Assembly (NCBI GenBank): GCA_003327425.1
Contig: QOQW01000021.1
Coordinates: 1 to 64,000, forward strand
Length of the DNA stretch: 64,000 nucleotides
DNA from: Candidatus Ozemibacter sibiricus
GTDB taxonomy: Bacteria; Muiribacteriota; Ozemobacteria; Ozemobacterales; Ozemobacteraceae
Direction: 5' to 3'
This document shows positions 1 to 64,000 of the stretch, one piece after another. The notes beneath the pieces were generated by a model, which was not told the DNA's origin, searched no databases, and worked only from the letters and a program-made list of their open reading frames with translations. A program made the position numbers and the translations under genes. Each line of letters starts with the position of its first letter. The first letter of the stretch is position 1.

Positions 1-106
1 TAAACGTGTTGCCCTCGACCTCCTGAGGGAAGCCCATCTGGCCACGAGATTCGAGATACTTCGGAGCCTGAGTCGGCAGCGACTCATGTTTCTTGGTAAA
101 GGCCAT
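1..106 (-). CDS. possible 5' end of a divergent gene, cut by the window edge
   Basis: A minus-strand frame opens with ATG at 106 and stays open for 35 codons to the left edge (begins MAFTKKHESLPTQAP). No clear Shine-Dalgarno lies in front of it, and I do not recognise the sequence. The opposite strand also has an open frame here that ends with TAG at 119-121, so the coding strand cannot be decided from this window. If the minus-strand reading is right, an unrelated gene abuts the truncated pglX directly. Confidence 0.25.
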   Translation of the reverse strand, partial: MAFTKKHESLPTQAPKYLESRGQMGFPQEVEGNTF

Positions 107-114
107 CTGTACCC

Positions 115-1857
115 ATGCTAGAGTGTCCACAGGAACATTATTTATGTACTGGGTCACGGCGCGTTAAGGACTCGATTAATAAATACAAGATTGGATGGAG
201 CGACGTGGCATCATGTTTGTATTTTCAAGCTATGCCTTTGGGGCAGATTACGTCGCCGGTAAACCAAGGGCTCGCATTCTATAATAAAGCGGAAATGCCG
301 TGGCTGGCGCTAGGGTACTTGAACGCAAGGCTACCGAGGGCCGTAGCCGCGCAGTATTATGATGGGCACCATTGGCAGCCAGGCATCGTTTCCCGAATTC
401 CATTTCCAATAGATGATTTGAAGTCCATTTCCTCAAGAATCATAGAGCAAGCGAAGATTGCGGGTGAAACGTTGATTCAACTCGTTGCCATGGAAGAGGA
501 GGCAAGAATATTTGTCGCTCCGGAATTCGCAAACGGCCGAGGATTGGAAGAATGTCTGAGAGAAAAGGCTGCCCTAAGTGAAAACGTTGAAAGATCCCTT
601 CAGAATATCGACATGCTTGTTGAATCTGCTTTGGATCTTGAGAAAGATGCAAAGGCATTCATAGAAGAAGCCATTGCTTCTTTTGACGATGTTGAAAAGG
701 GGGCTGTCCTTACAGACCGATCGAAACCAACTGCAATAGTGAAACTTCTTTCTTGGTGTATTGGCGTAATTTTCGGCCGCTGGGATGTCCGCATGGCGAT
801 CGACCCGTCGCTGGCGCCGAAGCTGCCCGACCCGTTCGACCCGTTGCCGGTCTGCCCGCCGGGGATGCTGGTCGGTCAGGACGGCCTGCCCGCCGAACCC
901 GGAGGCATCGTAAGCGAGGAGTGGCTCCGCGCCCGACCGGACGCGAACAGCCTGCCGCCGGACGGCTCGGTCAAGAACCCGACCATCCCTGATTCCGAGT
1001 ATCCGCTCCGTATCTCCTGGGAGGGCGTCCTGGTGGACGACCCCGGCTTCAACGGCGACCGGCCGCACCGGGACGACATGGTCCGCCGCGTGCGTGAGGT
1101 CTTCGACCTGCTCTGGAAGGACAAATCCCACGAGATCGAGCAGGAAGCCTGCGACATCCTCGGCGTCTCCGACCTGCGGGACTATTTCCGCAAGCCGGCG
1201 GGCTTCTTCCAGGACCACCTGAAGCGCTACTCCAAGAGCCGGCGCAAGGCCCCGATCTATTGGCCGCTCTCCACCGCCTCGGGATCGTACACGATCTGGC
1301 TCTACTACCACCGCCTGAACGACCAGACGCTCTACATGGTCGTCAACAGGTACGTGGAACCCAAGATCGCCGAAGTGCAGAAGGCAGTAGACAGTATGCG
1401 GTATGCAGTTGAAGCCCGAGAACGCGGCATCACGGAAAAACAACCTACTGCCTACAGCCTACTGCCTACAGCCACACTGCGTAAGCAATGGGAAGAGGCC
1501 CGCGCGTTCCTCGGCGAGCTGCGGGACCTGCGCGAGGAGTTGCTCCGCATCGCCGCGCTGCCCTACAAGCCTGACCTCAACGACGGCGTGATCATCAACG
1601 CCGCGCCGCTGCATAGGCTTTTCCGCCTGCGCTCCTGGGCCAAGGACACAGAGGACTGCTGGAAAAAGCTCGCCAAGGGCGATTACGACTGGGCGCACCT
1701 GGCCTACACGATCTGGCCCGACCGCGTCCGGGAGGTGTGCAAACGCGACCGCTCCATCGCCGTCGCCCACGGGCTTGAGGACCTCTGCGAGGTCGAAGCC
1801 CCGGAATCCAAGAAGAAAGGCGGCCGCGGCCGTCGCAAGAGGGAGGCCGCCCGATGA
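115..1857 (+). CDS. pglX: PglX-like BREX methyltransferase, C-terminal part only
   Basis: 580 residues match the target-recognition and C-terminal regions of BREX PglX adenine methyltransferases. Around residues 20-100 there is the pattern of a TRD (LGYLNARLPR, then IVSRIPFP). Around 210-225 is a conserved block ending FGRWDVRMA. Around 375-400 are YSKSRRKAPIYWPL and YTIWLYYHR. Full PglX proteins are roughly 1,200 residues and carry the SAM-binding and NPPY motifs in the missing N-terminal half. Upstream, this frame is closed by TAA at 97-99 and the other two frames also contain stops, so the gene is truncated, frameshifted or rearranged here. The stretch up to about base 775 is visibly AT-richer than what follows. 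Residues about 423-455 include an inserted repeat. The gene overlaps pglZ by ATGA, as in BREX operons. By itself this product should not methylate DNA. Confidence 0.75.
   Translation: MLECPQEHYLCTGSRRVKDSINKYKIGWSDVASCLYFQAMPLGQITSPVNQGLAFYNKAEMPWLALGYLNARLPRAVAAQYYDGHHWQPGIVSRIPFPIDDLKSISSRIIEQAKIAGETLIQLVAMEEEARIFVAPEFANGRGLEECLREKAALSENVERSLQNIDMLVESALDLEKDAKAFIEEAIASFDDVEKGAVLTDRSKPTAIVKLLSWCIGVIFGRWDVRMAIDPSLAPKLPDPFDPLPVCPPGMLVGQDGLPAEPGGIVSEEWLRARPDANSLPPDGSVKNPTIPDSEYPLRISWEGVLVDDPGFNGDRPHRDDMVRRVREVFDLLWKDKSHEIEQEACDILGVSDLRDYFRKPAGFFQDHLKRYSKSRRKAPIYWPLSTASGSYTIWLYYHRLNDQTLYMVVNRYVEPKIAEVQKAVDSMRYAVEARERGITEKQPTAYSLLPTATLRKQWEEARAFLGELRDLREELLRIAALPYKPDLNDGVIINAAPLHRLFRLRSWAKDTEDCWKKLAKGDYDWAHLAYTIWPDRVREVCKRDRSIAVAHGLEDLCEVEAPESKKKGGRGRRKREAAR
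1383..1471. repeat. in-frame repeat element inside pglX
   Basis: A 17-base arm at 1383-1399 pairs imperfectly (14 of 17) with 1450-1466, forming an inverted repeat about 84 bases across. The right side also holds two tandem copies of CCTACTGCCTACAG at 1444-1471. The insert keeps the reading frame and adds residues reading QPTAYSLLPTA. Low-complexity TAY-LLPTAY peptides from short dispersed repeats of this kind occur in other bacterial proteins; this recollection was not checked. Confidence 0.6.
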
Positions 1858-4385
1858 AGTTCACCTCGTTCCTGCACAAGAAGATTGTCGATCTTTTGGG
1901 CGACCGCCGCATCGTGGTCTGGTACGACGCCGAAGGGGACTTCAAATCTTTCGCCGCGGAGTTCAACGCGCCGAACTGCGAGGTGTTGTCCGCCGAAGCC
2001 TCCGTCCTTAAGACCCGTCGCCGGGCCGACGAGATTTACCGGCTGATGAACGAATCCGAGAACCCCTCGGAACGGGACCGCTGCCTGCTCATCTACATAC
2101 CGCGCCGCCGGGGCGCGGGCGAGGAAGAGAAAATGCGGGACCCCTTCGAGGTCTACGCCATGGCGGGCGCGGCTTTCGGCGACACCGAGGACCAGAAAAT
2201 CGAATCGCTCGCCCGCCAGGCCATGCCGCAGAAGGCCGATGAAATCGCACGACTCTTCCGCGAAGGGAAACCGGACATCGCCCTGCTTGACGGGTTGGAG
2301 AAGATACAGCGGTGGCCGCTCCTGAATGACGTGTTCCGGACGGAAACCCCGGCGGAAATCATCGCGGCTGCCCTGTGCAACACGGCGAAAGCAAAGGAAG
2401 CCGCCGCCAAGCCGGGCTGCGTCGACGAGCTGCTGCGGTTGCTCGCCGCCGCCGTCGGGTTCAAACACACAGGCGGCGACCGCGATTGGAATGTGCTGAG
2501 GCCGAAAGCCGCCGAATACATCTTTTTCAGCGAGTTCGTGTTCGATCTTCCGGAAAGCGTTCCCGACGCCTTGAGCGCCGTGCCGCGCGCCGGCGTCGAA
2601 GCGAAGTCCGTGGTCTATGCGGCCTGCGACAGGATGCGCAGCGACACCGGTCTGCGTGAAACCTATGTCGAGCTGGCGCAGGGGATCGAAAGCGGACTCC
2701 GCCTGCCGGACCTCATGCCGAAGGATTTCGACCCCGGCGGACGCGATACCTTTCCCTTCGAGGAACGGCGTCTGCTCGGCCGCGCGGTCGGTCTTGTCGT
2801 CAACGGCGACCCGGCGTCGGCCCGAACGGTGATCGAAAACCGCAAACGGTCGATTTGGCGGACGGACCCGCAGAGGTCGCCGGCTTGGACGGCGCTTGAA
2901 AGGGCCGCCGCCGTGATCGAATCCGCCGCCGCGGTTTCGAAAGGCTTGACCGGGAAGGAAAACCTCTCGGTGTTATTGGACGCGTACACCGACGTGGATG
3001 GCTGGTGGAGGCTCGACCGGGCGTCGCGCCTGTTTGAAACGGCCCTCACAGCCTGCACCGACGACGACGTCATCGCCCCGGTCGTCGACCTCTGTCGTCG
3101 TCGCTACCGCGAAGCCGTCACGGCCCTTCAGAACGCGTTCCTCGCAGCGGTTCAGGCGGAGGGCTGGCCGCCGGACGGAGCACCGAGGCAGACCCGCATA
3201 TTCGACGAACATGTAGCCCCGTTGCTGGAACGCCGTGAGAAAACCGCGTTCTTCATGGTGGATTCCCTCCGCTACGAAATGGGCCGCGATTTGGGCGAGG
3301 CCTTGGCGGGAACGGGCGAAGTCCACGTCGGCCGGGCCGCGGGGGTTGTCCCGACGGTGACCGGCTGCGGCATGGCGGCGCTCATGCCGGGTGCGGACGG
3401 AATGCTCCGGCTTGTGGAGAAGGACGGAGGGCTGGTCCCGGCCCTCGGAACCCGCCTGCTGAAGACATCGGCGGACCGTATGAAACTGTTGGCCGACACT
3501 TACGGCGACCGGTTTTTCGAGACCACCTTGGACGACCTGCTCGGCTCGCCGAAGAAGGCCGCCGCCGACCTGAAGAAAGCGGAACTCTTCGTGGTGCGGA
3601 CGCAGGACCCGGACGCCGTGGCGGAAAACCTCGGTGCCTGGCGCGCCCGGCGCTACCTCTCGGATGTGATCGGGGATATCGCAGCCGCGGTCCGGTGGGT
3701 GGTGTCCCAGGGGGTCGACCGAGTGGTGATCAGCGCCGACCACGGCCACATGATGCTGCCGGAAATCCCGGCGGGCGATGTGGTCCAGACGCCTCCGGGC
3801 GGCTGGCCGGCCTCCAAGCGTCGGTGCCTGCTGGGTTCGGGCCTTTCCGGATCGGCCGGGACCGTCACTCTGAAGGCGGGCCATGTGGGGGTTCAAGGAG
3901 ATGTGCAGGAGGTCTGCCTGCCCATCGGGTTCCGCGTCTTCTCGGAGGGCGAGGGTTATTTCCACGGCGGACTGAGTCTTCAAGAGGCGGTGGTGCCGGT
4001 GATCGTCTTCCGGGCCGGACGGGAGAAACAAACAACTGCGGGCAAGCCGGAGATCGACGTCCGCTATCGGTCGGACAAATTCACCAGCCGGGTCATCGGT
4101 CTGAAATTCCACCTCCAGAGCGACATGTTCGGCACGGCCGCCCGGGTGAAGATCGAGGCCTACGACGGCACGGGAACGAAAGCGAAGGTGATAGGCGAGG
4201 CCGCCGACTGCGAGGCGCGGGACGAGAAGACCCGTGAGGTGACCCTGCAGGCGGGCAAAGAAACGCCCGTCCCTGTGTTGCTCGACCCGGATTTCGACGG
4301 GGCGGAGATCGAAATCAGGGTGAGCGACCCGCAGACGCGCGTCGTATGGGCGAAGCGGAAGTTGAAGAACGCGATGCTCGATTAA
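1854..4385 (+). CDS. pglZ: BREX phosphatase-fold protein PglZ
   Basis: 843 residues. PglZ belongs to the alkaline phosphatase superfamily and is a core component of every BREX system; its target is unknown. The C-terminal half carries the expected metal-site blocks: FMVDSLRYEMG near residues 462-472 and VVISADHGHMML near 625-636. The N-terminal part (VVWYDAEGDF near 20-30) is typical of the family. The ATG overlaps the pglX stop codon. brxL follows after 10 bases, so the three genes form one transcription unit in the order pglX-pglZ-brxL seen in type 1 BREX. The brxA, brxB and brxC genes would lie to the left, outside the window, if they exist. The reading frame is intact, with no odd features. 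Confidence 0.9.
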   Translation: MKFTSFLHKKIVDLLGDRRIVVWYDAEGDFKSFAAEFNAPNCEVLSAEASVLKTRRRADEIYRLMNESENPSERDRCLLIYIPRRRGAGEEEKMRDPFEVYAMAGAAFGDTEDQKIESLARQAMPQKADEIARLFREGKPDIALLDGLEKIQRWPLLNDVFRTETPAEIIAAALCNTAKAKEAAAKPGCVDELLRLLAAAVGFKHTGGDRDWNVLRPKAAEYIFFSEFVFDLPESVPDALSAVPRAGVEAKSVVYAACDRMRSDTGLRETYVELAQGIESGLRLPDLMPKDFDPGGRDTFPFEERRLLGRAVGLVVNGDPASARTVIENRKRSIWRTDPQRSPAWTALERAAAVIESAAAVSKGLTGKENLSVLLDAYTDVDGWWRLDRASRLFETALTACTDDDVIAPVVDLCRRRYREAVTALQNAFLAAVQAEGWPPDGAPRQTRIFDEHVAPLLERREKTAFFMVDSLRYEMGRDLGEALAGTGEVHVGRAAGVVPTVTGCGMAALMPGADGMLRLVEKDGGLVPALGTRLLKTSADRMKLLADTYGDRFFETTLDDLLGSPKKAAADLKKAELFVVRTQDPDAVAENLGAWRARRYLSDVIGDIAAAVRWVVSQGVDRVVISADHGHMMLPEIPAGDVVQTPPGGWPASKRRCLLGSGLSGSAGTVTLKAGHVGVQGDVQEVCLPIGFRVFSEGEGYFHGGLSLQEAVVPVIVFRAGREKQTTAGKPEIDVRYRSDKFTSRVIGLKFHLQSDMFGTAARVKIEAYDGTGTKAKVIGEAADCEARDEKTREVTLQAGKETPVPVLLDPDFDGAEIEIRVSDPQTRVVWAKRKLKNAMLD

Positions 4386-4395
4386 GGAGACCGGA

Positions 4396-6426
4396 ATGCA
4401 ACAGGACGACCTGGACAAGAAAGCAACGGGCGTATTCGCCGGGAAGGTGGTGCGGAAGGACCTTCTGCACCAGATCAAGGGCGGCGAGAACGTACCGTCC
4501 TATGTGCTCGAGTATCTCTTGGGCAAATACTGTGCTTCGGACAACGACGAGGAAATCCGCATCGGCGTGGACGCCGTCAAAGAAACCTTGACGACGAATT
4601 ACTTCCGCCACGACGAGGCGAACAAGGCCCAGTCCATGGTCGAGCGGAAAGGCAGGCATCGGTTCATCGACCGCGTTGAGGTCCGCTTCCTCCCGAGCGA
4701 GAACAAGTATTGGGCGTCCATGGACCATTTCGGATACGCCAAGATACACATCGCCGAAGAATTCTACCGACGGTATGAACGGCTGCTTGAGGGCGGCATC
4801 TGGGCCGTCATCGACGTGGAATTCAGGCTGTCCGAAGAGGGCAAGAAGGACAGCCCCTTCCATATCGTCGACCTGAAGCCCATCCAACTCGCCCGGTTCG
4901 ACCTGGACGAGTACCTGGAAGGTCGGCGCGCCATGAGCAGGGACGAGTGGATCGACCTCCTCCTCCGGAGCGTCGGACTCGAACCTTTCCGCATGGAGCG
5001 CCGGCTGAAGATTCTCCTGCTCACCCGCCTCATTCCCTTCGTCGAGAAAAACTATAACTTCATAGAGCTCGGTCCGCGCGGCACGGGCAAATCCTACGCG
5101 TTCAGCGAGATGTCCCCTTACTGCATGCTGCTTTCGGGCGGCAAGGCGAGCACGGCGAACCTGTTTTACAACAACGCCCGCCGACAGGTCGGGCTCGTGG
5201 GGCACTGGGACGTCGTGGCCTTCGACGAAGTCGGGGGAATGAAAATCACCGATCCCGACGCGGTCCAGATCATGAAGGACTACATGGCCAACGGCCGCTT
5301 CAGCCGCGGGGTCACCCAGGTGCTGGCGGACGCGTCCCTGGTGTTCATCGGCAACCTGAACCAACCGGTGGAGAGCCTGGTCCGGAACTCGGCCGCGGAC
5401 CTTTTCCAGCCGCTGCCGAAAGAATTCGATCTGGCGCTGCTCGACCGGATGCACTTCTACCTGCCCGGCTGGGAGGTTCCGAAAAACTCGAAGGACATGC
5501 TCACGGTCCACTACGGTTTTGTCACCGACTATCTGGCCGAAGCGTTCCGGGCGCTCAGAAAACAGAACCGCTTCGACGAGGCCGAGCGGGTCTTCCGTTT
5601 CGGATCGCATGTTGAAGGCAGGGACGCCACAGCGACGAAGAAAACGGTGAGCGGCCTTCTCAAAATCCTCCATCCGGGCGGAGGCTGGACGAAGGAGGAG
5701 CTCACGGAGTACGTCGAACTGGCCATGGAGGGGCGTCGCCGGGTCAAGGAGCAGCTCAAGAAACGCGGCTCGTTCGAATTCTACAAGACCAGTTTTTCAT
5801 ACATCGATCTCGCGGACGACACCGAGCGGTCCGTAGGCGTCCCCGAGCAAGGGGGGGCCGGAGTCATTTCGCAGGACCCCCTGCCTCCCGGAACGGTCTA
5901 CACGGCCGCGGTGGATTCCGAAGCCAAGGTCGCTTTGTTCAGGCTTGAGGTCACTTTGACGGCGGGCACGGGCAAGCTCCGCACCCCGACGGGCCTTGAA
6001 AAATCGCTGAAGGAATCCCTCAACCGGGCTTTCAGTTATCTGCAGAGCGTCAAAGACAAGCTCGGGCTCACACAGATGCTGGCGCAGAAGGACATCTATG
6101 CCGAAGCCGTGGACCTCTCCGGCGGCCGCATCGACTGTCCCTGCGGTGTGGCGTTTTTCGCCGCCGTCATCTCCGCTGTCCGCAACCGTCATGTGCAGGC
6201 TGGCACGGTGATCCTCGGCGACCTGACCATCCAAGGGAACATCAAAGGTCCGGCTTCGATCACCGAACCCCTGCAACTGGCGCTTGAATCAGGGGCGCTC
6301 CGCGCCCTGGTCCCCGTTTCCAACAAAACGCAGTTTGCGGGACTGCCGGAGGACGTGATCGAACGCCTGGACGTGGTGTTTTACGGCGACATAGACCGGG
6401 CTGTGCTCAAGACATTGGAGATTTAA
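4396..6426 (+). CDS. brxL: BREX Lon-like AAA+ protein BrxL
   Basis: 676 residues. BrxL is the AAA+ DNA-binding component of type 1 and type 4 BREX, with a Lon-protease-like C-terminus. Walker A is GPRGTGKS at residues 226-233 and a Walker B-like DVVAFDEVGG lies near 274-283. The N-terminal 200 residues match the BrxL-specific region. The C-terminal domain (about 550-676) has the Lon fold pattern (VILGDLTIQGNI), but the position of the usual catalytic Ser appears to be Cys in the segment DCPCGVAFFA. The Shine-Dalgarno AAGGAG sits about eight bases before the ATG. It is the last gene of the BREX operon: 167 bases separate it from the methyltransferase, which has its own strong ribosome site. 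Confidence 0.9.
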   Translation: MQQDDLDKKATGVFAGKVVRKDLLHQIKGGENVPSYVLEYLLGKYCASDNDEEIRIGVDAVKETLTTNYFRHDEANKAQSMVERKGRHRFIDRVEVRFLPSENKYWASMDHFGYAKIHIAEEFYRRYERLLEGGIWAVIDVEFRLSEEGKKDSPFHIVDLKPIQLARFDLDEYLEGRRAMSRDEWIDLLLRSVGLEPFRMERRLKILLLTRLIPFVEKNYNFIELGPRGTGKSYAFSEMSPYCMLLSGGKASTANLFYNNARRQVGLVGHWDVVAFDEVGGMKITDPDAVQIMKDYMANGRFSRGVTQVLADASLVFIGNLNQPVESLVRNSAADLFQPLPKEFDLALLDRMHFYLPGWEVPKNSKDMLTVHYGFVTDYLAEAFRALRKQNRFDEAERVFRFGSHVEGRDATATKKTVSGLLKILHPGGGWTKEELTEYVELAMEGRRRVKEQLKKRGSFEFYKTSFSYIDLADDTERSVGVPEQGGAGVISQDPLPPGTVYTAAVDSEAKVALFRLEVTLTAGTGKLRTPTGLEKSLKESLNRAFSYLQSVKDKLGLTQMLAQKDIYAEAVDLSGGRIDCPCGVAFFAAVISAVRNRHVQAGTVILGDLTIQGNIKGPASITEPLQLALESGALRALVPVSNKTQFAGLPEDVIERLDVVFYGDIDRAVLKTLEI

Positions 6427-6593
6427 TGGATGCTGCCGGAAGCGACGGATACCCTAAAACCAACATGCGATCCCTCCGGGACAAACCGCTTCCATTCCAC
6501 GGATGAAGCCGGCGGTTCAGTCGGCCCATCGGTAAGTAACCTCCTGAAAACGCTCATGGGGAGCGCCTATTCGAACAAAAGGAGGTTTTTCCG

Positions 6594-7670
6594 ATGAAAG
6601 GCAAGGCGAAACGAAGCAGAGGACTCCGTCCGAACGGTGACGGCAAGCCCACGGCCGTCGACCTGTTCTGCGGTTGCGGCGGACTGACGGTCGGGTTGAA
6701 AAGAGCCGGATTCAGGGTCCTGGGTGCGGTGGACGTCGATCCGCTGTCCGTCAAGACCTACAAGGCGAACCATCGCGATGTCACATTATGGGAAAAGGAC
6801 ATCAGAGAACTTGATCCGCAGGAACTGCTCGACACGCTCGGATTGAAGAAAGGCGGACTCGATCTCCTGGCGGGGTGCCCGCCGTGCCAGGGTTTCTCCA
6901 CGATGCGGACCCTGAACGGGGCTCTCATGGTTGATGACCCAAGAAACGACCTGTTGCTGGAGTTCGAACGGTTCGTGGAGGCTCTCCGGCCGCGTGCCGT
7001 GATGATGGAAAACGTCCCTGGGCTGGCGGACGACGAACGGTTCGGGGCTTTCCGCCGGAAGTTGAAGAACCTCGGATACCTGGGAGAGCATCGCATATTG
7101 AACGCCGCCCACTACGGTGTTCCGCAGAGGAGACGCAGGTTGATTTATTTGGCGGGGCTGGGCGTGACAATTCCTTTCGCCGGCAAAGCCGCCAAGATGA
7201 AAACGGTTGAGGATGCGATCGGCGGGCTGCCGAAAGCGGGTCAAAGCGGGGACCCCGTGCATGACATGCCTGAGAATCGAACCCCGAAGGTTTTGGAGAT
7301 CATCCGGCTTATACCGAAAGACGGCGGAAGCCGCAGAGACCTTCCGGAGGAATTCCAGCTCGAGTGCCACAAGCGATGCAACGGATTCAAGGATGTTTAC
7401 GGGCGCATGGCCTGGAAGAAACCGGCTCCGACGATCACCGGAGGATGCTTCAACCCGTCAAAGGGGAGGTTTCTGCATCCGGAGGAGGACCGGGCGATCA
7501 CCATGCGCGAGGCGGCGCTTCTGCAGGGTTTTCCACGCCGGTACAAGTTCCCGACCACCGAAAACAAGTCCGCCGTAGCCTTGATGATCGGCAACGCCCT
7601 GCCGCCGCCGTTCATCGCGGCACACGGAAGAAGCATCAAACGGGTCCTACGGAACAGCACCGGGACGTGA
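6594..7670 (+). CDS. C5-cytosine-specific DNA methyltransferase
   Basis: 358 residues with the standard Dcm/M.HhaI motif order. Motif I is DLFCGCGG at 23-30 (SAM binding). Motif IV is GCPPCQGFS with catalytic Cys98. Motif VI is ENVPG near 139, motif VIII is QRRRRLIYL near 181, and motifs IX-X are at the C-terminus (MIGNALPP). AAAGGAGG sits about eight bases before the ATG, which fixes the start. The gene heads a tight run with a helicase-nuclease and a Vsr-like endonuclease. Vsr enzymes usually accompany C5 methyltransferases because they repair T:G mismatches left by deaminated 5-methylcytosine, so the trio fits a restriction or defence unit. The target sequence cannot be read from the protein. 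Confidence 0.92.
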   Translation: MKGKAKRSRGLRPNGDGKPTAVDLFCGCGGLTVGLKRAGFRVLGAVDVDPLSVKTYKANHRDVTLWEKDIRELDPQELLDTLGLKKGGLDLLAGCPPCQGFSTMRTLNGALMVDDPRNDLLLEFERFVEALRPRAVMMENVPGLADDERFGAFRRKLKNLGYLGEHRILNAAHYGVPQRRRRLIYLAGLGVTIPFAGKAAKMKTVEDAIGGLPKAGQSGDPVHDMPENRTPKVLEIIRLIPKDGGSRRDLPEEFQLECHKRCNGFKDVYGRMAWKKPAPTITGGCFNPSKGRFLHPEEDRAITMREAALLQGFPRRYKFPTTENKSAVALMIGNALPPPFIAAHGRSIKRVLRNSTGT

Positions 7671-7696
7671 CCATCAAAGAGAGGGACTTAATTCAC

Positions 7697-10615
7697 ATGA
7701 GTATCGACCAGGTCTTGAGAAACGAGTTGACGCCGCAGCAATACGACGCGGCTGTGGATACCGCCCGCGAGGTTTTGTGTCTGGCGTGCGCCGGCTCGGG
7801 CAAGTCAAGGACATTGGCCTACCGGATCGCCAGACTCCTCGCCCAGAATGAGCCGCCCGAAGGTATCGTGGCCTTTACGTTCACCGAAAAGGCGGCCGAG
7901 TCCATCAAGCGCCGGGTTTCTCAAGCCCTGGCCACCGCAGGACTCGATCCCACCGTGATGGGGGCGATGTATATCGGAACCATCCACTCTTACTGCCAGC
8001 GCGTACTGGGCGACATGGACGCAACGTATCGACAGTACGACGTTCTTGACGAGAACCGGCTCAAACTCTACATGATTTCGCGTTATCACCGGTTGGGTCT
8101 TCAATCCTTCCGACCGCGCGCACGGAACAACAGCTATTTCGACACAGTAAAGCAGGCGTCGGATGCATGGAAGACCGCCAACGACGAGCTGTTGGACTTC
8201 AATACGGTCGCCGCCGAAGATCAAGACATCGGTGGCTTGCTCACCCGCATTCGGGACGGTCTCAGGGCGGATCAATATATCGATTTCTCGTTGATGATCC
8301 GGGATGTGGTCGAGGCGATCCGTTCCAATGCAGCCGGCGTGGAAAACGGCATTGGGAATTTGCGTCACCTCATGGTGGATGAGTACCAGGACGTCAACCC
8401 TTGTCAGGAGGAGCTGATCCGACTGCTGCATCAGCGCTCGCAGACGCTTTTCGTGGTTGGAGACGACGACCAGTCGATCTATGCATGGCGGGGGGCCGAC
8501 GTCAGCAACATTTTAGGTTTTCAACGACGCTATACCGGCTGCAGCGTGCACACCCTCTCCCAAAATTTCCGCAGCACGGAGCCCATCGTCCAGGCTTCGG
8601 ACGCCTTCGCGGCCGCCATGCTGGGCCCGAGCCGGATTCCGAAAAATCCGGCGGCCTTTGCGAATCGGACGCCCCAGGATTTCAGAGTGCTGTGGTTTCC
8701 GGACCGCGCCGCCGAGGCGGGATGGGTTGCGGATAGAGTCCGGTGTCTGTTGGGCACCGCCTATGATGACAACGGCGTCGTCCGTGGTTTGACGCCTGCT
8801 GATTTCGCGATTCTGATGCGCTCGACACGTCAGGCGGAGCAGGATGGCACGCCGAGACATGCGGCGTTTACGGCCGCACTGGAAACCCTCGGCATTCCTT
8901 TCAGTTTGGAAGCCGGCGGGGGGCCCTTCGACCGCCCGCAGACATCGGTTCTGCGCAGCACATTTGAACTCCTCCGCAATACCCCGCTCGACCGGAACAC
9001 GGTGCAACAGCATTTCAACAGCGAGGTGCTGCCTGCGTTTCCCGACGCGGATTTCAATGCCCTGATCCGTGTTCTCACAGATTGGAGCCGCCGCATTCAC
9101 CGTCCGCAAGGCTCGACGAGAATCCGACTCTATCCTCAACAGCTTGTCTACGATCTATTGGAAGCTTTCAACATCGCACGGACGAATTTCAGCGACGATG
9201 TCATGCGGGACATCGGACTTTTCAGCCGCATGATTCTCGACGTCGAGACGGTGTATATGAGCGTGGACTCCGGACAACGCTTTTCGGACGTCCTCAACTT
9301 TCTGCAGAACGCCGCCGAGACCGGTTACGATGTTTCCACCGACGATGTGCTTCAACGACCCGACGCCGTCACCGTGTCGACCGTTCACAAGATGAAAGGT
9401 CTCGAATTCCCTTGCGTTTTCGTGGTTGATGTGGAAGCGCATCGGTTCCCCAAACGGAGGAGCAACTATTCGGGATGGCTGCCGCCGGGGGTCATGGCTG
9501 CAGCGATCAACCGCGGTGCATACCAGAGCACCCCGGATGAGGAAATCCGGCTCTTCTACACCGCGGCGACGCGTGCCGAACGGTATCTTTACATAAGCGG
9601 GGCGGAGAGTCTGCCGCAGGCCAGACGGGCAGCCCGCCGGTCTCCCTACGCGTTGCAGCTTGCGGCCCATCCGGCGGTGGTTCAAAACTCCGCAGGTCTT
9701 CCGGCTGGTCTTCGCCAAGCTCCGCCGCGCCGGAGGGTCGAGGATACCGATTACCCGACCAGCTTCACCGAGATCAGATACTACCTGCAATGCCCCAGGA
9801 GTTATCAGTTTCGGGAGCGCTACGGTCTCAACCCGGTCGTCCCCGAAATGTTCGGTTACGGCCGGACCGTTCATACATCGATCCAAAAGCTTCACGAGCT
9901 TCACCCGGACTCTCCGCCGGCGGAGAACCAAGTGGAGCAGGTTGTGCTGAAAACATTCCATTTGAAGCACGTTCCCCAAAGCGGCGATCCGGTGAACCGA
10001 CCGGGCGCTTACGAGAATTCGAGAAATCGGGCGGTGGAAATCGCACAGGGTTACGTCGCGTCCTTCGGCGGGGATTTCGAGCGCGAAAGACAGGTTGAAG
10101 CGGTATTTGAGATTCCGGCCTCCAACTGCGTCATCACCGGCTCGATTGATCTCCTGCTCCACGAGGATGACGATGGAAACATCCTCCAGGCCGAGATCAT
10201 CGACTTCAAAACGATGGAAGGCGGCGAGACGCCGGGTGAGAACGACGACCTCGATTGGACCGAGCTTGCTTTACAGGTTCAACTATATGCAAGAGCCGCC
10301 GACCAGGTTCTCGGGCAGAATGCGAGAACAGGCAGTGTTCATCTTCTGAAGGACAACCAGAGAGTTGAAGTACCGATCACCCAGGAGGCGGTGGATTCAG
10401 CACTCGCAAACATCGAATGGGCGGTCACGGGAATTCTCGCGTCGGACTTTCCGATGCGACCGCATCCCGACAAATGCTCCAAGTGCGACTTCCAGAAAAT
10501 CTGCCCCGGAACGCCGCAAGGCTTTCAAGTCCTCACGACCACTCCCCCCGAGCTCCACCTGCCGGGGCGCAGGGAGATGGCCAGGGCTTTCAGTTTGTAT
10601 CAGGGACAGGACTGA
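7697..10615 (+). CDS. UvrD-like helicase with C-terminal Cas4/AddB-type nuclease
   Basis: 972 residues. The N-terminal two thirds is a superfamily 1A helicase: Walker A CAGSGKS near 31-37, motif Ia AFTFTEKAA, motif II DEYQDVN, motif III GDDDQSIYAWRGA, motif IV LSQNFRST, motif V STVHKMKGLEF and motif VI YTAATRAE. The C-terminal third is a PD-(D/E)XK domain with GSIDLLL, EIIDFKT and LQVQLYARAA. It has one Cys at LQCPRSYQF and three at CSKCDFQKIC, the four-Cys arrangement of the 4Fe-4S cluster in AddB and Cas4. The ATG at 7697 has GAGAGGGA about ten bases upstream; a GTG at 7667 overlapping the methyltransferase stop is the alternative. The stop overlaps the next ATG (TGATG). Inferred role: ATP-driven DNA end processing or restriction. 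Confidence 0.85.
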   Translation: MSIDQVLRNELTPQQYDAAVDTAREVLCLACAGSGKSRTLAYRIARLLAQNEPPEGIVAFTFTEKAAESIKRRVSQALATAGLDPTVMGAMYIGTIHSYCQRVLGDMDATYRQYDVLDENRLKLYMISRYHRLGLQSFRPRARNNSYFDTVKQASDAWKTANDELLDFNTVAAEDQDIGGLLTRIRDGLRADQYIDFSLMIRDVVEAIRSNAAGVENGIGNLRHLMVDEYQDVNPCQEELIRLLHQRSQTLFVVGDDDQSIYAWRGADVSNILGFQRRYTGCSVHTLSQNFRSTEPIVQASDAFAAAMLGPSRIPKNPAAFANRTPQDFRVLWFPDRAAEAGWVADRVRCLLGTAYDDNGVVRGLTPADFAILMRSTRQAEQDGTPRHAAFTAALETLGIPFSLEAGGGPFDRPQTSVLRSTFELLRNTPLDRNTVQQHFNSEVLPAFPDADFNALIRVLTDWSRRIHRPQGSTRIRLYPQQLVYDLLEAFNIARTNFSDDVMRDIGLFSRMILDVETVYMSVDSGQRFSDVLNFLQNAAETGYDVSTDDVLQRPDAVTVSTVHKMKGLEFPCVFVVDVEAHRFPKRRSNYSGWLPPGVMAAAINRGAYQSTPDEEIRLFYTAATRAERYLYISGAESLPQARRAARRSPYALQLAAHPAVVQNSAGLPAGLRQAPPRRRVEDTDYPTSFTEIRYYLQCPRSYQFRERYGLNPVVPEMFGYGRTVHTSIQKLHELHPDSPPAENQVEQVVLKTFHLKHVPQSGDPVNRPGAYENSRNRAVEIAQGYVASFGGDFERERQVEAVFEIPASNCVITGSIDLLLHEDDDGNILQAEIIDFKTMEGGETPGENDDLDWTELALQVQLYARAADQVLGQNARTGSVHLLKDNQRVEVPITQEAVDSALANIEWAVTGILASDFPMRPHPDKCSKCDFQKICPGTPQGFQVLTTTPPELHLPGRREMARAFSLYQGQD

Positions 10616-11052
10616 TGCCGGACAACCTGACACCCGAACAGCGCAGCTACTGTATGTCCCGCATCAAGGGGAAGGATACGGGTCTGGAGGTGCGGGTGCG
10701 GTCAGCGCTTCATAGGAGAGGTTTGAGGTTCCGCAAGCACGTCAAAGAACTGCCCGGCAGGCCGGATATCGTCTTCAGCAAGGCTCGGGTCGCAGTCTTC
10801 GTGGACGGCGATTTTTGGCACGGATACCGATTCCCTTCCTGGGAGGACAAGGTCTCTGATTTTTGGAAAAAGAAGATAAGCAAGAACCGGGAACGGGACG
10901 CCGCAAACCATCGGAAACTGCGGCAGATGGAATGGACGGTGATCCGCCTGTGGCAGCATGAAGTCGAAGAGGATTTCGATGCATGCATTGATCGGATACT
11001 CGCAGCGGTCCGCGGGCACGAAGAGAAAGCCAACTCAAATCAGGAGGTATGA
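10615..11052 (+). CDS. vsr: Vsr-family endonuclease without the zinc ligands
   Basis: 145 residues. The core aligns with the very-short-patch-repair endonuclease, with catalytic Asp51 in LPGRPDIVF and His69 in FVDGDFWHG at the same numbers as E. coli Vsr. The positions that bind structural zinc in the E. coli enzyme (Cys66, His71, Cys73) are Asp, Tyr and Phe here, so this is the zinc-free variant type. The C-terminal motif FWKKKISKNRERD is typical. Translation is coupled to the helicase gene (TGATG). The gene lies three positions after the C5 methyltransferase it would normally serve, but a role as a strand-cleaving effector in the same defence unit is equally possible. Confidence 0.85.
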   Translation: MPDNLTPEQRSYCMSRIKGKDTGLEVRVRSALHRRGLRFRKHVKELPGRPDIVFSKARVAVFVDGDFWHGYRFPSWEDKVSDFWKKKISKNRERDAANHRKLRQMEWTVIRLWQHEVEEDFDACIDRILAAVRGHEEKANSNQEV

Positions 11053-11054
11053 AA

Positions 11055-11288
11055 ATGTCGAAGCGCAAGACTTACCATGTGACACCCAATACCGACGGCG
11101 GCTGGAAGGTCAAGGAAGAGAAGGCATCAAGAGCATCCAGCAGCCACGATACGAAGGCGGAGGCTGTGGATCGAGCCAAGGAACTTGCGAAAAACCAGGA
11201 GCTCGGGCAGGTGGTGATCCACAAGAAGGATATGACGATTCAGACCGAGCACACCTACGGAAAGGACCCATATCCGCCCAAGGGATAA
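11055..11288 (+). CDS. DUF2188 protein
   Basis: 77 residues, fitting the small DUF2188 family: KTYHVTPNTDGGWKVK at the start, then a helix with AEAVDRAKELAKN and the strand QVVIHKKD. The function of the family is unknown. I chose the ATG at 11055 because AGGAGG ends seven bases before it; the ATG at 11049, which overlaps the vsr stop, is too close to that site. The gene sits between nuclease genes in the same direction and probably on the same transcript. Confidence 0.75.
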   Translation: MSKRKTYHVTPNTDGGWKVKEEKASRASSSHDTKAEAVDRAKELAKNQELGQVVIHKKDMTIQTEHTYGKDPYPPKG

Positions 11289-11321
11289 GAATGTGCAATG
11301 TGATGGAGGCGGCGCTGAATA

Positions 11322-13052
11322 ATGAAGACACCGAAACATTCCCTGCGGAAGATCGTCGGCTTCTTAAACAATCCTGACGAGGACGGCGGTTTCTGGCTGC
11401 CCAATATCCAGCGGCCGTTCGTCTGGAGCGAGGACCAGATCTGCCGTCTCTTCGACTCGATTCTGAGGGAATACCCCATCAGCACTCTGCTGATATGGAA
11501 GACCAAGGCTGAGGTCCGCCACAGAAAGTTCATCGACAACTACCGCAGCAAGCTCCGGTTGAGCGATTTTTACGTCCCCGAAAACGGCAGGAAGAAATGT
11601 CTGGTTCTGGACGGTCAGCAGAGACTTCAAAGCCTGTTCATCGGTCTGTGCGGCAGCTACGAAGGGCGGGAGCTTTTCCTCGACATTTTAAGCGGAGAGG
11701 TGTCCGCTCCGGACGACGTCAAGTTCAGGTTTGCCTTTCTCGACGCAGGCAAAGCCGGCTTTCCGTGGATCAGATTCAAAGACCTGGTCTTCAATACCGC
11801 CGATCCGCTTACCGCCGCGGAGGACCTGATCGCCAAAGCGGGCCGCGGACTCTCCCCTGATGAACGTCGCAAAATCAGCCGCCACGTCGGCATCGTATTC
11901 AAGACTTTTCATTCCGACGACGGGATTTCATACCAGGAGCTCGACAGCACCGAAAACGCCGAACTCTACACCGAAGACGACGTTGTGGAGGTCTTTATAC
12001 GGGCTAATTCCGGCGGCACCCGGTTGGGCAAATCCGATCTGCTTTTTTCCTTGCTGAGCTCAAGCTGGGACCGCGCCGACGAACAGATGGAGGACCTTCT
12101 GTCGGACCTCAACCGCCACGGCTTCGCATTCACTCGTGATTTCGTTTTGAAATCATGCCTTACGCTGTTGAACCAAGGCGCACGCTATGAGGTCTCGAAG
12201 TTCCGCAAACCGGGCGTGCGGGAGGAAATCGAAACCAGGTGGCAGGACATCACGAAAGCGCTGAAAGACGTTCTGGACTTCGTCCGCGGGAAAACCTTCA
12301 TCCGATGTGACAAAGCCTTGCCGTCCTATCTTGTCGTGATTCCGTTGGTCTATTCCCGCTATCATTTTCCGGATAACTGGAAGGCCGCGCAGGGGATAGA
12401 CAGTTACCTGCTGCGTGCTCTAATCAGCGGCGCATTCAGCGGAACCCCGGACCAACTCATCGACGACTGCGTCGGAAAGATCAGGGAGCGGAACGGCTTC
12501 GATCTCAATCATCTGTTCGACGCCATCCGTTCGAAAGGACGAAGTCTCGAACTTACCGAGGATCGCTTCTGGCAGATGGGTTACGGTTCCGACTCGATCC
12601 ATCTGCTTTTCAATCTGTGGTACCGTGAGTTCAATTACACACCTGCTTACGACAACAACCTTCCGCAAGTCGACCACATCTTTCCGCAGAGCGCCCTGAG
12701 AAAGATCAAAGCCGTCAGCCCGGAAACGGGTCGGCTCAGCATCGTGAAATACAAACAGGATTCGCGCGACCAGTTGGCCAACTGCATGTTGTTGACCCAG
12801 GCGGAGAACGGAGCCGGCGGCAAATCCGATACCCTGCCCGAAGTCTGGTTCGCCGACAAGCCGGAAAGCTACCTCGACATGCACTTGGTACCGAAGGATA
12901 AGGACCTTTGGAAGATCGACCGCTTCGAAGACTTCATTGAAGAGCGCAGGAAGTTGATTAGAGATAAATTCTCGTATCTTCTTGCGCAGAAGACTCAGGA
13001 TAATCAGATTGCACAAACGGGCAATGATGGACCCGCGCCATCTATTCATTGA
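11322..13052 (+). CDS. DUF262/DUF1524 (GmrSD-like) nuclease
   Basis: 576 residues. The N-terminal DUF262 domain has the ParB-like NTPase signature DGQQR at residues 97-101 (VLDGQQRLQSLFIG) and FIRANSGGTRLGKSDL near 227-242. The C-terminal DUF1524 domain has the His-Me finger pattern VDHIFPQSAL near 445, followed by NCMLL and an Asn/Lys pair. This architecture is found in type IV restriction enzymes of the GmrSD family (which cut modified phage DNA) and in SspE of phosphorothioate defence. The ATG at 11322 has only a distant GGAGG. The 3' end overlaps the next gene. Target specificity is unknown; as a neighbour of a methyltransferase it must tolerate the host's own modification. Confidence 0.85.
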   Translation: MKTPKHSLRKIVGFLNNPDEDGGFWLPNIQRPFVWSEDQICRLFDSILREYPISTLLIWKTKAEVRHRKFIDNYRSKLRLSDFYVPENGRKKCLVLDGQQRLQSLFIGLCGSYEGRELFLDILSGEVSAPDDVKFRFAFLDAGKAGFPWIRFKDLVFNTADPLTAAEDLIAKAGRGLSPDERRKISRHVGIVFKTFHSDDGISYQELDSTENAELYTEDDVVEVFIRANSGGTRLGKSDLLFSLLSSSWDRADEQMEDLLSDLNRHGFAFTRDFVLKSCLTLLNQGARYEVSKFRKPGVREEIETRWQDITKALKDVLDFVRGKTFIRCDKALPSYLVVIPLVYSRYHFPDNWKAAQGIDSYLLRALISGAFSGTPDQLIDDCVGKIRERNGFDLNHLFDAIRSKGRSLELTEDRFWQMGYGSDSIHLLFNLWYREFNYTPAYDNNLPQVDHIFPQSALRKIKAVSPETGRLSIVKYKQDSRDQLANCMLLTQAENGAGGKSDTLPEVWFADKPESYLDMHLVPKDKDLWKIDRFEDFIEERRKLIRDKFSYLLAQKTQDNQIAQTGNDGPAPSIH

Positions 13053-13734
13053 TGAACGCCACACCGGCATGTGCGTTTATTGCGGCACCCATCCGGATAC
13101 GCGCGACCACGTTCCTTCGAAGGTCCTGTTGGATGAACCCTATCCGCCGGAGTTGCCGGTCGTCGGTGCCTGCAAAAAGTGCAACTCTTCGTTCTCGCTG
13201 GATGAGCAATATCTGGCTTGCTTCTTGGATTGTGTCATCCACGGCGGCGCAGAGGCCTCTGATCTTCATCGTCCCAACGTCAAGCGCATTCTGGAAGGTA
13301 ATCCGGCGTTGCAATTGAGGATAGAGGGGGCTTGGAAAAAAGATGAGGCGGACAACTTGATATGGGAACCGGAGGCTGGTCGGGTTCGGAACGTGATCCT
13401 GAAACTCGCAAGAGGGCACGCCGCATATGAGTTGTACCCGAAACTGGAGAAACCGAGCATAGTCGGTTTTGCGCCCCTACAGATATTGAGCGATGACCAA
13501 AGATCGGCGTTCGAGCAGGTCGCCGGCGATGACGAGACCGACTTGTGGCCGGAAATCGGCAGCCGGGCGTTCCTGAGGGCGTTCGGGAAATCTCCGGACC
13601 GACTCCCGCTCTCAGGTGGTTGGGTCGTGGTTCAACCGGGGCGTTACCGATATTCAGTGTCCGAAACAGGCGGGGTGATTGTACGAATGGTCCTGAGCGA
13701 ATACCTGGCCTGCGAGGTTGTATGGGAACTTTGA
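13027..13734 (+). CDS. HNH endonuclease-like protein
   Basis: 235 residues. Near the N-terminus are two zinc-finger-like CxxC pairs, CVYCG and CKKCN, separated by RDHVPSKVLL. This is the HNH layout, with DH as the catalytic His and the Asn after the second pair. The remaining 170 residues are not recognised. The start is ATG 13027, or the ATG directly before it at 13024; both lie inside the 3' end of the DUF262 gene, so translation is coupled. It is the last gene of the nuclease run, and the repeat-bearing spacer follows. Confidence 0.6.
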   Translation: MDPRHLFIDERHTGMCVYCGTHPDTRDHVPSKVLLDEPYPPELPVVGACKKCNSSFSLDEQYLACFLDCVIHGGAEASDLHRPNVKRILEGNPALQLRIEGAWKKDEADNLIWEPEAGRVRNVILKLARGHAAYELYPKLEKPSIVGFAPLQILSDDQRSAFEQVAGDDETDLWPEIGSRAFLRAFGKSPDRLPLSGGWVVVQPGRYRYSVSETGGVIVRMVLSEYLACEVVWEL

Positions 13735-13760
13735 ACGGTCCTTTGGAAAGGAGGTGATCT

Positions 13761-13814
13761 TTGCGACAGGTTTGCGACACAACTTGCGACAAGATCACGA
13801 CTCGACTTGCGACA
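13761..13814 (+). repeat. four TTGCGACA direct repeats
   Basis: Exact octamers TTGCGACA start at 13761, 13772, 13784 and 13807, giving spacings of 11, 12 and 23 bases, close to one, one and two turns of B-DNA. Such phasing is typical of arrays bound by a protein on one face of the helix, such as iterons, operator arrays or integrase arm sites. No known site is recognised. Confidence 0.6.
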
Positions 13815-13889
13815 TTCGCGTCGTGTAGAGTAATTGGGAAATCGACATTGACGCCGCTTCAGCCTCACCAGGAGCGGCCTGATCTTTGA
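13761..13889 (+). CDS. possible small ORF with TTG start
   Basis: A TTG at 13761 follows GGAGG by six bases, within a 13-base perfect complement to the usual 16S 3' end. The frame runs 42 codons (starting MRQVCDTTCDK if TTG is read as Met) to TGA at 13887-13889. The N-terminal part is encoded by the TTGCGACA repeats. There is no homology I can name. The ribosome site is the only strong argument for translation. Confidence 0.25.
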   Translation: MRQVCDTTCDKITTRLATFASCRVIGKSTLTPLQPHQERPDL

Positions 13890-13972
13890 TAACCCGTTGA
13901 TATTGAAGGTTTTCGGTTAACGGCGGGAGAAAGAGAACGGTTATGAAGAGGGTTGCATACGGGGAGTGCTCG

Positions 13973-13997
13973 AAACCCCGTCTCTCGACGGGGTTTT
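13973..13997 (+). terminator. rho-independent-type hairpin
   Basis: A perfect 10-base stem AAACCCCGTC / GACGGGGTTT with loop TCTC, followed by T-rich TTCT. It probably ends transcription of the defence run before the mntA unit. Confidence 0.7.
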
Positions 13998-14090
13998 CTG
14001 CTTTCCGGACCACTGCATCTACCGCTACCTGAGCCCTTACGGGGCCTGCCTGGCTTGGCCAAAACATCAGGTGGCCTGATCATGCCAAAC

Positions 14091-14120
14091 TTGTGTCCAA
14101 TGAATTGGGTGTGGTACAAA
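14091..14120 (+). promoter_or_regulatory. likely mntA promoter with operator-like palindrome
   Basis: TTGTGT (14091-14096) and TACAAA (14115-14120) are 18 bases apart and lie 17 bases before the mntA ATG. The spacer contains the palindrome CCAAT-GA-ATTGG (14097-14108), a fitting site for autorepression, which is common in toxin-antitoxin operons. Confidence 0.4.
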
Positions 14121-14136
14121 GGGACCGGTCGCTGCC

Positions 14137-14433
14137 ATGGATAAAGGCGAAGTCATTCAAATCCTGCAAGCAAATCGACAGGCGCTGGCTCAGTTTCATG
14201 TGCGTTCCTTGTCCATTTTCGGATCGGTTGCGAGGGGAGAGGCCGGATCCGATAGCGACGTCGACATCCTCGTGGAATTCGAACCCGGTGCTCGGGTCGG
14301 GTTGTTTCACTGCGCCAGATTGCAGCGATTTTTGCGGGAAACCCTCGGCAGAGAAGTCGATCTTGCCACCCCCAAAGCGCTCCATAAAGCGTTGCCAAAA
14401 GACATTCTAAAGGAAGCGGTACGTGCCTTCTAG
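14137..14433 (+). CDS. mntA: MntA-type nucleotidyltransferase antitoxin
   Basis: 98 residues, the usual length for minimal nucleotidyltransferases of HEPN-MNT toxin-antitoxin pairs. The catalytic motif GSx10DxD is complete: Gly29-Ser30, Asp41 and Asp43 in SDSDVDILVEF. Known MntA proteins neutralise the HepT RNase by transferring AMP to it. The gene overlaps the start of the adjacent hepT remnant by 11 bases. Since that toxin has lost its catalytic part, this antitoxin appears to be an orphan. The Shine-Dalgarno is weak. Confidence 0.88.
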   Translation: MDKGEVIQILQANRQALAQFHVRSLSIFGSVARGEAGSDSDVDILVEFEPGARVGLFHCARLQRFLRETLGREVDLATPKALHKALPKDILKEAVRAF

Positions 14434-14602
14434 GGATTGGAAACTCCGTATTCAAGACATAATCGAATCAATTGAGGCTGTAGAAGGCTATGTATGGGGT
14501 ATGACATTCGAGGAGTTTACGCGCGATGGGAAAACCGTCGACGCCGTTATCCGACGTTTCACCAACATCGGGGAAGCCGCCAATCACATCCCGGAGGAGA
14601 TC
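14423..14602 (+). pseudogene. hepT: HepT toxin remnant, 3' end lost
   Basis: A GTG start at 14423, with AAGGAAG just upstream, opens a HepT-type HEPN protein. Homology is good up to IGEAANHIPEEI (about 60 residues). Then the sequence changes abruptly near 14602 and the frame simply runs antisense through the next gene to 14869. The RNase motif (R-x4-6-H, usually RNxxxH) and the C-terminal helices are missing, so the toxin is dead. The break coincides with the switch to minus-strand chromosomal genes and probably marks the right edge of the island. Confidence 0.8.
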
Positions 14603-14667
14603 TGCGCCAGCACCCAGGCACCTCCTTCATCGACGCGGCCCCGGGCTGATCGCCAGGAACACCCGGG

Positions 14668-15486
14668 TCAGCGGATGATCGAGAGGACCACCAGACCGAG
14701 ACCGAGGAGCCCGCTGACGATCATCCCCATGGTCACCAGCTTGATGCCGGAGGCGCTCGCCGCCATCAGTTCTTCTTCCGATTTCAGCGAGATGATGAAT
14801 CGGCCTTTGTCGCGGGGAATCTTGATGACCAGCTCGTCGTCGGCGTCGCTGGCCTCGCCGAGCACATAGACCTTGCGGTCGAGGGGCAGAATGCTCTCGG
14901 TGAAGTTGTAGCCGAGCGTGCGGTGGCCAGCCGGGGGCTGGTGAGTCGTGATGAACGGCAAACCCGTCGTCGAGAAACTGACGTCGCCGAAGGTGATGGT
15001 GCGCCCGGAAGTCATCTCGCCCGGCTCGAACTTGTCGATGATGCGGACCGGATCGAGTTCGGCCCCGTTGGGGTTGATCAGCACCTTGCCGGTGCTGTCT
15101 TCGACATAGAAGGGAAGACTCTGCGTGTTCGAAGCGACGGTATCGGTCTTTTTGCGGGTCTTGCGCACCACTTTGCCCTGGGCATCGGTTTCTTCGTAGG
15201 TTTCTTCATACTGCCGGGTGACCGACATCGAGTAGTAGACGCATTTCTGTTTGGCCACTTCGGAGATCAGCGGGTTGTCGCATTTGATGACGCCCTTCAG
15301 CTCGACGAGTCGCCGGAAGTGACCAGGTTTTCCCATCCGGTCGGCGATGGCTTTGGCCTCTTCGATGAGATCACGACAGTTGCTGGTTTCGATGGCTTTG
15401 ATGTAGCCGAGTTTTTCTTCCTCGCTCCGCTTGACGAAGAACAGAATGCCGGCAAACACCAGGGAAAAAAGGCCCACATAGACCAT
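14668..15486 (-). CDS. GIDE-domain membrane protein
   Basis: 272 residues with a transmembrane helix at each end (residues about 2-18 and 250-270). The middle matches the GIDE domain, first described in the mitochondrial outer-membrane ubiquitin/SUMO ligase MULAN/MAPL: KGVIKCDNPLISE near 65-77, then CVYYSMSVTRQYEETYE and VEDSTGKVLINPNGAEL. There is no RING finger, so it is not an E3 ligase in the eukaryotic sense. The biochemical role of bacterial GIDE proteins is unknown. It is the last gene of a three-gene minus-strand operon, 28 bases after the dynamin-like GTPase, and probably acts with it at the membrane. Confidence 0.75.
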   Translation of the reverse strand: MVYVGLFSLVFAGILFFVKRSEEEKLGYIKAIETSNCRDLIEEAKAIADRMGKPGHFRRLVELKGVIKCDNPLISEVAKQKCVYYSMSVTRQYEETYEETDAQGKVVRKTRKKTDTVASNTQSLPFYVEDSTGKVLINPNGAELDPVRIIDKFEPGEMTSGRTITFGDVSFSTTGLPFITTHQPPAGHRTLGYNFTESILPLDRKVYVLGEASDADDELVIKIPRDKGRFIISLKSEEELMAASASGIKLVTMGMIVSGLLGLGLVVLSIIR

Positions 15487-15514
15487 AGGAACGTTCTCCT
15501 CTCAAATTGGTTCG

Positions 15515-17365
15515 TCAACCACGTTTCGTCCCAGAGGACAAACCGGGAAGCGTTTCCTCGTCAGAGGCCGACGGCGGTTCTCCACCTGCCAGGAACCCGT
15601 TGATGCCGGTGGTGATCCGGTCGAGTTCGGCTTCCAGGGCGCCCAGATCGAGCCGGGCCGGCCGGTTGAGGGTGAAGGCGGCATGTCGCACTTCGTTCTG
15701 GATCAAGTCGATGCGTTGGATGAGCGACTGCCGGATGAAGTCGACGGCATACTCGACCTCGTGGCTGACCCGCTCGAGGAGGTCGTTCTGCACTTTTTTG
15801 AGCGTGTCTTCGCTGACGGTCGCGGTCAGCAGGTACTGCTTGACCGAACGTTTGTTGGCGATGATCTGGGAGGCGAAATAGGCGGCGCCGGCCACCAAGC
15901 CGACGTTGATGCCGAAAAAGATGGCGGCGAGGTAGGCGAAACTGAGCGAAGAGACGACCTTGCCGGGAACATCGGAAAGATCGTATTCGATCTCGAACTT
16001 GCGCTCTTCGAGGAAGGCGGGATCGTCGATGATGGCATCGAAGGAATGGCCCAATTCGCGGTAGAGATCGTCGAGCGTCCCCTTCATCTTGGTCGTGATG
16101 TACTCGTACAACTCTTTCAGACGGGTGTTGACCGTGCCGGGATCGCGCTGCAGGCGCAGGAGCGAGCCCAGATCGCCGAACGCGTGTTCGATCTTCGCTT
16201 GGAAATCGGCTTTGAGGGCGCTTTCGGTCTCGACGATGCGGCGTTCGGCGCTTTTGAGGGTCTGGCGGAGGTGTTGCAGCTTGCCGGCGTGGTCTTTCAA
16301 GCGCGCCAGGGTAGCCTCGCGCCCGCTCGCGTCATTGGCGCGCAGGTCGGCCAGGGCGCGCCGCAAGCGCAGGGCGCCGCGCCGCAGGAAATGGTGCAGC
16401 ACCTGCTCCATCTCGGCGTCGCGCTTGACGCCGGCCAGTTCGAGCACCTTCTTCCAGATGCGGCGATTGCCTTCCGCCAGGGGATTCCGATCGCCGCCCG
16501 CCGGCGCCAGGTTGAAGCCGATGCTGCGCGAGCCGGTCTTGCCTTCGATCGGGGCCATCTCCCGTCCGCAGGCCGGCAGCACCTCGACGGTGTCGACCTT
16601 CAGGTAGAGGGTCTGGCCCAGCATGGCGTTGATGCGCTCGTAGCTGGCGTTGAGGGCTTTGGTCAGATTGGCGGCGATGTCGGCGAGCAGCGCCGCGCGT
16701 TCGTCGGGCTCGACCTCGTCGATACGGTTGACCACGAACACGATCTTCTTGAGATCGGCGGCGAGCAGCTTCTCTTCGAGGAAGATCCGTTCCGATTCCG
16801 AGAAGGGTTTCAGGGCCGAGATGACGAACAGCACGATGTCGGCCATCGGAATCAGCCCATAGACGATCTCGGCGCGCGATTTGGCGATGTCGTTGATGCC
16901 GGGCGTGTCGATGATGGTCAGGTTGGGCGGCACGATGGGGTGGGTGATGCGCACCTGCTCGATCTGCTCGATGTTCTTAGGATCGGTCAGCAGCTTGCGG
17001 AACCCTTCCCAGTCGAAGGATCCGTCGGGGATGCCGTAGCCCGGCGTCGCCGCCTTGCCGGGCTCGATGTCGAAGGGGTCTTTCGTGCCCAACGGTTTGA
17101 TGGTCACCTTGAAGGGGCCATGGTCGAGGATGGTGACGAGGCTGGTGGTAGGCAGGACGCCGGTCGGCAGCAGGGGCTCGCCGAGCGCCGAATTGATGAG
17201 CGAGGATTTGCCGGCGTTGAACTCGCCGACGACCAGCACCCGGGCTTGATGCTGGGCCCGGTCGAGCACGGTCTTGACCTGGCCGGGATCGACCAGCAAG
17301 CGATCGCCCAGACGACGCAGATCGTCATACAGGGCCTGGAAGCGTTCGATCTTCGACTTATTCAT
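15515..17365 (-). CDS. dynamin-like GTPase
   Basis: 616 residues. The G1 motif is GEFNAGKS at 47-54, switch I is LPTTS near 71-75, G3 is IDTPGIND near 154 and G4 is VVNRIDE near 213. A long helical region with charged heptads follows (about 320-440). A hydrophobic hairpin near 465-500 (FGINVGLVAGAAYF) resembles the membrane-inserting paddle of bacterial dynamin-like proteins. Such proteins remodel or fuse membranes using GTP. The start overlaps the stop of the upstream Clp ATPase gene by eight bases, and the GIDE protein gene follows, so the three products are made together. The usual bacterial pattern of two adjacent dynamin genes is not seen; a single GTPase gene is present. Confidence 0.85.
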   Translation of the reverse strand: MNKSKIERFQALYDDLRRLGDRLLVDPGQVKTVLDRAQHQARVLVVGEFNAGKSSLINSALGEPLLPTGVLPTTSLVTILDHGPFKVTIKPLGTKDPFDIEPGKAATPGYGIPDGSFDWEGFRKLLTDPKNIEQIEQVRITHPIVPPNLTIIDTPGINDIAKSRAEIVYGLIPMADIVLFVISALKPFSESERIFLEEKLLAADLKKIVFVVNRIDEVEPDERAALLADIAANLTKALNASYERINAMLGQTLYLKVDTVEVLPACGREMAPIEGKTGSRSIGFNLAPAGGDRNPLAEGNRRIWKKVLELAGVKRDAEMEQVLHHFLRRGALRLRRALADLRANDASGREATLARLKDHAGKLQHLRQTLKSAERRIVETESALKADFQAKIEHAFGDLGSLLRLQRDPGTVNTRLKELYEYITTKMKGTLDDLYRELGHSFDAIIDDPAFLEERKFEIEYDLSDVPGKVVSSLSFAYLAAIFFGINVGLVAGAAYFASQIIANKRSVKQYLLTATVSEDTLKKVQNDLLERVSHEVEYAVDFIRQSLIQRIDLIQNEVRHAAFTLNRPARLDLGALEAELDRITTGINGFLAGGEPPSASDEETLPGLSSGTKRG

Positions 17366-19244
17366 AGACCTTCTTCAGGACGTACTTGCGGTCCTGGACC
17401 TCCACGATGACCTTGTCCCTGGCGGCGATCAGCCGGTCGAGGACCGCCTCGGCGATCAGCTCCTCGAGCTTCTGCACTTCGCGGCGCATGGGCCGGGCCC
17501 CGAACTGAGGATCGTAGCCGATCTCGACGGCCAGGTCGACGGCGGCCGCCGAGACGGTGTACTGGATCCCTTTCTGCTCGAAGATGCGCCTGGCGCTCTC
17601 GGCCGCCAGTTTCCGGAAGACCGCGCGCAGCTCCTCCTTGGTGAAGGGGGCGAAGGGGATGATGTGCTCGATGCGGTTGATGATCTCGGGGCGCACGCTG
17701 CGCTTCAATTCTTCCAGCACCTTGGCCTGGATGGCGTCGAACTTCTTCTCGAACTCGGCCTGATCGAGCCCGGCGTAGTTGTGGGTGCCGACGTTGCTGG
17801 TGATGATGATGAGGGCGTCCTTGAAGCTGGCGGTATTGCCCTTCATGTCTTTGACGTAGCCCTCGTCGAGCATCTGCAGGAAGATGTCGAACAGCTTGGG
17901 GTCGGCCTTCTCGATCTCATCGAACAGCACCACCGAGAAGGGGTTCTGGTTCATCAGCTTGACCAGCAGCCCGTCTTCGTCGCTGCCGATATAGCCGGGC
18001 GGCGAGCCGACCAGCCGGGCCATGGTATGGTCGTCATAGAACTCGGACATGTCGAACCGGATCAGACGCCGCTCTTCGCCGAAGAAGGCGGTGGCGATGG
18101 TCTTGGCGGTCTCGGTCTTGCCGGTACCGGAAGGCCCCAGGAACAGGAAGCTGCCGATCGGTTTATTGGGCTTGCGGATGCCGGCGCCCAGCATCTTGAA
18201 AGCGCCGAGAATGGCCTCTTTGGTGCGGGTCTGGCCGATGATGTTGGTCTGGAAGGCCTCGGTCAGCTTCCGCAGGCGGCTGGTCACCTCGTCGAGCTGC
18301 TTGTCGCCGACCACCGCGCCGGTGCGCCGCGAGATCAGGGACGCCACATCTTCGACGGTCAGGGCGGTGTCGAAGAACTGCTTCTTTTCGTCGTCCCAGG
18401 CCGCCAGCGCGGCTTCCAGCGCGGCGAAGTCGCCCCGCTCGATGCACCCGATCTCGCGGCCGATGATCGGCTCGAGCAGCGTCAGGTCGCGCCGTGACCG
18501 GTCGCGCTCTTCCCCGAACCGTTTCTCGGCCATGGCTTCCTTCATCAGGTCGATCGCCTTGTCGGGGAAGTAGCGGTCTTTGATGTACTGGTCGGCCAGA
18601 GCGATGATCTGATCGATCGTGTACTCGGGCACGACGATGTGGTAGCGGGCCCCGAACCGCTTGCCAAGCCGTGACAGCAGCAGCTTCAGCTCGTCGCGCG
18701 GCGGCTCGCCGACCTTGACCTTGATGAAGCGGCGAGCCAGGGCCGGGTCGCGTTCTTCGAGATCGCGCTTGAACTCGGCCTCGGTGGTGGCCCCGATGAC
18801 CGGGAAATCGCCGCGGGCGAGGTAGGGCTTGAGGTAATTGGCGAGGTCGAAATGTCCGGTCGAATAGGTGTGGGTCAGCAGATGGAGTTCGTCGATGAAC
18901 AGGATGGTGTTCTGGCTCTCGACCAGCTCGTTGATGACCTTCTCGATCCGCTCTTCGAGCATGCCGCGATAGATGGTGCCGCTGGTGATGGCCGCGAAGT
19001 CGATCTGGAAGATGCGCTTCCCCTTCAGCTTATCGGGAACGTTGCCCGCGGCGATGTACTGGGCCAGCCCTTCGACGATGCAGGTCTTGCCGACGCCAGG
19101 CGGCCCGATCAGCACGGGATTGCTCTTGCCCTCGAGCGTCAGGATCTCGATGAGGCGCTTGATCTCCTGCGCGCGCCCGATCAGGGGTTCGAGGGCCCCC
19201 ATCGCGGCCAGGGTGGTCAGATCGCGGCCGAATTCTTCCAGCAT
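17358..19244 (-). CDS. two-domain Clp-type AAA+ ATPase without N-domain
   Basis: 628 residues from the ATG at 19244, which is preceded by GGGAGGAA. D1 has Walker A GPPGVGKT (47-54), pore loop GTIYRG (89-94) and Walker B ILFIDE (114-119). D2 has Walker A GPSGTGKT (370-377), VVLFDEIEKAD and the sensor block RPEIINRIEHII. The substrate-gathering N-domain of ClpA/B/C is absent, the linker between D1 and D2 is short (no full ClpB coiled coil), and no IG[FL] ClpP-docking loop is visible in D2. It should therefore act as a stand-alone unfoldase or remodeller. It leads the operon with the dynamin-like GTPase and the GIDE protein. The -10-like GATAAT about 16 bases upstream of the ATG may be part of its promoter. 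Confidence 0.85.
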   Translation of the reverse strand: MLEEFGRDLTTLAAMGALEPLIGRAQEIKRLIEILTLEGKSNPVLIGPPGVGKTCIVEGLAQYIAAGNVPDKLKGKRIFQIDFAAITSGTIYRGMLEERIEKVINELVESQNTILFIDELHLLTHTYSTGHFDLANYLKPYLARGDFPVIGATTEAEFKRDLEERDPALARRFIKVKVGEPPRDELKLLLSRLGKRFGARYHIVVPEYTIDQIIALADQYIKDRYFPDKAIDLMKEAMAEKRFGEERDRSRRDLTLLEPIIGREIGCIERGDFAALEAALAAWDDEKKQFFDTALTVEDVASLISRRTGAVVGDKQLDEVTSRLRKLTEAFQTNIIGQTRTKEAILGAFKMLGAGIRKPNKPIGSFLFLGPSGTGKTETAKTIATAFFGEERRLIRFDMSEFYDDHTMARLVGSPPGYIGSDEDGLLVKLMNQNPFSVVLFDEIEKADPKLFDIFLQMLDEGYVKDMKGNTASFKDALIIITSNVGTHNYAGLDQAEFEKKFDAIQAKVLEELKRSVRPEIINRIEHIIPFAPFTKEELRAVFRKLAAESARRIFEQKGIQYTVSAAAVDLAVEIGYDPQFGARPMRREVQKLEELIAEAVLDRLIAARDKVIVEVQDRKYVLKKVYE

Positions 19245-19461
19245 GGTTCCTCCCAAGATCATTATCGCCCCTATGGTAGCACACCCCAGGCCGAAATTGG
19301 GCTGGCCGGAAGGTTCCGCCCCGGCAACCCCGTCCCCATCAGCCCTGGCCGCCACCTCCCCAGCAAGACCGCACGGCGACTCGGCGAAGATGGTCATAGC
19401 CCTGAGGAAAAAGGTTGCATCCCCAGGACTGATCGGTACATATTGAGGGGCTAATCGAATC

Positions 19462-20784
19462 ATGGATGCTGCAACTGCTTCCGCCTCTGCCGTCGCCTTG
19501 GCTTCCGCGGTCCTTCCCTTGGCCGCCCCCCCCGCCCCCTTGCGCCACCCGTGGGCGGCCGGGCTCATCTTCACGTTCGCCTTCATTCTGATCTCGTTCC
19601 GGCGCTTGCGGTGGCTGCCGATCGGACGACCGGCCGGGGCGATGGTCGGCGCCGTCTTGATGGTGCTGTGCGATGTCATGTCGCCCGAGGAGGCCTACGC
19701 CCTGATCAACTGGGACACCATCGCCCTGCTGCTGGGCATGATGATCCTGGCCGAATACCTGCGCGATGCCGGGCTGTTCGAGCGGGTCTCGGGCCGTCTG
19801 CGCAAGATCGGTTCGCCGCTCGCCCTGCTGGGCGCGCTGTCGCTGGCGGCAGGACTGCTGTCGGCGATTTTCGTCAACGATACCATCTGCGTGGTGATGA
19901 CCCCCTTGCTCCTGGTTTTGTGCCGCGACCTGCGGCTCAACCCCTTCCCGTACCTGATGGCCCTGGCCACCAGCGCCAACATCGGTTCGGCCCTGACCCT
20001 GACCGGCAACCCGCAGAACATGATCATCGGGACCATGTCCGGACTTTCCTTCGCGGCGTTCCTGGGGAAGATGGCGCTGCCCGTGGCGGTCGGGCTGGGC
20101 CTCAACTTCCTGCTGCTGTGGTGGTACTATGGGAAAACCTTGACCATGGTCGCGCCGCCGCCCGCGCCCAGTCTGCTGCGCACCACGCCCCGCGGCGAGC
20201 CGGCCAGTCTGCGGATCGGCCTGCTCTCGTTGGTGGTGTCGGTGATCGGCTTCTTCGCCGGGTATTCCATGGCTTTCTCCGCCCTGGCCGGGGCTTCCCT
20301 CGTCATCATCCTGCACCGGAAAGAACCCCGACTGGTGCTCGATCGGGTCGAATGGAGCCTGCTGCTGTTCTTCGCCAGCCTGTTCGTGGTCATCGGTGGC
20401 TTGAAGACGAGCGGCCTCGCCGAACACCTGACCCAGGCGTCGTTGTCGCTGCTGCGCGGCGGGCCGGTGGCCCAGACCGCCATCTTCACCGGCTTGACGA
20501 TGGCAGGGTCGAATCTGTTCTCGAACGTGCCCTATGTCCTGCTCGTCGGGCACACCATCCCTCACCTCGATGCCCCGACCTACTACTGGTGTCTTCTGGC
20601 GTATGTCAGCACGGTCGCCGGCAACCTGACCCTGATCGGCTCGGTGGCCAACCTCATCGTGGCCGAGCTGGCCAAGGATACCTGCGAGATCGGGTTCGGC
20701 CGCTATGCCCGGTTCGGCATCCCCTCGACCCTTCTGGTGACCGCGACTGGTACGGTTCTGTTGTTCTGGCTCTTCCGGTTCTGA
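19462..20784 (+). CDS. ArsB/NhaD-family (ion transporter superfamily) permease
   Basis: 440 residues with about 11-12 hydrophobic segments. The ion transporter superfamily signature occurs twice: SAIFVNDTICVVMTPLLL with TSANIGSALTLTGNPQN in the first half, and SNLFSNVPYVLLVGH with VAGNLTLIGSVANLIVAE in the second. This resembles arsenite/antimonite (ArsB) and Na+/H+ (NhaD) carriers; the substrate cannot be told from sequence. The first 25 residues are Ala-rich and may be a poor start choice. The gene is divergent from the Clp operon, with about 215 bases in between, and no arsenic regulator or reductase is nearby. Confidence 0.75.
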   Translation: MDAATASASAVALASAVLPLAAPPAPLRHPWAAGLIFTFAFILISFRRLRWLPIGRPAGAMVGAVLMVLCDVMSPEEAYALINWDTIALLLGMMILAEYLRDAGLFERVSGRLRKIGSPLALLGALSLAAGLLSAIFVNDTICVVMTPLLLVLCRDLRLNPFPYLMALATSANIGSALTLTGNPQNMIIGTMSGLSFAAFLGKMALPVAVGLGLNFLLLWWYYGKTLTMVAPPPAPSLLRTTPRGEPASLRIGLLSLVVSVIGFFAGYSMAFSALAGASLVIILHRKEPRLVLDRVEWSLLLFFASLFVVIGGLKTSGLAEHLTQASLSLLRGGPVAQTAIFTGLTMAGSNLFSNVPYVLLVGHTIPHLDAPTYYWCLLAYVSTVAGNLTLIGSVANLIVAELAKDTCEIGFGRYARFGIPSTLLVTATGTVLLFWLFRF

Positions 20785-20872
20785 CAATTGGCAGGGAATG
20801 TGGTATGCTCTGATGGCTTGATTCATACCGCGCCACGGATCGCGGCATTACCCCCACACGGAGGTCGTCGAG

Positions 20873-21508
20873 ATGCGCTCCCCCACAACCACCTGGCTGG
20901 CCGGGTTCTTCGTGCTGCTCCTGCTGGCTGTCGCCCTTCCCGTGAAGGCGCAGCCCTACGGGCAATACAAATTGGTCATCGGCATGCCCTTCGTCTATTT
21001 CGACATCGAGGACATCTACCACCAGCGTTGGATCAGCACCTACCTGCGCGGTCGGCCGGTCATCATCCTCACCGGGCATCGCTATCAGCGGTATGAAATC
21101 CTGAAATGGGCGGAATCCCTGAAGCGGGAGTTCGGCCTGCCTGGTCTGGTGCATCTGCTGTGGGTGGTCAATACCAGCAAGTTCCCCTGGTCGACCAGTC
21201 GCACCACCTTGATCAACCAATGGCGGCAGTTCGCCCCGCCCATTCCGCTGTTGCTCGACTGGCACGGCGTGATCGGCAAGGCCCTGCGGATCAACTACAA
21301 CGTGCCCAACATCATCGGCATCGATGCCGAGGGGCGGTTCGCCTTCCACGAAATGCTCACCTATACCCCGGAAGTCTACGCCGCGGTGTCGCAACGGGTG
21401 CGCGCGCTGATCGCCGCGGGTCCGGCCCCGATGCCCGGCCTGCCACCCCAGGTCCTGCCTCCGGCCGGGGGAACGCTGCCCAAAGGCAAGCGCGGGCTTT
21501 CCGAATAA
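20873..21508 (+). CDS. exported thioredoxin-fold protein lacking CXXC
   Basis: 211 residues. A signal peptide covers about residues 1-26 (hydrophobic core LAGFFVLLLLAVALP, cleavage near VKA-QP). The mature part has the strand-helix order of redoxins: GRPVIILTGHRYQRYE, then LLWVVNTSKFPW, IPLLLDWHGVIGKALRI and VPNIIGIDAEGRFAFHE, the last with the cis-Pro position. The active-site CXXC is replaced by GHRYQ, so redox activity is unlikely. The C-terminus is Pro-rich. GGAGG lies about eight bases before the ATG. The gene sits 36 bases upstream of the exported SurE and probably shares its transcript. Confidence 0.55.
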   Translation: MRSPTTTWLAGFFVLLLLAVALPVKAQPYGQYKLVIGMPFVYFDIEDIYHQRWISTYLRGRPVIILTGHRYQRYEILKWAESLKREFGLPGLVHLLWVVNTSKFPWSTSRTTLINQWRQFAPPIPLLLDWHGVIGKALRINYNVPNIIGIDAEGRFAFHEMLTYTPEVYAAVSQRVRALIAAGPAPMPGLPPQVLPPAGGTLPKGKRGLSE

Positions 21509-21544
21509 TTGGTTGAAGAACGCTTCCCAAGAAAGGACGACGTC

Positions 21545-22429
21545 ATGATGCATCGCTTCGCTCGCTTGCTCTCCTGTGCCCTGATCGCGGCGGTCCTCTG
21601 GGCGGCCGCTCCCGCCCTGGCTGCTCCTCCTCTCAAAACCCTCCATATCCTCGTCTCCAACGACGATGGAATCGAGGCCGAAGGCATCGCCGCCCTGGTC
21701 AAGGCGCTGCGCACCTTCGCCCGGGTCACCGTGACCGCCCCTGCCGAGAACCATTCGGGGGCGGGTCATGCGCTGACCGTCAAAGGCCCCATCATGGTCA
21801 AAGAGGTCCGCAAGAACGGCGAATTCTTCGGCTGGGGCATCGAGGCCACCCCGGCCACCTGCGTGAAGATCGGCCTGGCCAAACTGGTCACCGAACCGGT
21901 CGACCTCGTGGTCTCCGGCATCAACGAGGGCGGCAACCTCGGCAAGGTGATCTACAACTCGGGCACCTTCGGCGCGGCCCTCGAAGGTGTGCTGCAAGGC
22001 ATTCCCGGCATCTGCACCTCGCTCGAGCGGTCGAAGGACCAACCCATGGACTATGAAGGGGCGGCCGAGTTCGTCAAGGCCTACATTCTAGCTCAGGCCA
22101 AGGCCGGGTTCCCGAAGGATCGGGTGATCAACATCAATTTCCCGGCCGGCAAACGCGAGACCTGGAAGGGATTCGAGCTGACCGCTCTCTCGGACTTCGA
22201 GTTCGCCGAGTTCTGGTTCCCGCGCAAGACACCGTGGGGCAAGCCCTACTACTGGAACACCGTCCGCCGCCCGACGGGTTGGCAGCCCAAACCCGGCACC
22301 GATTACCACGCCATCGACGCCGGGAAGATCTCGATCACCCCGGTCCCCTTGATCCGGCCGGAACTCGATGCCCAGTGCCTGGGCCGTCTGCACCTGGAGT
22401 TCGACGGCCACACGCTCGACCGCCGCTGA
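21545..22429 (+). CDS. surE: SurE-type 5'/3'-nucleotidase with signal peptide
   Basis: 294 residues. The SurE metal-site signature is complete: VSNDDG near 36-41, AENHSGAGHALT near 70-81, and VSGINEGGNLGKVIYNSGT near 122-140. The family removes phosphate from nucleoside monophosphates and is normally cytoplasmic. Here a clear signal peptide (about 1-27, ending ALA-APP) places it in the periplasm. The ATG at 21545 is preceded by AAAGGA at eight bases. It is partnered with the exported thioredoxin-fold protein just upstream. A periplasmic nucleotidase would scavenge external nucleotides, which fits the pyrimidine salvage enzymes at 51-52.6 kb, though that link is only inference. Confidence 0.85.
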   Translation: MMHRFARLLSCALIAAVLWAAAPALAAPPLKTLHILVSNDDGIEAEGIAALVKALRTFARVTVTAPAENHSGAGHALTVKGPIMVKEVRKNGEFFGWGIEATPATCVKIGLAKLVTEPVDLVVSGINEGGNLGKVIYNSGTFGAALEGVLQGIPGICTSLERSKDQPMDYEGAAEFVKAYILAQAKAGFPKDRVININFPAGKRETWKGFELTALSDFEFAEFWFPRKTPWGKPYYWNTVRRPTGWQPKPGTDYHAIDAGKISITPVPLIRPELDAQCLGRLHLEFDGHTLDRR

Positions 22430-22462
22430 TCTGATCGCGGTTCGACCGCGTCCACCTGCCGG

Positions 22463-22491
22463 CTCGCCCCCCGCGCCACGCGGGGGGCGAG
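22463..22491. terminator. strong hairpin between convergent genes
   Basis: A perfect 13-base stem CTCGCCCCCCGCG / CGCGGGGGGCGAG with loop CCA sits between surE and the converging amylase gene. There is no T-tract, so it may work in both directions with Rho or as a transcript-end stabiliser. Confidence 0.6.
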
Positions 22492-22592
22492 GGCGTTAAA
22501 GCCCGTCCAGCATTCGCAGGAACGCTGGCCCCGGGATCTGGCGCACAGGCTTCCAGCCCCCAGGGCAGCCCGCTTCTCGGGCTCCCGGTCGA

Positions 22593-23879
22593 TCAGGCGA
22601 CCGTCAGCAGCTTGACTTCGGAAGGGCGCAGGCCGTACTCGAACCGCCGCGGCACCTCTGGCATGGCGTATTCCGGCGAGATATCGCGATAGACCCCGGG
22701 CCCGAGGATGGCCTCGAGATCGGGCAGGAACAGGTGCTGGTGGTGGGCGGTATCTTTGTTGAGGGCGACCAGCACCGTTTTCTCGCCAGGGGCCGTCCGT
22801 TTGTAGACGAACACGTTCGCCCAGTTGGCCTGGTCGACGATCTGCAGCCCCGGCTCGCGATTCAGCACGGGGTAGGCGTCTTTGATGGCGTTGAGGTGCG
22901 CGATCAGACCCGTCAGGTCGATGTCGGTCGTCTCCCACCAGCTCGGCTGGGTCTGCACGACATCGAGCTTCCGCCGGAATCCGTATTCGAAGCCGATGGG
23001 AATCATGTATCCCTGGCTGAAGGTGGCGGCGAAGATCAATTGCCGCTTGACGGCCATCAGGTCGCCGTTCCGCTCCTGCAGCAGGCGGGGCGAGTCGTGC
23101 GATTCGGGGAAGGAGATGGTGGCCACGAGCGGGCTGATCTTCCAGTATTGCTCCATGCCCCAGGGGGCGTTGAAATCCCAGTATTTGGTGGAATTGAACA
23201 GGTAGTCGAACCCGACCCCGGCCAGGGCTTGCACCTGCTGAAAGCTGCAACCCAGCGACTCGGCCAGGAACAGGCACCCCGGCTTCTTGTCGCGGGCCTT
23301 GCCGATCAGGAACCGCCACAGGTCGCCCGGCACCTGGTAGGCCATGTCGCACCGGAACCCGTCGACCCCGACATCGAGATAGTGCGACAGCATCGACCAC
23401 CAGAAGTTCCACAGATTGGCCCGATCGGGGGAGTGCTCGTTGTCCACTTCGGCGAGGTCGCCCCATTCAACCCAGCGATCGCCATCCCGAGCTCCCGGGT
23501 GGACGATCTCGCCGTTGGGGTGGCGTTTGAACCAGTTGGGATGCTCCTGGATGAGGGTGCAATCGATGGCGGTATGATTGATCACCAGATCCATGATGAA
23601 CAGGATGCCCTGCTGATGGCAGGCCTCGAGGAAGCTGCGCAACTGATCGATGGGAGAGAGCGGAGATCCATCGTCGAGGAAGAGGGGATTGAACTTGAAG
23701 AAATCCTTGGGCGAATACAGGCTGCCGCTGAAGCCGGGATAATGGAACGGATTGACGTAGACGGCGTTGAACCCCATCTGCTTGATCCGCGGCAGGTGTT
23801 CCCTCCAGCGCGACATCGTCCCGACCAGTCGCGGAAACAGGTTGTACAGCCGAATTCCCTTGTTGCCCAGAAGATTCAT
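22593..23879 (-). CDS. GH13 alpha-amylase family glycoside hydrolase
   Basis: 428 residues with the four conserved GH13 regions: DLVINHTA near 97-104 (region I), GFRCDMAYQ with the nucleophile Asp near 174 (region II), LFLAES with the acid/base Glu near 204 (region III) and PESHDSPR near 255 (region IV). No signal peptide is present, so it acts on intracellular alpha-glucan or a small oligosaccharide. The C-terminal beta domain is short. The exact substrate and product (hydrolysis or transfer) cannot be set by eye. The ATG overlaps the end of the upstream membrane protein gene (ATGA). Confidence 0.8.
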   Translation of the reverse strand: MNLLGNKGIRLYNLFPRLVGTMSRWREHLPRIKQMGFNAVYVNPFHYPGFSGSLYSPKDFFKFNPLFLDDGSPLSPIDQLRSFLEACHQQGILFIMDLVINHTAIDCTLIQEHPNWFKRHPNGEIVHPGARDGDRWVEWGDLAEVDNEHSPDRANLWNFWWSMLSHYLDVGVDGFRCDMAYQVPGDLWRFLIGKARDKKPGCLFLAESLGCSFQQVQALAGVGFDYLFNSTKYWDFNAPWGMEQYWKISPLVATISFPESHDSPRLLQERNGDLMAVKRQLIFAATFSQGYMIPIGFEYGFRRKLDVVQTQPSWWETTDIDLTGLIAHLNAIKDAYPVLNREPGLQIVDQANWANVFVYKRTAPGEKTVLVALNKDTAHHQHLFLPDLEAILGPGVYRDISPEYAMPEVPRRFEYGLRPSEVKLLTVA

Positions 23880-24508
23880 GGCGTGGTGCTCCCTGTGGTG
23901 TCGGTTGTGGATGCGCCGGGCGGAACCCCGGTCGTGGCGTCAATGGCCGTGGTGGCGGCGGCGCTCCCGGTCTGGTCAGGAACCTCCGGCCGCCGATCAG
24001 GTTCAGTAGGAGAGGTTGAGGGCGCCGCCATGGACAGCGCGGCCTGCCGCAGCGTGGCGAACGCCTCTCGCAGGTTGGCGATTTCGGTGTCGCTGACCGA
24101 GCGATGGAGTTCGATGGCTTCGGTATCGGTCATCAGAATGAGCAGCGATTGATCGGGCTTGCCGGTCTCCGGCGCCGACCGAACCACGGTGTCGCTCCAG
24201 CTCGCGATGGCACGCCGCAGATGGAGAGGAGGTTCGCGCAGATTGTGGGTGATGATGAGATCTCCGCCCTCGAGAGTGGCCGTGAACGATTGGTTCACGA
24301 GATTCTTGCCGATCCAGCCGAAGAACAGGAAAAACCCGACGCAAAACAGCCATTCGAGGAGGTGCTTCGCCTGCAATCCGTTGTAGCGGAGGAAGAGCCC
24401 GGGCACGCCAATAGCGCAGACGATCAGGAAAGCCCCGAACGCGATTTCCCACAGCGGGTAGTAGGTGAACCCTACCACCCTCGCGGATGTCGACATCCAA
24501 CGGATCAC
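23876..24508 (-). CDS. membrane protein of unknown function
   Basis: 210 residues. Two transmembrane helices lie near residues 17-40 and 52-70. A soluble part near 75-165 may be a PH-like or DUF-type domain (SFTATLEGGDLIITHNLREPP), and the tail is Thr/Pro/Ala-rich and disordered. The GTG start at 24508 has GAGGGAG six bases upstream; an ATG four codons later is the alternative. It is translationally coupled to the amylase gene (4-base overlap). No function is recognised. Confidence 0.55.
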   Translation of the reverse strand: MIRWMSTSARVVGFTYYPLWEIAFGAFLIVCAIGVPGLFLRYNGLQAKHLLEWLFCVGFFLFFGWIGKNLVNQSFTATLEGGDLIITHNLREPPLHLRRAIASWSDTVVRSAPETGKPDQSLLILMTDTEAIELHRSVSDTEIANLREAFATLRQAALSMAAPSTSPTEPDRRPEVPDQTGSAAATTAIDATTGVPPGASTTDTTGSTTP

Positions 24509-24586
24509 GCTCGCTCCCTCACGTCGGGATGGTTTGATGATACCACACCTCGGCAGTCAACCGATGGGGGAATCTCGGACCGCCGA

Positions 24587-27028
24587 TTACCCCGAACCGG
24601 GACGGCCGTCGTCACCGACAGCGCCCGTTGGCGGAAGAGGGAAGGGCACCGGCCACAGCGCCAGGAAATTGAGTCCAAGCGCGGCGGCCAGGAGCCACAA
24701 TCCCCCCTCCAGGCCGACCACGGGCAGGATCCACCAGCCGCTGACCAGCCCCACCCACAACGCGCCGAAATTGTCGGCGAAGATCAACCAACCGGCCCGT
24801 CGCTCGCGAGGCAGGCCTAGAACACCGAGGAGGACATCGACGGCGGGGAACTCGATGCCGTCGAGGAAGGCGACCAGGAAGATCCCGGCCCCGATGACCG
24901 GCCCGGTCTGCCAGGCGGGCAGCCGCAGCAGGCCCAGACAGATGCCGACCATGCCGACCTGGGCCCCCTTCAGAGCGCGCAGCCGGGCGGGAGTGGCGAA
25001 GCCGAGACGCCGCCCCAGCCAGGCTCCGGTGGCCAGACCAAGCATGTAGAGGCCGAAAAACAGCGCGGCCATGCGGAACATCGCCCCCTGCCGGCTCTGG
25101 TAGACCAACAGCAGCACGATCTCGGCGAGCAGCCCGCCGGCCCCCGAGATCGACACGCCGACCGTGAGCAGGGCGATCCGGCCGCGGTGCGGCTCGGCCA
25201 GCCATGCGGCGATGGCCAGACCGAAGGCGAGCACGACCAGGCCGACGAGAGCGCGCGACAAGGTCAGGGCTTCGACCCACCGGAACAGGAACGACAGGCT
25301 CGAGCCGCTGTAGATGTCCCACAGCTTCAACTGCCGGGCGAACGCCTGCGGATGCAGGTCGGTGTTGCGCGGCACCGCGGTGTCGCGGGCCAGCCAGCTC
25401 TGCACTTCCTCTACCCGGAAGGGGAGCAGCAGATTGGCGAAGGCTTCCGGCCGAAAGGATGCCCCTGATGGGCCTCGGGCCCGATACCGCTCCTGCAGTC
25501 GGGCCGGGTCGGTGGCGAGCACGCCACCACGGCGGGCGGCCCAGAAGGTGATGGGGTCGCCCGGCACGGCGAAGATTTCCGGGAACGACGGCTGCAGCGC
25601 GCGGTGGGTGGACAGGATGATGGTCTCGAGGTCGGGGCCCAGGTAGTTCTCGGTGCCGGTGACGCCCACGGCCAGGACGCCAGCGGTCGCCAGCCCCTGC
25701 GCCAGATCGGCGAACCCTTCCTGCGTGAACAGCCGGTTGCCGGTGAGCGTGGTCGGATCGGCCGGCAGCACCAGAATGCCATCGAAAGCGCCGGGGTTGG
25801 CTCGGGCCAGCCCCCGCGGATCCTCGGCCCGCACCTCCAGACGGCATGTGTCCTGACCAGGGCAGGCAAGCCGGCCTTCGACCTGCGCCGTGGCGGTTCC
25901 CGCAGGCCAGGTGGTGGTCGCCCTATCTGGCGGGGGTCGCTCGCTCTCCGATCGACCCAGGTCGCCTGCCCTGGTGGCAGGTGCCAAGATCTGGCCCTGG
26001 GCGCCTTCCAGGCTGGGGCTGGACAGACCTTCAGAGGCCCGGCGCATCGCCTCCGGCTTCCAGCAGCGGCGGTCACCCAGCAGGAGCCGCAGCAGGTCGG
26101 CATCGAGATCGGCCACGGTCAGGCGCAGATCGGGCCAGGCGAGCACCTGCTCGACCAGGTCGGGAGTGGGGGCGCCGACGATCAGGATCCGACGGGGCTC
26201 GAGGCAAGCGGTCAGGAAGGGATGGACCCGTTCGCCGGCCCGCACCGGATCGGGCCAGGCAGCGGCGAAGGAGCCGTTGATGAACAGGCTGCGCTGGCCA
26301 TGGTATTCCCCGACCTGCACTCGTTGATAGGGCGTTTCCAGCGTCGTTTCGAGCCGATAGCCAGGGTGGAAATGGTCCCAGGCCCGCTCTTCCGCCCAGC
26401 GCTCGAAGCCCGGCAGGTTCAGGGCGACCACCGGGCCCCAGGCAGCCAGCAAGCAGGCAAGGCCGCGGCGGGCCCGCCTAGAGGGCCCGACCAAAAAGGC
26501 GGCCGCCAGCGGCAGCACCGGCAGCGCCGCCAGAGTGGGAATCGCACGAGCGGACCCGCCCAGGAGGAGCGAGAATACCACCCCGCCGGCGAAGCTGCCC
26601 AGCGCCTCGCTGCCATAGGCCTCGCCCAGATTGGTGACCGGCGCCCGACGCAGCACCGCGGGCAGAACCAGTCCCACCGGCACCGCCAGCGGCAGGACCA
26701 GAGCGCCCAGGAAGCCCAGAACCGGCCAGGTCGGCAGGAAGGCGCCACGGCGCGCCGGCAAAGCGGTGATACCGCCAGCGAAGACCCCCAGGACCACCAA
26801 CGGGGCCACAGCCATCAACCCCAGCACCAGCTCGGCACGCGGCGATCGCCATCCTCCCAGCAGGCCGCCCAGGGCCACCCCGGCCAGCCACACCCCGAGG
26901 AACAGCCCCACCTGGATCTCGGTTCCATAGAACTGCCCCAGGAAGAGCCGCAAAACGGCCACCTGGGCCAGATTGGCCCAGAATCCCAGCAGAAAGGACA
27001 TCGCAAGAATCGTCCGCTCGGTCAGCAT
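24587..27028 (-). CDS. membrane-fused spermidine-synthase-like protein
   Basis: 813 residues. The N-terminal half (about 1-210) and the C-terminal part (about 590-800) are hydrophobic, with several transmembrane helices each. Between them lies a Rossmann domain of the polyamine aminopropyltransferase type (YQRVQVGEYHGQRSLFING, then ILIVGAPTPDLVEQVL and VADLDADLL). This matches the widespread fused membrane/spermidine synthase family. The usual Gly-rich nucleoside loop (GGGDG) reads GAPTP, and the catalytic acid region is unusual, so true aminopropyl transfer is doubtful. A low-complexity insertion lies near 340-390. No decarboxylase for polyamine synthesis is nearby. Confidence 0.65.
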   Translation of the reverse strand: MLTERTILAMSFLLGFWANLAQVAVLRLFLGQFYGTEIQVGLFLGVWLAGVALGGLLGGWRSPRAELVLGLMAVAPLVVLGVFAGGITALPARRGAFLPTWPVLGFLGALVLPLAVPVGLVLPAVLRRAPVTNLGEAYGSEALGSFAGGVVFSLLLGGSARAIPTLAALPVLPLAAAFLVGPSRRARRGLACLLAAWGPVVALNLPGFERWAEERAWDHFHPGYRLETTLETPYQRVQVGEYHGQRSLFINGSFAAAWPDPVRAGERVHPFLTACLEPRRILIVGAPTPDLVEQVLAWPDLRLTVADLDADLLRLLLGDRRCWKPEAMRRASEGLSSPSLEGAQGQILAPATRAGDLGRSESERPPPDRATTTWPAGTATAQVEGRLACPGQDTCRLEVRAEDPRGLARANPGAFDGILVLPADPTTLTGNRLFTQEGFADLAQGLATAGVLAVGVTGTENYLGPDLETIILSTHRALQPSFPEIFAVPGDPITFWAARRGGVLATDPARLQERYRARGPSGASFRPEAFANLLLPFRVEEVQSWLARDTAVPRNTDLHPQAFARQLKLWDIYSGSSLSFLFRWVEALTLSRALVGLVVLAFGLAIAAWLAEPHRGRIALLTVGVSISGAGGLLAEIVLLLVYQSRQGAMFRMAALFFGLYMLGLATGAWLGRRLGFATPARLRALKGAQVGMVGICLGLLRLPAWQTGPVIGAGIFLVAFLDGIEFPAVDVLLGVLGLPRERRAGWLIFADNFGALWVGLVSGWWILPVVGLEGGLWLLAAALGLNFLALWPVPFPLPPTGAVGDDGRPGSG

Positions 27029-27159
27029 GAATGCGGGTTCTTCGCTCCTCCCTGAGCACGGGAGGCGGTCATCTCTCGACTCGCCCCAATCAAATCAGGC
27101 GGCTTTCGCCACATGCCAACGCGCCGTAGCTATCGACGCTGAGCCAGCCGGTGAGCGAT

Positions 27160-29913
27160 TCAGCGGGCAGGATGGCCGGCCGCCGGGCGTACAAGGGCGG
27201 ACGACGGCTCTGGAGGCGAAACCACCGGAGGTTTTGGCGTGAAAAGCCCTGTAGATTTGTCGGGGGAGGGGCCCGAAGGTTTGGGTGGGGCCGCGTGAGC
27301 GGGTTTGGGGGACGACTTGGCCGGCGGCTTGGAGGCGGGCTTGGCCGGCGGTTTGGGAGCGGGCCTGGCCGCGGGTTTGGGAGTGGGTTTGGGGGCGGGT
27401 TTGGCGGCGGGCTTGTCAGCGGGCCTGGCCGCGGCCGGGAAGACCGCCGTCGGCGAGGCGGAAGGAGCTGGGAGAGAGGGGCTCGCGACCGGCAGCGGGG
27501 CGAGGCCCGAGGGCGAGGAGTCCGCCTGGGCAGGCGGCAACAGATGGGAAGGAGGAGTCGCGGGCATCGCCAAAGCGGGAATGGAAGCGACAACGACCGC
27601 GGGGGAGGCCAGGGAATGGCTCGGCGGCGAGGCCAGAGAGACCGGAGCCGGCGAGGCACTGATCGGGGCAGGAGGTGGGGGAGGAGGGGCAGAGGCAGCG
27701 GGCGTGGCGGGAACGGCAGAAGCGGCAGGTATCGGAGGAGGGGAGGAGACCAGGGGTGGCGCCACGGGGGCGGCCGGCGACACCGACCCGGTGGCCGCGA
27801 TCGCCAGGGGCGGGCTGGCCCAGACGGCGGGCAGCACCCGATTCCCCTGCCCGAGGGCCCCTTCCCCCGCCTCGGTGGCCGGGAGCGGCTTTCCCGTCGG
27901 AGACAGGACCGGAGGCGCTTCGGTGGCGGCGGCGTCATTCGCCAGCCCGGGCGAGAAAGGCAGCGGGGCGCCGGCCAGTGGTCGCCAGGTGGCCAGGACA
28001 GGCCCGGTGTGATACAGCCCCCAGGGGCCGACCGCCGTGATGCGTTCCAGACGTCGCCCGACGATGGGCTCGGCCGTCGGCACATCCTTGGCGCGGATCA
28101 GCAGGAACGCCCCGCCGGAAGCGGCATCCCGCAAGGCCTGATCGCCATGCAGATCGTACAACCGGGCCAGGTCGGGGTCGAACCGCGTCTCGCGGGTCAC
28201 ATTCCAGGTCGGAATCACCTTGCCGGTGTAGAAATACGCGGCGTGCAGCATGTCTTCGATGCTGATGATCGTGGCTTTTTCGGGCAGGGCCTCAACATCC
28301 TGGAGCAGCGCCCGGTAGCCGGGCAGGAACCGGCCCGGGGCGATCTCCTCGTCTCCGCGCAGGCCCGGGAGCAGGAACATCATGCTGCCGGGCACGATGA
28401 ACCCCAGCACCAGAAGGATTCCCTTGGCCATTTCCCATGACAGGAAGAGGTAGCCGAAAGCTGTCAGAAAGACCAGATAGAATCCCAAAAAGAGCACCAC
28501 CTTGGCGAACCGCGGATCGGGAACGATGCCCGACCAGGCGCAGTAGAGGGTCGCCACGGCCGAAGCGCCCAGGAAAAACAAGGTGACCGATGATTCCAGC
28601 TTGAAGGTCAGCGGTTCATCTTCATTGAGATGCAGCATCGGCGCGAGGTAGCGTCCGCAGATCAGCGACAACGGCACCATCAGGGGCAACGCATAGGCGG
28701 GCAGCTTCGACTGGCTGAGCGAGAAGACCACGAACGGCGCCGCCAGCCACAACAAAAGCGGCAGGTTCATCGGCTGCCGCTCGTCGCGGATCTCCCCGAG
28801 CAGGGCGATCAGCCCGGCCACGAAGAAGAGCGTCCAGGGAATGCTGCCGCCGAGCAGGATCCCGATGAAATAGTACCAGGGGCCGCCGCGCTGATGCGAG
28901 GTCGATGCGACCCGGGCCAGCGTCTCGTCGTAGAGGAAATACGAAATGGCGCCCGGGAAGCGGATTCCCATCAACAGGTACCACCCCAGGCCGAGCACGA
29001 GGAAGATGAGCCAGCCGGTCGGCATCGCCGCCAGCCGGCGCAGACGCGCCCAGCCATAGCGCAGGCCCAGGCCGGGCAGCAGGCCCAGCAGCGGCAGCAG
29101 GCCCGGCGGGCCTTTGGTCAGCATGGCGGCGCCGGCCATGGCGTAGAACAGAACGCCGGGGCCGGGGCGCGGGTTCTGCACGAACGCGATCAGGGCCCAG
29201 ACCATCCAGGTCTCGAACATGGCCAGGAACGGATCCGCGGTCAGACCTCGGAACTGCGCGTTGAAGAACAAGGACGTCAGCAGGATGAACGTCGAGATCA
29301 GGGCGGCCCGCAGGGGCATCAACAGCAAGCCGATCCGGAAACAGCCCCAGGCGGTGATGGCAGCCGCCACCGGCAGCAGGGCCCGGGCACCCGTTTCATC
29401 GAACCCCAGCAGCTTCTGCCCCAGTGCGCTGGCCCAGTAGGGCAGGGGAGGCTTGGACAGATGCACCAGCCCATTGAACCGGGGGATGAGCCAATCCCCG
29501 GTGTCGACCATGGCGCGCGCGATCGAGGCGAACCGCCCCTCCGAGGTCTCGAACAAACTGGGCGTGCCGATCTGATACCCGATCAGGGCGATGGTGCCGG
29601 CAAACAACAGCAGCTGGATGGCCAGGACCGACCATCGACGCCGAGCTGGTTCAGAGGGACCTCCCTGGCCGCCCTCGGCCTGGAGAGGTGCCTGGCTCGC
29701 CGCCGGCGGCTGGCCATCCGAGTCGGGGCGACCGGCCTCGCCCGGGCGGGCCTGCCCCGCCTCACTGGGAAGCGAACCTGATGGTTCGCCTGTCCCCCCC
29801 GAAGAGGGCGAAGCCCCGGCCAGGTCAGGGCTGGCCGGGGATGAGGCGTCCGGGGTTCCGGGGCTGGGTTCCTCTCGTGGCGGATTCGGCTCAGGAGACG
29901 ACGGATGCGTCAC
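27160..29913 (-). CDS. ArnT/GT39-type membrane glycosyltransferase with Lys-Pro tail
   Basis: 917 residues. Residues 1-95 are Pro/Ser/Gly-rich and disordered. From about 96 to 550 lies a polytopic GT-C transferase with ETSEGRFASIARAMVDTGDW and LSKPPLPYW, the hallmark loops of ArnT/PMT_2 enzymes that move a sugar from polyprenyl phosphate to lipid A or protein. A soluble domain follows to about 670. The last 250 residues are low complexity, first Pro/Ala/Ser, then tandem KPAPKP-type repeats resembling the histone H1 tail. The GTG start is set by AAGGAG seven bases upstream. It overlaps the LAB_N gene by 23 bases; the GT2, LAB_N and GT39 genes form one unit. Confidence 0.8.
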   Translation of the reverse strand: MTHPSSPEPNPPREEPSPGTPDASSPASPDLAGASPSSGGTGEPSGSLPSEAGQARPGEAGRPDSDGQPPAASQAPLQAEGGQGGPSEPARRRWSVLAIQLLLFAGTIALIGYQIGTPSLFETSEGRFASIARAMVDTGDWLIPRFNGLVHLSKPPLPYWASALGQKLLGFDETGARALLPVAAAITAWGCFRIGLLLMPLRAALISTFILLTSLFFNAQFRGLTADPFLAMFETWMVWALIAFVQNPRPGPGVLFYAMAGAAMLTKGPPGLLPLLGLLPGLGLRYGWARLRRLAAMPTGWLIFLVLGLGWYLLMGIRFPGAISYFLYDETLARVASTSHQRGGPWYYFIGILLGGSIPWTLFFVAGLIALLGEIRDERQPMNLPLLLWLAAPFVVFSLSQSKLPAYALPLMVPLSLICGRYLAPMLHLNEDEPLTFKLESSVTLFFLGASAVATLYCAWSGIVPDPRFAKVVLFLGFYLVFLTAFGYLFLSWEMAKGILLVLGFIVPGSMMFLLPGLRGDEEIAPGRFLPGYRALLQDVEALPEKATIISIEDMLHAAYFYTGKVIPTWNVTRETRFDPDLARLYDLHGDQALRDAASGGAFLLIRAKDVPTAEPIVGRRLERITAVGPWGLYHTGPVLATWRPLAGAPLPFSPGLANDAAATEAPPVLSPTGKPLPATEAGEGALGQGNRVLPAVWASPPLAIAATGSVSPAAPVAPPLVSSPPPIPAASAVPATPAASAPPPPPPAPISASPAPVSLASPPSHSLASPAVVVASIPALAMPATPPSHLLPPAQADSSPSGLAPLPVASPSLPAPSASPTAVFPAAARPADKPAAKPAPKPTPKPAARPAPKPPAKPASKPPAKSSPKPAHAAPPKPSGPSPDKSTGLFTPKPPVVSPPEPSSALVRPAAGHPAR

Positions 29914-30178
29914 ATTTCTGCTCCTTGCGGATCAGCATGAGGTTGCGAACGTAGATGAAAAACCCCATCGACTGCCCGACCAGGAAGACCGGGTCGTTGC
30001 GGTGCAGGGCATAGAGGGCCAGCATCAGCGTGCCCAGCAGGCTGAAATACCAGAACGAGATGGGAATGACGCTCTTCTTCTGGCGTTCCGATTCGATCCA
30101 TTGCACCAGAAAGCGCATGAAGAACATGATCTGGCCGACAAAGCCGAAAATGATCCAAAAATCCCAGTCAAATTTCAT
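29891..30178 (-). CDS. LAB_N (lipid-A-disaccharide synthase N-terminal-like) membrane protein
   Basis: 95 residues with three predicted helices and the LAB_N family pattern: FGFVGQIMFFMRFLVQW near 11-27, FWYFSLLGTLMLALYAL and GFFIYVRNLMLI. Stand-alone LAB_N proteins sit beside GT2 and GT39 genes in lipid A modification loci and are thought to help handle the lipid-linked sugar. It overlaps both neighbours (11 and 23 bases), so the three subunits are co-translated. Its presence is the best clue for an outer membrane in this organism. Confidence 0.85.
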   Translation of the reverse strand: MKFDWDFWIIFGFVGQIMFFMRFLVQWIESERQKKSVIPISFWYFSLLGTLMLALYALHRNDPVFLVGQSMGFFIYVRNLMLIRKEQKCDASVVS

Positions 30179-30887
30179 CGACGATGCGATACCTCAATTG
30201 CCGCCATTTCATCCACCGGATGGCGAGCAGATCCAGGAAGGAACGGAAAACCCGGTTCCAGACATTGTATTTCGACAGCCCCCGCGTGCGCGGATGGTGG
30301 GACACCTCGACCTCGAGGACAGTTCCGCCGTGCATTTTGACCAGGGTGGGAAGAAAGCGATGCATGCCCTCAAAGAACGGCAGGGCTCTGACCGCCGCGG
30401 CCCGAAACGCCTTCAATGAACACCCCGTGTCACGGATGGTCTCGTCGCTGACCACATTGCGGACCCAATTGGCGATCCGCGAGGAAACCCGCCGCACGAA
30501 GGAGTCCTGGCGCTGGCGGCGCCAACCGACCACGGCCTCGTGATCGCGCAGGCCCTCCAGCAGGCGGGGGATGTCGGCCGGATCGTTCTGCAGGTCGGCA
30601 TCGAGGGTGACGATCGCCTCCCCCCGGGCAGCTCGGATGCCGGCCGCCATGGCCGCCGTCTGCCCGTGGTTGCGATCGAAGCGCAGACCGCGCAACCAGG
30701 GCCGGCCGGCCTGCAGGCTTCTGATCTTGTCGAAACTGCCGTCGCTCGAGCCATCATCGACCAGGATGAGTTCCCAGGAGCGCCCCAGGGAAGCCATCGT
30801 GCGTTCGATCCGGTGCACGAGTTCTTCGAGGTTCTCGACCTCGTTGAACACCGGAATGCACACGGAAACGTCGATCCGCTCAGTCAA
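30168..30887 (-). CDS. GT2 polyprenyl-phosphate glycosyltransferase
   Basis: 239 residues, a GT-A fold family 2 transferase of the dolichol-phosphate-mannose synthase/ArnC type. It has VSVCIPVFNEVENL at 7-20, ILVDDGSSDGS near 40-50, the DXD-like VTLDADLQNDP near 92-102, and a W-R-x-x-R block (GWRRQRQD). It lacks the two C-terminal transmembrane helices of ArnC, as in the short soluble DPM1 type. It would charge polyprenyl phosphate with a sugar for the downstream GT39 enzyme. It is the first gene of the minus-strand unit; about 230 bases upstream are non-coding and contain a perfect GGGGAATATTCCCC palindrome. Confidence 0.87.
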   Translation of the reverse strand: MTERIDVSVCIPVFNEVENLEELVHRIERTMASLGRSWELILVDDGSSDGSFDKIRSLQAGRPWLRGLRFDRNHGQTAAMAAGIRAARGEAIVTLDADLQNDPADIPRLLEGLRDHEAVVGWRRQRQDSFVRRVSSRIANWVRNVVSDETIRDTGCSLKAFRAAAVRALPFFEGMHRFLPTLVKMHGGTVLEVEVSHHPRTRGLSKYNVWNRVFRSFLDLLAIRWMKWRQLRYRIVDEI

Positions 30888-30946
30888 GGTCAGGCTCCCA
30901 CCTGAAAGTGGCGCGAGTCTACCACAAATACCCGTTCCCTTGAAAG

Positions 30947-30960
30947 GGGGAATATTCCCC
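30947..30960. promoter_or_regulatory. perfect 14-base palindrome
   Basis: GGGGAATATTCCCC lies 60 bases upstream of the GT2 start, in the expected operator zone of the lipid modification operon. The cognate regulator is not known. Confidence 0.35.
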
Positions 30961-31118
30961 TGGCGAGACCTGGTTTCCCTGCCCAGGCTGATCGGCCTGG
31001 CGCTCAGACTCCGCCGGCAACGGGATTTTCAGGAAAGGCTCGCCCGCGTGGCCGTCCGTCAACCTGAAGGGCGGTCAGGCGATGGACGCGGCCGATGAGA
31101 GAGCCGCCTGGCCGCCCA

Positions 31119-32075
31119 TCATTCCAGCTTTTGCCGAATGATGGTGAACCCCTGGGCGTCGCTGCGAAAACCGTACACGACCGGCAAGGGGCCGGCCACC
31201 CACCAGGCAGGCAACCAGGTGCCGGTCAGAACGGGGAGCCTGGCTTCCCGGGCGATCTTGCCATCGGGACCGAAATGGAAAGCGCGATAGACGCCCGGCG
31301 TGTCGGCAGTCACCACGAGGGCCCAGGGCGTCTGGTCCTGGAGGCCGAGCAAGCGGGTGAAGACGATGCGTTGCTCGGGCACCCGCAGCAGGGCGAACAG
31401 CTCGGAGTCGGTCTCCTCGTCCTTCCAGCCCGTCCAGATGATCTTCCGGCTGCTCTGATCGAAATCATACACGATGCCGTACAGCCGTTCGGCCGTTCCG
31501 ACCGGTTCCATGGCTGCCACGGGGTGCGTCGCCACCATCTCCCCTCGAACCCACCAAAGGCCGCCCCCCAGATCATGCAGCAGGAACCGTTGCTCATCGA
31601 CCGCCTGCAGACGCCCGGGCGACCGGCAGGGGAGGGGAATCCGCCGCAGTTCGGCCCCGTCCTGCTGGCGCAGCATGACCAACCCCTCGGGATCGCGCGT
31701 GACGACGGCGACGAGGTCGCCGGTCAGATCGAGATCACCGAGACCGCCAGCCGCGACAGGGAAGAGATCGACCCGCCCCTCGCGAAACACCTTGACCGCG
31801 CGATTGACGGAATCCGTGATCCAGACGGCGCCGGCGGCATCGACCCGAAATCCGCCGGGACCCTGGAACGGCGCGTCGGGCATCACCCCGGGCGAGGGAG
31901 GGCGCAAACCGAGCTGCTCGGGCGCCGATCCCCAGGTGCCCTGCAGCACCACCTCGGCGACGTCGGACCCATGGACGGGCACAGGACGGCTCAACCCCGA
32001 GGCCAGACCGAAGAGCAGGCTGACCAACCACATGGCCATCCCTGCCTGGAGCGCGATTTTGCCCTGATGGTTCAT
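31119..32075 (-). CDS. exported beta-propeller-like protein
   Basis: 318 residues from the ATG at 32075, which has GAGGTGG eight bases upstream. The N-terminus is a signal anchor or signal peptide (about 10-30). The rest has repeated short blades resembling NHL or WD-type propellers: PGGFRVDAAGAVWITDSVNR, then GDLDLTGDLVAVVTRDPEG and LQAVDEQRFLLHDLGGGLWW. No catalytic motif is visible. The protein probably binds a ligand outside the cytoplasm. It stands alone on the minus strand, between the lipid operon and the NlpC/P60 gene. Confidence 0.5.
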   Translation of the reverse strand: MNHQGKIALQAGMAMWLVSLLFGLASGLSRPVPVHGSDVAEVVLQGTWGSAPEQLGLRPPSPGVMPDAPFQGPGGFRVDAAGAVWITDSVNRAVKVFREGRVDLFPVAAGGLGDLDLTGDLVAVVTRDPEGLVMLRQQDGAELRRIPLPCRSPGRLQAVDEQRFLLHDLGGGLWWVRGEMVATHPVAAMEPVGTAERLYGIVYDFDQSSRKIIWTGWKDEETDSELFALLRVPEQRIVFTRLLGLQDQTPWALVVTADTPGVYRAFHFGPDGKIAREARLPVLTGTWLPAWWVAGPLPVVYGFRSDAQGFTIIRQKLE

Positions 32076-32277
32076 CTTGGCCACCTCGATTCCGTTTTTC
32101 CGGCCCTTCTGCCGGCTGACGCCATGATACCGCAACCGTCCGGTTTTGCCACCCTGCACCGGCGAAGATTCCCCTCAGCGAAAACCCCGCCAAGGGCGGC
32201 AAAAGAAGAACCGGGGCCCCCAACGGAGCCCCGTGATGACCTGCGACACCAAAAGGAATCGCCGACCAGACCATCGG

Positions 32278-33522
32278 TCAAGCCAGCAGTCGTTGCCGGA
32301 CCTGATCCATGCCTTTCATGCGATAGGTACCCTTGTAGAATTCGAATTTTTCGGGGGACAGAATCGCTTGCTCGGCCGTATCGCCCATCTGGGTGACCAG
32401 GATGTTGCCCTGGGCGTCGACCCCGCGGAAGATCATCGAGTGGCCGTAGCGGTTGTGCCCGTAATCGAGCAGGATCATGTCGCCAGGCCGGATGTCAGGC
32501 GGCGGGGGCGGCTTCACCCCAGGATTGATCGGGGTGGTGTATTTGCCTGACCAGAGACCGGAGGTGCTCGTGCGGCCGCTGATCGGGTAGGGGACCCCGG
32601 CGGCGGCGAAGAGGTCGGACTGGACGCGCTGCACGAAACCGCTGCAATCGAGACCGCCGATCTTCTGGAATTCTCGGTATTTCTCGGGTGATTTCCATTG
32701 CCAGGTTCGGATGTCGACGAAATCATCGTAATACTCGGAAGAATTCAGCCCCAAGCGGTTGCCGCGGGCTTTCTTCTGCCGATAGGTCGCCAGATCGTCG
32801 AACCCGCCGAACTTGAAGACGACCTGTTCGTCGATGTAGGGCTGGGCATGTCGATCGAGGATCTGGAGCATGGCGGCATCTTCCAGAGGTTTGCGGATGG
32901 AATCGAGGAGTTTCTTCGCTTCGCCGGTCTGGCCGAGCTTCCAAAGCGCTTTGGCCATCAGATAGCGGGTCTCGACCGGGTAGCCGTTGAACGCCTGCGC
33001 AAGATCGTACGCTCCCTGATAATCCCCGTTCTGGAAGGCGGTCCAGGCGCGACTCAACCGCCAATGAAGCGGGAACCGGTCGTAATTCAGGAGGGTAGCC
33101 CCGAGATGGCGTTCCCAGCGAGCGAACTCCTTGGCGAGCGCCGCCCCATTGGCTTGCGTCGGTGGGGCACCAGAGCGGTTGCCGACGAGGTCGCCCCGCA
33201 CCCAGCCTTTGACCCCATTCCCGAAATCGATCTGGAACCAACCGTTCTTTTCGGCAAGGATCTTCCCTGAGGTGCCCCGGGGCAGCGTTTTCAAAACGGC
33301 GTACCCCGTGCCCGGCCCCGACCGGACGTTGGCCCAGGCCACATTGATGGCGACGGCGCTCCCTTCCCCGAGGGCATCGGACGACGTGGTTCGGGTCGGC
33401 CCGACGGTGGCGTTCTCATCGAAGGTCCCGGATTGGGCCTCGAGCGTCGGGGCCGCTGCAAGCAGGGCTATCAGAGCGCAATAGACCAAGGGCAGAAAGG
33501 TGGTCAGGCGTCGCGGTTCCAT
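32278..33522 (-). CDS. secreted SH3-domain NlpC/P60-like cell wall hydrolase
   Basis: 414 residues. A signal peptide spans about 1-30 (ends LEA-QSG). A bacterial SH3 domain lies near 60-120 (VAWANVRSGPGTGYAVLKTL, then GWFQIDFGNGVKGWV). A TPR-like middle region covers 125-215. A C-terminal NlpC/P60 domain has catalytic Cys in GGLDCSGFVQ near 290 and His in YGHSMIFRG near 365. These enzymes cut peptide cross-links in peptidoglycan. The gene ends only about 200 bases from the beta-propeller gene and diverges from moaA with a 257-base gap in which I see no clear motif. Confidence 0.8.
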   Translation of the reverse strand: MEPRRLTTFLPLVYCALIALLAAAPTLEAQSGTFDENATVGPTRTTSSDALGEGSAVAINVAWANVRSGPGTGYAVLKTLPRGTSGKILAEKNGWFQIDFGNGVKGWVRGDLVGNRSGAPPTQANGAALAKEFARWERHLGATLLNYDRFPLHWRLSRAWTAFQNGDYQGAYDLAQAFNGYPVETRYLMAKALWKLGQTGEAKKLLDSIRKPLEDAAMLQILDRHAQPYIDEQVVFKFGGFDDLATYRQKKARGNRLGLNSSEYYDDFVDIRTWQWKSPEKYREFQKIGGLDCSGFVQRVQSDLFAAAGVPYPISGRTSTSGLWSGKYTTPINPGVKPPPPPDIRPGDMILLDYGHNRYGHSMIFRGVDAQGNILVTQMGDTAEQAILSPEKFEFYKGTYRMKGMDQVRQRLLA

Positions 33523-33779
33523 CGCTTCCCTCCGTGAGAGACTACTCCAATCTTAAGAATCAATCGGGAAGGTGTCAATCGCTTCAACCGTACATCATCG
33601 TCGATTCCTTTCTGGCGCCGCGTTCGGGAGCGGGAGCGGCCCAATCCCCGGCCAGAAATGAGGTCGAAAGGTCGGCCTTCGATGGCCCTCATGGACAAGG
33701 CTGGGAATCTTCGCCATCAGACGGCCTCGAGTGGTCTTGACGAACCAGGAACCCAGGTCTACCATGACTTCCACCACGT

Positions 33780-34739
33780 ATGGATGCTCCGTCCAGTCCT
33801 GTCTTCGAGTATCTGCGGATCTCGGTCACCGACCGGTGCAACCTGCGGTGCGTCTACTGCATGCCGCCGGAGGGCGTCCCCAAGCTCGACCACGCCCGGA
33901 TCCTCCGCTACGAGACGATCCTCGACGTCGTCGATGCCGCCATCGCCGAAGGCGTCCATCGGGTCCGCATCACGGGGGGCGAACCCCTGGTCCGGCGCGG
34001 CGTCGTCGATCTGGTGCGCCAGCTGGCCGGCCGGCCCGGTCTCGATGAGGTGGCCTTGACCACGAACGGTGTTCTTCTCGCCGAGTTTGCCGGCCCCTTG
34101 AAAGAGGCTGGTCTGCGCCGGGTCAATATCAGCCTCGATTCCCTCCGCCCCGATCGCTTCACGCGCATCACCCGCCTGGGACGGATCGAAGACGTCCTGG
34201 CCGGCGTCAAGGCCGCCATCACCCACGGATTGGCCCCGGTCAAGATCAACGTGGTGATCATCCCCGGCGAAAATGACGATGAAGTCGAGGATTTCGGGAA
34301 GTTCGCCTATGAGCACCCCGTGGTCGTCCGGTTCATCGAACGCATGCCCTTCCAGGCCGATGGCCCGGATGTTCCGTTCCTGTCGCAGGAGCAGGTCCTG
34401 GCCCGGCTGTCGGCCTTCCTGACGCTCGAACGGCAGGCGCCCGCGCCGGGCGGCGGCCCCGCCGAGGTCTACCGCATCGCTGGCGGCGCCGGCCAGATCG
34501 GGTTCATCAGCTCCCGCACCCACCCCTTCTGCCGCTCCTGCACGCGGTTGCGGTTGACGGCGGCCGGGTTCTTGATGCCCTGCCTGGATTCGCCCGAGGG
34601 CGTCCAGGTGGCCGGCCTCAGTGTCGACGCCCTGCGGCAGGCGATCCGCGATCTCGGTCGCCACAAGCGGGCGCACGGCAAGACCTGCGCCCGCTTCGAG
34701 GGGGCACGTTGCATTTCATTGTCCGACATCGGGGGATGA
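33780..34739 (+). CDS. moaA: GTP 3',8-cyclase MoaA
   Basis: 319 residues, the usual length. The radical SAM cluster motif is CNLRCVYC near 19-26. The second 4Fe-4S site is CRSCTRLRL with a later Cys (FLMPCL) near 255-275. The protein ends in Gly-Gly (SDIGG), the conserved tail inserted into the active site of MoaA. It converts GTP to 3',8-cH2GTP in the first step of molybdenum cofactor synthesis. No other moa gene is near; the next genes are sugar-related. The Shine-Dalgarno before the ATG is weak. Confidence 0.9.
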   Translation: MDAPSSPVFEYLRISVTDRCNLRCVYCMPPEGVPKLDHARILRYETILDVVDAAIAEGVHRVRITGGEPLVRRGVVDLVRQLAGRPGLDEVALTTNGVLLAEFAGPLKEAGLRRVNISLDSLRPDRFTRITRLGRIEDVLAGVKAAITHGLAPVKINVVIIPGENDDEVEDFGKFAYEHPVVVRFIERMPFQADGPDVPFLSQEQVLARLSAFLTLERQAPAPGGGPAEVYRIAGGAGQIGFISSRTHPFCRSCTRLRLTAAGFLMPCLDSPEGVQVAGLSVDALRQAIRDLGRHKRAHGKTCARFEGARCISLSDIGG

Positions 34740-34766
34740 TCTCCCCATCGCTCACAAGGAGGAACC

Positions 34767-35738
34767 ATGGCCCGCACCGCGAAATCCAAAGGAAAGAACA
34801 GCCTGACCATCGGCATCGATCTGGGCGGCACCAAGATCGCCGCCGGTCTCTGCCGCGAGGGGGAGGTGCTCCACAAAGTGGTGGTGCCGACCAACGCCGC
34901 CCAGGGGTTCGACGCCGTCGTCGCCGCGATGGCCGAGGCCGCCCGACAAGCCATGGGCGACACCGACCCTGCCGCCGTCCGCGGGGTCGGCGTGGGAGCC
35001 GCCGGCCAGATCGATTCGCAGACCGGGGCCGTGCTCTACGCTCCCAACCTGAACTGGCGGCAGGCTCCGCTCGGCCAGAAGCTGGCCGAGGCCCTTCGCC
35101 TGCCGGTGCGCGTGGTCAACGACGTGCGGGCCGCCACCATGGCCGAATGGAAATACGGGGCCGGAAAAGGGTTGCACAGCTTCATCAACATCTTCCTGGG
35201 CACCGGCGTCGGTTCGGGCCTCGTGCTCAACGGCACCCTCTGCGAAGGCGCCACCAATACGGCCGGCGAGATCGGTCACATCTGCCTCGATCCGGCCGGG
35301 CCGCTCTGCGGCTGCGGCCACGCCGGCTGCTTCGAAGCCTACTCGTCGGGACGGGGCATCGAAAACGAGGTCAAGCGCCGCCTGCAAGCGGGCGCCCCCA
35401 GCGCGCTCCGCGAGAAAGTCGGCGCTCGGCTCGACCAGATCACCGGGCCTCTGATCGGCCAGGCCGCCCGCGAGGGCGATCCGCTGGCGCTCGAGGTCCT
35501 GGCCTGGGCCGGCCGCCATCTGGGCCTGGTTCTCGCCAATCTGCACACCCTCCTCAATCCCCAGAAGATCCTGCTCGGGGGTGGCGTCATGGCCCTGGCC
35601 GATTTCTTCCTGCCGGCCGCGCGCGAGGCCATGCACCGGCACATCCTGTCGGTGGCCGATCGCGGCGAGGACTTGCTGGGTCGGGCCCGGTTCGAAAATG
35701 ACGCCGTCCTGCTGGGCGGGTCGGCCCTCTTCGCATGA
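34767..35738 (+). CDS. ROK-family sugar kinase (glucokinase-like)
   Basis: 323 residues. The ATP phosphate loop is IGIDLGGTKIAAG at about 13-25. The ROK signature includes the substrate loop EIGHICLD and the zinc-binding CGCGHAGCFEAYSSG near 182-196. It would phosphorylate glucose or another hexose in the cytoplasm. AGGAGGA lies directly upstream of the ATG at ideal spacing. Its stop overlaps the ATG of the phosphohexomutase-like gene (ATGA), which suggests linked hexose phosphate metabolism. PPi-type phosphofructokinase is the next, convergent gene. Confidence 0.88.
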   Translation: MARTAKSKGKNSLTIGIDLGGTKIAAGLCREGEVLHKVVVPTNAAQGFDAVVAAMAEAARQAMGDTDPAAVRGVGVGAAGQIDSQTGAVLYAPNLNWRQAPLGQKLAEALRLPVRVVNDVRAATMAEWKYGAGKGLHSFINIFLGTGVGSGLVLNGTLCEGATNTAGEIGHICLDPAGPLCGCGHAGCFEAYSSGRGIENEVKRRLQAGAPSALREKVGARLDQITGPLIGQAAREGDPLALEVLAWAGRHLGLVLANLHTLLNPQKILLGGGVMALADFFLPAAREAMHRHILSVADRGEDLLGRARFENDAVLLGGSALFA

Positions 35739-36670
35739 ACGCCCTCCGGCCCGCCGTCTTCACCGCGGACAACCTGGCCGACGGGTGGTGGCTGGGCGAT
35801 CCCGTCAACCGGTCGTTCCGCGATTTCCTGCTGTATTCGGGAAGCCGCTTCCCGTCGGTGCTGGTCGGCTTCGCCGGCCGGCCCGGCCTGGCCGAAGTGG
35901 CCGACGGCGTCGCTGCCGGCATCTCGCAAGCCGGTCTGAACGTCTTCCTGGCCGAGACCGCCACGCCCATCTCGGCCCTGACTCAGGCCGTCGGGCAGCG
36001 CAGCATGCCCCTCGGCCTCTACCTCGATGAGGCTCCCGACGGCCTGAGCTACACGCTGCTCGCCGTCGGCAACCACGGGGGCCCGATCACCGAAGCCGAT
36101 CTGCCCGAAGTCCCGCCGTCTCCGCTGGGCAAGCTCGGCGTCATCGGCACCACCGATCTGGCCACGCCCTACCTGAACGGGTTGCGCTCGCTGCTCGACC
36201 CTTCGCCCGATCCTCACCCGCGAGTGTCCCGGCTCGACCATCCCTTCCCGCATTTCGAGAAGAAGTTCGGGGAACGCGCCGAATATCGCCTGTTCACCGA
36301 ACGGCTCCCCGATGGGCCGATCGCCACCATCTCGCCCGACGGCCAGAGCCTGCGGTTCGCCTTCCCCGGCGGCGAACCCTGGACCACCCGGGCCATGGCC
36401 GAACGGATCGGCCACTACCTGACCCGGGTACGCCGCACCAGCGGCACCATCATCGGGGCCAAGGGCGTCGACCTGTTGCCGGTCGAAGCGGGCAGCCAGA
36501 TCCGGGTCGAGGGGGGGCCGCTCGAATACAGTTCCCGCGCCAGTTTCGTCGATCTGCTGATCGGGTGGTGGGAACCCGGCATCATCGCCCATCAGGGGTT
36601 CGGGCCGTTCGGCGATGCCTTCCTCACTCTGGCCTACCTGCTGGAGGCGATGGGGGAAGGCGGGGTCTGA
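35735..36670 (+). CDS. degenerate phosphohexomutase-like protein
   Basis: 311 residues. The start (VFTADNLADGWW, then FPSVLVGFAGRPGLAEVADGVAAGISQAGLNVFL) follows the first domain of alpha-D-phosphohexomutases, including the TP[TI] step (ATPISAL). The segment that should hold the phosphoserine loop (TASHNP) reads LLAVGNHGGP, so the phosphorylated Ser is missing and normal mutase chemistry is not expected. The protein is also shorter than true mutases (about 450 residues). It may bind hexose phosphates for regulation, or be an unrelated protein with chance similarity. It is translationally coupled to the ROK kinase. Confidence 0.45.
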   Translation: MNALRPAVFTADNLADGWWLGDPVNRSFRDFLLYSGSRFPSVLVGFAGRPGLAEVADGVAAGISQAGLNVFLAETATPISALTQAVGQRSMPLGLYLDEAPDGLSYTLLAVGNHGGPITEADLPEVPPSPLGKLGVIGTTDLATPYLNGLRSLLDPSPDPHPRVSRLDHPFPHFEKKFGERAEYRLFTERLPDGPIATISPDGQSLRFAFPGGEPWTTRAMAERIGHYLTRVRRTSGTIIGAKGVDLLPVEAGSQIRVEGGPLEYSSRASFVDLLIGWWEPGIIAHQGFGPFGDAFLTLAYLLEAMGEGGV

Positions 36671-36714
36671 GCCAACCCCGCCACCTTCTCGCGAGGCAGC
36701 CGCCTGACAGGCGA

Positions 36715-36740
36715 CGTCCCCCGGCCCATGCCGGGGGACG
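36715..36740. terminator. hairpin between convergent genes
   Basis: A perfect 11-base stem CGTCCCCCGGC / GCCGGGGGACG with loop CCAT, between the mutase-like gene and the converging phosphofructokinase gene. It has the same C5/G5-core style and no T-tract, like the hairpin at 22463-22491. Confidence 0.6.
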
Positions 36741-36768
36741 CCGATCGCCGCTTTGGCGGTGAGGGCCG

Positions 36769-37977
36769 CTATTTCTTGGAAACGGGAGGCGCCATCAGCC
36801 GTTCGTACTCGGGCATGGTTCCGAGCAGGGGCCGGGCGTAGTTGAGGAACTCGGTGGTGACATCGGTCCCGAAGGGGGTGATGAACGAGTCGGGCATGTG
36901 CTTGGTATCTTTGGCCACGGTTTCGAGGGGGGTGAGGAAGTAGTCGACGGAGTAGTCGCCGGTGCGCCGGATGGCCACCGAGCCGTCGACGTTGTTCCAG
37001 ATCGCGAACTGGGCGGCCTTCTCGCCCACCTCGCGGGCTTCCTGCTGATCGACTTCGGAGACGATGCCGACGAAGCTGCGCTGCAGATAGCCGAAGGTGT
37101 CTGACCGCACCCGCTTGATCTTCAGCTCTTTCTTGACGAGCTCGGCCAGCAGATCGCCGAGGGCGCCGGTGCCCGAGAGCTGGACATTGCCGTGGGCATC
37201 TTTCTCGGTGCACCCCGTCAACTGGGTGATGATCGGCTTGCCGTCTTCTCCGACGATGCCTTCGGAGACCGCGATGATGCAGCGATTGAACTTCTTGTAG
37301 ACCTCATCGACTTCCTTCAAGAATTGTTCCTTGCGGAAGGTGCGTTCGGGCAGGTAGATGAGATGGGGACCGTCGTCTTCGTATTTGCGAGCGAAGGCGG
37401 ACGCCGCGGTCAGGAACCCGGCGTGTCGGCCCATGACGACCCCGATGTAGACGCCGGGCAGGGACCGATTGTCCAGGTTGATGCCGGCGTAGGCCAGCGC
37501 TACGAATCGAGCGGCCGAGCCGTATCCCGGGCAGTGATCGGTGACCCGCAGGTCGTTGTCGATGGTCTTGGGAATGTGGATGCACCGCAGCTCGTAGCCG
37601 GCATCGCGGGCGTTGTCGTTGACGATGCGGACCGCATCGGCCGAATCGTTGCCGCCGATGTAGAAGAAGTACCGCACATTGTGCTTCATGCAGATCTTGA
37701 AGATCTTTTCGCAGTAGGCGGCATCGGGTTTGTCGCGAGTAGAGAGGAGCGCGGAGCTGGGGGTGCGGGCCACTCGTTCCAGGTTGTGGGTGGTGGCCTG
37801 GGTCAGATCCACGAAATTCTCTTCGATGATGCCCCGCACGCCATGCAGGGCGCCATAGACCCGCTCGACCTCAGGGAACTTGCGGGCTTCGAGGACGGCC
37901 CCGACCAGGCTCTGATTGATGACCGCTGTCGGGCCCCCGCCCTGGGCGATGAGAACATTGCCGACGAGTTTTCCCAT
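36769..37977 (-). CDS. pfp: PPi-type 6-phosphofructokinase
   Basis: 402 residues from ATG 37977. It has GGGPTAVIN at 13-21, FFYIGGNDSADAV with the donor loop GGNDS at 108-112, and IPKTIDND at 136-142. In the PFK family an Asp after the GG[DN] pair and the Lys of PKTIDND mark enzymes that use pyrophosphate instead of ATP; both are present. The reaction interconverts fructose 6-phosphate and fructose 1,6-bisphosphate reversibly. GAGGTG lies upstream of the ATG. Confidence 0.85.
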   Translation of the reverse strand: MGKLVGNVLIAQGGGPTAVINQSLVGAVLEARKFPEVERVYGALHGVRGIIEENFVDLTQATTHNLERVARTPSSALLSTRDKPDAAYCEKIFKICMKHNVRYFFYIGGNDSADAVRIVNDNARDAGYELRCIHIPKTIDNDLRVTDHCPGYGSAARFVALAYAGINLDNRSLPGVYIGVVMGRHAGFLTAASAFARKYEDDGPHLIYLPERTFRKEQFLKEVDEVYKKFNRCIIAVSEGIVGEDGKPIITQLTGCTEKDAHGNVQLSGTGALGDLLAELVKKELKIKRVRSDTFGYLQRSFVGIVSEVDQQEAREVGEKAAQFAIWNNVDGSVAIRRTGDYSVDYFLTPLETVAKDTKHMPDSFITPFGTDVTTEFLNYARPLLGTMPEYERLMAPPVSKK

Positions 37978-38398
37978 GATGTGCTGCACCTCGTTGCTGG
38001 TTTGATTTGGTTTGATTTGGAAGGCGACCAGGAATCGGACTGGTGGGAGTATGCCTCGTCCCCGGCCTCGGGTCAAGAGCGGGAACCCCAAGCCAGGCCA
38101 AACCTGCTCGGGGACGGGTGGTTCTTCTCACAAGTTCCTGAGTGATCATGGGCGGGGCGTCGACCATGGCTGGGGCTTGCCCCAGGCTCGAAGTCAAAGG
38201 CCCCCCTTGATAGGAAGCCCCGACGTGTTAACCCAGTCATGGCAAACAACCTTTATCCTCTCCGCGGGTCATGGTGGCATGCCCGAACATGTGTTGCCCG
38301 ACCTCCCTCGATGATCCGTTGGGCAGGGGGTTCACTTGCGCAAGGGTCTCATACCTGCTATGATAGCTTTGGTTCCATTTTGGTTGCGGAGGACATCC
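37978..38398. other. intergenic stretch between pfp and vapB
   Basis: About 420 bases with no convincing gene. It contains a perfect tandem repeat TTTGATTTGG x2 at 38001-38020, just upstream of pfp, and the vapBC promoter near its right end. The rest shows nothing clear. Confidence 0.5.
38336..38364 (+). promoter_or_regulatory. sigma-70-type promoter of vapBC
   Basis: TTGCGC (38336-38341) and TATGAT (38359-38364) are separated by 17 bases. The -10 box lies 34 bases before the vapB ATG, leaving room for a short leader with GGAGG. Confidence 0.65.
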
Positions 38399-38638
38399 AT
38401 GCCCACCATCACGCTCAAGGGGATCCCTTCTCTCCTTCATTTGGAGCTGAAAAAGAGAGCCGAGATCAATAAAAGAAGTCTGAACAATGAAATTCTGGTT
38501 TGCCTTGAATCATTCCTGGGATTGCGAAATATTGAAAAAACTAGTCATTTGGAAGAAATTCGAGAGTTCCGCAGAACCATCAGGTCGAGAATTTCCAACG
38601 AACTCATCAACGACTTAAAAGCGGAAGGCAGGAAATGA
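38399..38638 (+). CDS. vapB: VapB/FitA-like ribbon-helix-helix antitoxin
   Basis: 79 residues. The N-terminal strand TITLKGIPSLLHLELKKRA and the helix-turn-helix NKRSLNNEILVCLES match ribbon-helix-helix antitoxins of the FitA/Arc type. The C-terminal half would wrap around and block the VapC toxin. GGAGG precedes the ATG. The stop overlaps the toxin start by ATGA. Base composition is lower in GC than the neighbours, suggesting recent acquisition. It probably represses its own promoter. Confidence 0.82.
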   Translation: MPTITLKGIPSLLHLELKKRAEINKRSLNNEILVCLESFLGLRNIEKTSHLEEIREFRRTIRSRISNELINDLKAEGRK

Positions 38639-39054
38639 TTGTCGTAGACACGAACATATTGGTTCACCTCTATTTTCCAAGCGAGTTCACAGAATTCTCT
38701 GAAAAACTATTCTTGAAAGACCCCGCCTGGATTGCCCCCTATCTTTGGCGATCTGAATTCCGAAATGTCCTCCTGGGATTTGTCAGGAAGAATATCATTG
38801 ATTTTCCCAAAGCCATCGCGGCGATTGAAAAGGCCGAATCGCAAATGTTTGGGCACGAACATGCTGTTTCGTCAATGCTCGTTTTAGAATTGGCCAGGGG
38901 CAGCGGTTGCACCGCTTATGACTGCGAATTCGTGGCTCTTGGGAAGGCCAAAGAAACATTTTTTGTCACCTGGGAGAAAAAGCTGACCAAGACTTTTCCG
39001 GAAATTGCCATCTCTCCCAAGGCATTTCTCGAAAAGCCATTGCGCAAACACTGA
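38635..39054 (+). CDS. vapC: VapC-like PIN-domain toxin
   Basis: 139 residues with the PIN-domain acidic set: Asp5 in VVDTNILV, Glu41 in WRSEFRNVL and Asp96 in TAYDCEFVALG. The fourth acidic position near 113 is not obvious (FFVTWEKKL). VapC toxins are Mg-dependent RNases that cut initiator tRNA or rRNA. The frame is complete and coupled to vapB, so the pair looks functional. GC content is low compared with the flanking genes, like its partner. Confidence 0.87.
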   Translation: MIVVDTNILVHLYFPSEFTEFSEKLFLKDPAWIAPYLWRSEFRNVLLGFVRKNIIDFPKAIAAIEKAESQMFGHEHAVSSMLVLELARGSGCTAYDCEFVALGKAKETFFVTWEKKLTKTFPEIAISPKAFLEKPLRKH

Positions 39055-39130
39055 TTTATACCTTGTACTATTTCCGTTTCTTGATACATGCCAGGATCGG
39101 CATTCCTCAGTCTCGCGCCCGCAACCCAGG

Positions 39131-40162
39131 TCATTCATGCTCGTCCCGGTGGAGGACGCATTGCGGGTCGTCGGCCAGGGGGTCGCCGGTCAGGGCGCGG
39201 GCCAGGGCCCGGCAGCCGGGACAATCCTCATACGGGCAATTGCCGCAGATCGTGCCGCGCAGGCGCGGCCGGAGTCTGGCCGTTTCCCATTCGGCGAGCC
39301 GGGCCCGGATGACCGGAAAAGGTTCCCGCAAGAGGTTGCCGATGGGAATCGCCAGGCGGCGGCAGGGAAACACGGTCCCATCGGGCATCAGGGCCATCGA
39401 CCCCGCGCCCAGGTTGCAGAGGGCGGCCTCGAGCCCCTGATCCTCGGCACCTTCTCGTCCTGGCGGATCGAGCCTGAGCCAGAAAGCCCGACAGGCGGCG
39501 AGATCGTCGGGGTCGAGAGAAATGCCGGCCGCTGCTCCGATGTCGACGATGGCCCGCGCCCAATCCGCCGCCGACAACACCGTCGCGGCCAGTCTCTCCC
39601 CCTGCCCCAGCGGGACGAACCGCTCGAAAATGATGCTCTGCGCCCCCGTCTGTCGGGCAAAGGCGACGGTTTCGCGAATGGTGCCGACGTTGAGCCGCGA
39701 CAGCGTCATCATCAGCACCACCGGTCGGCCCGCCAGGTCAGCATAGCGAGGGATCGCCGTTCTGAGCCTCTCGAAGCTGCCCGATCCGCGAATGGCGTCA
39801 TTGATGGCAGGATCTCCCGATTCGACCGAGATCTTGAACGAGGAAAACCGAGGGAAGCCGCCCAGCCGACGCAAGAGCGACTCGTCATCGATGGTGCCGT
39901 TGGTGATGATGCAGATTTCGGCCAGATTCGGGAACGATTCCAGGTGGGCCATGAGATCGATCAAATCTGGAAGCAGCAGGGGCTCGCCCCCCGTCAGATT
40001 GATGGCCACGGGTTCATCGGGAATGGCTCCCAGAATCGCCGCGGCGAGGGTGCGGCGGCCGCCGGCATCGGTTTCGCCTGCCCCCCGGGAAAACGAACTC
40101 TGGTAGCAATGCCGGCACCGGCGATTGCACAGATCGGTCACATGCCACTGAAAGCCGAACAT
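39131..40162 (-). CDS. radical SAM protein with SPASM-like C-terminus
   Basis: 343 residues. CxxxCxxC is at 12-19 (CNRRCRHC). The GGEPLL block is near 58-63 and the SAM-binding strand ICIITNGT follows. The C-terminal third has the SPASM cysteines: a Cys in ALCNLG, PDGTVFPCRR, then CGNCPYEDCPGCRA. SPASM enzymes modify peptides or sugars or mature cofactors. No small precursor peptide gene is seen next to it, so the substrate is unknown. It starts at the extreme N-terminus of the fold, with no leader. Confidence 0.75.
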   Translation of the reverse strand: MFGFQWHVTDLCNRRCRHCYQSSFSRGAGETDAGGRRTLAAAILGAIPDEPVAINLTGGEPLLLPDLIDLMAHLESFPNLAEICIITNGTIDDESLLRRLGGFPRFSSFKISVESGDPAINDAIRGSGSFERLRTAIPRYADLAGRPVVLMMTLSRLNVGTIRETVAFARQTGAQSIIFERFVPLGQGERLAATVLSAADWARAIVDIGAAAGISLDPDDLAACRAFWLRLDPPGREGAEDQGLEAALCNLGAGSMALMPDGTVFPCRRLAIPIGNLLREPFPVIRARLAEWETARLRPRLRGTICGNCPYEDCPGCRALARALTGDPLADDPQCVLHRDEHE

Positions 40163-40448
40163 GCCTGGCCACGCTCCTCGACGAAGGGAATGGGAACGGT
40201 CTTGCGTGCGCTCACCTTAGCAGACCTGGCTTTTTCGCTCAACCTGGCCGGGGGTTGGCCTTCCTACCATGCCGGAGGCCTCTCAATCACTCCAACCTGG
40301 GTGCTTCAAACCGAAAAACGGCATTCCCAGACCGTTTTCGGCCGGGGCCATCAGGTGGGGGCCTCCTGCCCCACTTTCGCGCCCTCGAGGCTGGGCGATT
40401 CGGCCGGTTCATTGACACCGCCTGGGACCACCCGTAGAATGCCGATCC

Positions 40449-43055
40449 ATGGTGCGTGCATCCCGACGTCCCGCGGCCGAGGAGGAGGCTGGCCCCTCCC
40501 GCGGTCGGTTCCCGCTCAGCGGCGAGGAGCGGCGGTTCCTCGCCGCCGAGATCGAGGCCGCCGGTGGCGTCGAGGTGTTGTCGGCCGCCACGGTGCAGGA
40601 GGATGGGGGATGGAGCGACCTGCGCATCCTGGCCCGCGGCACCGCCGATCGGGCGCCGGCCGTGCTGCGCGGCCTGCGGCCGGGCGATGTGCTCCTGCAC
40701 AACCATCCGACCGGCGGGCTGAGTCCGTCCGATGCCGATCTGCAAGTGGCTTCGCTGTGCGGCCAGTCGGGCATCGGCTTCGCCATCCACGACAACGCCT
40801 GCCAACGGGCCTTCATCGTGGTCGAGCCTTTCCAGCCCGAACAGGTGGAGCCGCTCGACGCGGCGGCCATCGCCGCCCTCTTCGGCCCCGACGGCCCGAT
40901 CCGGCGCCTGCTGCCGCGGTTCGAGGCCCACGAAGGCCAGATGGGCCTTCTCGAAGCCGTCATCGACGCCTTCAACACCCCCTGCCATGCCATTCTCGAG
41001 GGCGAGACCGGCGTCGGCAAGAGTCTCGCCTACCTCGTGCCCGCCCTGTATTTCGCGCACCTGAACAAATGCCGGGTGGTCGTCTCGACCAACACCATCA
41101 ATCTGCAACAGCAGCTCTGCCAGAAAGACCTTCCCTTTTTGCAGAAGGCCCTGCCGTTCTCCTTCAGCTTCTGCCTGGTGAAAGGGCGCGGCAACTACCT
41201 CTGCCGGCGCAAGATGGAGGAGATCAGCACCGCCACCGACGGGGAAGTGCTGCTCGATCTCGACGAACTCGAACAGTTCTCGCGGCTGCAAGCCTGGGCC
41301 GCCAAGACGACCGATGGCTCGCTGGCCGACCTGGCCTGGGTTCCCGCCGACAAGCTCTGGGAGAAGCTCAACGCCGAGAAGGATTCCTGCCTCGGCGTCA
41401 AATGCCACCACTACAATCCGTGCTTCTTCTACACCGCGCGGCGCAAGGCCGCCGAGACCGACCTGCTGGTGGTCAACCATCACCTGCTGTTCACCGACCT
41501 CGCCCTGCGCGCCGCCATGCAGGAATACGAGCAGACCGCGATCATTCCGGGCTATCGGGCGGCCGTCCTCGACGAGGCCCACAACCTCGAAGATATCGCC
41601 ACCCGCCATTTCGGGTTCCGCACCACGGCGCTGGGCCTGCACCGTCAACTGAGCCGGCTGCATCAGCGACGAGGCCGGCGCGAAAAGGGCGTGCTGGCCA
41701 TCCTGACCGCCCGCCTCGAAGAAGGATTGGGGCCGTATTCGGCGACCGAGCGCCAGGGCTTGCTGAAAACCATTCGCGATGACCTGATCCCGCGCTGCCA
41801 TGATGTCGGCGGCTATGCCAACGACCTCTTCGACCAGATCGTCGATCTGGTGCTGGGCTCCCGCGAGCCCCCCGGGGGAGAGTACAAGCTGCGGCTCGCT
41901 CCCGCCCTCGAGCGGTCGGAACCCTTCGCCCGGGTCAAGCTGGCCGCCGACAAGCTCGACGGGCACCTCCAGGAGTTCACCAAAGCGCTGCGCCGGCTCG
42001 GTCGCAAGCTGGCCACCGGCCTGGAAGACGACGACGCCGGCCGCAAAGCCTTCGAGGTGCCGCTGGCCGAACTGGGCAGCCTGGCCACCCGCTTCGCCGA
42101 GACCCGCGAGGGGTTGCGGCTGGTCTTCGATCCGGAAGCGGCCGGTCGCGAGGGATTCGTCCACTTTTTCGCTGTCATGGCGCGAGGGCGTTCCCGCTAT
42201 CCTTCGGTCCATTCCGCCCCCATCTCGGTGGCGGAGACGATGGTCGACCATGTCTTCCAGCCCATTCCCCGAGTGGTCCTGGTGTCGGCCACGCTGTCGA
42301 CCCAGCGCTCCTTCGATTTCATCATGTCCCGTCTCGGGCTCGACACCGACACGATCCATCCCGAGCCCATCACCGGCCGCTTCCCCTCACCGTTCGACTA
42401 TGAATGCCAGGCCCGGCTGTTCGTGCCCATCGACCTGCCCGAGCCGAGCCGCTCGGACTTCCTGGCGGCGCTGCATGAACCGCTGTTCCAGATCGTCCAG
42501 ACCTCGCAGGGAGGGGCGCTGATCCTCTGCACCAGCCACGCCCAGGTGCACGGCCTGGCCGAGGCGCTGACCGAACGCTTCACCGCCGCCGGGCTGGCCG
42601 TCTTCAAGCAAGGCGAGATGGAACGGCATCACCTGCTCGACCGGTTCCGCGAAGACGGGAACGGCGTGCTCTTCGCGACCGACAGTTTCTGGGAAGGGAT
42701 CGACGTCCCCGGACAGGCGCTGCGCAACCTCATCATCATCAAATTACCTTTCGCCGTGCCCGACGACCCGGTCCTGGCCGCCCGGCAGGAACTGCTCGAA
42801 GCGCAGGGCCGCAACCCCTTCGCCGACTACCAGTTGCCTCTGGCCGCCATCAAGCTCAAACAGGGGTTCGGCCGGCTGATCCGCAGCAAGGACGACCGCG
42901 GCACCGTCTGGATCCTGGACCGCCGACTGATTTCCAAGCCCTACGGCCGTTATTTCCTCGAATCGCTGCCGCCGGCCCGCCTGGTCAAAGGACCGCTGCC
43001 CCGCCTCCTCGCCGAGGCGCGGGGCTTCTTCTCGCCCCCGCCCGCCGGGCGCTGA
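40449..43055 (+). CDS. JAMM-domain fused to DinG-family helicase
   Basis: 868 residues. The N-terminal 130 residues carry a perfect JAMM metal site, HxHx7Sx2D, with His84, His86, Ser94 and Asp97 in LLHNHPTGGLSPSDAD, as in RadC/JAB proteins. From about 150 lies a DinG/XPD-type 5'-3' helicase: Walker A GETGVGKS at 185-192, DEAH box near 377 (VLDEAHNLED), four cysteines for a 4Fe-4S cluster (NYLCRR, SCLG, KCHHY, PCFFYTARR), and C-terminal motifs TDSFWEGIDVPG and GRLIRSKDDRGTV. It probably acts on DNA damage or R-loops. The N-terminal domain could cleave an isopeptide bond or simply bind DNA. A shadow frame on the other strand is ignored. Confidence 0.85.
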   Translation: MVRASRRPAAEEEAGPSRGRFPLSGEERRFLAAEIEAAGGVEVLSAATVQEDGGWSDLRILARGTADRAPAVLRGLRPGDVLLHNHPTGGLSPSDADLQVASLCGQSGIGFAIHDNACQRAFIVVEPFQPEQVEPLDAAAIAALFGPDGPIRRLLPRFEAHEGQMGLLEAVIDAFNTPCHAILEGETGVGKSLAYLVPALYFAHLNKCRVVVSTNTINLQQQLCQKDLPFLQKALPFSFSFCLVKGRGNYLCRRKMEEISTATDGEVLLDLDELEQFSRLQAWAAKTTDGSLADLAWVPADKLWEKLNAEKDSCLGVKCHHYNPCFFYTARRKAAETDLLVVNHHLLFTDLALRAAMQEYEQTAIIPGYRAAVLDEAHNLEDIATRHFGFRTTALGLHRQLSRLHQRRGRREKGVLAILTARLEEGLGPYSATERQGLLKTIRDDLIPRCHDVGGYANDLFDQIVDLVLGSREPPGGEYKLRLAPALERSEPFARVKLAADKLDGHLQEFTKALRRLGRKLATGLEDDDAGRKAFEVPLAELGSLATRFAETREGLRLVFDPEAAGREGFVHFFAVMARGRSRYPSVHSAPISVAETMVDHVFQPIPRVVLVSATLSTQRSFDFIMSRLGLDTDTIHPEPITGRFPSPFDYECQARLFVPIDLPEPSRSDFLAALHEPLFQIVQTSQGGALILCTSHAQVHGLAEALTERFTAAGLAVFKQGEMERHHLLDRFREDGNGVLFATDSFWEGIDVPGQALRNLIIIKLPFAVPDDPVLAARQELLEAQGRNPFADYQLPLAAIKLKQGFGRLIRSKDDRGTVWILDRRLISKPYGRYFLESLPPARLVKGPLPRLLAEARGFFSPPPAGR

Positions 43056-43070
43056 CCCGCCGCCCCGCCC

Positions 43071-43099
43071 TTGCTGAGCGGGCCCGGGCGGTCTATACT
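43071..43099 (+). promoter_or_regulatory. sigma-70-type promoter
   Basis: TTGCTG (43071-43076) and TATACT (43094-43099) are 17 bases apart, in front of the small TM1266-like gene (ATG at 43128). Confidence 0.65.
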
Positions 43100-43127
43100 G
43101 ACAGCGATCAACCGACCGGAGGATTCT

Positions 43128-43400
43128 ATGGAAAAAACCGTCATGCTCATTCTCATCGGCAAGCGGAAAGAGACCGCCATCAATGTCCAGAAAATCCTGA
43201 CCGGATGGGGAGACATCATCAAAACCCGCCTGGGCATCCATGACGGAGCGGGCACCGCCTCCCCCGACACCGGCCTGCTCATCCTCGAGCTGGTCGGCCC
43301 CGAAGCGAAGCAGGACGAGCTGTTCCGCAAGATCTCGCTGCTGCCCGACGTCAACGCCAAGATGGTCAAGATCGGACTGCGCGAGCCGTCTGGAGCCTGA
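43128..43400 (+). CDS. TM1266-like ferredoxin-fold protein
   Basis: 90 residues. The pattern matches the small TM1266 family (sometimes called iron-only hydrogenase system regulator), an ACT/NikR-C-like fold: MEKTVMLILIGKRKETA, then VQKILTGWGDIIKTRLGIHD, LLILELVGPEAKQDELFRKI and VNAKMVKIGL. The metal or ligand it senses is unknown. GGAGG sits just before the ATG at 43128, and a good promoter precedes it. No hydrogenase gene is in the window. Confidence 0.6.
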   Translation: MEKTVMLILIGKRKETAINVQKILTGWGDIIKTRLGIHDGAGTASPDTGLLILELVGPEAKQDELFRKISLLPDVNAKMVKIGLREPSGA

Positions 43401-43451
43401 TCCGGAACCTGGCCGGCCGGCTGCCGCGCGCGGCGGCCCCACCCAGGCTCA

Positions 43452-46400
43452 TCAGAAGCCAGAGAGCTGGAAGACCTCGACCTGGCGTGTTTTTCCACGA
43501 ACTTGCTTGATACCGAGGGGACGAGGGTGGGTCGTCTCGCCGGCCAGGGCGAGGGTCGGCCCGGCCACGAGGATCTGCCCGCCCGGCCGGGCGTGGGCCA
43601 GGCTGGCCAGCCGCGAAGCCAGGTTGACGGTGTCGCCGATGACGGTGTGATCGAGCCGCACCCGAGGCGACCCCACGAAGCCCAGCAGAACGGGCCCCGA
43701 GTTGATGCCGATCTTGGGGGAGATGCCCGCCAGCCGTGGGTGCCGGGAGAATTCCTCGCGCAGCTCGCGGGCATAGGCCAGAGCGGCCTGCGCTGCCACC
43801 GTGGGCTGGTCGAACCGGGCGTGCTCGAAGACCACCATGATCTTCTCCCCGAACAGCTTGTCGATCTCGCCGCCCAGGCGGGCCGCGGCCCGGCTGGCGA
43901 TGGCCAGATGGGCCTCGAGGATGGCCGCCAGCTCTTCGACCGGGGCGGCGTGCCGCCGTTCCTCGAACCCGCCCAGGCCTGAAAAGACGACGGTCGCCTC
44001 GATCTCCCGGGCGTCGCCGGCCAGCCGGTCGAGGTCGCCCTGACGCGCCGCCTGCCGCACCGCTTCCGACACGAACCGACCCAACAACCGCCCTTCCTGG
44101 AGCCGCCGGGTGAGGGCCTTGAACGCCGCCGCCACCGCTCCGAACTCATCGCCCGGCGGCAGGTCGAGCCGCAGGGTGAACTCGCCGGCCCGCACCGCCC
44201 GGAAGGCCCGGATGATCGCCTGGATCGGCAGCAGGAAGGAGGTGGCGGCGGCCAGCGCCAGCCCCAGCGCCGCCAGGAAGAACCCGCCCAGGAGGAGCCA
44301 GAAGCGCCGATGTCCAGCGGCCATCCGCTCGAGCAGGGGTTGCAGGGGCGCGGCTCCGACCAGGACGTGCCGATTCAAGTTCCGGCACGGCATGGCTTCG
44401 ATCAGCAAGCCGGCCGCCTGATCGTAGGCGCTGACCGGCAGCCCGGTCTCCACCGCCTGGTAGGCCGCTTCCCGCACCCCATCAGGCAGGTCGGGCGGGG
44501 CTCCCAGGAACGTGCGATTGAGGCGGTCGACCGCCTGGATCGGCGCGGCGCCGGTCCGCTGCCGCCGCGCCATGACCTGCCGCAGGTAGGGTTGATCCTG
44601 TTCGTTTTCGCCCCAGGTCAGCAGGCCGATGAACCGGACCACCCCATGCAGAGGGATCTCCACCTGGTAGAAGGTCTGGCGCAAGGCGCCCACCCGGCTG
44701 GCGATCAGGCTCAGCGGCTTGTAGACGAAGCTGAGGAACGCATCGTAGCCGAGCATGTTCATCATCAGGTGGTTGCCATACTCGACGATCAGCTCATGCC
44801 GATCGACCGACCGTTCCGACGTGGGCGGGCCGGCGGCGAACAATTGGGGATTCCTGATCTGCAGCGACTTCTGGCCAGCCGCCCGGAAGAAATCCTTGAC
44901 CTCCTGCGGGGTCGGGATCCGTTCGACGTTCTGGAATTCAGCCAGCCGTTCCGCCCCGAACAGGAAGAACCCCAGGACTTTGTCCAGGGAGGCCATGGTG
45001 CCGTCCGGCAACCGATGGAGGGGATGGCCCGGGGTGCGTATTCGGCGCAGGAAGCCCTGGAGCAAGGCCCCGAGGCGGCGGGCATCGCGTCGTTCCAGCC
45101 AGTCTCGTTCGCCTTGGGCGAGGTGAGTCTGGAAGGCCGGCGCGAGGAACCCACGGTGGATCATGGTGGAGACCGCGGCGGAATGCTCGGCCTGCCCGTC
45201 GTCGACCGCCTGGAATTCCTGATGGAGATGGCGGCGCGCCGCTTTCTGATCATCCTGGAAGGTTTCGCGAACATGGCGGGTCGCCAGATGGAAGAGGCCG
45301 GTCAGGGGCAGCAGGGCCGCCAGCAGGAACGCGATGCCGAAGGACACCCACAGGGGCAGGCGGTGCCACCGTCCGAAGAGGGCCAGATCGGCCGCCCCCG
45401 CCAGGATGGCGCCCAGCCAGGCGAAGACCGCGACGAGACGGAGGGCGAGCCCCAGCCGCCCGTGCAGAGGTTGCAACGGTCGGGCCAGCACCGCACAGGC
45501 CACGCCTTCCTCGCTGATCGCGGCCGCCGAGACCAGCCAGCGCTCGCCGACCACCTGGGACCGACCAGGGGCCGGCAGCCGGTGGGGAAGCAACCCGCGC
45601 AGGGCCGGTTCGGAACGCCATCCGATCGACCCGCACGGCCGGTTTCCCGGCCCTGACAGGAGGAACAGCAGGGGGGGGCGGGCCCGCCCCGGGGCCTCCC
45701 AGAGGCGGGTAGCCATCCGCAGCCGATCGCGCAGACTCAGCTTCTCCAGCCGGGTCAAGCCGAGCAGCACGATCTTCCCCTCGGCGTTCGGTCCCAGCGG
45801 CAGGGCTTCCCAGAAGAAACCCCAGGCGGCCGTCTCCTGGCGGAACTCGGCGCAGGCTCCCCAGGCCTTTTCCCGAAGGGCGGTCAGCACGAGGGGAAAG
45901 CCCAGCCGCCGCCGCCAGGCGCGTTGCAGGGCCGCGGTGGTCGCGCTGGATACCCCCCGGGGATCGAGCAGGTACGGCACGGTCGTCTCGGCCAGGGTCG
46001 CCAACCCCAGTCGGGCGCCCTGTCGCCACAAGGTCTCGACCGCGCGGCCGCCCTCCGCTTCCGAGGCAACCCGCACCAGCACGATTTCTCCCCGGAAAGC
46101 CCGCCAGACCCGGCCGACGTCGGACCGCAGAAGATCGGCCGCCCAGCCGGCCACCAGGGCCGGCGGCGTCGCCTCCGGCCGCCCTGACACCATCCGCAGA
46201 TGGCGGGCCAGGTCGAGTTCGAAGCGTTTGAGGGCCGTGCCGAACAGGCTGGCCCCGCCGATCGACCGTTCGACCAGATCGAGATCGGCCAGGTTGGCCT
46301 GCTCGGCCTCCTGCTGACGGGCGGCCCAGGTGGCGCGGTCGCCCTGATAGAGCGCCACCAGCACCACCACGAACGGAATCAGGCACACCAGGGCGAACCC

Positions 46401-46475
46401 GGCGCCGGCGCGCCAGCCCCCTCCCGAGCGTTCAGGGAAGGGCTTCCCGCCAAGAACCGCCCCAAACATGGTCAC
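43452..46475 (-). CDS. membrane class III cyclase homologue, C2-like half
   Basis: 1,007 residues from GTG 46475 (GGAGG six bases upstream; the ATG two codons on is an alternative). It has a transmembrane helix near 27-45, a large extracytoplasmic region, a hydrophobic pair near 315-370, a second extracytoplasmic region, a helix near 690-710 with a HAMP domain, then a C-terminal class III cyclase domain (about 825-1007). The first metal Asp is Gly833 (FSGLGGF) and the second is Glu877 (GEKIMVVF). The transition-state Asn951 and Arg955 (GDTVNLASR) and Lys873 are kept. That is the C2 pattern of mammalian adenylyl cyclase. It overlaps the gene of the complementary cyclase by GTGA, so the two are likely a heterodimer. 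Alone it should be inactive. Confidence 0.8.
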   Translation of the reverse strand: MTMFGAVLGGKPFPERSGGGWRAGAGFALVCLIPFVVVLVALYQGDRATWAARQQEAEQANLADLDLVERSIGGASLFGTALKRFELDLARHLRMVSGRPEATPPALVAGWAADLLRSDVGRVWRAFRGEIVLVRVASEAEGGRAVETLWRQGARLGLATLAETTVPYLLDPRGVSSATTAALQRAWRRRLGFPLVLTALREKAWGACAEFRQETAAWGFFWEALPLGPNAEGKIVLLGLTRLEKLSLRDRLRMATRLWEAPGRARPPLLFLLSGPGNRPCGSIGWRSEPALRGLLPHRLPAPGRSQVVGERWLVSAAAISEEGVACAVLARPLQPLHGRLGLALRLVAVFAWLGAILAGAADLALFGRWHRLPLWVSFGIAFLLAALLPLTGLFHLATRHVRETFQDDQKAARRHLHQEFQAVDDGQAEHSAAVSTMIHRGFLAPAFQTHLAQGERDWLERRDARRLGALLQGFLRRIRTPGHPLHRLPDGTMASLDKVLGFFLFGAERLAEFQNVERIPTPQEVKDFFRAAGQKSLQIRNPQLFAAGPPTSERSVDRHELIVEYGNHLMMNMLGYDAFLSFVYKPLSLIASRVGALRQTFYQVEIPLHGVVRFIGLLTWGENEQDQPYLRQVMARRQRTGAAPIQAVDRLNRTFLGAPPDLPDGVREAAYQAVETGLPVSAYDQAAGLLIEAMPCRNLNRHVLVGAAPLQPLLERMAAGHRRFWLLLGGFFLAALGLALAAATSFLLPIQAIIRAFRAVRAGEFTLRLDLPPGDEFGAVAAAFKALTRRLQEGRLLGRFVSEAVRQAARQGDLDRLAGDAREIEATVVFSGLGGFEERRHAAPVEELAAILEAHLAIASRAAARLGGEIDKLFGEKIMVVFEHARFDQPTVAAQAALAYARELREEFSRHPRLAGISPKIGINSGPVLLGFVGSPRVRLDHTVIGDTVNLASRLASLAHARPGGQILVAGPTLALAGETTHPRPLGIKQVRGKTRQVEVFQLSGF

Positions 46476-49345
46476 GAGCGGCCTCCGGGCAGGCCGGTCA
46501 TTTCCCAGGCATTCTGGGCCGAGAGCTGGACCCAGCCGAATTCGGGGGTTTCCTCGGCGATCGCGCCATCGGCGATGATCCCGGTGTGGCGTGCCTGCTT
46601 CGACAGCCCTTCCAGGACTTCGGCGCGCCGGACCGCCTCGCCGAAGACCTGGTGCTCCCAACGCTGGAGGCTCCGCCCGATGGTCAGGCCGATCAATTCG
46701 CCACTCGCCAGCCCGATGCCGAAGTCATAGGGGAATTTCCCCGCGGCGCGCCGGGCTTCCTGAATGGCTCTGCCCCGTTCCCGCATGGCCACCGCGGTCT
46801 CGACCGCCCGGCGGCGGTGACTCCGGTCGGCTTCGTCCTGGGCGAAGAAGACGGCTACCAGGGCGTCGCCGATGAATTTGTCGATGGTTCCCCCCCGACT
46901 CTGGACTTCCTGCGCCAACGCATCGAAGTGTCCGTTGAGCATGGCCATGACCTCGGTGGCCGGATAGGACTCGGACAGGGTGGTGAAACGCCGGATGTCG
47001 GAAACCAGCACCGTTCCGTACCATCGCCGGCTATTGGCCCCATCGCTGGCCCGGGCCAACGGATCGGCGGCCAGGGCTCCGGAAACGAACCGGCTCAGAT
47101 GGCGCCGCTCGCGCAACCCCTCCATCATCTCCTGGAAGGTGGCCGACAAGTCGGCGAACTCGCGCGTCACCCCCAGCTCTGGCGCCTGTCGCAAGTCGCC
47201 CCGGCTGGCGGCCCACAAGCTGTCGGCCAGGCACCGGAGCGGATCGAGGAAGCGCCGGATCGTCGCCCCCCCCAGCCCGACCACCGCCAGGCCCAGGAGG
47301 CTCAGCCCCACCAGGTCAAGCATACCCTCCCAGCGCGAGGCGTCTCGGAAGGGGTCGGCCGGCGCCACCGCGCCGAACAGGATGGTAGGGGCCGTCAGGC
47401 TGGGCTGGACCGTCAGATGAAACCCGCGCCGGGTGCCCGCCAAGGCGGCGCGCCGCGTCAGGTAGCCTTCGAAGGCCTGCCACAGGGTGCGACCCGCGGC
47501 GGTCCGCCAGAAGCCGGCGCGAGGGTGGGGCGCCACCGGCACGAGGGCGCCCCGCTCGAATTGGACCGCCGCGCAGGTATGCGGCTCGCCTCGGGCATTG
47601 CGTTCGGCCAGGGCCTGCGTCAGGAAGCGGCGGAAATCGGCTTCCGCCCGCCAGATCACGAAGATGAAGGCCTGCAAGCGTCCTTCCCGGACCAAGGCGG
47701 TGTGGATCTTGTAGAACCGTGTTCCCTCGAGCGATACCGCTTCGGCCTGGCCGAGCTGCCACAGGATCATGGCGCCCAGGCCGCGATCGGGATTCAGGGT
47801 CTGGACGAGATACTTGAACATCCTGGTCCGCAAGGGGATGGCGGACAGGATGCCCAGACTGCGGGCCTGATCACGGAGCTCGCTGAACCCGCCGATGGCC
47901 CAGTCCTGCAGATGATCGACCACCGCCCGCGTCGCTTCGGGGGCCAGATCGCGCGACAGGGCATGCAGGATGGTTCCCGCCTGGTCGAACACGAAAATGC
48001 CCTGGAAGGGCAGCTCGGCCGCCCGATACGCGGCGACCGCCCGGGAGAGGAAGTCGCGCGGGGGGCGAGACGACCAGTTGGCCTGCCAGTCGGTGAGCTG
48101 ACGCTCCATCACCTTCCGATACTGGTTTTTGCGGTGCTCTCCCGCCGCGTCGAGCCGCCGGAAGAAGCGGTCGACCTCCTCGCGCGCCACCGCCAGGCGG
48201 CGCTCGGTGGCGGCGGGCACGCGTTCGACGCTGTAGACCGCCCCCAGCACCAGCGGCACTCCCGCCAGCAATCCCAGAATGAGCAGGAACCCGGCGCGCA
48301 ACCGCACCACCGGCCAGGTCCAGCCGCCCGCGAGCGCCCCGCCCACCGCCAGCCCCGCCGCCAGCAGCAGCCATCCCACGCCCCGGCGCAGATGGCCGGC
48401 CAGGACCGGCGGCCATCGGGGCCCGCGGGCCAGCAAGCAGACCTCGAAGGGCCGGTCGGGGCCCAGCCCCTGCCGGATGGCCCACCAACGCCCGATGCGG
48501 CCGGCCACTCCAGGAGGCAGGGCGGACAGGCGTTGTTCCAACCCGGGCAGATCGTTCTGGAAGGCAGGCCAGCGCGCCAGGCGCGGATGCAGAATGACCT
48601 GCCGCTGGCCAGGGGGCAGGAACCACCGTCGGAACAAGGGCAGGGCGCCCCGCGGGCGCCAATGGGCCAGCAGGCTTCGCAGCTCGGCCTCGACGGGCAG
48701 GTCGGGCTGCCGCGGCAGAATCACCAGCAAGAGGCCAGCCACGCGGTGCCGATACCGCAAGGTGTTCCAGTAGATCCAGGCGGGCTCGCCGCGGAACGTG
48801 CCCGCCAGGACCCTGCCGATCCCGTGACGGCCGAGGACTTCGGTGGTCAGATAGTCGCCGAACACCCCTCGACATTTGCGCTGGGCGTCGGCACTGGCGA
48901 CCTGCCCTTGATGGGCCTGCCACACCCCGGCCATGACCGGCTCGAGCAGGACCGCCCCCTGGGATGCCAGTCCGACGCCCCGCACCATCCGCCATTTCCT
49001 GGTGCCTGGCTCGGCCCGAAACAAATAGACCGTCGGCCACGACAGATCGCGCGGGAAGCTGAGCCGCGCCGCCCGCTCCACCAGGGCCCCAGCGAGTCGT
49101 CGCGGGCCGAGATGGGCCAACAGATCGCTCAGCCGGTCACGAAACCGTTGGACGATCCGTTCATGCTGCCGTTCTATCCTGGCATGCGCCTGGATCTGCC
49201 CGATCTGCTGGCGAGCCCGGCTCTCCCAGGCCCGGAAGGCCCGCTCCTCGCGCTCGGCCGCGAACCAGGACTCCAGGGCGCCCAGCAGCACCCAGAGCAG
49301 CACCAGCAGCAGGATTCCCGCCAGCAGCAAAACGACGCGACGCAT
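46472..49345 (-). CDS. membrane class III nucleotide cyclase, C1-like half
   Basis: 957 residues from ATG 49345. A transmembrane helix is near 5-22 and a large extracytoplasmic domain covers about 25-320. Two hydrophobic segments near 315-380 are followed by a second sensor-like domain (about 385-670), a helix near 675-695, a HAMP-like linker, and a C-terminal cyclase domain (about 775-957). Both metal Asp residues are present: Asp783 (VSDIRRFTT) and Asp827 (IDKFIGDALVAVF). The Asn/Arg pair that stabilises the transition state is replaced by Arg906 and Val910 (GEAVRRAEVLEG). This is the C1 pattern of mammalian enzymes. It makes cyclic nucleotide only if it pairs with the downstream partner, whose defects are complementary. 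The start upstream of 49345 is uncertain. Confidence 0.82.
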   Translation of the reverse strand: MRRVVLLLAGILLLVLLWVLLGALESWFAAEREERAFRAWESRARQQIGQIQAHARIERQHERIVQRFRDRLSDLLAHLGPRRLAGALVERAARLSFPRDLSWPTVYLFRAEPGTRKWRMVRGVGLASQGAVLLEPVMAGVWQAHQGQVASADAQRKCRGVFGDYLTTEVLGRHGIGRVLAGTFRGEPAWIYWNTLRYRHRVAGLLLVILPRQPDLPVEAELRSLLAHWRPRGALPLFRRWFLPPGQRQVILHPRLARWPAFQNDLPGLEQRLSALPPGVAGRIGRWWAIRQGLGPDRPFEVCLLARGPRWPPVLAGHLRRGVGWLLLAAGLAVGGALAGGWTWPVVRLRAGFLLILGLLAGVPLVLGAVYSVERVPAATERRLAVAREEVDRFFRRLDAAGEHRKNQYRKVMERQLTDWQANWSSRPPRDFLSRAVAAYRAAELPFQGIFVFDQAGTILHALSRDLAPEATRAVVDHLQDWAIGGFSELRDQARSLGILSAIPLRTRMFKYLVQTLNPDRGLGAMILWQLGQAEAVSLEGTRFYKIHTALVREGRLQAFIFVIWRAEADFRRFLTQALAERNARGEPHTCAAVQFERGALVPVAPHPRAGFWRTAAGRTLWQAFEGYLTRRAALAGTRRGFHLTVQPSLTAPTILFGAVAPADPFRDASRWEGMLDLVGLSLLGLAVVGLGGATIRRFLDPLRCLADSLWAASRGDLRQAPELGVTREFADLSATFQEMMEGLRERRHLSRFVSGALAADPLARASDGANSRRWYGTVLVSDIRRFTTLSESYPATEVMAMLNGHFDALAQEVQSRGGTIDKFIGDALVAVFFAQDEADRSHRRRAVETAVAMRERGRAIQEARRAAGKFPYDFGIGLASGELIGLTIGRSLQRWEHQVFGEAVRRAEVLEGLSKQARHTGIIADGAIAEETPEFGWVQLSAQNAWEMTGLPGGRS

Positions 49346-49440
49346 GAGTTCGTGATGCCGAGTACGGTACACCACCCCGTCCGGTGTTGCAAGGAACCGA
49401 AGGATGGGGTAGGGTAGGGGATTCCGGAGGGAATTGGCAC

Positions 49441-49469
49441 TTGACAACGTCCGTGCGCCGGCTTACAAT
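49441..49469 (+). promoter_or_regulatory. consensus promoter embedded in the truA start
   Basis: TTGACA (49441-49446), 17 bases, TACAAT (49464-49469) is a near-perfect sigma-70 promoter. It lies inside the start region of truA, so its transcript would begin after the truA start codons and could serve rplM-rpsI instead. It may also be chance. Confidence 0.45.
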
Positions 49470-50190
49470 GATCGTCACCTATGACGGAAGCGCCTTTTTC
49501 GGCTTCCAGGTCCAGACCGGAGTGCCCACCATCCAGGGAACCCTGGAACGAGCTCTCGAACTGGTCCTCGGCGAGAAGGTGCGGGTCCATGGGTCCGGGC
49601 GGACCGACACGGGGGTCCATGCCCTCGGGCAGGTGGTGTTGATCCAGACTGCGTGTCCGATCCCGGTTGACAAGTTGATCGTGGCATTGAACGGCGTTCT
49701 CCCTCCCGCCATCCGCATTCGACGCATCGAGCCGGCGGCGCCGGGGTTCCACCCCCGGTTCTCTGCCCGGGCCAAGCACTACCGCTACCTCTTCCAGGAG
49801 GTCGCCGAGCGCAGCCCGTTCCTCGAGCGCTTCGTCTGCCAGGTCGAAGGCCCCCCTCTCGACCGCGAGAAGATGGCCCAGGGAGCGGCATGCTTCCTGG
49901 GGGAACACGATTTCTCGGCGTTCACCCGTTCCCCCGCCAGCAAGGAGAACCCCGTTCGCACCATTCTCGAGAGCCGTCTGACGCCCGAGGGGCCCGCCCT
50001 CGCCTTCGATGTGATCGGCACCGGGTTCCTGCACAACATGGTCCGCAACATGGCGAAGGCCCTCCTCCTGATCGGACGGCACGAAATGGACCCACACGAG
50101 ATTCTGGAACTGTACCGTAATCAGGATCGACGCCGCCTGGGTTCGCCGGCCCCGGCCGCGGGGTTGTACCTGATGAGGGTCATGTACTAA
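49441..50190 (+). CDS. truA: tRNA pseudouridine38-40 synthase TruA
   Basis: About 249 residues. TruA modifies U38-40 in the tRNA anticodon stem. The N-terminal strand is TMIVTYDGSAFFGFQVQ, the catalytic Asp lies in GSGRTDTGVHALG, and later blocks include HPRFSARAKHYRYLF, DFSAF and GFLHNMVRNM. The start is ambiguous: TTG 49441 has GGAGG ten bases upstream; GTG 49453 gives the N-terminus most like other TruA proteins; ATG 49468 is within the first strand. It sits upstream of rplM-rpsI, an arrangement seen in many bacteria. Confidence 0.88.
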   Translation: MTTSVRRLTMIVTYDGSAFFGFQVQTGVPTIQGTLERALELVLGEKVRVHGSGRTDTGVHALGQVVLIQTACPIPVDKLIVALNGVLPPAIRIRRIEPAAPGFHPRFSARAKHYRYLFQEVAERSPFLERFVCQVEGPPLDREKMAQGAACFLGEHDFSAFTRSPASKENPVRTILESRLTPEGPALAFDVIGTGFLHNMVRNMAKALLLIGRHEMDPHEILELYRNQDRRRLGSPAPAAGLYLMRVMY

Positions 50191-50209
50191 CCGAAAGGAG
50201 GAAACTTCG

Positions 50210-50644
50210 GTGAAGACGTTCGTACCGCAAGAGGACCAGATCAAACGCACCTGGTACCTCGTGGACGCCAAGGGCAAGATCCTCGGGCGTCTGGCCAGTC
50301 AGGTGGCGCACATCCTGATGGGCAAGCACAAACCCACCTACCAACCCAACTTCGATATGGGGGATTTCGTCGTCGTCATCAACGCCGGCGAGGTCAAGCT
50401 GACCGGGCAGAAGGAGCGCGACAAGATCCACTACTGGCATACCGGCTATGTCGGTCACATTCGCGCCGTCTCCTATGGCGACCTCAAGCGCAACAAGCCC
50501 GAATACATGTTCTGGCTGGCCGTCAAGCGCATGCTGCCTCGCAACAAGTTGCGCAACCGCTTCCTGCGCAAACTGAAGATCTACGCGGGGGCCGAGCACC
50601 CCCACGCCGCGCAGCAGCCCACGGCCCTCGAACTGGGCCAGTAA
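50210..50644 (+). CDS. rplM: ribosomal protein uL13
   Basis: 144 residues, full length. Family blocks are present: WYLVDAKGKILGRLAS, GDFVVVINAGEVKLTG, YWHTGYVGHIR, and AVKRMLPRNKLRNRFLRKLKIYAGAEHPH. The GTG start at 50210 is fixed by AAAGGAGGAA eight bases upstream. It binds 23S rRNA in the large subunit. It is in an operon with rpsI (15-base gap), as in nearly all bacteria; truA lies 19 bases upstream. Nothing unusual is visible. Confidence 0.97.
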   Translation: MKTFVPQEDQIKRTWYLVDAKGKILGRLASQVAHILMGKHKPTYQPNFDMGDFVVVINAGEVKLTGQKERDKIHYWHTGYVGHIRAVSYGDLKRNKPEYMFWLAVKRMLPRNKLRNRFLRKLKIYAGAEHPHAAQQPTALELGQ

Positions 50645-50659
50645 AGGAGGAATCACCCC

Positions 50660-51052
50660 ATGCCAGAAGCCACATTCTGGGGCACCGGTCGCCGCAAGTC
50701 CAGCACGGCCCGGGTCCGCATCATCAAAGGGGATGGCAAGATCCTGGTCAACGATCGGCCGTTCGATGAATATTTCCCCATCCCCCTCACCCGCAAGATC
50801 ATCCTGCAGCCCCTGACCGTCACCGAAACAGTGGGCAAGTTCGACATCCGCGCCAACATCTCTGGCGGCGGCAGCACCGGTCAGGCCGGCGCCTTCCGCC
50901 ACGGCATCGCGCGCGCCCTCGTCAAATTCAACGAGGAGTTCCGCTCCCTCCTGCGCAAGAACGGCCTGCTGACCCGTGATCCGCGCATGAAGGAACGCAA
51001 GAAATACGGCCTCAAGAAAGCCCGCAAGCGGCCGCAGTTCTCCAAACGGTAA
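50660..51052 (+). CDS. rpsI: ribosomal protein uS9
   Basis: 130 residues ending in the conserved Lys/Arg-rich tail (PQFSKR) that reaches the decoding site. [14 protein letters not shown] and the [19 protein letters not shown] block are intact. AAAGGAGG precedes the ATG. It is the second gene of the rplM-rpsI operon and is followed by a strong terminator. Confidence 0.97.
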
Positions 51053-51074
51053 CCAGACCCTTCCCGCTCCTACG

Positions 51075-51100
51075 GAGGGGGCCGTACCCACGGCCCCCTC
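51075..51100 (+). terminator. terminator after rpsI
   Basis: A perfect 11-base stem GAGGGGGCCGT / ACGGCCCCCTC with loop ACCC, followed by TT, 22 bases after the rpsI stop. Confidence 0.75.
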
Positions 51101-51150
51101 TTGCCGTCTCCTCGCTTTCCCCTGAATCTCGGCCTCTGAAAGGAGCCCGC

Positions 51151-51564
51151 ATGGACCACACCCAGCTCCAGCCCCTGATCGAGCAGGCCATTCTGGCCAG
51201 CACCCGGGCCTATGCCCCCTATTCCCGTTTCCAGGTCGGGGCGGCCCTGCGCCTCGCCAACGGCGAGACCATCCTCGGCTGCAACGTCGAGAACGCCAGT
51301 TACGGCCTGACCACCTGCGCCGAACGCACCGCCCTCGGCGCCGCCATCGCCGGCGGCCACCGCGAGTTCGCCGCCATGGCCATCTACGTGGCCACCGACG
51401 AGTTCGTCTCCCCTTGCGGGGCCTGTCGACAGGTGCTGCTCGAGCTGGCTCCCGACCTGCCCATCTGGCTGGTCAACCGCGCTCGCCGCACCATGCAGGT
51501 CACCCCTCGCCAGCTCCTTCCCCTGGCCTTCGAGGCCCGTCACCTCGCCGATCTTCCGTCCTGA
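51151..51564 (+). CDS. cdd: cytidine deaminase
   Basis: 137 residues, the short homotetrameric type. The zinc site is Cys56-Ala-Glu58 (TTCAERTA) with Cys89 and Cys92 (SPCGACRQV), and the substrate block is YSRFQVGAAL with CNVENAS. It converts cytidine or deoxycytidine to uridine or deoxyuridine in pyrimidine salvage. GAAAGGAG precedes the ATG. The gene lies just before a uridine phosphorylase, so the two would act in sequence. Confidence 0.95.
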   Translation: MDHTQLQPLIEQAILASTRAYAPYSRFQVGAALRLANGETILGCNVENASYGLTTCAERTALGAAIAGGHREFAAMAIYVATDEFVSPCGACRQVLLELAPDLPIWLVNRARRTMQVTPRQLLPLAFEARHLADLPS

Positions 51565-51683
51565 TCTCGTCCACGTTCGCCGTTGAAGCCCATCCAAACA
51601 GAGAGGACCTGTCAACCTGCCATCGCCTGATCGGCGATGGCCGTTCCTTGGGGGCAGATGATGCCGAAGTCGATCGGCCCTGC

Positions 51684-51713
51684 TTGACAATCAAGACGGT
51701 GCCGACAGAGAAT
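51684..51713 (+). promoter_or_regulatory. possible promoter of uridine phosphorylase
   Basis: TTGACA (51684-51689), 18 bases, GAGAAT (51708-51713), about 50 bases before the ATG at 51765. The -10 box is imperfect. Confidence 0.4.
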
Positions 51714-51764
51714 GCCTTCGCCTTCCAGTTCTCAGATCCCCATCCTCACCAAGGCGGGAACGAC

Positions 51765-52574
51765 ATGGGCACCACCAGAAAAGGCACCAGACGAGCTTCT
51801 GACCACCACCCCCAGGACGAATTCCAGTACCACATCCACCTGAAGAAGGGCGATGTCGGCCGGTATGTCATCCTCCCCGGCGACCCCGGGCGGGTCCCGG
51901 CCATCGCCTCCTTCTTCGATGACGCCAGGGAAATCGCCTTCAATCGCGAATTCCGCACCTACACCGGGTTTCTCGACGGCATCAAGGTGTCCTGCACCTC
52001 GACCGGCATCGGCTGCCCGTCGACCGCGATCGCCCTCGAAGAACTGATCAAGCTCGGCGCCGACACCTTCATCCGCGTCGGCACCGCCGGCGCCCTCCAG
52101 CGCCACGTCAAACTGGGCGACATCTGCATCAGCACCGCCGCCGTCCGCGAGGAAGGCACCACCCGCCAGTACGTCCCCCTCAGCTATCCCGCCGTCGCCG
52201 ATCTCGACGTCACCCTCGCCTTGCGAGACGCGGCCAGACGCCTCGGCGTGCGGCATCACTGCGGCATCAGCCACTGCAAAGACGCCTTCTATACCGAAGG
52301 CGCCGAGGACCTGCCCATCGCCAGGGAAAACGACATGAAGTGGGAGGCCTGGCACCGCTCCAACGTCCTTGCCACCTCGATGGAGGCGGCCGCCCTGTTC
52401 GTCATCTCCTCGATCCGCCGCGTCCGGGCCGGCGAGGTGCTGGCCATCATCGGCCTGACCTACGATGATGCCCCCATCGTCGCCAAAGTGGGCATCGACG
52501 AGGCCATCCAGACCGCCATCGAGGCCATCAAGATCCTCCATCGCCAAGACGCAGCTCGGGAATCAACCCGCTAG
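51765..52574 (+). CDS. udp: uridine phosphorylase
   Basis: 269 residues. The family signature is present: YVILPGDPGRVPAIASFFDDA (phosphate loop), STGIGCPSTAIALEELIKLGADTFIRVGTAGAL and SMEAAALFVISSIRRVRAGEVL. It splits uridine to uracil and ribose 1-phosphate. About 200 bases separate it from cdd, including a possible promoter, so it may be expressed separately. The Shine-Dalgarno is mediocre (GGCGGGAA); the reading frame extends further upstream but without conserved sequence. Confidence 0.92.
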   Translation: MGTTRKGTRRASDHHPQDEFQYHIHLKKGDVGRYVILPGDPGRVPAIASFFDDAREIAFNREFRTYTGFLDGIKVSCTSTGIGCPSTAIALEELIKLGADTFIRVGTAGALQRHVKLGDICISTAAVREEGTTRQYVPLSYPAVADLDVTLALRDAARRLGVRHHCGISHCKDAFYTEGAEDLPIARENDMKWEAWHRSNVLATSMEAAALFVISSIRRVRAGEVLAIIGLTYDDAPIVAKVGIDEAIQTAIEAIKILHRQDAARESTR

Positions 52575-52691
52575 ACACCCTGCTCGAACGACGCCGCGGG
52601 CGGGCCACGCTCGCAGGCTTGCGAGCCCAGGCATCCTTCTTCGGAGCGAACCCCGGTTGCCTGCCCGTCGATGACATGATAGGATGCCGGC

Positions 52692-53171
52692 ATGGTCAAG
52701 AAAGCGCAGATCAAACAAGAAGTCCAGGTCGTCGGGTTCTATCTGGGGAACGACGAATACGCCATCACCATCGCCAAGGTCCGTGAGATCCAGAGCATGA
52801 CCGAGATCCGCAAGGTGCCCAAAGCCCCGAAATTCGTCGAGGGCGTCATCAACCTGCGCGGGCGCATCCTGCCGATCATCGATCTGCGCAAGCGGTTCGA
52901 GCTGCCACCGGCGGTCGACCCGGCCCAGGCCAAGATCCTCATCGTCGAATTCAACCGCAACCACGTCGGCCTGGTCGTCGACAACGTGTCGGAAGTCATC
53001 CGGCTCTATTCCGATCAGATCGAGAAAACCCCCGACATCTTCTCCCTCAGCATCGACTCGCGGTACATCTCCGGCGTGGCCAAACTCGATGATCGCCTGA
53101 TCATCCTGCTCGACGTCGAAAAACTCCTCTCCTTCGAGGAACAGAACGCCCTGGCGGGCTTCAAATCCTGA
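52692..53171 (+). CDS. cheW: CheW-type chemotaxis coupling protein
   Basis: 159 residues with the CheW fold signature: VGFYLGNDEYAITIAKVREI, VPKAPKFVEGVINLRGRILPIIDL and VGLVVDNVSEVIRL, then ISGVAKLDDRLIILLDVEKLL. CheW links methyl-accepting receptors to the CheA kinase. No cheA, receptor or flagellar gene is in the window, so it is an isolated copy. It is followed after 13 bases by an unknown membrane protein gene on the same strand. Confidence 0.92.
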   Translation: MVKKAQIKQEVQVVGFYLGNDEYAITIAKVREIQSMTEIRKVPKAPKFVEGVINLRGRILPIIDLRKRFELPPAVDPAQAKILIVEFNRNHVGLVVDNVSEVIRLYSDQIEKTPDIFSLSIDSRYISGVAKLDDRLIILLDVEKLLSFEEQNALAGFKS

Positions 53172-53184
53172 TCGTCCTCCCGGC

Positions 53185-54018
53185 ATGCCCGCCCCGTCCG
53201 CCCCTGCGTTCCCCATGGGATGGGCGCTCGCGGCCGCCCAGGCTGAGGCGCCAGCCGAACCGGCCCCGCCGACCGGCCCGGCCCCCGCCTCGGCTCCTTC
53301 TTCCCCACCCATGGGATCACCCCGCCCGGGAACGCCCCCGGCCAGAAGCCCCTGCTGTCTGCTCGGTTGCGGCTGCGGATGCGTGTTCCCGCTTCTGCTG
53401 GCCATCCTCGGGGCGCTTCTGTTCTTCTGGGTGCTCGATCCGGTCCTGGCTGGGTTGCGCACCGCCCCGACCCTGCCCGAGATTCCCCGCCCGCAACGCG
53501 AAGACCGCTGGAGCCTGGCCGACAAGCTGCGCGCCCTGGCCGCCCCGCCGCCAAGCCCAGGCACCGCCTCCACCCTCGACCTCACCCCGGGCGAGGCGAA
53601 TGCCCTGCTGGCCCGCTGGTCGCCCGTTCCGGCCCGGGGATTCGCCCTGGCCAGAGCCAGTCTCCTCCCGCGAGACAACGGAGCGATCATCCTCCTCCAG
53701 GGGTCCGGCTTCGGCATGCGCTCCTTGTCCTTCGCTCTCGACATCGAATCCGAAGCGCCCGGCGCCGGCGTCCATCGGGTTCGACGGATCCTGGTCAACG
53801 GCCTGGAGACCAGCCCTGCGACCGGTGGCTGGACCTGGCGTGTCGTGCGACATCATTTCGAAGCCTGGCTCCCGCGGGCCCTTGGGTGGACCGTGGACGA
53901 ACTCAACGGCGGCCGGCTGCGGGCCATCTTCTCCCCCGACCGCATCACGCTGACCGGCGATTTCACCGGGCTGCCCCTGATCAAGGAGGCGATGGCCGCG
54001 ACCGCCAATCGCCGATGA
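53185..54018 (+). CDS. Pro-rich membrane-anchored protein of unknown function
   Basis: 277 residues. The first 55 are Pro/Ala-rich and disordered. A Cys cluster CCLLGCGCGC directly precedes one transmembrane helix (about 66-88). The rest (about 110-277) looks like a compact extracytoplasmic domain (LTPGEANALLARW, SFALDIESEAP) with no motif I recognise. The Cys cluster at the membrane face could bind metal or be acylated; this is speculation. It lies 13 bases after cheW, so it may be co-transcribed. Confidence 0.5.
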   Translation: MPAPSAPAFPMGWALAAAQAEAPAEPAPPTGPAPASAPSSPPMGSPRPGTPPARSPCCLLGCGCGCVFPLLLAILGALLFFWVLDPVLAGLRTAPTLPEIPRPQREDRWSLADKLRALAAPPPSPGTASTLDLTPGEANALLARWSPVPARGFALARASLLPRDNGAIILLQGSGFGMRSLSFALDIESEAPGAGVHRVRRILVNGLETSPATGGWTWRVVRHHFEAWLPRALGWTVDELNGGRLRAIFSPDRITLTGDFTGLPLIKEAMAATANRR

Positions 54019-54176
54019 GCAGGGCAGCCGAAACTCGCCGCGGCTCACCAGGCCGTCGTCCGTCCCGAAGAGATGCGGGCCGAATTCGCGGGCGGCCTTC
54101 GGTGCTCTTACCGAGCGCGGCGCTCCGTGCGCCCACGACCTGACCGTGGCGGGCGGCGAGGCCCTACGCCGCCCCC

Positions 54177-55244
54177 TTACGCGGGGGTGAGGATCGCCCC
54201 GGCTCCCGTCGGCGCGAAACTTTCCGGCCAGGTCCGCACGACCGTTTCCAGCAGGCCGAGAGGCAGCCCATCCGGCCAATCGGCCGGCGCGACCACCCCG
54301 CCGCCATCGGTGCCACCCAGCAACAGCACCCGCCAGGGGGAAGGCGCCGGCGGTCGGCTCGCCATCTCCAGCACCAGCCGTCGCTCCTCGAGGCGAACGA
54401 CCCGGGCCGGCTGATGCTCGACATACACGATGGCGGGCAGTCGCGGCGGCAGGCCATGGGCGGTCCCCAGATCGACCGCCAGCCGCACGCTCGCTTCCCG
54501 CGACGTCAGCGGGACCCCCCAGGCCTCGAGGGTCAGCGTGGCCGTCAAGGGCACGGCTTGCTCAGAAGCCACGCCCAGCAGCTCGGTCCCGATCACACGT
54601 CGGGGTTGCAGACGGTTCGGCCAGGGCCCTTCCGCCCGCGTGAGCGCCATCAGACAACCGGTTTCGCCAAGGCAGCGGGTCAGGGCGCGCCCGAAGGTCT
54701 CGCACTCCTGGCGGGTGGCGAAGGGCTGGTCGAAGAAGAAGCCGGCCAGTTCGAGCAACGGCAGTTGCGGCAGCAGCTCCAGGATCGACAGGACCCCCGT
54801 CGGCCCCGCATCGGCCATCAGGTCCGGGTGCCGCACCCGGACCAGCACGCGGCACCGCCGGTCGAACGCCTGCGCCATGTTCGACAGGATGATCGCTTCC
54901 GAGAGATGCCCTACGACCAGGGAAAAGCCAGCGCGCAGGCCCCCCTCCAGGCGGTCGGCAGGGTAGGCGGGAGCGAGGAATTTCTCCCAGCCTTCGGGTT
55001 CGCCGCTCTGGAACGGGGAGAACAACGGCCTCTCGGCCAGGTACCCTCGGCACCCCCGGCGGCGGAACTCCTCCTCCAGTTGGCGCCAGATCCGCTCGAG
55101 CAGCAATGAACGCAGATCGAGCACGGCCTCGCCGGGGGCCAGGCGCTCCAGATTGGCCAGGACCGAGGGCGGGTCGAAGGTCACCCAGGCGGGGCGATCC
55201 CAGGGTGGGGTGGGGGAGGGGCCGGCGGGCCCGGGCGGAAGCAT
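54177..55244 (-). CDS. alanine-racemase-fold protein without catalytic residues
   Basis: 355 residues. The order of segments resembles PLP-dependent alanine racemases: an N-terminal barrel (VLANLERLAPGEAVLDLRS, HLSEAIILSNM, RVLVRVRHPDLMAD, LELAGFFFDQP) and a C-terminal beta domain (VPLTATLTLEAWGVPL, GLPPRLPAIVYVEHQPARVV, WRVLLLGGTDGGGVV). The Lys that binds PLP (KANAYGHG) falls at LDLRSLLLE, and the catalytic Tyr (GYADG) at DLGTAHG. Both are lost, so no racemase activity is expected. The assignment rests on pattern alone. It is 24 bases downstream of the DUF4126-PlsC gene. Confidence 0.4.
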   Translation of the reverse strand: MLPPGPAGPSPTPPWDRPAWVTFDPPSVLANLERLAPGEAVLDLRSLLLERIWRQLEEEFRRRGCRGYLAERPLFSPFQSGEPEGWEKFLAPAYPADRLEGGLRAGFSLVVGHLSEAIILSNMAQAFDRRCRVLVRVRHPDLMADAGPTGVLSILELLPQLPLLELAGFFFDQPFATRQECETFGRALTRCLGETGCLMALTRAEGPWPNRLQPRRVIGTELLGVASEQAVPLTATLTLEAWGVPLTSREASVRLAVDLGTAHGLPPRLPAIVYVEHQPARVVRLEERRLVLEMASRPPAPSPWRVLLLGGTDGGGVVAPADWPDGLPLGLLETVVRTWPESFAPTGAGAILTPA

Positions 55245-55268
55245 GAACAGGCGCGGAGCCCCGTCCCG

Positions 55269-56576
55269 TCATCCGGCGGCAGCCGACGAGGAGCGCTCCC
55301 CCCCCGCCGCCGGCGCCGGTTCTTCCCCGTTCGCCGGCGGGTGCTCGCTGTAGTCACGGACATCCTGGCCGCGCAACCGTTGCCCGAGGGCGGTGACCTC
55401 CTGGTAGAGCAGGTCGGAGATCTGCTCTTCGGTCTTGCCCTGGGCCAGCAGCGCAGCCACGTCGATCAGCGGCCCGAAGGCCACCTGCAGGCGCGCCGGC
55501 CGCGGCACCACGGTGTGCGGCGGGTTCATGAGATGGTTGCCATCGATGAACGCCGGAAGAATGGGAGCCTTGTGCCGGATGGCCAGACGGATCGCTCCCG
55601 GTTTGAAGGGGCGCACCAGACCGCGCGGGTTACGGGTGCCCTCCGGGAAAAGCCCCAGGGCGTTGCCCTCCTGCAGCACCTTGATCGACGTCTTGACGGC
55701 CGCCGCGTCGGGCTTGCCGCGATCGACGGGGAAGGCCAGCACCTTGCGCAGGAACCAGCCGCTGATCGGGTTGTCGAAGGCTTCCCGCTTGACCATGATG
55801 AAGACCGGGCGAGGCAGGCAGGACCCCAGCACGAACCCATCGAGGGCGGAGGCATGGTTGGCCACGATGACCAGAGGCCCCTGGCGGGGGCAGTGCTCCT
55901 GCCCCGCAATCGACATTCGATTGTAGATCTTGAACCAGATCCACGACAGATGCTGCGCCAGGCGATAGATCCAGAGGGACGGCTTCGTCTGGGCGATCCA
56001 TCCTTCATTGCCCCCGCGTTTGCCGAACAGGAAGCGAACCGACCGATAGAGCAGCCCTCCCAGGATCAACAGGGCCACCACGGGCAGCACCAGCGCCAGG
56101 ATGGTGCCGATCGCCACGGCGATGTCTTCGAACACGCTGATCGCCGAGTTGGCCGTCCCGGCGGTGGTAACGGTCGAAACGGCCCGCAATCCGGCTTTTC
56201 CCGAATGGGCGGTCACCGTCGCGCCTTCATTGAGCACCAGCGCCACCACCAGGAAGAACCAGGCATAGTCTCCCGATGGGATGAGACTGAACGTCAGCAC
56301 GGCCGTGAAGAGCGCCTTGACCGGCAGCGAGAGCAGGTCGAGCAGATGGTCGACCCAGGGCACCTTGTCGCCGAGGAACTCGACCGCCGTGGCCACTCCC
56401 AGGGCCACCAACACCGGGGTCTGGGCCAGGAAGGCCAGCCCCGGAAAAACCGGCGCCATCCAGGGAACGGGCAGGAACCGTTGCACCAGACCGATCAGGA
56501 AGGGCGGCAGGAAGGCCCGGAACCCGGTACAGGCCGACAGGCAGACCCCGGTCACAATGGGCAGCAGGTAATCCAT
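55269..56576 (-). CDS. DUF4126-PlsC acyltransferase fusion
   Basis: 435 residues. Residues 1-190 are a polytopic DUF4126 module (GVCLSACTGFRAFLPPFLIGL, AVEFLGDKVPWVDHLLD, TVTTAGTANSAISVFED). After a helix near 170, residues about 220-400 form a 1-acyl-sn-glycerol-3-phosphate acyltransferase: NHASALDG (HX4D) near 238, FPVDRG, LFPEGTRNPRG and the pocket PILPAFIDG. It would make phosphatidic acid or acylate a related lipid, with the DUF4126 part acting as a membrane partner of unknown role. The C-terminus is a disordered Ala/Pro/Ser tail. It starts 10 bases after the TPR protein gene. Confidence 0.82.
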   Translation of the reverse strand: MDYLLPIVTGVCLSACTGFRAFLPPFLIGLVQRFLPVPWMAPVFPGLAFLAQTPVLVALGVATAVEFLGDKVPWVDHLLDLLSLPVKALFTAVLTFSLIPSGDYAWFFLVVALVLNEGATVTAHSGKAGLRAVSTVTTAGTANSAISVFEDIAVAIGTILALVLPVVALLILGGLLYRSVRFLFGKRGGNEGWIAQTKPSLWIYRLAQHLSWIWFKIYNRMSIAGQEHCPRQGPLVIVANHASALDGFVLGSCLPRPVFIMVKREAFDNPISGWFLRKVLAFPVDRGKPDAAAVKTSIKVLQEGNALGLFPEGTRNPRGLVRPFKPGAIRLAIRHKAPILPAFIDGNHLMNPPHTVVPRPARLQVAFGPLIDVAALLAQGKTEEQISDLLYQEVTALGQRLRGQDVRDYSEHPPANGEEPAPAAGGERSSSAAAG

Positions 56577-56586
56577 GGTCGGGAGT

Positions 56587-57567
56587 TCAGCGAGACAGCG
56601 ACTCCAGCTTGACGGCGACCCGGTTGGCCCCCTCTTCGTTCCGACCGGCTCGATAGGCGGCCATCGCGCGTTCGAACTGCAGGCGGGCCACCTCGGGCTG
56701 GCCCAGTTTCACGTAGACATCGGCCAGATCTTCGCAGACGATGCCTTGCCACACGGTATCGCCTTCGCCCAGCCGCCCCAGGATCTGCTGGAAGCGCACA
56801 ATGGCGGCCAGCGGCAGGCCCAGATCACGGATGTAGCGAGCGGCCCAGACCAGCGGCCCCACGGCGAAGGGGCTCCCCGGGTGGAGATTGGCATAGTGCC
56901 GAGCCGCCAGATCGATCATGCGCACGGCGCCATTCTTGTTGCCCATCTGCACGAGGCGCGCCGCATCATCCTCGTACCCCATGGCCAGCCGCAAGGTCGC
57001 CTCGGCACGCGCATCATTGGCCACGGGGGTGAACAGCCCGCCGCCACGCCCGAACGCATAGCGGGCGGCCACATCGGCGGGCTCCCAGCCAGCGGCCGGC
57101 GACAGGGTGGATTCGGGCAGCTGACGGCCCCGACGGGCCAGCAGTTGCTGGCGTTCGATGTCGATCAGCTCGGTGAAGGCCCAATCCCGGATGGCCGAGT
57201 CGTCATGGTGCCGCCGCAGCTCCAGCATCAGCCGCCGCGCCAGATCGAAGCGCCGGAAGAACCGCACCACCGGGTACAACGTCTCGGCATAGCCGTGCAC
57301 CCCGAAGGTGGTCGGGTCTTCCGCGCTCAGGCGTTGCAGCACCGCCCGCCGTTCCGCCAGCACGACCCGCAGGAACTCGTGGTCGGAGAGATCTTTCAGC
57401 TCAGGCTTCGCATCCAGCCGCCGCAGGAGTTCGACGATCACCCGTTCGGCATCGGGGCGGGGCGCCCCGACCACGGCGCCGGCCGGCCAGCACCAGCCCT
57501 GGACCAGCAGGGCGATGACCCCCACCACCAGCAGCAGGGACCGGCGAAACCACAGATTCGTGCGCAT
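56587..57567 (-). CDS. exported TPR-like protein
   Basis: 326 residues. A signal peptide or signal anchor covers about 1-30 (LLLVVGVIALLVQ). The rest is helical with degenerate tetratricopeptide-type repeats, clearest at the end: GIVCEDLADVYVKLGQPEVARLQFERAMAAYRAGR. It is probably a periplasmic scaffold. It is upstream of the DUF4126-PlsC gene on the same transcript. The 286 bases before it show nothing clear. Confidence 0.55.
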   Translation of the reverse strand: MRTNLWFRRSLLLVVGVIALLVQGWCWPAGAVVGAPRPDAERVIVELLRRLDAKPELKDLSDHEFLRVVLAERRAVLQRLSAEDPTTFGVHGYAETLYPVVRFFRRFDLARRLMLELRRHHDDSAIRDWAFTELIDIERQQLLARRGRQLPESTLSPAAGWEPADVAARYAFGRGGGLFTPVANDARAEATLRLAMGYEDDAARLVQMGNKNGAVRMIDLAARHYANLHPGSPFAVGPLVWAARYIRDLGLPLAAIVRFQQILGRLGEGDTVWQGIVCEDLADVYVKLGQPEVARLQFERAMAAYRAGRNEEGANRVAVKLESLSR

Positions 57568-57853
57568 CAGAAGGCCTCCTTCACCACCCGGAATGGATGA
57601 CCCAAAGTACCTGAAATCCCCCGTTGGTGCAAGACCATGCCACGGTCGCCAGGATGGCGCCCGCGGCGGGCGGCGGGTATAGCAGGGAAGGGCGGGGCGC
57701 GGGTTCCCGTGGCCAGAACGCCGCCAATCGCCTTCCTGGGACAGATCTTCTTCGGGGACTTCCGATCCTCTTCGGGAGGGCCGCTGATCCTCGAGCGCTC
57801 GCGGGGCCTGACCACCACGGGACCGGCGCGGGGGCGACTCGCCCCGCCAGCTT

Positions 57854-59521
57854 TCATCGGGCGGCGGGGGGCGGCCCTTTCCTCCCGGCCAGGAAGCGGG
57901 AAACGAAGTCCACGGCCTCCTCGCGGGTCTGGACCTCGCCGAGAGCCTGCGCTTCCTTGAGCGCCCCCAGGATCTCCTTGAACAAAGGCCCGGGAGACAG
58001 CCGGAACTGGGTGATCAGATCATTGCCGGTCAGCAACGCCGGCAACCGGGCATTCTCGGTCTGCTGGTAGAAACTGTCGATGAAGCCGGCGATGCCGGCG
58101 GCGAATCGCGCCAGATCCTCCTCTTGCTGGGCTCCGCGCGCCGACAGCCGATCGGCCAGCGACATCAGGGCGATGCCGACGCCGTCCCGCCCGGTTTCGC
58201 TGAAGAACCTGAACAGCAGACGGTCCCGCTCTTGATTCCGACAGGCTTCGGGCTTCTGATCGAGCTCCTGCAGAATGACTCCCGGCCGCATGTGGTTCTT
58301 GACCACCTTTTTCAGGAAGTCGACCTCGTTGACCGACAACTTCCACTGCTTGCCGATCTCCTCGACCATCCTGGCCCCGACCATCTCGTGACCATGGAAC
58401 ACGACCCGCCCCTCGGGATCCTCCGGGGCGACCGGCCCCGACCCCTCCGAGGCAGCCTCGGTCACCGGCCGGTCGATCGCCGCACTCTCAGGGAGCGAAC
58501 CGGCATGTGGGCTCGGCTTCGACGCCTCGGCGCTCTTGCCCTTGCCACCGGAGGGCGACACCACTTTCCGACAGGCCGGTTTGCCGATGTCATGCAGGAG
58601 ACAACCGAATTTGAACAATTCGAGGTACGTGCGGATCCCCGAAATGGGTTCGGCCAGGAAGGCCTGCACCTTGCCCCAGGACCGCGAGAAGGCCGACTGC
58701 CCCAGCAGTCCCTCGAATTTTTCGAGCGCGAGCAGGGTGTGATCGAAGACGTCGAGGTGGTGCCAGTCGTTCTGGGTGATGCCGCGGGTGGCTTCGAATT
58801 CCGGCAGAATCTCGCGCAAGACGCCGGTCTGCCCCATCGAACGCACCCAGCGGGCACTGTCCGAGGCCGACAGCACCTTGAAGAATTCGTCCCGGATCCG
58901 TTCGGCCGATACCGCTTTCAGCAGGTGCACATCGCGAACGATCAGGGTCTCGAGGTCGGGATGGAACGTGAACCCCAGAGTAGCCGCGAAGCGATAGGCC
59001 CGCAAGATGCGAAGAGGATCTTCCCGGAAGAGGTGGTCGGAACAGGGTCGCAGCACTTTCGCCTGCAGATCTTCCACCCCCCCGAGCGGGTCGTAGATGG
59101 GAAGGTCGCGCTCGAGCAGCGGCCAGGCGAGCTTGATGGCGATGGCATTGATGGTGAAATCGCGGTCGCGCAGATCTTCGTCCAGGGTGGGGGCGCGGTA
59201 GCGGGCGAAATCGACCGTCACCACCCGGCCGTGCAGGGATTTGACCACCCGCGCCACCTCGCGCTCCTGGTCGAGCACCACGAAGCCGGCGCTCTGGCCC
59301 CGCGCCACCCGTTGCGCCGGCCCGATCGGGCTGCGACTGACGGCCAGATCGAGGTCGTAGACGGCATCGCGTCCGAGCAGGAGGTCGCGGATGGCCCCGC
59401 CCACCATCCAGATCTCCCCGGGGTCCTCTTTTTCCTTGCGAAAGAAGCTGAGGATCCCGGCGAGCAGTTGGTGAACCTCGTCGGGAAGACGGATGGTGCG
59501 AGGCGAACCCGCCGACGTCAT
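57854..59521 (-). CDS. CCA tRNA nucleotidyltransferase / poly(A) polymerase family, with HD domain
   Basis: 555 residues from ATG 59521 (GGAGG nine bases upstream). The head has the class II nucleotidyltransferase motif GGAIRDLLLGRDAVYDLDLAV (metal Asp pair) near 40-60, then RDFTINAIAI and the arm RADPLR-like block (FREDPLRILRAYRFA). An HD phosphohydrolase-like domain follows (HDIGK near 322 and a later His), as in CCA-adding enzymes of many bacteria. A low-complexity Ser/Pro/Glu insertion lies near 332-380. Either tRNA CCA addition or poly(A) polymerase is possible. It lies downstream of gcvPB on the same strand, with an 85-base gap. Confidence 0.82.
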   Translation of the reverse strand: MTSAGSPRTIRLPDEVHQLLAGILSFFRKEKEDPGEIWMVGGAIRDLLLGRDAVYDLDLAVSRSPIGPAQRVARGQSAGFVVLDQEREVARVVKSLHGRVVTVDFARYRAPTLDEDLRDRDFTINAIAIKLAWPLLERDLPIYDPLGGVEDLQAKVLRPCSDHLFREDPLRILRAYRFAATLGFTFHPDLETLIVRDVHLLKAVSAERIRDEFFKVLSASDSARWVRSMGQTGVLREILPEFEATRGITQNDWHHLDVFDHTLLALEKFEGLLGQSAFSRSWGKVQAFLAEPISGIRTYLELFKFGCLLHDIGKPACRKVVSPSGGKGKSAEASKPSPHAGSLPESAAIDRPVTEAASEGSGPVAPEDPEGRVVFHGHEMVGARMVEEIGKQWKLSVNEVDFLKKVVKNHMRPGVILQELDQKPEACRNQERDRLLFRFFSETGRDGVGIALMSLADRLSARGAQQEEDLARFAAGIAGFIDSFYQQTENARLPALLTGNDLITQFRLSPGPLFKEILGALKEAQALGEVQTREEAVDFVSRFLAGRKGPPPAAR

Positions 59522-59606
59522 CACGACGGACCTCCAGAAGAAGCGTTCCCCCACCCCGCCGCCGGAACCGACGGCAGGGTGGGGGAGGAGGGAAGGCCGG
59601 AAGCCA

Positions 59607-61067
59607 TCACCCGGCCGGGCGCTGGAAGAAGTTGATGTCGGGCTTGCGCGCCGCCAGCGCTTCGTCCAGACGGCCCACCGGCGTGGTGTGGGGAGCGGTC
59701 TTCACCAGCTCGGGATTGGTCTCGATCTCCTGCAGGATCTTTTCGAGCGCCTCGACGAAGGCGTCGAGCGTCTTCTTGCTCTCGGTCTCGGTCGGCTCGA
59801 TCATGATCGCCTCTTCGACGATGAGCGGGAAGTAGACGGTCGGCGCATGGAAGCCGTAGTCGAGCAGCCGTTTGGCGATGTCGAGGGTCTTGACCCCCTT
59901 GGCCGCCTGCGGTTTGCCCGACAGCACGAACTCGTGCTTGCAGAACCGGTCGTATGGCAGCAGGAAATGCTTCTTCAACCGCGCCATCAGGTAGTTGGCG
60001 TTGAGCACGGCATGCGAGCTGGCTTCCTTGAGCCCTTCGGCTCCGAGCTGGGTGATGTAGGTGTAGGCCCGCACCAGGACGCCGAAACTGCCGACGAAGG
60101 TCCGCATGGTGCCGATCGAGCCTTTGGCCTTGGTGATCAGCTTGTATTTCTTCCCGTCGTAGGCGATGCGCGGGCAGGGCAGGAACGGCTCGAGGTGCTT
60201 CTTCACCCCGACAGGGCCGGCCCCGGGACCGCCGCCGCCATGCGGCGTCGAGAAGGTCTTGTGCACGTTGACATGCATGACGTCGAAGCCCATGTCGCCG
60301 GGCCGCGTCCAGCCCATGATGGCGTTGAGGTTGGCGCCGTCGTAGTAGAGCAGGCCATCGACGCCATGGATCAGTTCGGCGATCTTCTCGACGTTGGGTT
60401 CGAACAGCCCCAGGGTATTGGGGTTGGTCAGCATCAGGCCGGCCACCTCGGGCCCGAGATGGGCTTTCAGGTCCTCCAGGTCGACGCCGCCCTGGGCATC
60501 GGATTTGATGGTGACGACTTCATACCCGCACTGCGCGGCCGAGGCCGGGTTGGTGCCATGGCCGGCATCGGGGATCAGGATCTTGGTCTTCTTGTTCTTC
60601 TTGCGATCGTGGTAGGCCTTGATCAGCAGCAGGCCGGTCAGCTCGCCGTGGGCGCCCGCCGCCGGCTGCAGAGTGAAGGCATCCATGCCCGTGATCTCGC
60701 ACAGGGCGTATTCGAGGTCCTTCATCAGGGCCAGGGCGCCCTGCACCGTGGATTCGGGCTGGTAGGGATGGAGGGCCGCGAACCCGGGCAGCCGCGCCAT
60801 GTCTTCGTTGACCTTGGGGTTGTACTTCATGGTGCACGACCCCAGCGGGTAGAACCCCACGTCGATGGCGTGGTTCTTCCGCGACAGGCGCGTGAAATGC
60901 CGCACGACATCGACCTCGGCCACCGAGGGCAGCGGGAGATGCGAGCGCAGGAACTTGCCCGGGATATGATCGGCCGGATCGATCTCGTCGATGCCGGGTT
61001 CGGGCAGCGTGAAGCCGGTGGTCCCCGGCTGGCTCATCTCGAAGATCAAAGGTTCAGGACCGTTCAT
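59607..61067 (-). CDS. gcvPB: glycine dehydrogenase (P-protein) subunit 2
   Basis: 486 residues. This is the C-terminal half of the split P-protein: [17 protein letters not shown] near 70, [42 protein letters not shown] and the PLP lysine in [16 protein letters not shown] near 270. With subunit 1 it decarboxylates glycine and loads the aminomethyl group onto GcvH. The ATG overlaps the stop of gcvPA by ATGA, ensuring equal amounts. Confidence 0.96.
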
Positions 61068-62407
61068 GCGAGCAGGCCTCCCAGCAGCTGGCAGTAGAGG
61101 TTCATCTCCTCCACCGTCCGTTTCTCGGTCACCGCCACCAGCACGCAGTCGCTCAGGCTCGGATACCACCGCTGCAGGGCGATGCCGGCGAAGACCCCTT
61201 CCTTGGCCATCCTGTCGAGGACCTTCTTGGCCTGCGGGATCTTGACCACGAACTCATGGTAGAAGGGGCCGGTGAAGGGGAAGGACACGCCCGGCACCTT
61301 CTCGAGCTCGCGCCGCAGGTAGTGCGCCTTCTGGAAGCACTGGCGCGCCACGGCGCGGATCCCCTGTTCGCCGAGCAGCGACAGGTAGATGGTGGCGCTC
61401 AGGGCCATCAGCGCCTGATTGGTGCAGATGTTGCTGGTCGCCTTCTCGCGCCGGATGTGCTGCTCGCGGGCCTGCAGGGTCAGCACGAACCCGCGCTGGT
61501 TGCGGACATCGCGGGTGCAGCCGGCGATGCGCCCGGGCATCTTGCGCAGCAGGGCCGTCTTGGCCGCCAGGAACCCCAGCGACGGACCGCCGAAACTCAT
61601 CGGGATGCCCAACGGCTGCCCTTCGCCGCAGACGATGTCGGCCCCGAACTCGGCCGGGGGCGTCAGCAGCCCCAGGGCCAGCGGATTGGCCACCACGATC
61701 AGCATGGCCCCGACCCGCTTGGCGGCGGCCGAGATCTCGTCCAGCTCCTCGATGCGCCCGAAGAAGTTGGGATACTGCACCACGACCGCCGCCGTCTGGT
61801 CATCGAGCATCTCGTTCAGACGGGCGAGATCGGTGACGCCGTCCTCCATGGGCACGGTCGCCAGGCGGGCGCCCAGGCTGGGCATCACCGATTCGGTGAC
61901 CTGCCGGTACTCGGGATGGACGGTCTCGGGCAGCAGCACGCGATGCCGCCCGGTCTGGGTCTGGGCCATGGCCACCGCCTCGGCCAGGGCGGTACCGCCC
62001 TCGTACATCGAGGCGTTGGCCTGGTCCATGCCGGTGAGGGCGCACATCAGGCTCTGGAACTCGTAGATCGCCTGCAGGGTGCCTTGCGAGATCTCGGCCT
62101 GGTACGGCGTATAGGCCGTGTAGAAATCTCCGCGCAGCAACAAGTGATTGATAGCTGCGGGAATGTAATGATCATACATGCCGCCGCCCAGGAAACAGAC
62201 GGCCTCCTGGGTCGAGATGTTCTGGTCGGCCAGGTCGGTGATCTTGCGAACCGTCTCGGGTTCGCTGAGCCCTTTGGGCAGACAGAGCGGCCGGTTCAGC
62301 CGCACGCCCGCCGGGATCTCGGCGAACAGCTCGTCGATCGAGCCGACCCCGATCGTCGCCAGCATCTCCTTGACCTGGAGAGCGGTATTGGGAACGTAAC
62401 TGGACAT
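61064..62407 (-). CDS. gcvPA: glycine dehydrogenase (P-protein) subunit 1
   Basis: 447 residues, the N-terminal half of the split P-protein: [49 protein letters not shown], the [14 protein letters not shown] block and [11 protein letters not shown]. The two-gene form is typical of many bacteria and archaea; E. coli has the fused form. It follows gcvH by 19 bases. Confidence 0.96.
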
Positions 62408-62426
62408 GCTTCCTCCGATCGGTCGC

Positions 62427-62813
62427 TCAATGGCCCGACTTGGCCACGTGCTCCTCGTATTCCTTGGGGGACATCAGTCGATCGTACTCGGCCGGGTTGG
62501 CCATCTCGATCTCGACGATCCAGCCTTTCCCGAAGGGATCCTGGTTGACCAGGGCGGGATCGCCTTCGAGCGCGTCGTTGCGGGCCACCACCTTGCCGCT
62601 GACCGGCGCGTACATGTCGGAGACGGTCTTCACCGACTCGATGACGCCCATCGTCTTGCCGGCCTCGACCTTGGCGCCCAGCTGCGGCACGTCGACGAAC
62701 ACGACGTCGCCCAGCTGCTTGGCGGCGAACTCGGTCACGCCCACCACGACCTTCTTGCCTTCCAATCTGGCCCATTCGTGATCCTTGGTGTATCGGCAGT
62801 TGCTCGGAACCAT
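62427..62813 (-). CDS. gcvH: glycine cleavage H-protein
   Basis: 128 residues. The lipoyl-lysine is Lys62 in GVIESVKTVSDMYAP, with the flanking blocks TKDHEWARLEG and LGDVVFVDVPQLG. The protein carries the aminomethyl group between the P-, T- and L-proteins. AAAGGAG lies seven bases before the ATG at 62813. It is between glyA and gcvPA in a single direction; gcvT is not in the window. Confidence 0.97.
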   Translation of the reverse strand: MVPSNCRYTKDHEWARLEGKKVVVGVTEFAAKQLGDVVFVDVPQLGAKVEAGKTMGVIESVKTVSDMYAPVSGKVVARNDALEGDPALVNQDPFGKGWIVEIEMANPAEYDRLMSPKEYEEHVAKSGH

Positions 62814-62920
62814 ATCGTACTCCTTTGTCCAGACTTGATGTTTTGTACTTATGGCGGCGGCGCCCGCGGCGCCTGCGCCATGTCGGCGTCGTTCGGCGAG
62901 GTCGCCGGACGGCGTGGCGA

Positions 62921-64000
<1,080 letters not shown>

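Follow-up and report, generated by a model that had tools for sequence, protein, structure and literature searches.

How might two adjacent genes, each encoding a membrane cyclase with an incomplete catalytic site, specify a working enzyme? This question is raised by the window, that is, the whole 64,000-nucleotide stretch of Candidatus Ozemibacter sibiricus DNA that we analysed, in which two large genes lie in tandem on the reverse strand. The upstream gene (46472..49345 (-), ATG start, 957 aa) encodes a “C1-type” membrane cyclase that bears a pair of metal-binding Asp residues, and the downstream gene (43452..46475 (-), GTG start, 1007 aa) encodes a “C2-type” membrane cyclase that bears Lys/Thr, Asn/Arg and a C-terminal Lys. 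Reading the frames on the sequence showed that the GTG start of C2 overlaps the C1 stop codon as GTGA. The flanking genes are ordinary: truA and rplM lie on one side and genes for a DinG-like helicase and a small TM1266-like protein on the other. The latter gene (43128-43400 of the window (+)) gave a weak, sub-cut-off match to the TM1266-like iron-only hydrogenase regulator family. No Rfam matches were found in the window.

The two proteins have the same layout, TM-sensor-TM-TM-sensor-TM-HAMP-cyclase. Four hydrophobic segments in each enclose two large regions and are followed by HAMP and then by the cyclase domain; a C1/C2 pair would therefore have four sensor regions, in agreement with the four large extracytoplasmic regions described in the initial annotation. 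In C1, TM positions and predicted secondary structure define region A (residues 23-321, 48383..49279 (-)), which is predicted to be mixed alpha/beta and sensor-like, and region B (residues 371-677, 47315..48235 (-)), which is preceded by a long helix. The C1 HAMP (residues 695-746, 47108..47263 (-)) matched Pfam HAMP with an E value of 5.7e-4 and 20.6 bits, under the 25-bit cut-off, and the catalytic domain covers about residues 778-930 (46556..47014 (-)). The corresponding parts of C2 are region A (residues 43-340, 45456..46349 (-)), region B (residues 396-724, 44304..45290 (-)), a HAMP that scored above the Pfam cut-off (residues 745-794, 44094..44243 (-), E 5.3e-8) and the catalytic domain (residues 826-1004, 43464..44000 (-)).

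Both proteins matched Pfam Guanylate_cyc (PF00211) above its cut-off (37 and 45 bits vs 21.9), and the predicted fold matches were CyaB, Cya2 and CyaC. By Pfam match and fold, C1 and C2 are assigned to the class III nucleotide cyclase superfamily, and their activity is a prediction.

The full Asp plus Asn/Arg set of homodimeric class III cyclases is absent from each chain: C1 lacks the Asn/Arg and C2 lacks both Asp residues. C1 has the metal ligands Asp783 (GAC at 46997..46999 (-)) and Asp827 (46865..46867 (-)), as well as K823, and Arg906 to Val910 (46616..46630 (-)) stand in place of the transition-state Asn...Arg. In C2, the first metal Asp is replaced by Gly833 (GGC at 43977..43979 (-)) and the second by Glu877 (43845..43847 (-)). 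C2 retains the adenine-selecting Lys873 (43857..43859 (-)), Thr944 at the partner position for adenine specificity (43644..43646 (-)), and the transition-state residues Asn951 (AAC at 43623..43625 (-)) and Arg955 (43611..43613 (-)). We confirmed on the sequence all codons, residue numbers and the GTGA overlap named in the initial annotation, and its assignment of reciprocal half-sites, with the Asp pair kept by C1 and Lys, Asn and Arg kept by C2, proved correct to the codon. Orthologues of the pair in two other genomes keep the pattern: D,D with N->Q and R->V/A in one partner, and G/A,E with K,T,N,R,K in the other.

A profile search identified 53 PF00211 domains in the same genome, and the catalytic positions were read from DNA fetched around them. 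Seventeen tandem or fused pairs displayed the reciprocal C1/C2 pattern, and in seven pairs the halves were fused, sharing a single open reading frame of 2,151-2,424 codons. A half-site was lost in 35 of the 36 paired domains, while 17 of the 18 solo domains were complete (Fisher p = 6.7e-12). None of the 16 C2 domains aligned from this genome has Asp at the position of Gly833. The 17 reciprocal pairs of this genome, together with the two orthologous pairs, rule out both chance and a sequencing error in codon 833. Two further loci of the genome deserve mention. At L042 (C36), fused-type C1 and C2 lie in different overlapping frames; either the gene is split or a fused gene has undergone a frameshift. 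L039:4572-6884 (+) encodes a solo 770-aa cyclase-domain protein with a long C-terminal extension in which both half-sites are lost (G, E / R, H); judged by these residues, it is a full pseudo-cyclase.

Reciprocal losses were also co-conserved in homologues. The loci that were read contain 78 tandem or fused pairs, most of them from the Ca. Riflebacteria phylum; 71 of these were reciprocal C1/C2 pairs and none was C1/C1 or C2/C2. The 71 comprise 28 fused pairs, with both halves in one reading frame of 1,500-2,600 codons, 24 separate pairs in the order C1-C2 and 19 in the order C2-C1. In three of the remaining seven (L194, L201 and L202) a complete gene is followed by a C2-like one; in two both genes are complete (L107 and L217); at L036 a frame of 196 codons adjoins a complete gene, and L187 is truncated by the contig end. 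Except at contig ends, no stand-alone C1 or C2 was seen in the loci read. At L177, L189 and L197 an apparently stand-alone C2 gene lies directly upstream of a fused C1-C2 gene.

When named genomes were scanned and related genomes surveyed, members of the family turned up in MAGs that bear the titles Ca. Ozemobacteraceae and Ca. Riflebacteria, which assigns the family to the Ca. Riflebacteria phylum. The pairs also occur in a second family of the phylum (f3: L203, L204 and L209), and the duplication is therefore old within it. One apparent outlier, L087, is labelled Cloacimonadota; we discounted it as a case from outside the phylum, as its match counts and places equal those of a same-phylum genome (G030 = G019). 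Where the scan hit loci in other phyla, the cyclases that it matched were complete, bar one cut by a contig end. Same-strand neighbours in a cyclase-rich spirochaete genome were complete/complete (L235) or complete beside one without Asn/Arg (L236), and those of a SAR324 genome (L107) were complete. The idea that reciprocal degeneracy is a generic trait of tandem cyclases is thus unsupported by these neighbours.

Domain typing used the two Asp residues, Asn and Arg, and counts at these positions (both Asp in 71/71 C1 domains; Asn and Arg in 71/71 C2 domains) are partly circular for this reason. Three positions outside the typing serve as non-circular controls: Lys and Thr are each present in 71/71 C2 domains vs 23/71 and 34/71 C1 domains, respectively, and the C-terminal Lys in 60/71 vs 2/71. 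When the full-length proteins are aligned, only 15 positions are invariant across 69 C1 proteins, both metal Asp being among them, and only eight across 61 C2 proteins, which include Lys873, Thr944, Asn951 and Arg955. The basic residue near the triphosphate is Arg or Lys in all 71 C1 domains. The adenine Lys is missing from 48/71 C1 domains, Asn from 66/71, Arg from 62/71 and the C-terminal Lys from nearly all, and the positions of Arg906 and Val910 vary freely; nine domains keep Arg and five keep Asn, and L194 keeps both. In C2 the first metal Asp is regularly lost. At the second position 38/71 C2 domains have retained Asp, and Glu877 is therefore not the key loss, which refines the account of a lost metal pair in the initial annotation. 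As read from sequence, the conservation pattern is one of selection for a single composite site per pair.

The reading that we regard as very probable, and which the 71 reciprocal pairs support, is the one offered by the initial annotation: an obligate heterodimer of the C1/C2 type with a single active ATP site and one pseudo-site, gated by extracytoplasmic sensors. We infer that the two genes encode unlike subunits of one membrane receptor-cyclase. At the subunit interface, C1 would give the two metal-binding Asp and the basic residue near the triphosphate, and C2 would give Lys873 and Thr944 for adenine, Asn951 and Arg955 for the transition state, and the C-terminal Lys. The mirror-image second site, whose residues are lost on both sides, would be the pseudo-site, and neither subunit is expected to be active alone. 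Each subunit would read its two extracytoplasmic regions via four TM helices and HAMP; with two sensor regions per subunit, the complex could therefore integrate up to four inputs into the conversion of ATP to cAMP.

Other explanations for the paired half-sites can be considered. One possibility is that both proteins are homodimeric pseudo-cyclases with no catalytic activity: their sites would have degenerated free of selection, and their sole role would be sensing or scaffolding. Each chain alone does have an incomplete site, and the genome does contain a doubly degenerate solo domain, L039; however, the retained halves are invariant and complementary in each pair, which is not expected from drift, and like-with-like pairs were never seen among the 78. 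We consider this explanation extremely unlikely. It could also be speculated that C1 is a weakly active homodimer that works via other residues, and that C2 is a regulatory pseudo-subunit with no share in catalysis. Retention of both metal Asp and of the basic residue near the triphosphate by every C1 domain would fit this proposal, but the frequent loss from C1 of the adenine Lys, Asn, Arg and C-terminal Lys argues against it, and C2 would then have no reason for keeping exactly the complementary set. It is hardly less improbable than the first.

Another possibility is that C1 and C2 subunits assemble promiscuously across the cell's 17 pairs and so form a combinatorial network, not 17 separate receptors. 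Mean pairwise identity is 34-42% for the catalytic domains vs 13-17% for the sensors (17% for C1 region A among 69 C1 proteins), and cross-pairing is compatible with the domain sequences. On the other hand, partners are fixed by the tandem or overlapping arrangement of their genes and by the 28 fusions, and C1 and C2 distances co-vary within the genome (r 0.69, 0/5000 permutations as high), although co-duplication also explains this. The partner trees of C1 and C2 likewise mirror each other (r 0.76, 0/2000 permutations as high), a correlation that is expected from co-duplication alone. Taken together, we judge promiscuous assembly to be unlikely. A heterodimer that makes cGMP or another nucleotide in place of cAMP is very unlikely in our estimate. 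Product specificity of class III cyclases is not provable from sequence, and one of the structural matches, Cya2 (2w01), is a guanylyl cyclase; against this, the specificity positions of C2 are Lys and Thr without exception. This combination is that of many bacterial class III adenylyl cyclases.

For the heterodimer that we favour, a structural comparison was available from a fused relative. The C1-to-C2 slice of L191 (1165 aa, 28-row alignment) was modelled by AlphaFold2 with a mean pLDDT of 80 and a pTM of 0.57, and the best PDB matches of this model were human AC5, AC9 and AC8 over about 1,170-1,230 columns. Expressed as residue-equivalents (TM-score times length, arithmetic on reported scores), the match covers about 390 on AC9 vs about 175 for single-domain cyclases, so that the superposition on the mammalian enzyme seems to take in the two catalytic domains together; the model is of a relative's fused chain, not of the window pair, and AlphaFold2 has seen mammalian cyclases. 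The model of the window C1 alone (mean pLDDT 88.3) matched only single-domain PDB entries, with about 160-180 residue-equivalents.

The divergence of the sensors beside conserved catalytic domains resembles that of receptors for different ligands with a single output. Apart from HAMP-region matches, no Pfam or NCBIfam match was found in the sensor regions, which are predicted to mix alpha and beta elements. The predicted order of helices and strands suggests a Cache-type fold; this guess uses element order only, since matches to the cyclase domain prevailed in the PDB fold search. Two SpoIIE-type (PP2C-like) phosphatases of the same genome (L053:58-3003 (+) and L049:5140-7977 (-)) have N-terminal homology to the double-sensor module of C1/C2 (E about 1e-21 to 1e-30), and the input module is therefore common to cAMP and phosphatase outputs. 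The genome also has 12 reading frames with CNB domains (14 matches), which could read cAMP.

C1 and C2 also share homology in their N-terminal parts (631 columns, E 6e-31), from which it follows that they arose when a whole gene was duplicated in tandem. The tree unites every C1 domain of this genome, that of the window included, in a single clade (support 99/96). The mammalian C1 and C2 halves, represented by only two rows of partial sequences, group together (100/96) outside the clade that holds all bacterial C1/C2 domains. Common descent with the mammalian halves is thus not indicated by this tree, and because these halves fall elsewhere the design looks convergent; the mammalian-style split appears to have evolved independently in bacteria.

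Homologues that occur alone with all residues present, which the initial annotation had named as evidence against its proposal, were found only in the form of the distant four-TM cyclases L066, L129 and L073/L185. The N-terminal sensor parts of these proteins are homologous to those of C1/C2 (E 1e-8 to 1e-15), and they are likely to represent the ancestral homodimeric type. Under our proposal the ancestor would be a four-TM cyclase, probably a homodimer, which underwent whole-gene tandem duplication and then complementary loss. Later multiplication would have created a large receptor family, with many members fused as C1-C2 single chains. At L204 in G026, L176 in G005 and L171 in G003, two or three C1/C2 pairs or fusions follow one another, which suggests expansion by tandem duplication, and we infer that phase shifts in arrays such as L176 and L204 could have produced the two gene orders. 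L201 and L202 come from family f5 of the phylum; in each, a complete gene precedes one that retains the first Asp but has Gly in place of the second. The two genes of each pair are mutual nearest relatives; this rules them out as early members of the main family and therefore marks an independent case, possibly an early stage of the same process.

Mammalian AC1-AC9 (TM1-C1-TM2-C2) are alike in placing the metal Asp on C1 and Lys, Asn, Arg and the C-terminal Lys on C2, with one live and one dead site, as is predicted for the bacterial pairs; many bacterial relatives are fused in the same order, and AC5, AC9 and AC8 were the best PDB matches of the fused relative. The bacterial halves differ in having four TM helices, two large extracytoplasmic regions and HAMP, where the mammalian halves have six TM helices and a helical transducer. 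They also have Thr in place of the mammalian Asp at the adenine position, they have a separate origin in the tree, and no G-protein input is expected. By sequence, the closest PDB relatives of the window cyclases are bacterial homodimeric class III cyclases. CyaB of P. aeruginosa (3r5g), Cya2, CyaC (1wc1) and Rv1625c, which have HAMP or other inputs, share the fold and sequence family, but each of their chains carries the whole residue set and they form two sites, whereas each window chain carries half. The complete four-TM cyclases of the phylum share the TM layout and a homologous sensor part, and differ in having all catalytic residues in a single gene. Eukaryotic soluble GC alpha/beta and chytrid NeoR/RGC (PMC8815786) are likewise built from two unlike, obligatorily paired cyclase subunits, but they are eukaryotic and have other sensors and guanylyl specificity.

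The split-site mechanism itself is already known from eukaryotes. A 2022 review stated that a fused dimeric class III cyclase was unknown in bacteria (PMC9552081), and we found no report of natural bacterial heterodimeric class III cyclases in the open-access papers searched. As far as these papers show, what is new is the independent bacterial evolution of this design, including fused chains, and its expansion to 17 pairs in one genome. More tentatively, it is possible that this independent pseudoheterodimer, with its fusions, gave rise to a receptor superfamily in which up to four sensors are integrated asymmetrically and the dead site serves as an allosteric pocket like the mammalian forskolin site.

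These data suggest that little-studied bacteria use a split design like that of our own adenylyl cyclases, multiplied into a large family of cell-surface receptors. Within the lineage one finds pairs of separate genes, single-chain fusions, complete four-TM cyclases that probably resemble the ancestor and, in L201 and L202, an apparent independent early stage. The steps that lead from a homodimer to a pseudoheterodimer, and their benefit, thereby become testable in soluble bacterial domains.
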